Assembly: GCA_016195725.1 (NCBI GenBank)
Contig: JACPZB010000022.1
Span: 1 to 38,808 of the forward strand
Direction: 5' to 3'
Source: Deltaproteobacteria bacterium
Lineage (GTDB): Bacteria > Desulfobacterota > GWC2-55-46 > UBA9637
DNA: 38,808 nt
Shown here: positions 1 through 38,808 of the stretch, piece by piece
How the letters are laid out: each line of letters begins with the position of its first letter
How positions within the stretch are numbered: position 1 is the stretch's first letter
Translations under genes and position numbers: made by a program
Notes under the pieces: generated by a model
Seen by the model: the letters and a program-made list of their open reading frames with translations, nothing else
Databases searched by the model: none
Told to the model about the DNA's origin: nothing

Positions 1-474
1 TAAAATTTTCAGTATATCCTGCATAGCGCTGCTGCTGCCAATTATCCCCTCAACGCTGAATCTCTCCTCTAATTGCTGCCTTAAAAAAGTGTTTTCTTTA
101 AGCAGATTGGTTTTTTCAAAGGCCTTTTTTACAACAACAAGGAGTTCGTCTCTTTCAAGAGGTTTAGAGATGTAATCAAAGGCGCCTACCTTCATTGCCT
201 CAACAGCAGAATGAATGGTGCCATGGGCAGTCATAATTACCACGCTGACAGGGACATTTTGCTTAAGAATATTTTTAAGGAGTTCCACCCCGTCCATACC
301 AAACATCTTCAGGTCGGTCAAGACCACATCAAAAGGTGTCTCCTGAAAAAGGCTTAATGCCTCTGTGCCGCTATGGCTTGCAGAGACTTCATAGCCCTCT
401 TTTGTAAGTATTGTCCTTAGTATATCTCTTTGTCCTTTTTCATCATCCACCACAAGGATATTGCCTTTTATCAT
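1..474 (-). CDS. NtrC-family sigma-54 response regulator, N-terminal part (cut by window edge)
   Basis: The 158 codons present read inward from an ATG at 474 and stay open to base 1. They hold a complete receiver domain (acidic pair D10-D11, phosphoacceptor D54 in LTDLKMFGMDG, conserved MTAHG, lysine in ISKPL). The first strand of an AAA+ domain follows, with GIIGSSSAMQDIL matching the start of sigma-54 activator ATPases. The family (NtrC, AtoC, ZraR) activates RNA polymerase carrying sigma-54 after phosphorylation; the ATPase core and the DNA-binding Fis-type helix-turn-helix would lie outside the window. The kinase gene ends 80 bases upstream on the same strand, so the two form a two-component pair. 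The domain class is seen directly; the stimulus and target genes cannot be read. Confidence 0.9.
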   Translation of the reverse strand, partial: MIKGNILVVDDEKGQRDILRTILTKEGYEVSASHSGTEALSLFQETPFDVVLTDLKMFGMDGVELLKNILKQNVPVSVVIMTAHGTIHSAVEAMKVGAFDYISKPLERDELLVVVKKAFEKTNLLKENTFLRQQLEERFSVEGIIGSSSAMQDILKIL

Positions 475-495
475 CTATCCTCCATATCTATAGAA

Positions 496-543
496 GTTGA
501 AAGTTGAAAGATTAAAGGTAACTTTCAACTTACAACTTTCAAC
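496..543. repeat. Imperfect hairpin between kinase and regulator genes
   Basis: A left arm GTTGAAAGTTGAAAG (496-510) faces a right arm at 522-543 made of CTTTCAAC, a spacer and CTTTCAAC again, so the tract can fold back on itself. It fills most of the 80-base gap between the kinase stop (555) and the regulator start (474). The short-period, self-complementary build resembles the tracts at 5313-5428, 20157-20255 and 22935-23046, though each uses different words. No T-run follows it, so a terminator is not indicated. Confidence 0.7.
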
Positions 544-554
544 ATTTTTCTGGT

Positions 555-1991
555 TTATGCCGCAGGAAGTTCCAAAGACACAACAGTGCCTTGTCCTGGC
601 CTGCTTTTTACCTCAATCCTTCCATTATGTTCTTCTATAACCCTTTTTGTAATGGCAAGTCCTAATCCGATGCCGGCTACTTTAGTTGTGAAATACGGCT
701 CAAAAATCTTCTGAAGGTCATCCTCTGCAATCCCATCTCCACTATCCGCTACCTGTATTACTACACACCCGTCAGCTAATGCAGTGCCTATAGACAATTC
801 ACCGCCATTCGGCATTGCCTGAACTGCATTGAGCAGGATATTCATGAGAGAGGCCTTTATCTGCTGTCTGTCAAGATTGATGGCCGGAATGTTTTCCAAA
901 AAACTCATTTTTAGTTTTATCTGCTGTTCATGAACCTTATGGTCCGCAAGGTTAATTACCTCTCTCAGGATATCCTCTACAAAAACCTTCTCTAATTTTA
1001 ATTTGATGGGTCTGCCGTAATCCAAAAAATTGCTAATCATATTATTCAGTCTGTGTATCTCGGTCTTTATATTTGATGTTATGCCGTCAAACTCCTCTCT
1101 CTTTGCAGTGTCCTCTATTTTATATTCGCTTCGCAGATGATCTATGCTTAAGTTTATAAAGTTCAATGGATTCCTTATCTCATGGGCTATGCCTGATGCA
1201 AGCTGTCCTATTTTAGAAAGATGTTCGGCCATGCGAAGTTTTTCTTCTAATTTCTTGTTTTCTCTTAACCCTTTTACCATCTCATTAAAATTTCTTGTTA
1301 ACTCTCCTATCTCATCCGCTCCCTTAACCTCAATGGTTTCTTCCATGCCGCCTGCCGCAATACGTTGAACCGCCTTCGCAAGTTTATTTATCGGTGTTAC
1401 ATACTTTTTGGAAAGAAAAATAGCAAAGACAATACCTATGACAAAGACTATACTGGTCGCTATAAGTCTTTTGTAATTATTGGACCTCAGAAAATCTGCA
1501 AAGTCATCGAATTTAATTGCTATATGAATATAGCCCAACTGCTCGTCTCCGACTGTTACAGGAAGCATAAGATTATAATTCCTATGACCTTCCAATTGAG
1601 CTGTATACTCTTGTGATCCTTCAAGGTTTTTCACCTTACCGCTTTTTGCGTCAACGAGTTTGCCTATCTTCCTGGGGTTAGAACTGGCAATTATTTCCAT
1701 TTCATTGTTAAGGATAGAAATTTCTTTTATCCCCTTTTTATTGAGCTGACCGACATATTCTTGCAGCCTGTCTTCATTTTCTTCCTTAGCCTCTGTTGTA
1801 AGCTGTTCAACGCTTATCTGAATGGCAGATGTAAGCTCTTCCGTATATCTCTTTACCTCTGCTATCAATCTTTTTTCAGCCATGTTATATATAATAAATA
1901 ACAGACTTATGGATGTAATGGACAAGGCCGCCATCATGAGCAAGAGTTTTGTTTTCAAGCTAAGATTATTAAAAAAACTGAATAGTTTCAT
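555..1991 (-). CDS. Membrane sensor histidine kinase (NtrB/ZraS type)
   Basis: This 478-residue kinase has a transmembrane segment at about residues 16-37, an extracytoplasmic sensor region to about 173, and a second transmembrane segment at about 176-194. A HAMP linker follows (about 195-247, PINKLAKAV...GADEIGELTRNFNEM). The HisKA box GIAHEIRNPLNF has its phosphorylatable histidine at H270. The ATPase domain shows N-box NILLNAVQAMPNGG, DSGDGI, and F-box/G2 IFEPYFTT...GIGLGLAITKRV. By family it autophosphorylates and passes the phosphate to the NtrC-type regulator just downstream at 1-474. The sensor region is not recognisable as a known ligand domain by eye. The start is the first ATG of the frame. 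Confidence 0.93.
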   Translation of the reverse strand: MKLFSFFNNLSLKTKLLLMMAALSITSISLLFIIYNMAEKRLIAEVKRYTEELTSAIQISVEQLTTEAKEENEDRLQEYVGQLNKKGIKEISILNNEMEIIASSNPRKIGKLVDAKSGKVKNLEGSQEYTAQLEGHRNYNLMLPVTVGDEQLGYIHIAIKFDDFADFLRSNNYKRLIATSIVFVIGIVFAIFLSKKYVTPINKLAKAVQRIAAGGMEETIEVKGADEIGELTRNFNEMVKGLRENKKLEEKLRMAEHLSKIGQLASGIAHEIRNPLNFINLSIDHLRSEYKIEDTAKREEFDGITSNIKTEIHRLNNMISNFLDYGRPIKLKLEKVFVEDILREVINLADHKVHEQQIKLKMSFLENIPAINLDRQQIKASLMNILLNAVQAMPNGGELSIGTALADGCVVIQVADSGDGIAEDDLQKIFEPYFTTKVAGIGLGLAITKRVIEEHNGRIEVKSRPGQGTVVSLELPAA

Positions 1992-1998
1992 TCCGTTC

Positions 1999-2027
1999 TT
2001 GACCCGCCTCTCAAAAGATTATAAGCT
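1999..2027 (+). promoter_or_regulatory. Weak sigma-70-like promoter ahead of pabB
   Basis: TTGACC (1999-2004), a 17-base spacer and TAAGCT (2022-2027) lie in the 42-base gap between the divergent kinase gene and pabB. A start site would fall only a few bases before the ATG at 2034, leaving almost no leader. The -10 box is poor, so this is tentative; pabB translation could instead begin at the in-frame ATG at 2064. Confidence 0.3.
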
Positions 2028-2033
2028 CTCCTT

Positions 2034-3326
2034 ATGCACATAGAACAATGCTGTTTGAGCCCAATGGACGTCTTTCATAAATTATATTCCCAACCTTATT
2101 CATTTTGGCTGGATAGCTGCGGCTTGCGCAGGTATTCATTTGCAGGCGCCGACCCATTCGTTGTAATCAAGGCGCAAAATAACAAGATAGAAGTTATTCA
2201 AGGTTCAACCCATAGAATTTTAACGGGCAATATCTTTTCTATTTTAGCCTCTGCGCTCAATGAATTTAAAACAACTCAACAATCTATCCCCTTTCCCTTC
2301 CAAGGCGGCGCGGTTGGTTATTTTGGCTATGAGCTCAAAAACCATTTGGAAGAACTTCCAAAGAAGAATGCCGCTCAGCCAATCCTTCCCGACGCTGTTT
2401 TTGGCTTATATGATACCATTTTTGCGTATGACCACAAAACAAATAAAGGCTATATCCTTGCATCAGGCTTTCCTGAAAAAAATAATAAGAAGAAGAAACA
2501 AAGGGCTCAAGAAAGGATAAACCAATTTCACAATCTTATCAAATCCACTGCCCCTCTATTTTTACCTCTTCATAGTTCATCGGCTCTCTACAGACGCATA
2601 GAGTCAAATTTTACCAAAGATGCTTATATGAATGCAATTAAACATGCGCAGCAGTATATTTCATCAGGGGATATTTATCAGGTAAATCTGTCTCAAAGAC
2701 TTTTAATAAATTTTAATGAAAACCCCCTTCTCTTTTATTCAAATCTAAGAAGGATAAATCCTGCCCCATTCGGGGCATTTATCAATTATGGAAATTTCCA
2801 GGTAATATCAAATTCACCAGAAAGACTATTAAAGGTTAAGGATGATATTGCGGAAACAAGTCCAATAAAAGGGACAAGGCCAAGAGGCAGAAATCTTCAA
2901 AGGGATAGGCTCTTAATGAAAGAGCTTAAAACAAGCCATAAAGAACTGGCGGAACATATAATGATTGTGGATTTAGAGAGAAGTGATTTAGGAAAGATTT
3001 GTGAATACGGCACAATAAAGGTATGGCCGTTTCAAAAGATATGCACATATTCGACCCTTCATCATATGGTATCCACTATCAGGGGCAGGATAAGGGATGA
3101 GGCGCATCCTGTGGATTGCTTAAAATCCATTTTCCCGGGAATGGATATGTCCATGGCTATAAGAACAGCTATAGTGAAGGATAGCTGCCTGTATCTCAAT
3201 GTTGGCGGCGGCATAGTAGCTGATTCTAATCCGGAAGAAGAATATGAAGAAACCATTTTAAAGGCAAGCGCATTTTTCAAAGCAAGAGGTATAAAAAACC
3301 AATCCTATATGCTGATAAAGGGGTAA
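2034..3326 (+). CDS. pabB: Aminodeoxychorismate synthase component I (PabB), with an internal in-frame deletion
   Basis: The family converts chorismate with ammonia to 4-amino-4-deoxychorismate for folate synthesis. Family motifs run in order: GGAVGYFGYEL, SGDIYQVNLSQRL, SNSPERLL, SPIKGTRPRG, HIMIVDLERSDLGKICE, HHMVSTIRG, and VGGGIVADSNPEEEYEET near the end. PIKGT, with its lysine, is typical of PabB rather than anthranilate synthase (PIAGT), and pabC follows 6 bases downstream. At residues 367-370 the sequence jumps from FPG straight to MDMSMAIRT. The block that always separates these in the family (GGSxTGAPKxRAMEII... to ...GSIGYxxxxG, roughly 37 residues) is missing without loss of frame. 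That block carries active-site residues, so the product is probably impaired unless this is an assembly error. No glutaminase partner PabA is visible. Confidence 0.87.
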   Translation: MHIEQCCLSPMDVFHKLYSQPYSFWLDSCGLRRYSFAGADPFVVIKAQNNKIEVIQGSTHRILTGNIFSILASALNEFKTTQQSIPFPFQGGAVGYFGYELKNHLEELPKKNAAQPILPDAVFGLYDTIFAYDHKTNKGYILASGFPEKNNKKKKQRAQERINQFHNLIKSTAPLFLPLHSSSALYRRIESNFTKDAYMNAIKHAQQYISSGDIYQVNLSQRLLINFNENPLLFYSNLRRINPAPFGAFINYGNFQVISNSPERLLKVKDDIAETSPIKGTRPRGRNLQRDRLLMKELKTSHKELAEHIMIVDLERSDLGKICEYGTIKVWPFQKICTYSTLHHMVSTIRGRIRDEAHPVDCLKSIFPGMDMSMAIRTAIVKDSCLYLNVGGGIVADSNPEEEYEETILKASAFFKARGIKNQSYMLIKG

Positions 3327-3332
3327 CACATA

Positions 3333-4190
3333 GTGAGGAATATTGTTTTCTTAAACGGCCGCTTTTTGCCAGCAAACGAGGCAATGGTATCAATATTTGA
3401 CAGAGGATTTACTTACGGAGACGGCCTTTTTGAAACAATCCGCTCCTATCAGGGAAAGATATTCGCTTTTGACCTGCATTGGGAGCGTTTAACCAACGGA
3501 GTTCAAGCAATCGGAATTCCCTTCCGACCAGGAAAACGATATTTATCAGAGTGCATTGAAAAACTTCTCAGGCTAAACAACTTAACTGCGAGCGATGCCT
3601 ATATTAGATTAACCATAACAAGGGGAATAGATTTTGCCAGGATAATACCTGCGGGGTCATTGAAGCCTTCTGTAGCTATTATAGCAAAACCCTTAGAAGC
3701 AAAGATAAAACATTATCAGCAACACGGCATAAGCGCTATACTTTTAGCCAGCAAACGGAACCTCCCACATATTAAATCGTTAAACCTCCTTCCAAATGTT
3801 ATGGGGTTGATAGAAGCCAAAAGAAGAAAGGCGCAGGAAGGAATATTTACGGATGGGAATAAAATATTGGAAGGTACTGTTACAAACATATTTATTGCAG
3901 ACGGAAAAGGCATTAAAACCCCGCCAATTGAAGACGGCATCCTGCCAGGCATTACCAGAAGGCTTGTTATAGAACTAGCCAGAAGAGAAGGTATTAAAGT
4001 CTCAGAGGTTTCTTTAACAAAAAAGGAGCTTAAAGACTGCAGGGAGGCGTTTTTAACCAACTCTATCATGGAGATAACACCGCTTATACGAATAGAAGAT
4101 ACCTTGATAGGGGGCGGCACAATAGGCGTATTGACTAAACGATTTCAGCAACGCTATAATTTTACGGTATTGAACCAGGTTCTTGCTTGA
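3333..4190 (+). CDS. pabC: Aminodeoxychorismate lyase-like class IV aminotransferase (PabC)
   Basis: This 285-residue protein belongs to fold-type IV pyridoxal phosphate enzymes (aminodeoxychorismate lyase, branched-chain and D-amino acid aminotransferases). It shows FDRGFTYGDGLFETIR near the N-terminus, the cofactor-lysine segment LPHIKSLNLLPNV, and EGTVTNIFI with DGILPGITR. In folate synthesis PabC releases pyruvate from aminodeoxychorismate to give 4-aminobenzoate. The assignment over a D-amino acid or branched-chain aminotransferase rests mainly on its place 6 bases after pabB, since the motifs are shared. It begins with GTG at 3333, with AAAGGGG at about 3317-3323 inside the end of pabB as ribosome binding site. 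It looks intact, in contrast to pabB. Confidence 0.82.
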   Translation: MRNIVFLNGRFLPANEAMVSIFDRGFTYGDGLFETIRSYQGKIFAFDLHWERLTNGVQAIGIPFRPGKRYLSECIEKLLRLNNLTASDAYIRLTITRGIDFARIIPAGSLKPSVAIIAKPLEAKIKHYQQHGISAILLASKRNLPHIKSLNLLPNVMGLIEAKRRKAQEGIFTDGNKILEGTVTNIFIADGKGIKTPPIEDGILPGITRRLVIELARREGIKVSEVSLTKKELKDCREAFLTNSIMEITPLIRIEDTLIGGGTIGVLTKRFQQRYNFTVLNQVLA

Positions 4191-4224
4191 TTTCTCACAA
4201 CAAATAATGTAAGGTTTAAATAAA

Positions 4225-5307
4225 ATGGAGCCTTATCTTGAAAAAGATGTGATGGAAACACAAATATATGAATCTGCTGCTGCCTCCGAACATGAGCAGA
4301 GGATTAAGCAACTTGCCTCATTTAGCGAATTAGGCAAGGCCCTGGCCTCCTCCCTGGATTTAAAAGAAATATTAAATATTGTAATGGAAAAGGTGAGTGA
4401 AATGCTTCAGCCGAAGAATTGGTCGCTCCTTCTCATAGATGAGGAAAAAAACGAACTCTATTTTGAGATAGTTGTGGGTGAAGGTGCCGATAAGTTAAAG
4501 GATATTAGACTAAAAATAGGCGAAGGTATTGCTGGTTGGGTAGCCCGAGAAGGGAATCCCCTTCTTGTGCCAGATGTGAATAAAGACCCCAGATTTTCCA
4601 AAAAAGGAGATGAGGCTACCAAATTTAAAACCCAATCAATCATATGCGTTCCATTAAAGAGCAAGGGAAAATGTTTGGGTGTGATAGAGCTTATCAATAA
4701 GATATCTGAAGACGGCGGCTTTAAGGAAGAAGACCTTCTCCTTGTCACCACCCTCGCTGACTATACAGCTATTGCAATAGAGAATGCCAAATTCTTTCAA
4801 AAAATTCAGGAATTGACAATAACAGATGACCTGACCAAATTATACAACTCAAGATATTTATACCGATTCCTTGACTACGAAGTAGAAAGGGCCAAGAGGT
4901 ATAAAAGCAATGTTGCCATGATTTTTTTGGACTTAGATAAGTTTAAAGAGGTAAACGATATGCACGGACACCTGAGCGGCAGCAAACTCTTGACCGAAGC
5001 AGCAAAACTGATTTCCCATGGCCTGCGGAAGGTTAATATTGCATGCAGATACGGCGGCGATGAGTTTGTGATAGTAATGCCGCAAACCTCTAAACAACAA
5101 GCATATCTTATTGCCGAAAAATTAAGGGCAACAATTGATAAACACATCTTTTTACACGATGACGGATTAAATCTCCATTTGACCGCCAGTTTTGGCGTTG
5201 CTTCCATACCAGATGATGCGCATGAAGCGCCACAACTTATTCAAATGGCTGACCAGGCAATGTATCGCGTAAAAAACAGGGCAAAGAACGCCGTAGAAAT
5301 GGCATGA
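4225..5307 (+). CDS. GAF-GGDEF diguanylate cyclase
   Basis: This soluble 360-residue protein has a GAF domain at about 35-190 (GEGIAGWVAREGNPLLVPDV, SIICVPLKSKGKCLGVIELIN) and a GGDEF domain from about 197 (TDDLTKLYNSRYL, FLDLDKFKEVND, RYGGDEFVIVMPQ at 275-287). An intact GGDEF signature (277-281) and the metal-binding FLDLD imply that it condenses two GTP into cyclic di-GMP, with the GAF domain sensing a small ligand or redox state. The product-inhibition site, normally RxxD five residues before GGDEF, reads RKVN (268-271), so feedback control may be weakened. There is no transmembrane segment. It lies 34 bases after pabC and may be co-transcribed, although no functional link is obvious. Confidence 0.9.
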   Translation: MEPYLEKDVMETQIYESAAASEHEQRIKQLASFSELGKALASSLDLKEILNIVMEKVSEMLQPKNWSLLLIDEEKNELYFEIVVGEGADKLKDIRLKIGEGIAGWVAREGNPLLVPDVNKDPRFSKKGDEATKFKTQSIICVPLKSKGKCLGVIELINKISEDGGFKEEDLLLVTTLADYTAIAIENAKFFQKIQELTITDDLTKLYNSRYLYRFLDYEVERAKRYKSNVAMIFLDLDKFKEVNDMHGHLSGSKLLTEAAKLISHGLRKVNIACRYGGDEFVIVMPQTSKQQAYLIAEKLRATIDKHIFLHDDGLNLHLTASFGVASIPDDAHEAPQLIQMADQAMYRVKNRAKNAVEMA

Positions 5308-5312
5308 TTTTG

Positions 5313-5428
5313 TTGAAGTTCAAATACCAAAAACCAAATGACAAATGAAGTTCAAAATATCAAGTTCAAATCTTTTGACATTGCGTCATTTGACATTCAT
5401 TTGAATTTTGGATTTTGACATTTGGATT
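5313..5428. repeat. Degenerate short-period inverted tract built on CAAATGACAAATG-like words
   Basis: Between the diguanylate cyclase and the next lipoprotein gene, the + strand first repeats variants of CAAATGACAAATGAAGTTCAAA and then returns their complements (TTTGACATTCATTTGAATTTTG). This gives a long imperfect hairpin. It has no coding potential and no terminator-like T-run. Similar tracts using other words lie at 496-543, 20157-20255 and 22935-23046. Confidence 0.7.
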
Positions 5429-5442
5429 TACCGGGAGAGGCT

Positions 5443-5799
5443 ATGAAGAAAGTTTTAGTTATACTCATATTGCTCAATCTTACAGCCTGCGCATTTATTA
5501 AATCTACAAGCAGTCAATCAGAAGGCAATAAAATAAACCGAGACCATGTGGAAGAAATCAAACCAGGGATAACTGCCAAAAGCAGCATCATTGACACCTT
5601 TGGAAATCCAGCAACAACAGAATCAAAGCCTGATGGCGCTGAGGTCTTGACCTACACTTACAGGGAAAAGAAGACACCAACATACTTGGGAGAATTCATA
5701 GTAAATGAAAGGGGAAGCCACACTACCACAATTACGCTTGAAATTATTATAAAGGATGGATTGGTTTTGTCATACAGTTTTAAGAAACAGGAAGAGTAA
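5443..5799 (+). CDS. Small BamE/SmpA-like lipoprotein
   Basis: The product of 118 residues starts at the ATG at 5443, where a lipoprotein signal (MKKVLVILILLNLTAC) begins directly; an upstream ATG at 5422 would add seven residues ahead of the signal. GGGAGAGG at about 5432-5439 is the ribosome binding site. After the lipidated cysteine the motif DHVEEIKPGITAKSSIIDTFGNP recalls the BamE/SmpA/OmlA fold (a helix-leading 'I..GMT...V...LG.P' pattern), followed by beta-rich sequence. BamE-type proteins assist outer-membrane protein assembly, but many small lipoproteins share the fold, so no specific role is claimed. A second lipoprotein of the same type (9117-9443) lies inside the hydrogenase cluster. 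Confidence 0.75.
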   Translation: MKKVLVILILLNLTACAFIKSTSSQSEGNKINRDHVEEIKPGITAKSSIIDTFGNPATTESKPDGAEVLTYTYREKKTPTYLGEFIVNERGSHTTTITLEIIIKDGLVLSYSFKKQEE

Positions 5800-5814
5800 A
5801 GGCAGGCTGCAACT

Positions 5815-5876
5815 TATTAGTCTTACAAGTCTAATAGCGGTAAACTTGTAGACTTGTAGGCTATGAGACTGTATTA
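5815..5876. repeat. Inverted repeat of the AGTCTACAAGTC type ahead of hydB
   Basis: TAGTCTTACAAGTCTAATAG is answered by CTTGTAGACTTGTAGGC and GAGACT, so the tract folds on itself. It abuts the hydB start codon at 5881 and leaves no recognisable Shine-Dalgarno sequence. A related copy lies after fabG at about 28033-28069: its GCCTACGAGTCTA matches the complement of TAGACTTGTAGGC here with one mismatch, and both sites also carry AGACTGTATTA. Confidence 0.65.
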
Positions 5877-5880
5877 AAAT

Positions 5881-6951
5881 ATGGAATACAGAACCTTGCC
5901 TAAAAAAAGAATCGCCTCTTTTGTAACAGGGCTCTTGAAAGAATTCAAGGTTTATGGCCCTGTGAAAAAAGACGGCTTCCCAATGTATGGCGAGATTACA
6001 TCGCCAAAAGACTTATATCTCCTCCACACCCCTACCCATCTTTCACCAAAACAGTATTTATTCCCTCAAAAAGAAACATTATTAAGATTTAAAAGTGGTG
6101 CGAATCCTCCCCCTTTATCCCCCTCTGGAGGGGGACAGGGGGAGGACATAGCGCCTGTTGTAGAGGCAGAGAACCAGGTGCTTTTCGGCGTGCATTCATG
6201 CGACATCCATGCACTACGGCTCCTCGACAGGGTCTTTGCCTATGGACCGCCTGATGCAAATTACCTCAGGAGAAGAGAAAAAACTGCCATCATAGGTGTT
6301 GACTGTATGCCTGATAAATACTGTTTCTGCAAAAGCGTAAACACTACGACAGCGGACTCAGGCTTCGACCTCTTCCTCCATGATATTGGTTCAGGCTTTA
6401 TAGTAGAGATCGGCACTCAAAAAGGAAAAGCGCTGCTTCATAAACACACAAAGAGCAAGAAGACAACTGCCAAGGAGATTAGAAAGATTGTTGAATTTAA
6501 AAACAAAAAGGCCGAGCTCTTTGTCGCAAAAATAAATGCCGAGGCATCCACCCTGCCGCTTATCTATTCAGGCAGCTATTTTAGCCCTGTGTGGGAAAAG
6601 ATAGGCAAAATCTGTTACGGATGCGGCTCATGCAATCATGTCTGCCCAACATGCTACTGCTTTGATGTAAGAGACGAGATCAAAGCCAATTTGACAGAAG
6701 GAGAACGATACCGAGTATGGGATGCGTGCCTGCTGGAAGATTTTGCAAAGGTTGCAGGCGGTCATAGCTTCAGAAAGACAAGGGCAGAAAGGCTGCGACA
6801 CAGGTTTAATAGAAAGTTCCAGTATCAGGTGGATAAATTCGGAGGGCTTTTTTGCGTTGGCTGCGGCAGGTGCATCAGGACATGTCTGGTCAATATAAAT
6901 ATTGCTGAGGTAACGAATGAACTCATTGAAGAATCAAACCGCCGCCGCTGA
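5881..6951 (+). CDS. hydB: Group 3b-type [NiFe] hydrogenase beta subunit (4Fe-4S protein, HydB-like)
   Basis: This 356-residue iron-sulfur subunit resembles the sulfhydrogenase beta subunit. Its C-terminal third holds two ferredoxin-like cysteine clusters, CYGCGSCNHVCPTCYC (about residues 242-257) and CVGCGRCIRTC (about 325-335). Upstream are FGVHSCDIHALRLLD and GVDCMPDKYCFC, which are also typical. In the complex it relays electrons between the HydD/HydA hydrogenase dimer and the flavoprotein HydG. Residues about 75-89 (NPPPLSPSGGGQGED) are encoded by a perfect-stem C/G palindrome at 6105-6146 that interrupts an otherwise family-like N-terminal region without breaking frame. The start lies directly behind another palindrome and lacks a clear ribosome binding site. 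The 3' end overlaps hydG by 35 bases. Confidence 0.88.
   Translation: MEYRTLPKKRIASFVTGLLKEFKVYGPVKKDGFPMYGEITSPKDLYLLHTPTHLSPKQYLFPQKETLLRFKSGANPPPLSPSGGGQGEDIAPVVEAENQVLFGVHSCDIHALRLLDRVFAYGPPDANYLRRREKTAIIGVDCMPDKYCFCKSVNTTTADSGFDLFLHDIGSGFIVEIGTQKGKALLHKHTKSKKTTAKEIRKIVEFKNKKAELFVAKINAEASTLPLIYSGSYFSPVWEKIGKICYGCGSCNHVCPTCYCFDVRDEIKANLTEGERYRVWDACLLEDFAKVAGGHSFRKTRAERLRHRFNRKFQYQVDKFGGLFCVGCGRCIRTCLVNINIAEVTNELIEESNRRR
6105..6146. repeat. C/G-rich palindromic element inside hydB, in frame
   Basis: Outer arms TCCTCCCCC (6105-6113) and GGGGGAGGA (6138-6146) pair over 9 bases. Inner arms CCCCCTC (6119-6125) and GAGGGGG (6128-6134) pair over 7. The 42-base length is a multiple of three and the element reads through as proline-, serine- and glycine-rich peptide. 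Two relatives lie in hydA at 10355-10402 and 10618-10662. Confidence 0.85.
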
Positions 6952-7771
6952 CATCTCCTCGCCTTACATGTCAAGGCTTGCACGGATAGAGCGGGCTTCA
7001 AGACTCACTAAAAAAGAAAGGTTATTTAGAATAGCGATTGAAGACAGAAAACCTCTGGGTCATTCACCAGGACAATTTATTATGCTTTCTATCCCTGGAT
7101 ACGGCGAGGCGCCTATATCAATATCATCGCCACCTGATAGAAAGAGCGTGTTTGAGATATGCGTCAGGGCAGTTGGAAATCTTACAAATGCCCTGCACAA
7201 TCTGACAAAGGGAGACAGATTGTGGATACGCGGACCTTACGGAAAGGCATTTCCTGTTGAAAACCTAAATGGCAAAGACCTGCTCTTTATTGCAGGCGGC
7301 ATAGGTCTTGTGCCCATGAGGTCTTTGATAAAGGCTGTTCTTGCTGAACGTTTATTATATGGCAGGATACATCTGCTTTATGGCGTAAAAAGCCCTGACG
7401 AGATACTTTTCAAAGATGAACTATCACAATGGGGACAAACTGGAAATATTAATGTCAGTATCACGATTGATAAACCCCACCCAGAATGGAAGGGGCACAC
7501 AGGCGTTGTAACAACCCTCATCTCTCCGCTCAAGATTGATGAGGCAAAGACCGCTGCCGTAGTGGTCGGCCCTCCAATCATGTATAAATATGTAATAATG
7601 AGCCTCGGTGACAAGCGCATTTCAGGTCATGATATATATGTCTCTCTGGAAAGAAGAATGAAATGCGGACTCGGCAAATGCGGCCACTGCCAGATAAACA
7701 GCGTCTATGTCTGCCAGGAAGGGCCGGTGTTCAGGCTGAGCGATATACGTTATCTAAGAGAAGCAATTTAA
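6917..7771 (+). CDS. hydG: Hydrogenase gamma subunit, FAD/NAD(P)-binding reductase (HydG-like)
   Basis: This 284-residue protein belongs to the ferredoxin-NADP reductase superfamily and is the diaphorase-type subunit that exchanges electrons with NAD(P). Seen in order are a FAD-binding barrel (HSPGQFIMLSIPG, then APISISSPP), LWIRGPYGKAFP, and the nucleotide-binding LLFIAGGIGLVPMRSLI. VVVGPPIMYKYV follows, and near the C-terminus a four-cysteine [2Fe-2S] site (MKCGLGKCGHCQINSVYVC). It starts at ATG 6917, inside the end of hydB, behind GAGGTAAC; an in-frame ATG at 6968 is an alternative. The overlap implies translational coupling with hydB. The NADP-versus-NAD preference cannot be settled by eye. 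Confidence 0.9.
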   Translation: MNSLKNQTAAADISSPYMSRLARIERASRLTKKERLFRIAIEDRKPLGHSPGQFIMLSIPGYGEAPISISSPPDRKSVFEICVRAVGNLTNALHNLTKGDRLWIRGPYGKAFPVENLNGKDLLFIAGGIGLVPMRSLIKAVLAERLLYGRIHLLYGVKSPDEILFKDELSQWGQTGNINVSITIDKPHPEWKGHTGVVTTLISPLKIDEAKTAAVVVGPPIMYKYVIMSLGDKRISGHDIYVSLERRMKCGLGKCGHCQINSVYVCQEGPVFRLSDIRYLREAI

Positions 7772-7812
7772 AGACAGGCAATAGGCGATAGGAAAAACCT
7801 AAATAATAAATT

Positions 7813-8580
7813 ATGAAGAATAAACAAAAACCAAAGATTGCCTTTTTCTCATTCACCTGCTGTGAAGGGTGCCAGCTTCAGGCGCTTTCCTGCGAGGATG
7901 AACTTCCCGATGTATTAAGCCTCGTTGACATTGTGAATTTCAGAGAGGCCATTGATGAAAAAAGGGATGACTATGAAATCGCATTCATAGAAGGAAGCGT
8001 AAGCAGGACGCAAGAGATAGAAGAAGTAAAAAAGATAAGGGAAAAGGCAAAGATTGTTGTCGCGCTCGGCGCCTGCTCATCAACAGGCGGACTCAACTGC
8101 CTTAAAAACAGATTTCCTATGGAAGAAGTAAAAAAGATTGTATACGGTGATAAGGCAAAAAAATATAAACACCTTGACACAATACCAGCAAGACCGATTG
8201 ACGCTGTAATCCCTGTGGACTATTACATCCACGGCTGTCCCATAACTAAATCCGAATTCCTGCATGTGCTCAAGTCCCTGCTTCTCGGCAAAAAGCCGGA
8301 AATACCAAACTATCCTGTATGCGTTGACTGCAAGCTGGCAGGAAATATCTGCGTATTTGAAAAAGGCATGACCTGCGTGGGCACTGTCACGCGGGCAGGC
8401 TGCTCCGCAATATGCATTACCTACGGCTGCATCTGCTGGGGCTGCAGAGGACTTATAGATAATCCAAATATAGAAGCGCATGAGGAGACATTAAAAAGAT
8501 ACGGATTGACAGCAGAAGGGGCTTTGAGTAAATTTGATTTGTATGGAGGGTGGGAGAGGCATGGGGAAAAAAAGCAGTAA
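7813..8580 (+). CDS. hydD: [NiFe] hydrogenase small (delta) subunit (HydD-like)
   Basis: This 255-residue protein is homologous to the 20-kDa subunit of complex I and to hydrogenase small subunits. The proximal cluster ligands are visible in FTCCEGCQLQAL, VALGACSSTGGL and YIHGCPITKSEF. A C-terminal cysteine-rich region (CVDCKLAGNICVFEKG, then CITYGCICWGCRGL) would hold additional [4Fe-4S] clusters, as in group 3 enzymes. It pairs with the HydA catalytic subunit and passes electrons to HydB. The gene sits 41 bases after hydG, but hydA is nearly 1 kb away, because two unrelated small genes lie between them. No strong ribosome binding site precedes the ATG; the gap carries short AGGCAATAGGCGATAGG-type repeats. 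Confidence 0.92.
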   Translation: MKNKQKPKIAFFSFTCCEGCQLQALSCEDELPDVLSLVDIVNFREAIDEKRDDYEIAFIEGSVSRTQEIEEVKKIREKAKIVVALGACSSTGGLNCLKNRFPMEEVKKIVYGDKAKKYKHLDTIPARPIDAVIPVDYYIHGCPITKSEFLHVLKSLLLGKKPEIPNYPVCVDCKLAGNICVFEKGMTCVGTVTRAGCSAICITYGCICWGCRGLIDNPNIEAHEETLKRYGLTAEGALSKFDLYGGWERHGEKKQ

Positions 8581-8640
8581 AAGAAAAATAAATATGACAC
8601 CTTATTTACTGGCGGAATCGTTTGCATGGAGACATAGACA

Positions 8641-9012
8641 ATGAGCAAAAAAACAAAAGAAAAAATCGCAATCTTTTACTCTTGGATTATTGGAATAGGG
8701 TTCATCTCTTTATTCCTATATTCATTTTTTTTAATAAAAGAAGAATTACATGCTGGGAATGTTATTTCACTAATTATAGGCTCTATCTTAATTGCCCTAA
8801 TAAAAATAAAAAAATATAATTTTGCATTTAAGTTGGCTGGCACTATTAGCTTTCTCGCAGGATTGATGACATTATTTGCAATTGTTGCTCCCTTTGAAGG
8901 AAGAGAAATGCCGGAGGGTGTGAAGCTAATAATAATGATTTTCGTGGGGGTCATTCTTATTGTAATGGCAGGAATTTGTCTTGTTGACAAAACCTCTGGA
9001 ACAGTTAGTTAG
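8641..9012 (+). CDS. Small membrane protein of unknown function, four predicted transmembrane helices
   Basis: This 123-residue hydrophobic protein is not recognised. Four hydrophobic stretches can be seen at about residues 10-31, 40-55, 63-84 and 93-114, separated by short lysine-rich loops (IKIKKYNFAFK, EGREMPEG). It is inserted between the small- and large-subunit genes of the hydrogenase. It carries no cysteine or histidine pattern of an electron carrier, so a hydrogenase role is only suggested by position. The stop codon falls in a run of five AGTT units (9003-9022). Its codon and base use look more A/T-rich than the flanking hydrogenase genes, which may mean later arrival. Confidence 0.6.
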   Translation: MSKKTKEKIAIFYSWIIGIGFISLFLYSFFLIKEELHAGNVISLIIGSILIALIKIKKYNFAFKLAGTISFLAGLMTLFAIVAPFEGREMPEGVKLIIMIFVGVILIVMAGICLVDKTSGTVS

Positions 9013-9022
9013 TTAGTTAGTT
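9003..9022. repeat. AGTT tetranucleotide run, five units
   Basis: Five perfect AGTT units cover the stop codon of the small membrane protein gene. Because the stop (TAG) already arises in the first two units, changing the unit number would not alter the protein. Confidence 0.9.
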
Positions 9023-9116
9023 GGTTGGGTTGAGGAACAACCCGTTCTATTTTTATTTAAAACTATCACAAATTTCCCACCTAATCTATAGGTGAGGATT
9101 ATACAAGGAGGTTAAG

Positions 9117-9443
9117 ATGAAGGCATATGTGAGAATCTGTTTATTGGCAGTAGCAGCCATGGTGATATTTGCCTGCGCATCAGCAGGCAAGCAATTCGAC
9201 AGGACACACGTGAATGACATCAAAAAAGGCATTCACACTAAAGTCCATATCCGAGAGTGGTTCGGCGAACCTTATCAGGTAACAGCTCCTTTACAAGGAC
9301 ATCCGGCTGGTTGTGTTGAGCGGTGGACATATGTTCATGCATACTCATCTTACGGAGGGGCAAAAACCGTTAGTGCCGCGCTGATCGTGGATTTTGACGG
9401 CAATGGCAAAGTATGCGACAATGCATATAGCGAAACCAAATAA
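9117..9443 (+). CDS. BamE-like lipoprotein inside the hydrogenase cluster
   Basis: This 108-residue protein has a lipoprotein signal ending in VIFACAS (lipid cysteine about residue 20) and then RTHVNDIKKGIHTKVHIREWFGEP, the same 'I..G.....I...FG.P' pattern as the lipoprotein at 5443-5799. This supports a shared BamE/SmpA-type fold. A near-ideal ribosome binding site (AAGGAGG, about 9105-9111) precedes the ATG, and a small hairpin (CACCTA/TAGGTG, 9078-9094) lies just upstream. It sits between hydD and hydA; nothing in its sequence ties it to the cytoplasmic hydrogenase. The two paralogues that bracket the first hydrogenase genes may reflect an old duplication or insertion. Confidence 0.75.
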   Translation: MKAYVRICLLAVAAMVIFACASAGKQFDRTHVNDIKKGIHTKVHIREWFGEPYQVTAPLQGHPAGCVERWTYVHAYSSYGGAKTVSAALIVDFDGNGKVCDNAYSETK

Positions 9444-9498
9444 TAAATAACGGTTATTCAGAGGTTAGAAAAAGGTGGCAGATTTATTTGTAACGGCT

Positions 9499-9557
9499 GA
9501 TAACAAAGTGCTTGAGTTTAACATTCAAAGGGCTTCGCCCTTATCAAACACTTGAAC
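9499..9557. repeat. Imperfect palindrome with AAGGGC-TTC-GCCCTT core upstream of hydA
   Basis: A perfect 6-base stem AAGGGC/GCCCTT with loop TTC (9527-9541) is flanked by weaker outer arms (CAAAGTGCTTGA against TCAAACACTTGA). It lies 35 bases before the hydA start. There is no T-run after it, so it is more likely a dispersed palindrome or an mRNA hairpin than a terminator. Confidence 0.6.
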
Positions 9558-9575
9558 CGTTAATATGAGGCTCTC

Positions 9576-10928
9576 ATGAAAAAAAACATTAAAATAAACA
9601 TCCACCGCATCACCCGTGTAGAAGGTCACGGGAATGTTGTTATTGATATTAAGAAAGGGCTTATAAAGGAACTTCGGTTTGAGATTATAGAGTCGCCGCG
9701 TTTTTTTGAGGCGATACTGAGAGGCAGAAAATATGACGAGGCGCAGCATATCATGAGTAGGATTTGCGGGATATGCGCTGTAAGCCATACATCGGCCTCG
9801 CTCAAGGCGATTGAGGATGCAATGGGCATAACCATTTCAAAGCAGGCGACCCTTTTAAGAAAACTTGCATTCCACGGAGAGATGCTCCAGAGCCATATCC
9901 TGCATCTCTATTTTCTTGTTCTGCCTGATTTCTTCAAGGTCGGCAGCATCGTGCCTTTGACAAAGAGCCACCCTGATGCTGTAAAACGAGGACTTCGGCT
10001 CAAAAAACTTGCCAATGAAATATGCTATACTATTGCAGGCCGGCATATTCATCCGATTTCACTTTTTCCTGGCGGCGTTGCATATACGCCAAGAGAAAGC
10101 GAACTAAAGGGATTAAAAAAGAGGCTTGAGGATTCTTTTGAGGATTTAGAGGCAACACTCGAACTTTTCAAAACCTTTAAGACATTGGAATATTCCAAAA
10201 AAAGGGAATACCTGTCGCTCAAAGAAGATGGCAAATATGCATTCTATGATGGCAAAATAGCCTCTAATCTAAAATACTCTGCAAAACCAAGAGACTATAG
10301 AAAACTTATAAAGGAAAGCATTGTCCCCCACTCTGTTGCAAAACATGCAAAAATAATCCCCCCTCCCCCCCTTTTGAAAAGGGGTGAAAACAAGGGGGGT
10401 TACATGGTTGGCGCACTCGCGAGGGTTTGCAATAACTTTAACCAGCTTTCTCCGAAAGCCAAAAAGGCTGCAAAAGAGCTCGGCCTCACTCCCCTCTCCT
10501 GCAATCCATTTATGAATAATGCTGCGCAGCTTGTGGAATCGTTCCACTGCACAGATGATGCTATAAAGATAATAGACAAACTGCTGTCAAATGGACTTAA
10601 AAAAGAGGAATTAAAAAAATCCCCCCTCCCCCCCTTTAAAAATGGGGGGCACAGGGAGGATTACACAGGCATAGGCGTTGTGGAAGCGCCGAGGGGGACA
10701 TTGTATCATGAGTATACGATTGACAAGAACGGCATCGTAACGGACGCAAACTGCATTATCCCGACTGCCCAGAATCTGCGGATAATAGAACAAGACCTGA
10801 GAGGGTTTGTGCCGACAATTTTAAGTAAACCAAAGGATGAGATAACGAGAGATATTGAGAGCCTTGTTAGGGCCTATGATCCATGTATATCATGCTCTAC
10901 ACATATTATGGATGTCAGGTTTGTGTAA
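9576..10928 (+). CDS. hydA: [NiFe] hydrogenase large catalytic (alpha) subunit, group 3b type (HydA-like)
   Basis: This 450-residue subunit holds the nickel-iron site. The N-terminal ligand motif is RICGICAVSH (C64, C67, H71) and the C-terminal motif DPCISCSTH (C437, C440, H443). Seven residues follow the final histidine and fit the peptide removed by an endopeptidase after nickel insertion. With HydB, HydG and HydD it forms a soluble NAD(P)-linked hydrogenase (group 3b/sulfhydrogenase type) that can run in either direction. Two palindromic elements read through in frame and add proline/lysine/glycine-rich loops near residues 260-276 and 347-362. No maturation genes (hyp genes or endopeptidase) are in the window. 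The ATG at 9576 follows GAGGCTC; no better start is apparent. Confidence 0.92.
   Translation: MKKNIKINIHRITRVEGHGNVVIDIKKGLIKELRFEIIESPRFFEAILRGRKYDEAQHIMSRICGICAVSHTSASLKAIEDAMGITISKQATLLRKLAFHGEMLQSHILHLYFLVLPDFFKVGSIVPLTKSHPDAVKRGLRLKKLANEICYTIAGRHIHPISLFPGGVAYTPRESELKGLKKRLEDSFEDLEATLELFKTFKTLEYSKKREYLSLKEDGKYAFYDGKIASNLKYSAKPRDYRKLIKESIVPHSVAKHAKIIPPPPLLKRGENKGGYMVGALARVCNNFNQLSPKAKKAAKELGLTPLSCNPFMNNAAQLVESFHCTDDAIKIIDKLLSNGLKKEELKKSPLPPFKNGGHREDYTGIGVVEAPRGTLYHEYTIDKNGIVTDANCIIPTAQNLRIIEQDLRGFVPTILSKPKDEITRDIESLVRAYDPCISCSTHIMDVRFV
10355..10402. repeat. C/G-rich palindromic element inside hydA, first copy, in frame
   Basis: Inner arms CCCCTTTT (10368-10375) and AAAAGGGG (10377-10384) form a perfect 8-base stem; outer arms CCCCCC (10358-10363) and GGGGGG (10394-10399) add six more pairs. 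The reading frame passes straight through, giving IIPPPPLLKRGENKGGYM. Confidence 0.85.
10618..10662. repeat. C/G-rich palindromic element inside hydA, second copy, in frame
   Basis: Inner arms CCCCCC (within 10628-10634) and GGGGGG (10644-10649) flank a TTTAAAAAT loop; outer AATCC...TCCC pairs with GGGAGGATT. It shares the start AATCCCCCCTCCCCCCCTTT with the first hydA copy and is translated as KSPLPPFKNGGHRED. Confidence 0.85.
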
Positions 10929-10936
10929 GGAAGTTT

Positions 10937-11323
10937 ATGGCGAAAATTTTAATCATTGACGATGACCCAGATATAGTTGAGGCAATAAAGATAGTGCTTG
11001 AAAGCAAGGGCTACAAAGTCATATCTGCAAATGAGGGAGATGCGGGCTACAGAAAGGCTGAGACGGAAAGACCCGACCTCGTTATCCTTGATGTGATGAT
11101 GAAGACAAAGGACCAGGGTTTTCAGGTAAGCTATAAATTAAAAAACAATCCTGAACTTTTTAGGATACCTATACTCATGCTTACCTCGATCGGCAGAGAG
11201 ACTGGTTTTAAATTCAACAAAGAGACTGACGAAGACTATTTGCCGGTTGAAGAATTGGTTGAAAAACCCATAAAACCCGCGGAGTTACTGGTAAAAGTTG
11301 AAAAACTCCTTATGACAAAGTGA
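10937..11323 (+). CDS. Single-domain response regulator (receiver only)
   Basis: This 128-residue protein consists of one receiver domain: acidic pocket IIDDDPD at the start, phosphoacceptor D52 in LVILDVMM, threonine in PILMLTS and lysine in LVEKPIKPAEL. A loop of about ten extra residues (TGFKFNKETDEDYLPVEEL) precedes the lysine strand, a variation seen in some receiver-only proteins. It has no output domain, so it likely acts through protein contact or a phosphorelay. The ATG at 10937, after GTAAGGAAG, is preferred to an upstream in-frame ATG at 10883 that lies inside hydA. Its stop overlaps the GTG of the following kinase by four bases, which makes that kinase the likely partner. Confidence 0.88.
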   Translation: MAKILIIDDDPDIVEAIKIVLESKGYKVISANEGDAGYRKAETERPDLVILDVMMKTKDQGFQVSYKLKNNPELFRIPILMLTSIGRETGFKFNKETDEDYLPVEELVEKPIKPAELLVKVEKLLMTK

Positions 11324-12654
11324 AACGAACAGCCGGTTTGTTGGAAGATGATGTTTTAGAAAGACTTGAGTGGCTTATCTATATAAGATGGGCCGCTATA
11401 GTTTTTATTATAGCAGCCACTCTCATAGCTATCAATATATTTAAGGTCGGCCTCCCTATCCTGCCTCTTTATCTCATCGCATTATTTATAGCCGTTTATA
11501 ACACAGGATTTAAAATTTATTTGAAGCAAATAAAAGGTAAAACCCCATCAGTCGTCAATGCGCGAAGATTCTCAATTATCCAGAGCATGCTTGATATAAT
11601 AAGCCTGATTCTCCTAATCCATTTTACCGGCGGCGCTGAAAATCCATTTATATTTTATTTTATATTTCACACTATACTTACAAGCCTGCTCCTTTCAAAA
11701 AGAAACAGTTATATTCAAGCAGGCATTATCTGCATTCTTGCAGTAGGGCTTTTTATGCTTGAATATGTAGGAATTTTACCGCATCACTCTATAAAAGGAT
11801 TTCTCGGTACAGACCTTTACAAAAACATCACCTATACAGCAGCAATATCTTTCGTATTTATATCCACCATCTTTATTGCCACATTCTTTACTGTATCAGT
11901 ATCAAAAAAACTTAAGGAGTCTAACTTAAAATTGCATGAAATGGATAGATTGAAGGATGAATATGTAAAGATGGTCAGCCATGATTTAAAATCTCCCCTC
12001 GCCTCTATTCAAAGTTTATTAGAAGTTATGCTCGGGGGTTTTGCCGGTCCGGTTGATGAAAAGGTAAAAGAGATTCTACAGAGGATTCAGAAGAAGATAG
12101 GGTTTCTCCATCACTATACAAAAGACCTCCTTGACCTCTCCCGGATAAGGGCTGAAAAAAACCTTAATCTAAAGAAATTTAATATAAAAGAGGTTATAGA
12201 TACGGCTGTTGAAATTGCCATGCCAAAGATGGGCGAAAAGGAAATAGAATTAGATATTGAGATACCGGATAATTTCCCAACTGTAGCGGCAGATAAAGAA
12301 CAGATAACCTATGTCTTCTTAAATCTCATTGCAAATGCATTCAAATACACACCGTCCGGCGGAAAGGTCCAGGTTACAGTGTCACAAAAGAACGACACTA
12401 TCATTGCAGAGGTGACAGATACGGGCATAGGCATACCTCCGCAGGATTTACCGCATATCTTTGAGGAGTTCTTCAGGGCGAGCAATGTAGTGAAGGCAAC
12501 AAAAGGCACAGGCCTCGGCCTTTCTCTGGTAAAGCATATTATTGAACGGCATAACGGCAATATTTTAATAGAAAGTGAATTGGGGAAAGGAACCGCCTTC
12601 AGATTCACCTTGCCTATAGATAAAGATGTTGGCCAAGTCAAGCGGCTCGAGTAG
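11320..12654 (+). CDS. Membrane histidine kinase with multi-helix N-terminal sensor
   Basis: This 444-residue kinase begins with about six membrane helices (roughly residues 20-40, 47-66, 87-101, 108-125, 133-150 and 168-192) in place of a periplasmic domain, suggesting sensing within the membrane. HisKA box MVSHDLKSPLASIQSLLEVM has its histidine at H221. The ATPase domain shows NLIANAFKYTPSGG, DTGIGIPPQDLPHIFEEFFRA and GTGLGLSLVKHIIERHNG. The GTG start at 11320 overlaps the receiver-gene stop (GTGA), so the two are translationally coupled. The pair follows hydA by 8 bases and may belong to the same transcript, which raises the possibility of a role in hydrogenase control, though this is inferred from position only. 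Confidence 0.9.
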   Translation: MKRTAGLLEDDVLERLEWLIYIRWAAIVFIIAATLIAINIFKVGLPILPLYLIALFIAVYNTGFKIYLKQIKGKTPSVVNARRFSIIQSMLDIISLILLIHFTGGAENPFIFYFIFHTILTSLLLSKRNSYIQAGIICILAVGLFMLEYVGILPHHSIKGFLGTDLYKNITYTAAISFVFISTIFIATFFTVSVSKKLKESNLKLHEMDRLKDEYVKMVSHDLKSPLASIQSLLEVMLGGFAGPVDEKVKEILQRIQKKIGFLHHYTKDLLDLSRIRAEKNLNLKKFNIKEVIDTAVEIAMPKMGEKEIELDIEIPDNFPTVAADKEQITYVFLNLIANAFKYTPSGGKVQVTVSQKNDTIIAEVTDTGIGIPPQDLPHIFEEFFRASNVVKATKGTGLGLSLVKHIIERHNGNILIESELGKGTAFRFTLPIDKDVGQVKRLE

Positions 12655-12678
12655 GGCGTCGTAATCTACAAACCACAA

Positions 12679-13371
12679 TCAACCATTCTTGAAATTGAGA
12701 TGGGTTATTACCTCTTTTTTAACAGGTTTCACTGTCCATATGCCGCTTATATTATAGCTGCTGGATATCTTTTTCCCTATTTCCTTTGCCTCTTTCTCTA
12801 ACGCATAAAACCCTATCCTGACTCTATACCATTGCCTTCCTTTTAAATTAAACTCGGTAAGATAGGCATTATAATTATCTTGTTTTAATTTTTTTACAAT
12901 GGCCTGGGCCTCCTCCATGGATCTATAGGATGCAACATGCACAGCCCACGGTTTATATTTCATCTCTGTATATGTCAGATTCCTTTTAACGGCAGGCTTG
13001 GATTTTTCCTTTTGGGCCACTATTTTCTTTTCAGGGGCGACCTCTTTAACCGCAGGTTTTACCTCTTCTTTTTTCGCAACCGCTGGCTGGGGAGGGGCAG
13101 GTTTTGCAACCTCCTTCTGCGGAGTCGGTGCCTGAACCGCGGCACTGGGCGGGGCCTGCGCTGGCATACTGCCAGGCGCTATCGCCTCCTTCTTGTCCGC
13201 AGTTGCCGGAACCTCTATTTTCACACGCTTCACAACCTTTTCGGGTTCAGGGGCTGGGGCAGTGCCAGTATCCCTAAAATAGAAAAAATACGCCCCTGCA
13301 CCTCCCGTTATTACAACAAGGATTATTACCAATATGATTGTCCTCTTCTTTAAACCATCAGCGGTATTCAA
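12679..13371 (-). CDS. SPOR-domain membrane protein at the end of the pilus cluster
   Basis: This 230-residue protein has a short cytoplasmic N-terminus, one transmembrane helix (TIILVIILVVITGGAGAYFF, about residues 11-30), and a long proline/alanine/lysine-rich linker to about residue 130. A C-terminal SPOR domain follows (KPWAVHVASYRSMEEAQAIV to about 220). SPOR domains bind peptidoglycan stripped of stem peptides, commonly at division sites. The gene overlaps the 3' end of the secretin gene by four bases and so appears to be the last gene of the pilus-type operon, where it could anchor the machine to the cell wall; that is inference. Confidence 0.85.
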   Translation of the reverse strand: MNTADGLKKRTIILVIILVVITGGAGAYFFYFRDTGTAPAPEPEKVVKRVKIEVPATADKKEAIAPGSMPAQAPPSAAVQAPTPQKEVAKPAPPQPAVAKKEEVKPAVKEVAPEKKIVAQKEKSKPAVKRNLTYTEMKYKPWAVHVASYRSMEEAQAIVKKLKQDNYNAYLTEFNLKGRQWYRVRIGFYALEKEAKEIGKKISSSYNISGIWTVKPVKKEVITHLNFKNG

Positions 13372-14786
13372 GGCTTCACCTCCATAGAATTATTTTCTTT
13401 ATCGTATTTGACTATTCGCGGGGTTATAAATACCAGCAGTTCCTCACTGTCATCAACCTTACTGTTGGATTTAAAGAGCCAGCCAAGAATAGGAATCTTT
13501 GAAAGAAAAGGGATAGAGGTATCAGAATCAGATAATGTGCTCTTATATAAACCGCCAATTACTGTGGTTTCTCCATCTCTGACAAGGACAGAGGTAGTTG
13601 CCTTTTTCTCACTGATGCCCGGTATCCCGTCTACACTACGCGAAAAATCTGGGTCGCTCTTGCTGGCAATAATATTTAAATTTATGAAATCATCTGCTGA
13701 TATCTGGGGGGTAACCGTCAAATCAATGCCTGTATTTATATCCTGGAGGGTGGTGGTTACTGTACCTGTTGTAATTGTTGATGTCCTTACCTTAAAATTA
13801 AGGCCGCTGTGTATAGTAGCCGCAGTATTGTTCAGTGTAGTAACCTTTGGCCGAGAAACTATCTTTAACCGGCCGCTCCTCTCGCCGGCAGATATGCGGA
13901 GATCCAAAAGCGCAAGGTCGCCGGTCAACGTGCCAAAGGAAAGGCCTATAGCCCCAAGAGGGCCGGCAGATCCAGCTGCAGGAAGACTTACTGCATAGTT
14001 TGGCTGTGAGGCAATCCGTCCGCCTGAACCTATGAAACCAGTTGGAGTGAGGGTATTGGGAGGGGCGGTAGCCGAACTTCCAAAGCCAGAAACAAATGTA
14101 TCCCTGCTTGTTGAACCATAGGCCAATCCCCACTGCACCCCCAGATCTCTTGCAAAGTTGCTTTGAGCCTCTATAATTCTTGCCTCTATGACAACCTGCA
14201 TAGTCCTTGTATCCAGAGATTGTAAAAGAAGCTTGGCGTCATTTATGTTCTTTTTTGCAGCCCTTAATATAACGGCGTTCTTTCTGTTGTCAGGCACTGC
14301 GCTGCCTCCCTCGCTTAAAATACCTTTAAGCTGGCCTACTACATCCGCTGCTTTTGCATAATTAAGCTGAACTATTTCTAATACAATATCCTCCCCTGCC
14401 TTTGCAATATTCTCTCTCTTGCCAATCCACAAAACATTATTCTGAATAACATAATTAAGCCCATTTGCCCTCGTTATAATATCAAGTGCATCCTTGAGTG
14501 TAATCTTATCGAAGCTAAAGGTTATCTTGCCGGTCACATCTTCTCCTATGATAACATTCATATTATTCTGCTTAGCAATGGCCCTGAGAACATCCTTAAG
14601 CTCTGCATCTCTAACTTCTATGGTCAAGGTAGTCATATCACCTTCAATCTTTGCCTTTATATTATTATATGTCTCTGCGTGTACAAGGGTAGCACTAAGC
14701 GCTAAGCAATAAACAGTAAGCAGTAAAAGAAACAGGGATCTGAAATTAAAAATTATTTTTTGACTACTGGCTTTTTTTGATATCAT
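13368..14786 (-). CDS. pilQ: Type IV pilus/MSHA-type outer-membrane secretin (PilQ/MshL-like)
   Basis: From the ATG at 14786 the product has 472 residues (a GTG at 14804 would add six). It has a signal peptide ending near LSATLVHA, an STN-like domain (LTIEVRDAELKDVLRAIAKQ...), and a secretin N1 repeat (VLEIVQLNYAKAADVVGQL). The secretin barrel follows, with QVVIEARIIEAQSNFARDLGVQWG, SRPKVTTLNN and GETTVIGGLYKS. It has no AMIN domains and is much shorter than classical PilQ (about 700 residues), closer to MshL. Secretins form the gated outer-membrane channel through which the pilus leaves. The hydrophobic core of the signal peptide is encoded by a short-period tract (14692-14729). Its neighbours are PilM-, PilN-, PilO- and PilP-like proteins. 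Confidence 0.87.
   Translation of the reverse strand: MISKKASSQKIIFNFRSLFLLLLTVYCLALSATLVHAETYNNIKAKIEGDMTTLTIEVRDAELKDVLRAIAKQNNMNVIIGEDVTGKITFSFDKITLKDALDIITRANGLNYVIQNNVLWIGKRENIAKAGEDIVLEIVQLNYAKAADVVGQLKGILSEGGSAVPDNRKNAVILRAAKKNINDAKLLLQSLDTRTMQVVIEARIIEAQSNFARDLGVQWGLAYGSTSRDTFVSGFGSSATAPPNTLTPTGFIGSGGRIASQPNYAVSLPAAGSAGPLGAIGLSFGTLTGDLALLDLRISAGERSGRLKIVSRPKVTTLNNTAATIHSGLNFKVRTSTITTGTVTTTLQDINTGIDLTVTPQISADDFINLNIIASKSDPDFSRSVDGIPGISEKKATTSVLVRDGETTVIGGLYKSTLSDSDTSIPFLSKIPILGWLFKSNSKVDDSEELLVFITPRIVKYDKENNSMEVKP
14692..14729. repeat. Short-period TAAGCA/CAGTAAG tract coding the secretin signal-peptide core
   Basis: The + strand reads as variants of CTAAGC, AATAAAC, AGTAAGC and AGTAAA in succession. 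Read on the gene strand it becomes LLLTVYCLALSA, the hydrophobic core of the secretin signal. The build resembles the dispersed short-period tracts elsewhere in the window. Confidence 0.5.
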
Positions 14787-15207
14787 ATGATTGTCCAACG
14801 GCACTATCTATTCCAAGTTTATAGGAACCGCTGCTGTCACGGAGTATAACATATTGTTTTGTTATATCAATAACTTTTTGCCCATCTAAAGTATCGCCGA
14901 TATAGAGTATTCTACTATTGATAATGGCTGATGGTTTTTTCTCATTATAGATAATGGCAGTAAGCCTGAGGCTGCCTTGTTTAGCCGATGCGTCGCTTAC
15001 AAGGGGCGCAAAAGGATCCTTCCCCCAAGGTATACTAACAACCTTTTTAGGCGGAAGCATGCGGCTCAATTCTGACAGAGACTCTTTCATTGTATCCTGA
15101 GCAGATGAACCAGAGATAAAACAGAAATAAGCAATGAGGAAAGAGAAAAGGAGCTTATTCCCAATTCCTGAATTCTGATTTCTAATTTCTGTCTTTCTGT
15201 TCCACAT
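14764..15207 (-). CDS. pilP: PilP-like pilus assembly protein
   Basis: The 147-residue product starts at the ATG at 15207, which overlaps the pilO stop as TGATG behind GGAGGG. A hydrophobic signal segment (LLFSFLIAYFCFISGSSAQ) is followed by a PilP-type domain with IPWGKDPFAPLV, LRLTAIIYNEKKPSAIINSRILYIGDTLDGQKVIDI and VILRDSSGSYKLGI. This matches the pattern 'DPF.....L.G.i......A.i.....y.v..Gd.ig...V..I'. PilP links the inner-membrane PilNO complex to the secretin. The canonical lipobox cysteine is not evident. Residues about 4-15 (NRKTEIRNQNSGIG) are coded by a short-period tract and look like added sequence ahead of the true signal. Confidence 0.82.
   Translation of the reverse strand: MWNRKTEIRNQNSGIGNKLLFSFLIAYFCFISGSSAQDTMKESLSELSRMLPPKKVVSIPWGKDPFAPLVSDASAKQGSLRLTAIIYNEKKPSAIINSRILYIGDTLDGQKVIDITKQYVILRDSSGSYKLGIDSAVGQSYDIKKSQ
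15161..15200. repeat. Short-period AATTCTGATTTCTAATTTCTG tract coding the PilP N-terminus
   Basis: The + strand repeats variants of AATTCCTG/AATTCTGA/TTTCTAA/TTTCTGT. On the gene strand it resembles the tract at 26248-26341 in fabD (GTCAGAAATCAGAAG) and is translated as TEIRNQNSGI. Confidence 0.55.
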
Positions 15208-15806
15208 CACTGCCCTCCCAGAACATATGTGCTCATAAATAGCTGGATAGCGAGAAGGGGATGGCTTTCCTCTTTTGCATCTATCCTGAAGTTTTCTACG
15301 GTAACTATCCTCGGCATATCCTCTATTCTTGCAAGATACTCACCAAACGATTTAAATCTTGCCTGCATGTTCATCTGAAAAGGCAACCTGAAATATTCAT
15401 TTTTGCTTTCTAAAGGCATGGGCCTGAGCGAGGCAATTTTTATATCTCTCTTAGCATCTTCGCCAACAAGATCTTTTAATATGGAAGATAATTGCTTATC
15501 AGAAGGAAGTTTATTCTGTGTTATGACAAATCTTTCTTCCATTTCTTTAAGCTTTTCCATCGCCTCTCTAAGCCTCTCAGCCACCCTTTGCGTCTCCTGC
15601 ATCTCTGCCGAGATTTTATTTATTTCTACCATTGTTTCGTGAATCTGCACATCCAGCCTCTTAGCTTCTGTTAAATCCTTTGAGGAGATATAGTTATAAA
15701 AGAAAAAGGCAACAGCTGCCATAACCATAACTATAAGAATTGCCTCTCTATATTTAGCAATCTTTGATATTTCAAATCTTGACAATATTTCCCTCATATC
15801 TTCCAC
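15207..15806 (-). CDS. pilO: PilO-like pilus assembly protein
   Basis: This 199-residue single-pass membrane protein has a cytoplasmic N-terminus, one transmembrane helix (ILIVMVMAAVAFFFYNYI, about 24-41), a coiled coil at about 45-100 and a ferredoxin-like periplasmic domain (PSDKQLSSILKDLVGEDAKRD, then FGEYLARIEDMPRIVTVENF). This is the PilO layout. PilO pairs with PilN in the inner-membrane alignment complex of type IV pili. The GTG at 15806 starts the frame one base after the pilN stop; an ATG at 15797 behind GTGGAAG is an equally good choice. Its 3' end overlaps pilP by three bases. Confidence 0.85.
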   Translation of the reverse strand: MEDMREILSRFEISKIAKYREAILIVMVMAAVAFFFYNYISSKDLTEAKRLDVQIHETMVEINKISAEMQETQRVAERLREAMEKLKEMEERFVITQNKLPSDKQLSSILKDLVGEDAKRDIKIASLRPMPLESKNEYFRLPFQMNMQARFKSFGEYLARIEDMPRIVTVENFRIDAKEESHPLLAIQLFMSTYVLGGQ

Positions 15807-15807
15807 T

Positions 15808-16395
15808 CTACTTTCTCGCCTCTCTTAAGTCCGCAGTAATTTCAAAATCATAAATATCCCTGCCTTGCAATTCCCTTTTCTGGGAATAATTAAGAAGTAT
15901 ATTCCTAAAAAATTGGGAATTCTCTAAGGCGAAGACAAACTCCGCAATCCCAGAATTTGAGATTGCCGTTCCACTACATTTAACGCCCTTACCAGGCCCT
16001 TTCGATATATCATAGGTAGACAAACTCATAAGCCAAACGCCGTCCGGCACAATATGAGTTATGCTCCTCAATATCTCCGACCAATATACCCTACCTTCAA
16101 GAAGCACGTTTATAATATCCAATCTTTTTTTAATCTCATTTCCTCTTTTCTGTGTCAGATTTATCCTTTCTATAATTTCTTTATATCTGGCATTCTGCGT
16201 TATAAGCGTATCCCTTTCTTTTCCCATAAGCTCTATCTTATGCAATCTTTCTTTAATTTTAGCCTTTTGATAAAAATAGAATGCGCCTAACCCAAGAATA
16301 TAAAAAACTAAAAGCCCAATGACAAGCGGCCTTTTCTGCGCAGCTTTCTTTTTATTTCTTACCTCGTCTGGAATGAGGTTAATCCGTTCTATCAT
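15808..16395 (-). CDS. pilN: PilN-like pilus assembly protein
   Basis: This 195-residue protein starts at ATG 16395 with the family signature MIERINLIPDEVR; an upstream in-frame start at 16419 would add eight unconserved residues. The short cytoplasmic N-terminal motif is what PilM binds. One transmembrane helix (PLVIGLLVFYILGLGAFYFY, about 26-45), a coiled coil to about 95 and a periplasmic domain (VYWSEILRSITHIVPDGVWL) follow. The leader carries GGGAGCGAAGCAACAACA before the ATG, nearly the same string that precedes the ExeA-like gene (GGAGCGAAGCGACA before 20144). Confidence 0.86.
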   Translation of the reverse strand: MIERINLIPDEVRNKKKAAQKRPLVIGLLVFYILGLGAFYFYQKAKIKERLHKIELMGKERDTLITQNARYKEIIERINLTQKRGNEIKKRLDIINVLLEGRVYWSEILRSITHIVPDGVWLMSLSTYDISKGPGKGVKCSGTAISNSGIAEFVFALENSQFFRNILLNYSQKRELQGRDIYDFEITADLREARK

Positions 16396-16465
16396 TGTTG
16401 TTGCTTCGCTCCCTCGCAACGACTTTTTGAGTGTTTTTCAATACCCTTCTACAATTGCCGCAAGG

Positions 16466-17500
16466 CTATAGGGCCAAACCAACCGCAACAGTTAGATCCG
16501 GGCCAAACTCTCTAAGCCTTGTTAATGTAAACCTTTTAGGCTCTATTCTTATATTGCGTAAAGGGTCATCTACAAAACATGGAATTCCGAGGCTACTGGT
16601 AAAAAAATCATCTATACCATTCAGTTTTGATGTTCCGCCGCACAAAAACATTTTATTTATAGCCCCTTCGCGAAACTGCGCCTGATAATAGTCAAATGAC
16701 CTGTGCGCTTCGGCAACTAACCGTTCCATGACGCCTGACAGGGCATCAGCAATCGCGCGATCTCCTTCCCCTGAATACACTATACCGCATCTTATCTTTT
16801 CCTTTTCTGCCACGGCTTCGGCGCATGCCAACCTTTCCATAACACTAATTGTCAACTCTTTGCCAGCTATAGGTATCTCTCGCGCAAACATAAGCCTCTT
16901 ATCCTTAAATATGGCAAGCGTTGACTTAGATTCACCAATGTCCATCATGGAATAATTTATGCCGTCTTCCCATACATTATTATGATTAAAAGATGCGAGC
17001 ATAGCTATCGGAGTTGCATCAATTGTTGAAGGCTCCAATAACGCATCTTCAAAGATTTTTATCACCTGCCCAACATCCCTTTTCATAGCGCCAAACGCTA
17101 TAAGAGAAATCATAATATCCTCTCCTCTTTTCACTTCTCCGATAGAAGTAAAATCACAAACCAGCTCTTCTGGGGGAAAGGTGATTTGTTTTCGCATCTC
17201 CCAGCGCACAGCCTCTTTCATGTCTTTTTTGGGCATCTTCGGCAAATACAAATGAGTTAGCGTCAAATAATTGCCGGGAAGAACAGCTGCAACCTTCTTG
17301 GTCGTTATCCTATGGGCATTAAAAAGATTTCTCAACGCTTCGCTCAACCTGAGATTATCCTGAGGAAGTGTTATATGGTCCAGCCGTGAATAGGCAATAG
17401 CATCAAGGGTCTTGACTGTTGTGCCTTTTACCTTAACAGCCTTTACTGCATAAGAGCCTATATCAACGCCTACAAGATTCTTCCTATCAAAAATCAGCAC
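16466..17500 (-). CDS. pilM: PilM-like actin-fold pilus assembly ATPase
   Basis: This 344-residue protein has the actin/FtsA fold. It shows LVGVDIGSYAVKAVKV at the N-terminus, LPKMPKKDMKEAVRWEMRKQI, YSMMDIGESKSTLAIFKD and FLCGGTSKLNGIDDFF near the end. PilM binds nucleotide and the N-terminal peptide of PilN on the cytoplasmic face. It begins with GTG at 17500 behind GAGGGG. A 70-base gap separates it from pilN, but the genes appear co-directional and co-regulated. An extended -10 promoter lies 72 bases upstream. Confidence 0.9.
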   Translation of the reverse strand: MLIFDRKNLVGVDIGSYAVKAVKVKGTTVKTLDAIAYSRLDHITLPQDNLRLSEALRNLFNAHRITTKKVAAVLPGNYLTLTHLYLPKMPKKDMKEAVRWEMRKQITFPPEELVCDFTSIGEVKRGEDIMISLIAFGAMKRDVGQVIKIFEDALLEPSTIDATPIAMLASFNHNNVWEDGINYSMMDIGESKSTLAIFKDKRLMFAREIPIAGKELTISVMERLACAEAVAEKEKIRCGIVYSGEGDRAIADALSGVMERLVAEAHRSFDYYQAQFREGAINKMFLCGGTSKLNGIDDFFTSSLGIPCFVDDPLRNIRIEPKRFTLTRLREFGPDLTVAVGLAL

Positions 17501-17571
17501 AATTTTTACCCCTCATATCTGTAACAAAGCAAAGCTTGCAAGAAGGAACTCCCGCCATTAGTAATCGCAGT

Positions 17572-17580
17572 ATTATACCA
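17572..17580 (-). promoter_or_regulatory. Extended -10 promoter for the pilM-pilN-pilO-pilP-secretin operon
   Basis: On the minus strand TGGTATAAT matches the extended -10 form TGnTATAAT exactly. The -35 region is weak (TTTCTT at 16-base spacing), which extended -10 promoters tolerate. Transcription would start near 17565, about 65 bases before the pilM GTG. Confidence 0.5.
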
Positions 17581-17606
17581 ACACAACAATCATAAGAAAT
17601 GCCTTC

Positions 17607-18431
17607 TTACCGTTGCAATGAAAGATAGAGTATTCTTTTTCGTATATCATGCGCTACAGGTTCAACTACCTGCTGTGCGTGAGATAAAAATTTTTCATAA
17701 TAAATTATTGCATCATCAATTTTTTTGTCTTTTTCAAAGGAAATAGCCATATTAAGATAAGGGTCGGGGTAATCAGGCGCAAGTGATATAGATTTTTTGA
17801 AATATTCTCTTGCCATATTCGGATTTCCAATACTACTGTCCAAAAGAACACCATAGTTATTCAATGCCTCAGGGTATCCCGGCTTACACTGAAGAGCCTT
17901 TTTATAGCTCTCTTCAGCGTTCTTAAAATCACCAAGCTGCTTGTATGTTAAACCAATATTGTTATACGCCTCAGCATACTGAGGAAATGCCTCAATGGAC
18001 GCCAAGAACTCCATTTTAGCGAGAGAAAATTTGCCTTGCCTGTAGATCTCCATACCGATAAGATTTCTATTTTTTGCTGCTTCTAATGCAGTTTGAATAC
18101 GACTTTCACTGTAAGCAACATTTGCGTTTATGCTATTATTGCTCGCATCTTTATTTCCAACCCTATCTTCTTCGGGCCTCAATTGAGCTTGTAAGCCGCT
18201 TTGATGGTTTTCACGAACCAATAGGGCAGATGCATTCGGCCAAAATTTCAGAAAGACCCAAAAACCAGCAATAATACCAAGCGATAAAGCAATAACGATG
18301 CAGGTAATCTTAATTTTCTGCGCCGGACGACTGAAGGGCGTATATCCTCCCCTCTCCTGAATATAAGCAGGAGAGGTATCCATATCGCGGTCTATGTGCA
18401 CCTTCTTAAGCGCCTGATGTATTATGCTCAT
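17607..18431 (-). CDS. Membrane-anchored TPR protein (MshN/GspB-like N-terminus)
   Basis: This 274-residue protein starts MSIIHQALKKVHIDRD, a short cytoplasmic leader common to MshN- and GspB-type partners of ExeA-like ATPases. One transmembrane helix follows (ITCIVIALSLGIIAGFWVFLKF, about 43-64), then a low-complexity linker. About four tetratricopeptide repeats run from residue 120 to 250 (AEAYNNIGLTYKQLGDFKNAEESYKKALQCKPGYPEALNNYGV...). TPRs bind partner proteins, and here the periplasmic TPR array probably scaffolds pilus or secretion subunits. It lies between the ExeA-like gene and pilM on the same strand. Confidence 0.82.
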   Translation of the reverse strand: MSIIHQALKKVHIDRDMDTSPAYIQERGGYTPFSRPAQKIKITCIVIALSLGIIAGFWVFLKFWPNASALLVRENHQSGLQAQLRPEEDRVGNKDASNNSINANVAYSESRIQTALEAAKNRNLIGMEIYRQGKFSLAKMEFLASIEAFPQYAEAYNNIGLTYKQLGDFKNAEESYKKALQCKPGYPEALNNYGVLLDSSIGNPNMAREYFKKSISLAPDYPDPYLNMAISFEKDKKIDDAIIYYEKFLSHAQQVVEPVAHDIRKRILYLSLQR

Positions 18432-18464
18432 AAAAAAATCAACCCTTTCTGCTATCTGCCTTTA

Positions 18465-18543
18465 CCCTATTAGAAGCTCTCGTTGATATTTTCATTGTTT
18501 TTACGAAATCCCTTCTCCTTTTGGCAAGGGACTTCTAACGGGG
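18465..18543. repeat. TIR element copy A (79 bp) covering the 3' end of the ExeA-like gene
   Basis: Terminal arms CCCTATTAGAAG (18465-18476) and CTTCTAACGGGG (18532-18543) are inverted repeats with two mismatches. The interior carries its own hairpin CCCTT...AAGGG (18510-18530). The element supplies the last 13 or so codons and the stop of the ExeA-like gene, read PVRSPLPKGEGIS. Relatives lie at 24021-24099, 31673-31751 and 33921-34000. Confidence 0.82.
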
Positions 18544-20144
18544 CTTATAATCTTTATAAAAACCTCACCCATCTTCTTATTGGCATGTTTTATTATTACA
18601 GGATACTCTACACCCTGTTTTCTTACAGAATAATTAACCCGCAGGTCTTTCGCAGTATCAACCACATAACCTCTGTCCTCACCTGTATTAACAGCCTTCT
18701 TTGGAACAAAACCGAGAAGATTCACCGATACATCCTTACCGGATACGCCCGCAAGTATTGCATCAACTATTTTAATTTTATCCCCTTTTGCAACTTCTAA
18801 AACTTCATTATTCCCAACAGTATGTTCAATACCATTTACAAGAATTATCAACCCTTTAAATACAGATCTTTCTTTAACAGCAGCATCTTCAGAGTATTGC
18901 GATATATTCTGTTCATCGTGTTGCGCAGCCAAAGTTTTATCGCTGCCATTTGCAATCTCGGAAGCCGTTTGTGTTTGTGAAGGAGGAGGCTCTTGGGTCT
19001 CCACCTCTTTTGAGGTTTCTGCTGTTATTGTTACTCCATGAGTAGCTGAGTTTATTTTTGTGGAAGAAGGACTTATAGCAGGATTTGTATCTTGCTTTGG
19101 CGCCGCAAATTGAACGGCGGCATTAGCAGTAAGAGAATTGGAGCTGCTTTCAACTGTCGGAACAGCTTTTATAACAGGCACGCCTTCTGCATGAGAAATA
19201 ACAAATAGATTCTTATTCTTCCACCATATTATAAATATTACAGCAACAATTATTGCGGGAATAGGCAGATACCGCACATATCTCCATCTGCGCCATCTCC
19301 GTTTAGGCTGTATATCAACATCCTTTCTCAAAGTTCCATCTCTATCCAATTCATTGATAGCCTTTTTCTGTATTTCGTCATCTATTACTCTCTTACCCTC
19401 TACAAAGGCCGCTGTTAAGCCCCTGTCGCATATAATGTTGACAAGCCGCGGTATGCCAGAACTTGCTTCGTATATAGATTTTAATGCTGTTGAGGTAAAT
19501 CTTATATTGCCTCTGCCGCCTGCAATAGTAAGACGTTTAAATATATAGGCCTTGGTTTCCTCAAAATTTAAAGACCCAAGGTGATACCTTACTACAATTC
19601 TCTGGTTCAATTGGCGAAGCTCAGGGAGTTTGAGCTTTTCTCTTAATTCTGGCTGTCCTATCAAAACTATCTGGAGCAGCTTCATCTTCTCTGTTTCAAG
19701 ATTGGATAATAATCTTACCATCTCCAAGGCCTTTAAACTCATATTCTGGGCCTCGTCAATTATCACTGCCACATTCTTATTATCTTCTGCCTTTCTTAGC
19801 AAAAAGGAATTTAAAGCATCCACCTGTTCTTTGAGAGATGAACCATCTACTTTTAGCCCAAAGTCTTCATTAATAGTCCTGAGAAGCTCCATATCTGACA
19901 AGAGCGGATTAAGGACAAAAGCGCTTTGCACATTTGAATTCAGCTTATCCAAAAGCGCCCTGCAAAGCGTTGTCTTCCCCGTGCCTACCTCACCCGACAC
20001 CATAAGAAAACCCTTCCGCTGAGATACGCCAAAATAAAGAAGGTCCAGCGCCTCCTGATGTTTCTTACTGAGATACAAAAACTTTGGGTCGGGAGTTATA
20101 TTAAACGGGTTTTCCTTTAGATAGAAAAACTTTTCATATACCAT
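18501..20144 (-). CDS. ExeA/MshM-like AAA+ ATPase with a periplasmic C-terminal domain
   Basis: From the ATG at 20144 (MVYEKFFYLKENPFNITPDPKFLYLS, the family's usual start) the product has 547 residues. An upstream ATG at 20186 adds 14 unconserved residues. The ATPase domain has Walker A GEVGTGKTT and Walker B VAVIIDEAQNMS. One transmembrane helix follows at about 290-310 (YLPIPAIIVAVIFIIWW), then a serine/threonine-rich linker and a beta-rich periplasmic domain (LIILVNGIEHTVGNNEVLEV...). ExeA-type proteins help secretins insert into or pass the cell wall. The final residues, after VFIKIIS, come from TIR element copy A. Confidence 0.86.
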   Translation of the reverse strand: MVYEKFFYLKENPFNITPDPKFLYLSKKHQEALDLLYFGVSQRKGFLMVSGEVGTGKTTLCRALLDKLNSNVQSAFVLNPLLSDMELLRTINEDFGLKVDGSSLKEQVDALNSFLLRKAEDNKNVAVIIDEAQNMSLKALEMVRLLSNLETEKMKLLQIVLIGQPELREKLKLPELRQLNQRIVVRYHLGSLNFEETKAYIFKRLTIAGGRGNIRFTSTALKSIYEASSGIPRLVNIICDRGLTAAFVEGKRVIDDEIQKKAINELDRDGTLRKDVDIQPKRRWRRWRYVRYLPIPAIIVAVIFIIWWKNKNLFVISHAEGVPVIKAVPTVESSSNSLTANAAVQFAAPKQDTNPAISPSSTKINSATHGVTITAETSKEVETQEPPPSQTQTASEIANGSDKTLAAQHDEQNISQYSEDAAVKERSVFKGLIILVNGIEHTVGNNEVLEVAKGDKIKIVDAILAGVSGKDVSVNLLGFVPKKAVNTGEDRGYVVDTAKDLRVNYSVRKQGVEYPVIIKHANKKMGEVFIKIISPVRSPLPKGEGIS

Positions 20145-20156
20145 TGTCGCTTCGCT

Positions 20157-20255
20157 CCATTGCAAATTGCAAAATGGAAATAGCAAAATTCAGATTTTAT
20201 AAAGCATTTTAAAATTTCCAACTTACAATCTTCAATTTACAATTCAACATTCATG
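20157..20255. repeat. Degenerate short-period tract (TTGCAAA/AATTTCC words)
   Basis: The gap between the MerR-like gene and the ExeA-like gene holds imperfect repeats of ATTGCAAA and GGAAATAG followed by ATTTCC, ACTTACAATC and ATTTACAATTC. These are partial complements of one another. It is noncoding and shows no clear promoter. Confidence 0.55.
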
Positions 20256-20260
20256 TTGGT

Positions 20261-20512
20261 TTACCTCTTGCTCTTTCTGGCAGGCTTTCCGTCAAGCTCT
20301 TCCATGGCCTTCCGATATGCAGCCTTATGCTTAAAGCCTTTCTTCAGATACTTCCATATAAGAGCTGTTTTTTTCACATCTAAATCACTATACTCCCTTG
20401 CTTCAAGATCACCCATCGGTATACGTCCCGGGGCAATATACCCTTTTTGCTCAAGGTAGTAAAGTTTATGTCTCGGAATACCAATCTGTTCCAATATCTG
20501 GGATGTCTTCAT
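20261..20512 (-). CDS. Small MerR-like DNA-binding protein
   Basis: This 83-residue protein is built around a MerR-type winged helix: TSQILEQIGIPRHKLYYLEQKGYIAPGR, then REYSDLDVKKTALIWKYLKKGF. It ends in a basic tail (GKPARKSKR) and lacks the long dimerisation helix and effector-binding part of full MerR regulators. AAAGGACA precedes the ATG at 20512. It sits between the pilus genes and a dead copper-type ATPase. It could have regulated either, but small stand-alone MerR-fold proteins are common and no target can be named. Confidence 0.78.
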   Translation of the reverse strand: MKTSQILEQIGIPRHKLYYLEQKGYIAPGRIPMGDLEAREYSDLDVKKTALIWKYLKKGFKHKAAYRKAMEELDGKPARKSKR

Positions 20513-20617
20513 GGTTTTGTCCTTTATCCTTTAGGCTGATGGCAAAACAACATTTTCTTTCAGCCTTTTATATTTGGATTTGGTTTTAGTTTTGGTTTTA
20601 GCTTTAGATTTATTTTT

Positions 20618-21518
20618 CTATTTATAGCTTAAAAAAAATGATCTGTCAAGGAAAATCTGCATGCTTGACATACTTGACATAATCTGATTTAACATGGCGT
20701 CAGCGCCTACCATTGTTGCCTTAAATTTAAACATGCCTGTCTTATTTATGGTTGCGCCAATAACCTTATCCCAAATTTTTTTCTCCACAGGCATTGATTC
20801 TCCTGCTATCATCTTTTCATCAACGGATGACGAGCCTTCAATTATCACACCATCTGTGGGAATCTTCTCGCCTGGCCTTACAACTACAATCTCATTTAAC
20901 ATAACCGATTCGGCAGGTATCTCCATCTCCTGGCCATCCCTTATAACCTTCGCTGTCTGGGGTTTTAAATCAAGGAGTTTTCTCACAGCGGTGGAACTGC
21001 GGTTTTTTATTATCTCCTCCATATACTTGCCAAAAAGCACAAATGCAATAATAACAGCAGACACCTCAAAATAGACATCCCGCTCTTTAACAGGCACAGG
21101 CAGGATATCGGGAGCAAATGTCGGGAGCAAATGTCACAATAGTTGAGTAGAAATACGCAACAAGTGTCCCCATGGCAATAAGGAAATGTCCATCCTCCTA
21201 TGAACTGGATTGGCGTAACGAGGAGGAAGAGCCATACTCCCCATGTGAAAAATGGAAGACTCGGCAGGGGGGAACCCATGTAACTGTCGCAGCGCCTGCT
21301 GCAAGGCCTATGTAGATGCCTACGCGTAGGATGGCAAGAAGCACAACGCCTGTTATTGCAACGCTCACCCTTCTCTTTAAATTTTTTAACTCTTGCTCAG
21401 GGGATACAAATGTATGCAGACAACTGTCGCTGCAGAAATAATATGTCCTGCCAGCCACCTCCGTCTTTAATGAGCGCTCCTTTTCAACCAACATTCCGCA
21501 TATTGGGTCTTTTGCCAT
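20618..21518 (-). pseudogene. Copper-type P-ATPase (CopA-like) remnant with N-terminal YHS domain
   Basis: The remnant starts at ATG 21518 with a YHS metal-binding domain (MAKDPICGMLVEKE...YYFCSDSCLHTF), then a membrane helix. Near 21268-21275 the frame shifts at a run of six C. A second frame continues the family sequence PFFTWGVWLFLLVTPIQFIGGW. After WTF about 17-20 conserved residues are missing and another frame resumes with [18 protein letters not shown] 13-base tandem duplication (ACATTTGCTCCCG twice, near 21110-21137) shifts the frame again. The last part ([15 protein letters not shown]... to [11 protein letters not shown]) is an actuator domain ending after MLNQI in unrelated sequence, without the phosphorylated DKTGT domain. 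Four independent lesions make loss of function certain if the sequence is correct. Confidence 0.88.
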
Positions 21519-21523
21519 GCCCT

Positions 21524-21694
21524 CTACTGCAACTTGACCCCTGACCCTTTTTCTAATGCAGCCTCAGCATCTTTTTCAAACTTCTCCTTGCACCGTATAT
21601 TGCAGAAATAATAGATCGTGCCTTTATAATTGTATATTACAGCAGCCTTTGATTCCTCAACAGTCATCCCGCATATCGGGTCTATTGCCGGCAT
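21524..21694 (-). CDS. Small YHS-domain metal-binding protein
   Basis: This 56-residue protein is complete: MPAIDPICGMTVEESKAAV, then YYFCNIRCKEKF, which is the YHS domain with its paired cysteines (C8, C31, C35). AAAAGGAGTAACTT gives a very good ribosome binding site. The gene ends five bases before the CopA-like remnant, whose own N-terminus is a second YHS domain. This suggests the pair once formed a copper or heavy-metal handling unit behind ispG. It appears intact while the ATPase is dead. Confidence 0.82.
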   Translation of the reverse strand: MPAIDPICGMTVEESKAAVIYNYKGTIYYFCNIRCKEKFEKDAEAALEKGSGVKLQ

Positions 21695-21706
21695 AAGTTA
21701 CTCCTT

Positions 21707-22756
21707 TTACATCCTTTCGACCTCTCTCACAATCTCCTCCACAATCTCCTCTTCCCTCACCTTTTTTGCAGGCCTTCCTTTTATGTATAACATCCCTACA
21801 CCATCGCCGCCTGCTATGCCGATATCCGATTCAATGGCCTCTCCAGGGCCGTTTACCACGCACCCCATGACAGCTATGCTTATGGGTTTTGTAATGTGTG
21901 AAAGTCTTTTTTCTATTTCATTGGCCAGTGCGATTATATCAAGCTTTATCCTTCCGCAGGTTGGACAGGATATGATATTGACTCCCCTCTCTCTTAATTT
22001 CATTGCCTTTAAAATCTCCCAGCCTACCCTCACCTCTTCCACCGGGTCTCCTGTCAGAGAAACCCGTAATGTATCTCCAATTCCTTCTGCCAATAAAATG
22101 CCGAGACCGGCTGCTGATTTTACTGTGCCTGAAAATATCGTGCCTGCCTCTGTGATGCCAATGTGAAATGGATAGTCACCCTTTTTTGCCAGAAGCCTAT
22201 ACGCATCAATTGTCTTCCACACATCCGATGCCTTTAGAGATACTTTTATTTCATGGAAATCTAAATTTTCCAGAATTTTTATGTGACGCAATGCGCTTTC
22301 TACCATTGCTTCTGCGGTGGGATGCTTATATTTTTCCAGTATATCCTTTTCGAGTGAGCCTGCATTCACGCCAATTCTAATAGGTATCTTATTTTCCTTC
22401 GCAGCCTTTACTACTGTTTCGATTCTTTCTTTGTCGCCGATATTGCCGGGATTCAATCTTAATCCGTCAACGCCGTTATCAATGGCTTTAAGGGCTAATC
22501 GGTAATCAAAATGTATGTCCGCGATAACTGGGATGGCTGCGGCTTTCTTTATATTTTTTATAGCCTCTGCCGCCTCCATATTGGGAACAGCAACGCGCAC
22601 AATCTCGCACCCTGCCCTTTCCAAGGCCTTAATCTGGCTGACTGTTGCCTTTACATCAGCAGTATCAGTATTTGTCATTGATTGGATAGAGGCGGGCGAA
22701 TCGCTTCCAATCTTTACACTGCCTATGGCAATTTGTCTTGTTTTTCTGCGGGTCAT
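21707..22756 (-). CDS. ispG: 4-hydroxy-3-methylbut-2-enyl diphosphate synthase (IspG/GcpE)
   Basis: This enzyme converts MEcPP to HMBPP in the methylerythritol phosphate pathway of isoprenoid synthesis, using a [4Fe-4S] cluster. The 349-residue product starts at ATG 22756 ([21 protein letters not shown]), where homology begins; the longer frame from 22828 reads through unrelated sequence. Visible motifs are [19 protein letters not shown], and cluster cysteines in IISCPTCGR and [13 protein letters not shown], with GGDGVG near the end. The length suits the short bacterial form. The next minus-strand genes are the YHS protein and the dead ATPase. Confidence 0.95.
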
Positions 22757-22837
22757 AAAATAAAAAACCGTGTCCGCTGTCCATGACCGTGTGTGAAAGA
22801 ACGGCCACGAAAAACAGACACGGCTCACGGTCTCCTA

Positions 22838-22926
22838 TGGTGCCCGAGGCCGGACTCGAACCGGCACGGTAGTTTCCCACCTCGGGATTTTAAGTCCCGT
22901 GCGTCTACCAGTTCCGCCACTCGGGC
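22838..22926 (-). tRNA. tRNA-Leu (UAA)
   Basis: The gene strand reads GCCCGAG...CTCGGGCACCA, a 7-base acceptor stem with encoded CCA. The long variable arm expected for leucine tRNA and T-loop GGTTCGAGTCC are present. The anticodon loop ACTTAAAAT gives UAA. Confidence 0.95.
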
Positions 22927-22934
22927 AGTAAATA

Positions 22935-23046
22935 CAGTGATTGGTGAATAGTGAACAGTGTTTAGTTGACCAATAGAGATTAACCTTGCAAAATTTCTTG
23001 TTTTTGCTGATAACTGACAACTGAACACTTGCCACTGATAACTGTT
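22935..23046. repeat. Degenerate inverted tract between two tRNA genes (AGTGAACAGTG/AACTGATAACTG words)
   Basis: The left half repeats CAGTGATTGGTGAATAGTGAACAGTG; the right half returns partial complements (CTGATAACTGACAACTGAAC, CACTGATAACTG). It separates tRNA-Leu from tRNA-Cys on a probable common transcript and could fold into a long hairpin between them. Confidence 0.65.
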
Positions 23047-23051
23047 TTTTT

Positions 23052-23127
23052 TGGAGGCGGCGAGCGGATTTGAACCGCTGCATCGCAGTTTTGCAGACTG
23101 CTCCCTTAGCCACTTGGGTACGCCGCC
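23052..23127 (-). tRNA. tRNA-Cys (GCA)
   Basis: The gene strand runs GGCGGCGTACCC...CGCCGCCTCCA with a perfect acceptor stem and encoded CCA. Anticodon arm CAGTCTGCAAAACTG gives anticodon GCA, and the T-arm is GCGGTTCAAATCCGC. It is 76 bases long and probably co-transcribed with tRNA-Leu downstream. Confidence 0.95.
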
Positions 23128-23145
23128 GACGGTAGATTATTGGAT

Positions 23146-23175
23146 AGTATAGTTAGCCTCTCTATTATTTGTCAA
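23146..23175 (-). promoter_or_regulatory. Sigma-70 promoter for the tRNA genes
   Basis: On the minus strand, TTGACA (23175-23170), an 18-base spacer and TATACT (23151-23146) precede tRNA-Cys, with an expected start about 12 bases before the mature 5' end. It is divergent from the yceD promoter; the two -35 boxes are 26 bases apart. Confidence 0.65.
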
Positions 23176-23201
23176 GATAAAAAGGTTCTCTGGATTTATC
23201 C

Positions 23202-23231
23202 TTGACAAAAATAATACGGTTCTTGTATAGT
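23202..23231 (+). promoter_or_regulatory. Sigma-70 promoter for yceD-rpmF and the following lipid operon
   Basis: TTGACA (23202-23207), an 18-base spacer and TATAGT (23226-23231) stand ahead of yceD. Transcription would begin near 23238, only about 14 bases before the ATG, with no Shine-Dalgarno sequence in that leader. Confidence 0.62.
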
Positions 23232-23251
23232 ACAAAATCTAAAAAATTATA

Positions 23252-23782
23252 ATGAAGGTGAACATTGTTGATATACCCGTCCACGGACTGCAGCTCAATA
23301 TCACAAAAAATGGAGATGAATTGCAGGCCATTGCAGGAGAGGTAGATTTTATCATTCTATCGCCTGTTTCAGCCAATCTCTCGTTATCAAAAACTGACGG
23401 AGAGATATTGATGTATGGAAACATGGCATCTATCATTAAACAGCACTGTGCCAGATGTTTAAAACAATTTGAGCATAAGATAAGCTCTAAAATAGACATC
23501 GTCTATACAATAGAACCAGAGTGCGGAAAGAAAGAAAAGGAGCTTTCAAGCGAAGAGATTAGGACAAACGACTTGGAAGGCAATGAAATTGATATAGATG
23601 TGGTTCTTCTTGAGCAGTTGTCATTGGATATACCGATACGGGCTGTCTGCAAATCTGACTGCAAAGGGCTTTGCCCAAAGTGTGGCGCAGATTTAAATCA
23701 AGAAAAATGCAGCTGCCCTGTGATTGAACAGATAGACCAAAGATTTGCAAAGCTCAAAGAACTAAAATTGAATAAAAAGTAA
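23252..23782 (+). CDS. yceD: YceD-like protein (DUF177), 23S rRNA accumulation factor
   Basis: This 176-residue protein begins MKVNIVDIPVHGLQL, typical of the family. It has two cysteine pairs that could bind metal: CARCLKQF at about 69-76 and CKSDCKGLCPKCGADLNQEKCSC near the C-terminus, matching the YceD pattern 'C...C.GLC..CG.NLN...C.C'. In plants and Escherichia coli the family affects 23S rRNA accumulation. The gene lies 22 bases before rpmF, the usual arrangement. The leader lacks a Shine-Dalgarno sequence, so initiation may depend on a very short 5' end. Confidence 0.88.
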   Translation: MKVNIVDIPVHGLQLNITKNGDELQAIAGEVDFIILSPVSANLSLSKTDGEILMYGNMASIIKQHCARCLKQFEHKISSKIDIVYTIEPECGKKEKELSSEEIRTNDLEGNEIDIDVVLLEQLSLDIPIRAVCKSDCKGLCPKCGADLNQEKCSCPVIEQIDQRFAKLKELKLNKK

Positions 23783-23804
23783 TCATGTAAAAAGGAGAAT
23801 TAAG

Positions 23805-23990
23805 ATGCCGAATCCTAAAAAAAGACACTCAAAAACAAGAAGGAATAAACGCAGAAGCCATGATGCACTGTCAAAACCGGCCCTTTCCCTATGCCCTCAG
23901 TGCGGAGAACCTAAAGCTCCTCATCATATATGCCTTAACTGCGGCACATACAAAGGCAGAGAGGTCATAAAAACCAAAGAGCTTTCCTAA
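23805..23990 (+). CDS. rpmF: Ribosomal protein bL32
   Basis: This 61-residue protein has the basic N-terminus MPNPKKRHSKTRRNKRRSHDAL followed by the zinc-ribbon cysteines CPQCGEPKAPHHICLNCG, making it the zinc-binding (C+) form of L32. It is a component of the large ribosomal subunit. AAAGGAG precedes the ATG. It lies between yceD and plsX, as in many bacteria, linking ribosome and membrane synthesis. Confidence 0.97.
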   Translation: MPNPKKRHSKTRRNKRRSHDALSKPALSLCPQCGEPKAPHHICLNCGTYKGREVIKTKELS

Positions 23991-24020
23991 GATTTCCTGT
24001 CTATCGGAGACAATATGAAC

Positions 24021-24099
24021 GCCGTTAGAAGCTTATTTCTTAGGAAGCCATTTACTTTCAGCAGAAATGTATCTCTAATGGAGGAGTCTTCTAACGGGG
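24021..24099. repeat. TIR element copy B (79 bp) between rpmF and plsX
   Basis: Arms CCGTTAGAAG (24022-24031) and CTTCTAACGG (24088-24097) are perfect inverted repeats. The interior (CCATTTACTTTC, AGAAATGTATCTCTAATGGAG) aligns base by base with copy C at 33921-34000. It fills a third of the 216-base rpmF-plsX gap and would lie in the transcript. Confidence 0.85.
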
Positions 24100-24206
24100 C
24101 GAATCCAGTTAGACCAAGTCAATCTTGTTTCTCGGTTTGATAAGTAAATAGTGAAGAAGATACACTGTTTGCACCGGTCTATTGAGATAAAAGGAGGTTT
24201 AACGGC

Positions 24207-25259
24207 GTGAAGATAGCTGTTGATGCAATGGGTGGAGATTATGCCCCTTCTGTTGTAATAGAGGGAGCAATCTGGGCTGCCAGAGAGCTTGATACCCCTT
24301 TAATACTGGTTGGCGATAAAGCCAGAATTGAGGACGAGCTTTTAAGGCATGACTGGAAAGGTCTTCCTCTATCTATTAAGCACGCCTCGCAAGTTGTTGG
24401 CATGGATGAGTCCCCTGGGCAGGCGATAAGAAAAAAGAAAGATTCTTCCATTAAGGTCTGCTTCGACCTGGTCAAGAGCGGAGAGGCCGGCGCTGTTGTA
24501 AGCGCGGGCAATTCTGGCGCTGCAATGGCTGCCGGCATATTTGTTTTAAGAAATTTAAAAGGCGTTGACCGCCCGGCCATCGCAGTTATCCTGCCCACTA
24601 AAAAAGACCCAGTCGTAGTATTGGACGCCGGCGGAAATGTGGACTGCAAGCCCTTGCACCTTGTTCAGTTTGCGGTTATGGGTTCTGTTTATGCCAAATG
24701 TATATTAAAGAAAAATAATCCAAAGATTGGACTGCTTTCAAACGGCGAGGAGGAAGGCAAAGGCAACGACCTTACACGGGAGACCAACGAGATATTGAAG
24801 GATAATTCTTTTAACTATCTTAATTATATGGGTTATGTGGAAGGGAGAGACATATTTTCCGGGGATGTGGATGTAGTGGTGTGCGACGGGTTTGTAGGCA
24901 ATGTGGTTCTTAAGGTTACTGAGGGCGTTGCAGAGGCGCTTGCATCAATGCTTAAAAAAGAAATACAGTCAAGCCATCTTGCCAAGATGGGGTATCTCCT
25001 TGCAAAAGGCGCGCTTCTAAATGTGAAAAAGAAGGTTGATTATGCGGAATACGGCGGCGCGCCGCTTCTCGGCATAGACGGCATAGGCATCATAAGCCAC
25101 GGGGCCTCTGATGCCAGGGCAATAAAAAATGCAATAAAGGTTGCTTATGAATGCGCAAAAAACAAGCTTAACCGCCATCTGTTGGAAGAGCTTGAAAAAA
25201 ATCACGATCTCCAGAGACTGTGCGCCAAACAGCCTCTGCGTTGCGTAGAAGAAGGATAG
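24207..25259 (+). CDS. plsX: Phosphate acyltransferase PlsX
   Basis: PlsX makes acyl-phosphate from acyl-ACP for the PlsY step of phosphatidic acid synthesis. The 350-residue product shows [21 protein letters not shown] at the N-terminus, [48 protein letters not shown] and [18 protein letters not shown], all typical. It starts with GTG at 24207 behind AAGGAGG. fabH follows after 9 bases. Confidence 0.96.
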
Positions 25260-25268
25260 CAGGCGGAA

Positions 25269-26243
25269 ATGATGAGATCTCTTATAATCGGAACCGGCTC
25301 ACATGCGCCGCCAAGGGTCATTAAAAATCAGGACCTGGAGCGGATAGTGGATACAAGCGATGAGTGGATTACCTCAAGGACAGGCATAAAAGAAAGAAGG
25401 ATTGTAGACGGAGAAACCACAAACGATATTGCCACGAAAGCTGCAAAGAGCGCCCTTAAGGCAGCGGGGGTCTCTCCAAAAGAAATAGACTTAATTGTTG
25501 TAGGCACAGTCACGCCTGAGATGTTATTCCCATCCACTGCCTGCTTTGTTCAATCACACATCGGCGCTAACAGAGGCATACCTGCCTTTGATGTTTCAGC
25601 AGCATGTTCCGGCTTTCTCTATGCATTAGATGTAGCGGACAAATATATACGCACAGGGATACATAAGAAGGCCCTTGTTATAGGAGTAGACCTGTTTTCC
25701 AAGATTATTGATTGGAAAGACAGGAACACCTGCGTTCTGTTTGGTGATGGCGCTGGAGCTGTAGTATTATCTGCTGAAAAAGGAAAGAGGGGCATACTTT
25801 CTACTCATATACATGCCGACGGTCACTACTGGAAAACGCTCTACACCCCCCTCGCAATATGCTCCAGCCCTCTTCATCATAAAACACCTGAACATTCGTA
25901 TATGAAGATGCAGGGTAATGAACTATTTAAGATTGCGGTCAGGACAATGGGCGAGGCATGTCAGGAGGCATTGGACCGCAATGGACTTAAGGCGGGGGAT
26001 ATTTCTCTTTTAATTCCGCATCAGGCAAATATGCGCATTATAAAGGCTACTGGAGAAAGACTGGGGATGCCAGAAGAAAAGATTTACATAAATCTTGACA
26101 AATATGGAAATACCTCCGCCGGTTCAATACCGCTTGCCCTAGATGAAGCAGTTAAAAATGGTATGGTAAAGAGCGGAGATATTATACTTTTTGCCGCCTT
26201 TGGCGGCGGTCTTACATGGGCGTCGGCATTGGTGAGGTGGTAG
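25269..26243 (+). CDS. fabH: 3-oxoacyl-ACP synthase III (FabH)
   Basis: FabH starts fatty-acid chains by condensing acetyl-CoA with malonyl-ACP. The 324-residue product has the catalytic cysteine in FDVSAACSGFLYAL, histidine in LLIPHQANMRII and asparagine in YGNTSAGSIPLAL, with GDGAGAVVL between them. There are two adjacent ATG codons (25269 and 25272), and either may be used. fabD begins one base after the stop. Confidence 0.96.
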   Translation: MMRSLIIGTGSHAPPRVIKNQDLERIVDTSDEWITSRTGIKERRIVDGETTNDIATKAAKSALKAAGVSPKEIDLIVVGTVTPEMLFPSTACFVQSHIGANRGIPAFDVSAACSGFLYALDVADKYIRTGIHKKALVIGVDLFSKIIDWKDRNTCVLFGDGAGAVVLSAEKGKRGILSTHIHADGHYWKTLYTPLAICSSPLHHKTPEHSYMKMQGNELFKIAVRTMGEACQEALDRNGLKAGDISLLIPHQANMRIIKATGERLGMPEEKIYINLDKYGNTSAGSIPLALDEAVKNGMVKSGDIILFAAFGGGLTWASALVRW

Positions 26244-26244
26244 G

Positions 26245-27270
26245 ATGAGTCAGAAGTCAGGAGTCAGGAGTCAGAAATCAGAAGTCAGAAGCAAGGAGCA
26301 AGAAAAAAATCTTGCCTCTTGCCTCTTGCCTCTTGCCTCACGAATTGCTTTTATCTTCCCCGGCCAAGGCTCCCAGTGCATTGGCATGGGTAAGGAATTC
26401 TATGATAGATACCCTGCTGCAAAGGCTGTCTTCCAAGAAGCAAGTGATATACTGCATCTTGATATGGCAAAGTTGTGCTTTGAAGGTCCGGATACAAAGC
26501 TGAATCTTACCCAGAATACCCAGCCCGCAATATTGACTGCAAGTGTGGCAATTTTGAATATTCTGGAACAAGAAGTGTCAATAAAACCAAAGTTTCTGGC
26601 AGGCCACAGCCTTGGGGAATACACTGCATTGGTTGCCAGCAAGGCATTAGACTTTAAAGATGCGGTCAGGCTGGTTGAAATAAGGGGAAGATTTATGCAG
26701 GATGCTGTACCGCATGGGACAGGCGCAATGGCTGCCGTGCTTGGGCTTACAGGAGAGATCGTGGAGGGCATATGTAAAGAGGTTAGCACAGAAAAAAACA
26801 TTGTTGTCCCTGCCAACTTTAACAGCCCCGAACAAACAGTTATCTCAGGCCATAAAGAGGCTGTAGAAAAGGCATCGCGTCTTGCAAAGGATAAACAGGC
26901 AAAAAGGGTCATACCTTTGCCAGTAAGCGTCCCTTCTCACTCTCCTCTTATGAAGCCTGCTGCTAAAAGGCTTGCAAAAGAGTTTGATAGCATACAGATT
27001 AAGAAACTAAATATCCCAGTAATTACCAATGTGGAGGCAGAGCCTTTATCGTCAGAAAATAGGATTAAAGAACTTCTTGAGAGGCAGCTCTACAGCCCCG
27101 TAAGATGGGTTGAATCTGTTAAAAAGATGAAACAAGAAGGGATAGAAACAGCTATTGAAATCGGACCAGGCAAGGTGCTGACGGGTCTTGTAAAAAGTAT
27201 AGACAGTGAGATAAAGACAATAAATATAGAAAAAATCGAGGACTTAAAACAATTAGCGGTTAACTTATAA
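26245..27270 (+). CDS. fabD: Malonyl-CoA:ACP transacylase (FabD) with a repeat-encoded N-terminal extension
   Basis: FabD loads malonyl groups onto acyl carrier protein. Family sequence starts at residue 35 (IAFIFPGQGSQCIGMGKEF) and continues with the nucleophile serine in AGHSLGEYTALVAS, the arginine region EIRGRFMQDAV and SVPSHSPLMKPAA with the catalytic histidine. FabD normally begins only two or three residues before AFIFPGQG. Here residues 4-33 are coded by a short-period tract of GTCAGAAG-like and CTTGCCT-like words (26248-26341). The ATG at 26245, with GAGGTGG just upstream in fabH, is the only convincing start, so the tract is probably translated as an extension of about 32 residues. 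The rest of the enzyme looks intact. Confidence 0.93.
   Translation: MSQKSGVRSQKSEVRSKEQEKNLASCLLPLASRIAFIFPGQGSQCIGMGKEFYDRYPAAKAVFQEASDILHLDMAKLCFEGPDTKLNLTQNTQPAILTASVAILNILEQEVSIKPKFLAGHSLGEYTALVASKALDFKDAVRLVEIRGRFMQDAVPHGTGAMAAVLGLTGEIVEGICKEVSTEKNIVVPANFNSPEQTVISGHKEAVEKASRLAKDKQAKRVIPLPVSVPSHSPLMKPAAKRLAKEFDSIQIKKLNIPVITNVEAEPLSSENRIKELLERQLYSPVRWVESVKKMKQEGIETAIEIGPGKVLTGLVKSIDSEIKTINIEKIEDLKQLAVNL
26248..26341. repeat. Short-period tract inside the fabD reading frame
   Basis: Repeated GTCAGAAG/GTCAGGA words are followed by GCAAGGAGCAAGA, a run of A and TCTTGCCTCTTGCC, which is nearly the complement of the preceding part. The tract stays open in the fabD frame for its whole length. 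Confidence 0.75.
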
Positions 27271-27291
27271 CTGTATTGGGTGGGGTTATTT

Positions 27292-28032
27292 ATGATGCTA
27301 AAAGATAAGATTGCCCTTGTTACAGGTTCTGCGCAAGGCATAGGAAAAGCCATAGCCTTAAAGTTAGCGCAAAACGGCGCTGACATGGTTATATCTGATG
27401 TAAATCTTGATAAGGCCGGCGAAACTGCAGCGGAGGTGGAAAGGCTCGGCAGAAGGGCAATAGCACTTAAGGCAAATGTGGCAAACCTTCAGGAAGCAGA
27501 GGCCATGATTGATGAAACAGTCGTCAAACTTGGCGCAATCCATATATTGATTAACAATGCCGGAATTACAAGAGACGCCCTTATCCTGAGAATGAAGGAA
27601 GAAGATTGGGATGCAGTAATTGCTGTAAACCTAAAAGGTGTTTTTAATTGCACAAAGGCTGCTGTTAAGCATATGGCGAAGCAAAGATATGGAAGGATTG
27701 TAAATATCGCCTCTATCGTAGGAGAGATGGGAAACGCAGGCCAAGCCAACTATGCTGCGAGCAAGGCAGGTGTTTTTGGCCTTACAAAAACAGTGGCACG
27801 GGAATTTGCATCGAGGAATATCACCTGCAACGCCATTGCCCCTGGTTTTATAGAGACAGCCATGACACAGGCCTTGTCTTCCAAGGTAAGAGAGGAGTTG
27901 GCAAAACAAATACCAATGGCAAGGCTTGGAACACCCGATGATGTGGCAGAAGGCGTGCTTTTTCTGGTTTCAGACGCTGCTGGCTATATTACAGGACATG
28001 TTATCAATATAAATGGCGGAATGTATATGTAA
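27292..28032 (+). CDS. fabG: 3-oxoacyl-ACP reductase (FabG)
   Basis: FabG reduces 3-oxoacyl-ACP with NADPH in fatty-acid elongation. The 246-residue short-chain dehydrogenase shows the nucleotide motif TGSAQGIGKAIA, INNAGITRDAL, and the catalytic serine and YxxxK in ASIVGEMGNAGQANYAASKAG. GGMYM is the expected end. The ATG at 27292 is preferred to an in-frame GTG at 27280, because GGGTGGGG lies six bases before it and the protein then has the family length. Confidence 0.96.
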   Translation: MMLKDKIALVTGSAQGIGKAIALKLAQNGADMVISDVNLDKAGETAAEVERLGRRAIALKANVANLQEAEAMIDETVVKLGAIHILINNAGITRDALILRMKEEDWDAVIAVNLKGVFNCTKAAVKHMAKQRYGRIVNIASIVGEMGNAGQANYAASKAGVFGLTKTVAREFASRNITCNAIAPGFIETAMTQALSSKVREELAKQIPMARLGTPDDVAEGVLFLVSDAAGYITGHVININGGMYM

Positions 28033-28069
28033 AATAGCCTACGAGTCTATAGGTTTTTAGACTGTATTA
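28033..28069. repeat. Second copy of the AGTCTACAAGTC-type repeat, after fabG
   Basis: TAGCCTACGAGTCTATAGG and TTTTTAGACTGTATTAT match parts of the repeat before hydB at 5815-5876 (complement TAGACTTGTAGGCTA, and AGACTGTATTA). The two copies are over 22 kb apart. Confidence 0.6.
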
Positions 28070-28073
28070 TCTT

Positions 28074-28103
28074 TTGACAACATAGTTTCTAAAATGATAT
28101 AAA
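28074..28103 (+). promoter_or_regulatory. Sigma-70 promoter for acpP
   Basis: TTGACA (28074-28079), an 18-base spacer and TATAAA (28098-28103) precede acpP, with a start expected near 28110. A dedicated promoter fits the high demand for acyl carrier protein. Confidence 0.62.
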
Positions 28104-28143
28104 AACTGGCTAATAATTAATTAATAAATCAGGAGGTGTTAAA

Positions 28144-28377
28144 ATGGTTGTAGAAAACAGGGTTAAAAAGATTATCGTTGACCAATTAGGTGTAACAGAG
28201 GAGGAGGTAAAACCAGAGGTCTCTTTTGTTGACGACCTTGGTGCAGATTCACTTGATACCGTAGAAATGGTTATGGCATTTGAAGAAGAGTTTAACATAG
28301 AAATACCCGATGAGGACGCGGAGAAGATAAAGACTGTTAAGGATGCCATTGACTACATAAATAAAAAGGCAAAGTAA
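28144..28377 (+). CDS. acpP: Acyl carrier protein
   Basis: This acidic 77-residue protein has the phosphopantetheine site serine in [21 protein letters not shown]. It carries the growing acyl chain for the surrounding Fab enzymes. AGGAGGTG before the ATG is the strongest ribosome binding site in the block, and a separate promoter lies 40 bases upstream. A hairpin with a T-run begins three bases after its stop. Confidence 0.98.
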
Positions 28378-28380
28378 ACA

Positions 28381-28438
28381 CCACACCTGTGCCCACACAC
28401 CTATATATAGTTGTGAGGGTTCTCAGGTGTGGATTTTT
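28381..28438 (+). terminator. Hairpin with T-run after acpP (partial terminator/attenuator)
   Basis: CCACACCTG (28381-28389) and CAGGTGTGG (28424-28432) form a perfect 9-base stem, with a weaker CCACAC/GTTGTG pairing inside, followed by ATTTTT. The remaining gap to fabF (28439-28577) shows no open gene. The layout suggests partial termination that lets acpP outproduce fabF. Confidence 0.6.
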
Positions 28439-28577
28439 CCGATACTCACTTCGCGAGAAATTCAGACTATTCATCCCCCGATGTAACGTCTGTGCGCTCA
28501 ACATACAGACTGACAAACTAACAACTTGTGGACTCTGTTTTGTCTATAGGCTGTCTTTATTTTTAAAAGGTGACAAT

Positions 28578-29819
28578 TTGAAAAGACGCGTTGTTGTAAC
28601 AGGCATGGGTATTATCAGTCCAATGGGGACTGGCATTGAAAAAAACTGGAAAGGGATTGTTGAGGGAAAATCCGGCATACGGCGGATTACCAGATTTGAT
28701 GTAAGCAACTTCCCTGTTCAGATAGCAGGCGAGGTTCCTGACTTTAATCCAGAAGAATTTATAGAAAAAAAAGAGATTAAAAAGATGGATACCTTCATCC
28801 ATTATGCCGTGGCAGCAAGCATCATGGCGGCTAAAGACGCAGGATTGGAGATAACCTCAGAAAATGCAGAAAGGGTAGGTGTTTATATAGGCTCTGGCAT
28901 CGGCGGACTGCCTGCCATCGAACACTGGCATAATGTGCTAAAGGAAAAGGGGCCTGACAGGATAACGCCATTCTTTATACCAATGGTCATTATAAATCTT
29001 GCCTCGGGTCAGGTCTCCATACAGCTTGGGGCAAAAGGCCCAAATAGCAGCGCGGTAACTGCATGTGCCACAGGCAATAATTCCATAGGAGACGCCTTCA
29101 AAATTATAGAGAGGGGAGAGGCGGATGTAATGATAGCAGGGGGGACAGAGTCTGTAATAACGCCGCTCTGTGTCGCAGGATTTAGCGCCATGAAGGCCCT
29201 TTCCACAAGAAATGCTGCGCCGGAAAAGGCCAGCCGCCCATTTGATAAAGACAGGGATGGCTTTGTTCTCGGCGAAGGGGCAGGGATACTGGTTCTTGAA
29301 GAGATGGAGACCGCTAAAAAACGCGGGGCAAGAATTTATGCCGAGATTATCGGTTACGGAATGACTGCCGACGCCTTTCATATAACAAACCCTGCGCCTG
29401 AAGGCGAAGGCGCGGTGAGATGTATGAATACGGCCTTACAGTCAGGCGGAGTAAATTTTGAAGATGTGGATTATATCAATGCCCACGGCACATCAACACC
29501 GGTAGGCGATGCGGCTGAAACCATGGCAATAAAAAGAGTTTTTAAAGGCCATGCAAAAAGACTCGCGGTGAGTTCCACGAAGAGCATGACAGGACATTTG
29601 CTGGGGGCTGCCGGAGGAATAGAAGCGGTAATAACAGCCCTTTCTATTTATCACGGCATAATGCCGCCTACCATAAATTACGAGATACCTGATCCGGAAT
29701 GTGATCTGGATTATGTGCCAAACAAGGCGAGGGAGAAAAAGATAAAGACAGCTATATCTAATTCTTTTGGCTTTGGCGGGACGAATGCGGCATTGGTATT
29801 TAAAAAATTTGAAGCATAG
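28578..29819 (+). CDS. fabF: 3-oxoacyl-ACP synthase II (FabF)
   Basis: FabF condenses acyl-ACP with malonyl-ACP in chain elongation. The 413-residue product starts with TTG at 28578 ([16 protein letters not shown], the usual family start) behind AAAAGGTGA. The open frame extends upstream to 28389, but that part crosses the acpP hairpin and lacks family sequence. Catalytic residues are seen in [14 protein letters not shown] (cysteine), [12 protein letters not shown] (histidine) and [15 protein letters not shown] (lysine and histidine). Confidence 0.95.
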
Positions 29820-29829
29820 AGGAAAATAA

Positions 29830-30282
29830 ATGGAAAAGATTGCCATTGCCAGCGACCATGCTGGTAGTGAATTGAAAGAAGACATAAAACTATTTCTCAA
29901 GGAAAACGGCTTTGATGTGTTGGATATGGGGAGCAGCGGAAATAAATCCGTTGATTATCCTGACTATGGCATCCCTGTTGCAGAAAAGGTATCCAGAGGA
30001 GCGTTTGAGAAAGGCATCCTCATCTGCGGAACAGGAATAGGCATGTCAATAGTTGCAAATAAATTTGCGAATGTCAGGGCTGCCCTGGTGAATGATGTAT
30101 ATTCTGCAAGGATGGCAAAAGAGCATAATGACGCTAATATACTGGTAATCGGCGGCAGGATTGCAGGTAAAGGTCTTGCCAGAGAGATGGTAAAGACGTG
30201 GCTGGATGCAAAGTTTGAAGGCGGCAGACACCAGAGAAGGCTGGACAAGATAAAAGAGATTGAGAAAGGAATGAAAAAATAA
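29830..30282 (+). CDS. rpiB: Ribose 5-phosphate isomerase B
   Basis: RpiB interconverts ribose 5-phosphate and ribulose 5-phosphate in the pentose phosphate pathway. The 150-residue protein shows [26 protein letters not shown] and the active-site loop [24 protein letters not shown] precedes the ATG. The stop shares a base with the glyA ATG (TAATG). Confidence 0.95.
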
Positions 30283-31529
30283 TGTCTATATTGAAACAAT
30301 TTGACCCAGAAATCTTTGAGGCCATAAGGCTTGAAACAGAAAGGCAGGAGTATAAATTAGAGCTTATTGCCTCTGAAAATATAGTCAGCGAGGCTGTGCT
30401 GGAGGCCCTCGGCAGCGTCATGACCAATAAATATGCCGAGGGGTATCCTGGCAAAAGGTATTATGGCGGCTGCGAGTTTGTTGATATTGTAGAAAATCTT
30501 GCCATTGACAGGGCTAAAAAACTTTTTGGCTGCGACCATGTAAATGTCCAGCCCCATTCAGGCTCGCAGGCAAACATGGCTGTGTATATGTCAGTTTTGA
30601 AGCCCGGCGATACCGTTCTTGGAATGAATCTTTCCCACGGCGGACATCTCACCCATGGAAGCCCTGTGAATTTTTCAGGCCAGCTTTACAATATTGTTTT
30701 TTACGGTGTCAGAAAAGATAACCACAGGATTGATTATGACCAGGTAAGAGACCTTGCAAAGCAACACACGCCGAAGATGATTGTTGTGGGCGCAAGCGCC
30801 TATCCAAGGATTATAGATTTTAAGGCATTCAGGGAGATTGCGGATGAGGTTGGCGCAGTTGTTATGGTTGATATTGCCCATATTGCAGGTCTGGTTGTTG
30901 CAGGACTTCATCCAACCCCTGTGCCGTATGCAGAATTTGTTACAACTACAACTCATAAGACACTCCGAGGCCCAAGGGCCGGCATAATTATGTGCAGAGC
31001 TGATTATGCAAAGGCCGTTGATAAAATGATATTCCCAGGCATTCAGGGCGGACCGCTTATGCATGTCATTGCAGCAAAGGCAGTTTCACTCAAGGAGGCC
31101 CTTGAGCCAGAATTTAAGGAATACCAAAAACAGATTGTAGCAAATGCAAAGACGCTTGCCACAGAACTCATAAGCAACGGATATGATTTGGTTTCAGGCG
31201 GTACAGACAACCACCTTATGCTGGTTGATTTGACGAAAAAGGATATTACAGGAAAAGAGGCAGAAGACGCCCTTGTAAAGGCAGGCATCACCGTCAATAA
31301 AAATACAATTCCATTTGAGACCAAAAGTCCTTTTATTACCAGCGGCATCAGAATCGGCACCCCTGCTGCAACTACCAAGGGCATGAAAGAGACTGAGATG
31401 AAGATTATTGCCAATCTTATAGACAAGACCCTGAAAAATAGAAACGATGATACAAAACTATCTTCCATAAAAAATAAGGTTACTGAGCTTTGCAAAGGAT
31501 TCCCCTTTTATAAAAACCGGTTGCAATAA
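30282..31529 (+). CDS. glyA: Serine hydroxymethyltransferase
   Basis: GlyA converts serine and tetrahydrofolate to glycine and methylene-tetrahydrofolate. The 415-residue protein has [57 protein letters not shown] and the cofactor lysine in [14 protein letters not shown]. It is translationally coupled to rpiB and is the last gene of the block. It uses the folate pool to which pabB/pabC in this window would contribute. Confidence 0.97.
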
Positions 31530-31672
31530 AATTCGGCTCGTACAGTCAGTTCATTAAGATAACCCTCCAACTTCTTTATCTTGCATAATAAGCCATATCA
31601 TCAGGTATTGCTATCTCCACAACAGATACAATTGACAATATTTAATAGCTTATGATACCTTGTAGGCATAAA

Positions 31673-31751
31673 CCTCGTTAGAAATTAACTCGGCAGAAAA
31701 TCTTTGCTGCCAGTATAAATTTATTTTTAGTGAGAGAGCTTTTTAACAGGG
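31673..31751. repeat. TIR element copy D (79 bp, decayed)
   Basis: Left end CCTCGTTAGAA and right end TTTTTAACAGGG are imperfect inverted repeats at the same 79-base spacing as the other copies. On the complementary strand the first bases (CCCTGTTAAAAAGCTCTC) match copy A (CCCTATTAGAAGCTCTC) and the last (TTTCTAACGAGG) match CTTCTAACGGGG. Confidence 0.6.
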
Positions 31752-31897
31752 CAAAAGGAGATATAACAGACGGACGGATGAGCAACATCTCATGTCTGCT
31801 GAAAAATTGGATAATCTTTCAAAGGCGTAAAATAGCGAAGCATATGCCCTGTTGAATCATGACGTCCAGTAACATGCCGCAATCAACAGCGGCATAT
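31745..31897 (+). ncRNA. Candidate structured leader RNA of the lytic transglycosylase gene
   Basis: AACAGGGC (31745-31752) pairs with GCCCTGTT (31846-31853) and closes a region with two further hairpins. One is CAGAC...ATGAG-CAACAT-CTCAT-GTCTG with a GGACGG bulge, the other GAAAAATT-GGAT-AATCTTTC with one mismatch. Downstream, ATGCCGC (31874-31880) pairs with GCGGCAT (31889-31895) just before the start codon. ATATGCC (31842-31848), which overlaps the closing stem, can instead pair with GGCATAT (31891-31897), giving two exclusive folds. This does not match a riboswitch class I can recognise. The left arm overlaps TIR element D, so part may be element-derived. Confidence 0.4.
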
Positions 31898-31911
31898 CTT
31901 CCCCTTTAGTT

Positions 31912-34059
31912 ATGCGCAAGGTAAAATATGCAATATTTATTTTTATCGTTTCATGCGTCCTTACAAAGGTAGCTCATACTTATGCTGCTCCGATAGAGGA
32001 AAACCTATCCCTTGGCTATAAGGCATATCAAGACGGCAACTTTGAGAAGGCTGTAGAATATCTACAATCTTCCAAGAAAGATGATTTTATCCTTTCCGAC
32101 TATTCATTTTATTATCTGGGAGAGGCCTATCTATCTCTGAATAGATTTGATGAGGCATTCGATTCATTTGAGGCTTGTATAAAATATTATGCAAAAAGCC
32201 CATTAGCCTCTTCTGCCGCGGAAAGAATGGGTAATGTCTATTTCGCAAAGAATGATGTTGCAAATGCGATAAATACATACAAAGGCTTTTTAGAGAGCTA
32301 TCCCAACAACCCGCAAACTCAGTCTGTTCTTTATAAGCTTGTTTCCATCCTTCTGTCTCACAACAGATATGATGAGGCTATCCCCTTTATCAAAAGACTT
32401 TTGACTGAGTTCCCGCAAACATATTATGATAATTCTTTTGTTTCTCAGGTCCTCTCTAATGAGGTTAGGAAATTAAATTCAGATGAGTTTTATATAAGGC
32501 TCAAGGCCTTATTAAAGATCAGAAATTATGAAACAGCTGTTAAAGAAATAAAAGAGTACCTATTTGAAGGTTCACCATGGTTCCCTTATGAGGTTTCTTC
32601 TGAACGAAACGATAAACTACGTTTACTTTTGGGACAGGCCTTTTATCAGACAAGATATTTAAAAAATGCAAATGAGGTTTTTAAAGATATATTTTCAAAC
32701 ACACATGACACGAGGATGCGGGCAGAATCGCTTCTCTGGACTGCCAGGGCTTACGTAAAATTAAAGGATTTTAAACCAGCTCAAAATGCGCTGAGAACTT
32801 TTATGGCTGTTTATCCTGATATTGACCTCAAGGATGAGGCAATCTACAGGCTTGCCATGATTGCAAAAGATGAGGGTGACGGCAATCTTGCCATCGCACT
32901 TTTGAGGCAGCTATTGGCTGAGCATACCGGATCTTTTTATAAAGATGAGGCGCTGTGGCAGATAAGCTGGCTGCACTATACCAACAGAAATTTAGAAGAA
33001 TCTATCAAAACATTAAAGACCATGGAAGGCTCTCCATTAAGAATTCGCTCTTTGTATTGGCAGGGCAAAATAGCTAATATGCTCGGCAAGCAAAATGAAG
33101 CTAAAAATTTATTTAAGACCGCCGCAGACAATTTTCCGCCTACTTACTACTCGGCAATGAGCAAAAAGGCGTTGGAACAAATAGGAGTGAGAACATATCT
33201 CTTACCAGTAACTTTTCCCAACAATACAAATCAGACCATACAACCAACAACAGACGGCTCATTACCCATAAAGAGGACGCAGAAATTGTTAGAGCTGGGG
33301 CTAAACAATTTAGCATTAAAGGAATTGGCATATATAGATCAGCGGCAAAGCTCCCTTGACATAAGCTTATTATACAGAGCGGCTGGCGACTTTTATCATT
33401 CTTATCTTATAGCAAAGGGACAAACATACAATTCCCTTCCTTCGTCATTGCTCTATCAACTTGCATTTCCTGAAGGTTATAAAGAGACGGTTGAAAAAAT
33501 AGCTGCCGGGCTTAAGACAGATCCCTTTCTTATCTATGCAATTATGATGCAGGAAAGTGAATTCGATATCCAGGCGATATCAAAGGCAGGCGCAATAGGG
33601 CTCCTGCAGATAATGCCTGCCACCGGAAAAATAGTCGCTCAAGAGTTGGCGCATTCATCCTTTACAGAAGATGACCTGTTTGAGCCGGCTATTAATATAC
33701 ATTTTGGCGCATGGTATATTAAGACACTCATTACAAGATTTAATGGAAACCTGCCTCTTGCAATTGCTGCATATAATGCAGGACCCAATGCAGTTGATGA
33801 ATGGATGAAAAAGTGGAAAGGAACTGATATGGACGAATTTATAGAGAATATCCCTTACCAGGAAACAAGGAAATATGTTGAAAAAGTATTAGGCTATTAT
33901 GAAGCATACAAAGCCATTTACCCTGTTAGAAGCTCAGATAGCGAAAAACCATTTGTTTCTAACAGAAACTTGCCTCAAATGGAGAAAACTTCTAATGGGG
34001 TTTACTCCCCTTCTCCGCCAGCTACACGCAACAGCCAGTCTGCACAAGATTTTGATTAA
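31912..34059 (+). CDS. slt: Soluble lytic transglycosylase (Slt70-like) with TPR region
   Basis: This 715-residue periplasmic protein has a signal peptide (MRKVKYAIFIFIVSCVLTKVAHTYA), a long alpha-helical TPR-like superhelix from about 30 to 500 (LGYKAYQDGNFEKAVEYLQSS, YYLGEAYLSLNRFDEAFDSF...) and a C-terminal SLT domain. That domain has catalytic E548 in AIMMQESEFD, then GAIGLLQIMPATG, AAYNAGPNAVDEW and NIPYQETRKYVEKV. It cleaves peptidoglycan glycan strands, forming anhydro-muramyl ends. Residues about 670-697 are coded by TIR element copy C (33921-34000), and a serine/proline-rich tail follows. No ribosome binding site is evident before the ATG; a hairpin and a T/C-rich stretch are there instead. 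Confidence 0.92.
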   Translation: MRKVKYAIFIFIVSCVLTKVAHTYAAPIEENLSLGYKAYQDGNFEKAVEYLQSSKKDDFILSDYSFYYLGEAYLSLNRFDEAFDSFEACIKYYAKSPLASSAAERMGNVYFAKNDVANAINTYKGFLESYPNNPQTQSVLYKLVSILLSHNRYDEAIPFIKRLLTEFPQTYYDNSFVSQVLSNEVRKLNSDEFYIRLKALLKIRNYETAVKEIKEYLFEGSPWFPYEVSSERNDKLRLLLGQAFYQTRYLKNANEVFKDIFSNTHDTRMRAESLLWTARAYVKLKDFKPAQNALRTFMAVYPDIDLKDEAIYRLAMIAKDEGDGNLAIALLRQLLAEHTGSFYKDEALWQISWLHYTNRNLEESIKTLKTMEGSPLRIRSLYWQGKIANMLGKQNEAKNLFKTAADNFPPTYYSAMSKKALEQIGVRTYLLPVTFPNNTNQTIQPTTDGSLPIKRTQKLLELGLNNLALKELAYIDQRQSSLDISLLYRAAGDFYHSYLIAKGQTYNSLPSSLLYQLAFPEGYKETVEKIAAGLKTDPFLIYAIMMQESEFDIQAISKAGAIGLLQIMPATGKIVAQELAHSSFTEDDLFEPAINIHFGAWYIKTLITRFNGNLPLAIAAYNAGPNAVDEWMKKWKGTDMDEFIENIPYQETRKYVEKVLGYYEAYKAIYPVRSSDSEKPFVSNRNLPQMEKTSNGVYSPSPPATRNSQSAQDFD
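33921..34000. repeat. TIR element copy C (80 bp) inside the lytic transglycosylase frame
   Basis: Arms CCCTGTTAGAAG (33921-33932) and CTTCTAATGGGG (33989-34000) form the ends. The interior CCATTTGTTTCTAACAGAAA and CTCAAATGGAG match copy B at 24021-24099. It is entirely open in the slt frame, giving YPVRSSDSEKPFVSNRNLPQ and on to SNGVY. Confidence 0.85.
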
Positions 34060-34127
34060 GTTGCGATAAATCTCAATCCTAAGATGTTATGCCGAAAAAT
34101 TTAAAACTGTTTCCTGTTAATAATCCC

Positions 34128-34142
34128 GCCCACAGGGTGGGC
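34128..34142. terminator. Possible bidirectional terminator hairpin
   Basis: GCCCAC-AGG-GTGGGC is a compact 6-base GC stem in the 110-base gap between convergent genes. The following T content is modest on both strands, so termination is plausible but not certain. Confidence 0.4.
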
Positions 34143-34169
34143 TGTCGCAGTTAAAACTTTCTCATAGAT

Positions 34170-34406
34170 TTAGGCCGGCTTATATTCCCCTGCTATTCTT
34201 AAATCTTCAAGAACCTCGTCTTTGTGAGGCGCATCATACATATAATCAGTTAAGTCCATGCCGGCATAATGCTCAAAATGAAGCCCCTCCAGAAATAAGG
34301 GACTGTCAGTGATATCGTAGACCTTGCCTTTATATGCAAAGTATATCGGCTTTCCTTTTTGGCTCCCGTCGTATTGTTTTAATTCTTCCTCTGTAAAGAC
34401 CTTCAC
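34170..34406 (-). CDS. Cytochrome b5-like heme/steroid-binding domain protein
   Basis: This 78-residue single-domain protein shows FTEEELKQYDGSQKGKPIYFAYKGKVYDIT, SPLFLEGLHFEHYAGMDLT and DEVLEDLRIAGEY. It is the short prokaryotic relative of the cytochrome b5/membrane-associated progesterone receptor fold. It starts with GTG at 34406 behind AAGGAG. Classical b5 uses two histidines; here only H in GLHFEHYAG and H in APHKDE are present, so heme ligation is uncertain. No signal peptide is seen, so it is probably cytoplasmic. Confidence 0.82.
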   Translation of the reverse strand: MKVFTEEELKQYDGSQKGKPIYFAYKGKVYDITDSPLFLEGLHFEHYAGMDLTDYMYDAPHKDEVLEDLRIAGEYKPA

Positions 34407-34536
34407 CCCGTTAAATCTCCTTATTAAAGGTTTTTTTGTTGCCTTAATATGTATTTTCTATCTTTATATTTTTTGAGAAATAATACCACATAGGTCTAAA
34501 GTGGTTCACCTCTTCCGCCTTCTAAATAATATCTAT

Positions 34537-36273
34537 CTATTCTAAAAATACCCCGGCTACTTTAAAATTAAAATCATAGTTTAATATGTCAGACCAATCT
34601 ATCCCTTGCGAGGTAGAACGGGTGTCGTCTGCGTCACCGTAAGGATTGCCTGGAATATAGAACCAGTTGACTATTGCATCTTTTGAACATCTCAAAATTA
34701 TCCAGTAACGGCCGGACGTTAATACAGGGTTATCCGAAGCCTGCCCCTGAATGTATTTATCAGGGGATTCCTTTGCAAATCTGAATGGAAACCACTTATA
34801 ACCAGGAAAGTATTTTATAGTATCAAGGTTAAGAGGAAAACTCCTTACGCCCTCCATACCAGGCTTGCCTTTATCATCCTTGACCACATCAATCCAGAGG
34901 CTGCCTGCCCTGCCTCCAAATTTGTGCATTGCAAGAGTTATCTCTTCAACCTTCAGGGGTCTGGCAATTGAAAATGCCTGGGCATAGATATATTCTGCAG
35001 TAACATACTCAGCTGTTTCCTTATCCAAAGTCTTGTAGCCCCGCCCCTCCCCTTTTGTATTGGCAAATATATCTACCATGGACGGAAAGTCCATATTGCC
35101 GAACTCAACCCTTTCCATGGCCTTTGTTGGTTTAGGTGTTGGTCTCTCTGGTTGAGGAATTTCTACAACCGGTTTTGCCACATGGGCAACAATTGCGTTG
35201 GTAAGGATGTAGTTAGATGGATTTGATCTTATATCCTTTAAAGAGAGCTTTATGTCATCCCTCACAAAATTTGCCTGAATATCCTCTCTGAACGGCGGGA
35301 GCGTTGGCGAGGCAAGCCATGAGTCATTGATATCTCTCGCATCAAGACCCGTTGTTTGCTTTATATGTCTTGGGCTTACAAACAAGTGGCTCTGTTGGGC
35401 ATCATAGGGAACCCAACCAATATCCGGAAAATAGACCTCAAGCCACGCATGACCGCCCTGCCCTATACTTTGAACAAGACTCCCGTTTTTAAGAGGAACC
35501 TTCCATGACTTGTTCAACGTAATCCCGCCCACAACCTTTGCAGGTATGCCAACAGCTCTCAGAAGCGCAATGGAGAGGTGCGAAAAGTTCTGACAGTTGC
35601 CTGTCCCTGTATCCAGCGTATAGAGAGCATCATAGTGCGGCGGATTCGTAGTGTATTTAACATTATCAACCACCCAATTGAGAATCTGGATTACGGCTGA
35701 TTCTTCTGTATCCGCCCCCTTTGCCAGATTGGCGGCTAATGCCTTAATCCTTATATTATCAGCCTGGGTAAGCGGTGTTGGACTGAGAAATCTTTTTTCC
35801 TTCTGGTCTATCTCCTTTAACGGAAATAGCGCCGTGCTTATTAATTCTTTAAGGCTTATATTCATTGCAACATTTAACCTTCCTCTTATCTCGGCATTGC
35901 CATTTATATTAAGCCATGTAACTTTTGTAAACCTGTTTCCAAAACTATCGGTCTCTATTTCTACTGACGTTGGTTTCGGATTATATGACAAATTATAATC
36001 TTTTACTTCCTGACTGACAGTTGAGCTTTTAAATGATGTGGGGCTTGCGAAGCGGAATGCGAGTTTTTTCAGTCCTGAAGCTGGAATCGTAAAACTCTGA
36101 TTCTGTTCAATCTCTATTACCTCATTCATATCACCGCCAAGGATTATTGTTGATGCAAAAGACATCTGCGAAAAAAAGGAAAGATTAAAAAACCAAAAAG
36201 ATAACATCAAACTTAACAAAATCTTTATCGCGGCCTTCATTTTAATTTTAGCCCCTGCCTTTACGGTTTGCAT
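34537..36273 (-). CDS. Exported transglutaminase-like cysteine protease family protein
   Basis: This 578-residue protein starts at ATG 36273, behind AGGGGG that overlaps the end of the channel gene; an ATG at 36240 would start closer to the signal peptide (MKAAIKILLSLMLSFWFFNLSFF). A transglutaminase core lies at about 195-300. It has the catalytic cysteine in TGTGNCQNFSHLSIALLRAVGIPAKVV, histidine in GGHAWLEVYF and aspartate in GWVPYDAQQSH. The C-terminal part (about 400-575) is beta-rich and not recognised. Members of this superfamily act as proteases, amidases or transamidases on exported substrates. It is probably co-transcribed with the upstream channel and cyclase. Confidence 0.86.
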   Translation of the reverse strand: MQTVKAGAKIKMKAAIKILLSLMLSFWFFNLSFFSQMSFASTIILGGDMNEVIEIEQNQSFTIPASGLKKLAFRFASPTSFKSSTVSQEVKDYNLSYNPKPTSVEIETDSFGNRFTKVTWLNINGNAEIRGRLNVAMNISLKELISTALFPLKEIDQKEKRFLSPTPLTQADNIRIKALAANLAKGADTEESAVIQILNWVVDNVKYTTNPPHYDALYTLDTGTGNCQNFSHLSIALLRAVGIPAKVVGGITLNKSWKVPLKNGSLVQSIGQGGHAWLEVYFPDIGWVPYDAQQSHLFVSPRHIKQTTGLDARDINDSWLASPTLPPFREDIQANFVRDDIKLSLKDIRSNPSNYILTNAIVAHVAKPVVEIPQPERPTPKPTKAMERVEFGNMDFPSMVDIFANTKGEGRGYKTLDKETAEYVTAEYIYAQAFSIARPLKVEEITLAMHKFGGRAGSLWIDVVKDDKGKPGMEGVRSFPLNLDTIKYFPGYKWFPFRFAKESPDKYIQGQASDNPVLTSGRYWIILRCSKDAIVNWFYIPGNPYGDADDTRSTSQGIDWSDILNYDFNFKVAGVFLE

Positions 36274-36275
36274 AA

Positions 36276-37751
36276 CTATCCCCCTATCTTAAAAAACAAT
36301 CTGATTTTATCAAGAATAGCCTTCGAATCGGTCTTTTGTAAGGTAAGCGTTTCTGCTTCTGAAACAACCTTCATTTTCGCTTCTTCTAATTTTCGTGATC
36401 TCGTTGCTACAATCTCGCTTAATTCTTCCATCAAATCAGGATTTTTCTTAAATACCCCATGAAAACCTCTTGAGTCTATAATAATAAGATATGAATCTTT
36501 TTTGGCAACAGCAGTCGCCCTTCTCTCCTCTCCAGTAAGAAGGCTCATCTCACCGAAGAAATCGCCAGGACCTAAAGTTGCTACAACACCGTCTCTACCC
36601 AACTCATCTTTGAAAAGAATGTCAACAGCCCCTTCTTTTATAAAATAGCATGTATCTCCTTTATCTCCCTCTTTAAAGATACTTTCGTTTTCACCATACA
36701 TTTCCAGTCTTGCCATAACTGAAATCTTTTTTATATCCTCATCTGCGAGAGGTTTAAGGAAATCTATTCTTCGCAGATAGACCTCCACACTATCCGAAGC
36801 AACGCCTTTTGCATGGAGCTGATACTGATAGACTGTTTTTATTGGGAATGGTATTTCAATATTATTTCTTTTGAACGTATACCAGATGCTATAGTGCAGA
36901 TCACTTCTTACCTTCAAGAGAGCGCCATAATCGTTTATCCAGACCCTCAACCTTTGCTGTATTGAAAAATCTCCAAACGTTATAAGATAAACCTCTGGCA
37001 TAGGGTCTTTAAGAACATAAGGATTTTCAGATGCCATCTGCAGGAGAACATCCTTTACCTTGTTTGGCGGATCTTTATAGCTTGTACCCACATCTATTTC
37101 AACAACATGGTGGGGGCTCGGATATGTATAGTTGTCTACATGCCCTTCTGAAAGGAGTTTGTTGGGAAGATATATGTAATCATTTGAAAATGTCAAAAGC
37201 CTTGTGGTCCGCCATGTCACATCCATAACCCTGCCTTCCTTGCCGGCAATATTCACCCAATCCCCTTTTGCCACAACCCTCTCGGTATTTATCCATATCC
37301 CTGTGAAAAGATTTTTCAAGGTCTCCTGAAGGGAAAGGGCAATGATGCCGGTAAACACTGCAGATGTTGTCAGAAGCGGCGTTAAATCTATGCCTGCCAG
37401 ACGATGAAGCAGATAAATAGCTGTAATGAAATATAAGATGAGACTTATGAGTGTCTTAAGCAGTGGTATGATGGTAAATCGTCTTAAGAGGCTGAACGGC
37501 GCATCAACAATAAACCATCTTATAAAAAAAACCATACCGAGGGTAGTAAAGAGTATAAATGCCCCGTTTATTATCTTCTCGCCTTGCTTAGGTAAAATTC
37601 CCTGGCTTACAACAAGGCCAATCTTAAAGGCAACCGCAATAAGGAAAAGCAATATAACCACAAGCAGTGGTTTCCAGATACTTGCTTCGATAGAGGATTT
37701 GAAATTATCTAATACGGGTTTATGGTTCACCATAACAAAAAACTTCAGCAT
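36276..37751 (-). CDS. MscS-type channel with C-terminal cyclic-nucleotide-binding domain
   Basis: This 491-residue protein has four or five N-terminal membrane helices. The MscS pore helix and beta domain follow (TTSAVFTGIIALSLQETLKNLFTGIWI, GDWVNIAGKEGRVMDVTWRTTRLLTF), then the cytoplasmic vestibule to about 325. A cyclic-nucleotide-binding domain spans about 340-460, with phosphate-binding cassette PGDFFGEMSLLTGEERRATAVA including the conserved glutamate and arginine. This is the layout of bacterial cyclic-nucleotide-gated (bCNG) channels. The adjacent upstream cyclase could supply the ligand. The ATG at 37751 lies in a short-period tract without ribosome binding site; ATG 37733 (MVNHKPVL) is a good alternative. 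Confidence 0.9.
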   Translation of the reverse strand: MLKFFVMVNHKPVLDNFKSSIEASIWKPLLVVILLFLIAVAFKIGLVVSQGILPKQGEKIINGAFILFTTLGMVFFIRWFIVDAPFSLLRRFTIIPLLKTLISLILYFITAIYLLHRLAGIDLTPLLTTSAVFTGIIALSLQETLKNLFTGIWINTERVVAKGDWVNIAGKEGRVMDVTWRTTRLLTFSNDYIYLPNKLLSEGHVDNYTYPSPHHVVEIDVGTSYKDPPNKVKDVLLQMASENPYVLKDPMPEVYLITFGDFSIQQRLRVWINDYGALLKVRSDLHYSIWYTFKRNNIEIPFPIKTVYQYQLHAKGVASDSVEVYLRRIDFLKPLADEDIKKISVMARLEMYGENESIFKEGDKGDTCYFIKEGAVDILFKDELGRDGVVATLGPGDFFGEMSLLTGEERRATAVAKKDSYLIIIDSRGFHGVFKKNPDLMEELSEIVATRSRKLEEAKMKVVSEAETLTLQKTDSKAILDKIRLFFKIGG

Positions 37752-37808
37752 TCAGTTGTCAGCAAACAGTTTAGCTCATAGGCGATAGCTGACCGCGCTG
37801 ATTGCTAC

Positions 37809-38808
37809 TTATTTTGCCTTCGCAATATACACCCCATTCCAGTCTGGAGATGGGGGTGATGTAAGATAATCGGTGCATCTTTGCACATATAATTTGGCAG
37901 GGCCGTCTTCATGGAATTTATTGAGTATAGCAGAAAATTTTACCCTTGCCTCTTCAAAGCTACGATTTTTGTAAGAGTTAAGGGCATCTAAAAAAGAGCT
38001 TGCGAGTTCAGTTTTTGCAGTATCCGCCGGTAAAAAATCTATCAACTCATAGATTGCAACAGGTTTCTCTTTTCCTTTAACCCTCACCAAATCAAGCTCT
38101 CTGAAAAGAAAATCATTTTGTGCCAATTTCTGTGTGCTTTCATTTACAATTATTGCAGTACCGTACACCTTATTCATTCCTTCAAGCCGCGATGCAAGAT
38201 TAACATTATCGCCAATGGCAGTGTAGTCAAAACGCAGGTCCGCACCCATATTGCCGACAACGGCATCGCCTGTATTAATACCGACACCTATGCCTATGGA
38301 TGGATAACCTTTTTCTTTCCAGCCGCCGTTCAGTTTCTCCAACTCCTTAATCCATCTGAGTGCAATGCTGCACCCTTTTTGCGGATGCTCAGGGAGGTCA
38401 ATGGGCGCATTGCAGATAACCATGATCGCGTCGCCGATATATTTATCCAGTGTCCCCTTTTCCTCCAATACTATCCTTGTCATAGGGCTTAGGTATTCAT
38501 TCAAGATAGAAACGAGTTGTTCAGGTGAAAGCCTTTCCGATAAGGTTGTAAATCCCCTTATGTCAGAAAACAAGATGGTTATCTCCCTCTTTTCACCGCC
38601 GAGTTTTAATCTATCCGGGTCTTTTAATATCTCTGAAACGAGCGATGGAGAGACATAGGTGCCAAACGCCTTTTTCAGATACCGCCCCTTGCTCTCCACC
38701 ACAAGATTTCTGTACGCCTCTGCAACAAAATAGGCAAGGAATAAACTTATTGCAGGATATACTGCGCTCGGTATAAGATTATAGGAAGAAAAGAGATAGA
38801 AATTGGCA
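37809..38808 (-). CDS. Class III adenylate/guanylate cyclase with N-terminal membrane region (cut by window edge)
   Basis: The frame stays open to the end of the window and continues beyond it. At the edge it encodes a transmembrane helix (AVYPAISLFLAYFVAEAYRN), then a linker and a cyclase domain. Metal-binding aspartates are in ITILFSDIRGFTTLSERL and KYIGDAIMVICNAPIDLPEHP. TAIGDNVNLASRLEGMNKVYG holds the transition-state asparagine and arginine. The helix-linker-cyclase arrangement is typical of CHASE2-linked cyclases, so an extracytoplasmic sensor probably lies outside the window. Adenylate rather than guanylate activity is the more likely choice but not certain. After the cyclase domain about 80 residues of helical sequence resemble a TPR-like tail. 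The channel gene starts 57 bases downstream on the same strand. Confidence 0.9.
   Translation of the reverse strand, partial: ANFYLFSSYNLIPSAVYPAISLFLAYFVAEAYRNLVVESKGRYLKKAFGTYVSPSLVSEILKDPDRLKLGGEKREITILFSDIRGFTTLSERLSPEQLVSILNEYLSPMTRIVLEEKGTLDKYIGDAIMVICNAPIDLPEHPQKGCSIALRWIKELEKLNGGWKEKGYPSIGIGVGINTGDAVVGNMGADLRFDYTAIGDNVNLASRLEGMNKVYGTAIIVNESTQKLAQNDFLFRELDLVRVKGKEKPVAIYELIDFLPADTAKTELASSFLDALNSYKNRSFEEARVKFSAILNKFHEDGPAKLYVQRCTDYLTSPPSPDWNGVYIAKAK

Follow-up and report, generated by a model that had tools for sequence, protein, structure and literature searches.

In a gene for a sulfhydrogenase beta subunit (hydB), we found an in-frame insertion of a 40-nt palindromic core that is probably a very short, non-autonomous, dispersed selfish hairpin. 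Such an element would enter the loops of hairpins, and its copies in genes would be retained only where the reading frame is preserved. This core, hereafter referred to as type A, is dispersed in the genome, lies in frame at sites that are empty in orthologues, occupies the tips of hairpins, where it replaces loops, and takes part in in-frame nesting; its movement is suggested by the presence and absence of copies among the sequences compared. The window, that is, the whole stretch of DNA analyzed, is 38,808 nt long and constitutes one entire contig of the home genome (G000), a draft of 2.07 Mb in 115 contigs. The features of the window are listed in Table 1.

Table 1 Hairpins and the genes carrying them in the window
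Feature	Position	Strand	Basis or remark
hydB-like sulfhydrogenase beta subunit gene with insert	5881..6951	+	Open reading frame, homologues, dN/dS about 0.1
Palindrome with closing T-A pair	6105..6146	.	Sequence reading and folding
Type A palindromic core, 40 nt, in frame in hydB	6106..6145	+	CCT-C5-TTTAT-C5-TCTGGA-G5-ACA-G5-AGG
Hydrogenase large (alpha) subunit gene (HydA) with two type B hairpins	9576..10928	+	Open reading frame, protein comparison
Second window hairpin, type B, in frame in the HydA gene	10358..10399	+	Net +33 nt
Third window hairpin, type B, in frame in the HydA gene	10620..10662	+	Net +30 nt

An earlier note on this DNA had described the hydB element as a palindrome with nested perfect stems of 9 and 7 bp, and direct reading of the sequence bears this out: the outer stem is formed by 6105–6113 and 6138–6146 and closed by the pair T6105-A6146, the inner stem is formed by 6118–6124 and 6129–6135 with the loop CTGG, and short asymmetric internal loops lie between the two. 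When folded as DNA with its flanks, the palindrome gave −20.3 kcal/mol (z −4.7), a value equaled by none of 200 shuffles; the z value of the RNA fold was also −4.7. What is repeated is the 40-nt core CCTCCCCCTTTATCCCCCTCTGGAGGGGGACAGGGGGAGG, and the surrounding T/A pair is part of the site. The core is open in five of the six reading frames, and its position in the 356-aa HydB frame is in frame and free of stops, as had been claimed. The gain, put by the note at about 15 residues, was found to be smaller: since the home hydB has 84 codons between shared anchors versus 72 in eight of nine close relatives, the net gain is exactly 36 nt, or 12 residues (G001, one of the eight, was counted after removing its separate LVPAG insert). 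The expectation that all HydB homologues would show a gap at this site held for these eight near relatives, but not for G007, from a different genus of the family, which carries a related, longer palindromic insert there, a compound of 66 nt with two hairpin units. HydB was present in 39 of the 41 genomes searched (a count that includes the home genome), and the sulfhydrogenase beta subunit of P. furiosus (9nez_B) also lacks the inserted segment. In comparison with each relative, G007 among them, dN/dS is about 0.1 (Nei–Gojobori); the gene looks functional and is under purifying selection. That G000 and G007 exchanged this site by local gene conversion was also considered and dropped: the rise in identity is limited to the insert-bearing 60-nt window, and no other window showed one. 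Other in-frame inserts occur elsewhere in hydB, one after GPVK, encoding LVPAG..., in G001 (L030) and G007 (L026), and another segment after FLH in G006 (L053) and G004 (L054); they apparently come from different repeat families.

The hydB element is not alone in the window, as two more hairpins lie in the gene for the large subunit, in the same operon. G000, G002, G005, and G007 have the insert at the first HydA site and G001, G003, G004, and G006 lack it, a pattern that does not match the genera; at the second site, different inserts are found in G002, G007, and G004. Comparison with empty orthologues gave the net gain at each of nine coding sites: besides the 36 nt of HydB, they are 36 nt in LigA (six empty relatives, with a 12-residue gap also to the E. 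coli LigA), 30 nt in PurF, 30 nt in CoaX, 39 nt in QueA, 33 nt at the first HydA site (30 in G005) and 30 nt at the second, 30 nt in TrmD (six empty relatives), and 27 nt in FabZ. Two further changes are additions to existing hairpins: the QueA gene of G002 has an extra 48-nt hairpin in the tip of a hairpin that is also present in the home genome, and the SelB gene of G001 has an extra 27-nt palindrome, GTGGGGACAGATTTCAAATCTGTCCCCA, in the tip of a core that G007 has, both in frame. All of these 11 measured coding changes are multiples of three, for which the chance expectation is about 6 in a million. By contrast, none of seven non-coding changes (26, 28, 28, 29, 29, 29, and 32 nt), which were compared between repeat copies rather than strict orthologues and in which a 40–41-nt core replaces 9–15 nt, is a multiple of three. 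Since the coding gains are all in frame and the non-coding ones are not, the simplest reading is that the frame would be kept by selection after insertion, not by a frame-preserving mechanism. In the FabZ gene of G007 (L255, G007:C234), about 56 nt of the coding region, not a multiple of three, are in apparent tandem duplication, possibly an assembly error.

The load on conserved genes was estimated with 38 loci of the home genome plus the window, which were selected on the DNA pattern alone and contain 47 hairpins. Of these hairpins, 40 fall in open frames that are 150 aa or longer, although one such frame is clearly no gene (L011 overlaps a tRNA). About twenty conserved genes have NCBIfam models that span the hairpin or match the sequence to either side of it: those for LigA, PurF, MutS2, SdhB, a histidine kinase, LysA, CobB, QueA, BirA, CoaX, an NtrC-type regulator, Acs, UvrC, MnmL, GlnE, NnrDE, a P-type ATPase, a NuoCD-like protein, CbiB, and HydA. 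In the genomes of the family, type A cores also occur in SelB, TrmD, CheA, FabZ, and a hybrid kinase (names from translated motifs), and the reading frame of the inserted core varies between genes. As a control, 15 copies were sampled in G046, a type B-rich genome from a different family within the phylum; they are mostly intergenic or at the ends of open frames, and therefore the open-frame criterion does not find genes everywhere. For the same reason, the idea that heavy gene invasion is general to such hairpins across the phylum was dropped. In the gene for the NtrC-type regulator, one site holds unrelated repeat types: an in-frame hairpin in the home genome (L156, about 1570–1609) and in-frame tandem heptamers, e.g., (TCAGCCT)n, in the orthologues L186, L187, and L202.

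Many further copies of the palindrome, both intergenic and intragenic, were found in the home genome, as the earlier note had anticipated. The nested C5/G5 pattern TCCCCCTN{6,30}AGGGGGA has 30 forward matches there versus 0 for the reversed pattern, and the looser CCCCCTN{6,36}AGGGGG has 81 versus 4. Every one of the eight family genomes contains the exact type A core (CCCCCTTTATCCCCCTC N1-4 GAGGGGGACAGGGGG), at 3–21 copies each, with 0 for the control. When 84,980 genomes were scanned, it was detected in 90 stretches; the 80 of them that are listed come either from groundwater MAGs of the home family ("Deltaproteobacteria") or from Planctomycetes, chiefly Brocadiaceae, so that the exact core is also present in anammox Planctomycetes. 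Nearly all of the 102 core copies have the ends CCT...AGG, and the asymmetric spacers TTTAT and ACA are likewise common to nearly all copies, although the search pattern itself demanded the spacers. These shared spacers and ends point to a common descent of the core copies.

Several observations concern related elements. In a survey of the phylum, C5/G5 hairpins were strongly over-represented in several families other than the home one (G046, G093, G095, G123, G158, G160, G166, and G176) and absent from many, the picture of a patchy, wider superfamily. A second palindrome family, GGGGACAGATTTGAAATCTGTCCCC, is nested in C5/G5 hairpins (G000:C91:11746, L146 643–703, L163 1540–1598, and L010 1503–1552), with copies in GlnE and SdhB, among others. 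An Rfam search with the type A element gave no match above threshold. The whalefall-1 RNA (RF01762) scored 32.5 bits against 6115–6147 of the window, below the curated threshold of 37 and with 23 model positions missing, and it scored 30.7 and 27 bits against two other core copies (L077:3920–3953 and L001:424–456), again below the cut-off. The element was thus dropped as a member of a known RNA family, and the sub-threshold score is at most a lead; the matches raise the question of whether the whalefall-1 "RNA" is possibly itself a dispersed hairpin element. In a planctomycete MAG, the Acido-Lenti-1 RNA (RF01687) was found above its cut-off (46 bits) at L077:4123–4168, with a core copy about 170 nt away.

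The sequences around the core give information on the insertion target. In the home family, the uninterrupted Watson–Crick run outside the core has a mean of 2.48 bp versus 0.39 bp for re-paired left and right flanks (this set includes a few loci outside the listed matches, some of them planctomycete-looking), and in Planctomycetes the corresponding values are 1.70 and 0.69. As compared with copies of the outer repeat without a core, the core sits where the old loop was in ATTCCCGC/TTAATGCTT/GCGGGAAT; a second such replacement is GAGGCGT/ATTTTAAGCAT/ACGTCGC, and in GCGACGAGC/CGTATGTTCACCG/ATACGG the core replaces the loop and one arm. In these comparisons, 9–15 nt of the old sequence are replaced. 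The element is also nested in itself, to three levels at C43:7382, and other palindromes are nested in the core tip, as in the SelB gene mentioned above. No target-site duplication, a feature of MITEs, was seen at the compared sites, where target bases are replaced. The empty sites of hydB and LigA show no clear hairpin, and hence the targeting of hairpin tips would be a preference at most.

As for the spread between genomes, G000 and G007, which belong to different genera, share about 95% identity in the flanks of the AsmA-like genes with a core (L001 and L059), and the flanks of SelB in G001 (L248) are 94% identical to those in G007. Given that these core-carrying genes are 94–96% identical across genera versus about 80% for the hydB DNA, some of the sharing between genera is due to recent gene exchange. 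Repeated insertion, loss, and exchange are possible sources of the distribution.

These features can be accommodated in a mechanism in which the core would enter the single-stranded loops of hairpins, or else small inverted repeats, and replace about 4–15 nt of the target. Copies in genes would survive only if the net change keeps the frame and the element is read through without a stop, and the survivors would lengthen the protein by a proline/glycine-rich segment, probably tolerated as a surface loop. The inserted hairpins would then become new targets, which would lead to growth by nesting at the tip. The agent would act on single strands, and a trans-acting nuclease or transposase, or else replicative template switching, may move the core. 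As the mover, we favor an activity provided in trans that works on single-stranded hairpins and replaces loop bases; the main alternative would be replicative template switching with a distant donor.

A rather unlikely explanation is that no mobility is involved and that slippage and template switching at hairpins produced the inserts by local mutation, their likeness being due to convergence on C5 and G5 runs. The frequent complementarity of the core flanks would fit this explanation, as would the different inserts at the same CoaX and HydA sites across genomes and the tandem heptamers of relatives at the NtrC site. However, the exact asymmetric core, in which TTTAT stands opposite ACA, was detected at dozens of unrelated sites while the reversed control gave 0, and because of this recurrence convergence is unable to yield the likeness of the cores. 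We regard it as improbable that the core is a REP/REPIN moved by the tyrosine HUH transposases (RAYTs) of the genome. The home genome does have five Y1_Tnp (RAYT-like) genes, and enzymes of this class act on single-stranded hairpins (PMC6006769); nevertheless, the core adjoins none of the five loci, its copies are in genes while REPs are extragenic, and its ends are CCT/AGG without a GTAG tag. The RAYT was therefore dropped as the mover, and no mobilizing enzyme was found at these loci. One RAYT-like gene (1047–1578 on L176, G000:C80:1–4500) lies among GTAGTGCGAGGC palindromes (925–1060, 1602–1665, and 2394–2445); this is a classical REP/REPIN arrangement of another family, distinct from the C5/G5 core.

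Two other explanations carry far less weight. Short GC-rich hairpins within conserved genes could be translational bypass elements, such as the byps known from yeast mitochondria, or intron-like inserts removed from the RNA; yet an insert that is skipped or spliced needs neither to be open nor to be a multiple of three, and all of the measured coding inserts are both, which makes this reading very improbable. It is scarcely credible that the segment is an ordinary lineage-specific loop of HydB, GC-rich and palindromic by chance: loop length does vary among HydB proteins, but the site is empty in eight relatives and the same nucleotide unit occurs in unrelated genes in different reading frames.

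The putative mobile hairpin can be compared with known systems. The earlier note had likened the element to the Rickettsia palindromic elements (RPEs), of which several families exist, intergenic as well as in frame in unrelated conserved genes, with nearly half of the copies intragenic (PMC10969869, PMC2229807). The likeness is right as to behavior, because relatives lack the HydB residues and the genome holds many copies; membership does not follow, as the core measures 40–42 nt versus 105–146 bp for RPEs (PMC2229807). The core shares with RPEs and Wolbachia palindromic repeats that it is palindromic, dispersed, and found both between genes and in frame in unrelated conserved genes, but its hosts are uncultured groundwater bacteria rather than intracellular symbionts and, unlike RPEs, it nests in itself at hairpin tips. 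From REP/REPIN sequences, which are likewise short, imperfect palindromes dispersed alongside RAYT-like genes in one genome, the core differs in having no GTAG/CGTC-type tag, in adjoining no RAYT gene, and in being mostly intragenic in the home genome. The small dispersed repeats (SDRs) of cyanobacteria measure 21–27 nt, and some families insert into their own copies. They are very small hairpins that are not known to have an enzyme (Elhai et al. 2008, cited in PMC3116915). The nested insertions of the core (QueA of G002 and the three-level nest) are SDR-like, and at 40 nt the core is longer than the size given for SDRs. Short GC-rich mobile hairpins without their own enzyme are also known as mitochondrial double-hairpin elements or GC clusters, which differ from the core in being organellar (PMC4478555). 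Mitochondrial genomes of Nematomorpha keep inverted repeats in coding genes, as the core is kept, but these are perfect repeats of up to 284 bp in animals and have no dispersed core in common (PMC6649704). Finally, the length of a bypass insert is free of the frame, whereas the core inserts in coding regions are all multiples of three.

Heavy in-frame invasion of conserved proteins by palindromes has been documented in Rickettsia, and a 2024 review treats it as only conceivable elsewhere (PMC10969869); it is now found in uncultured, presumably free-living groundwater bacteria. The core accounts for odd P/G-rich inserts, such as PPLSPSGGGQGE (HydB), SPFIPLWRGTGGG, and PPLEKGGKGG, that would otherwise be annotated as novel protein features. 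Because empty orthologous sites exist for many inserts, it is possible to measure the cost of insertion, the selection for frame, and the target, and tip nesting and loop replacement point to a testable mechanism. The core is among the smallest candidate mobile DNAs. At somewhat less than an even chance, it may represent a new class of mobile hairpins of about 40 nt that target and replace hairpin loops and then become targets themselves, giving nested mosaics of unrelated palindromes, also in conserved genes and there always in frame, with a core that would have crossed between two phyla.
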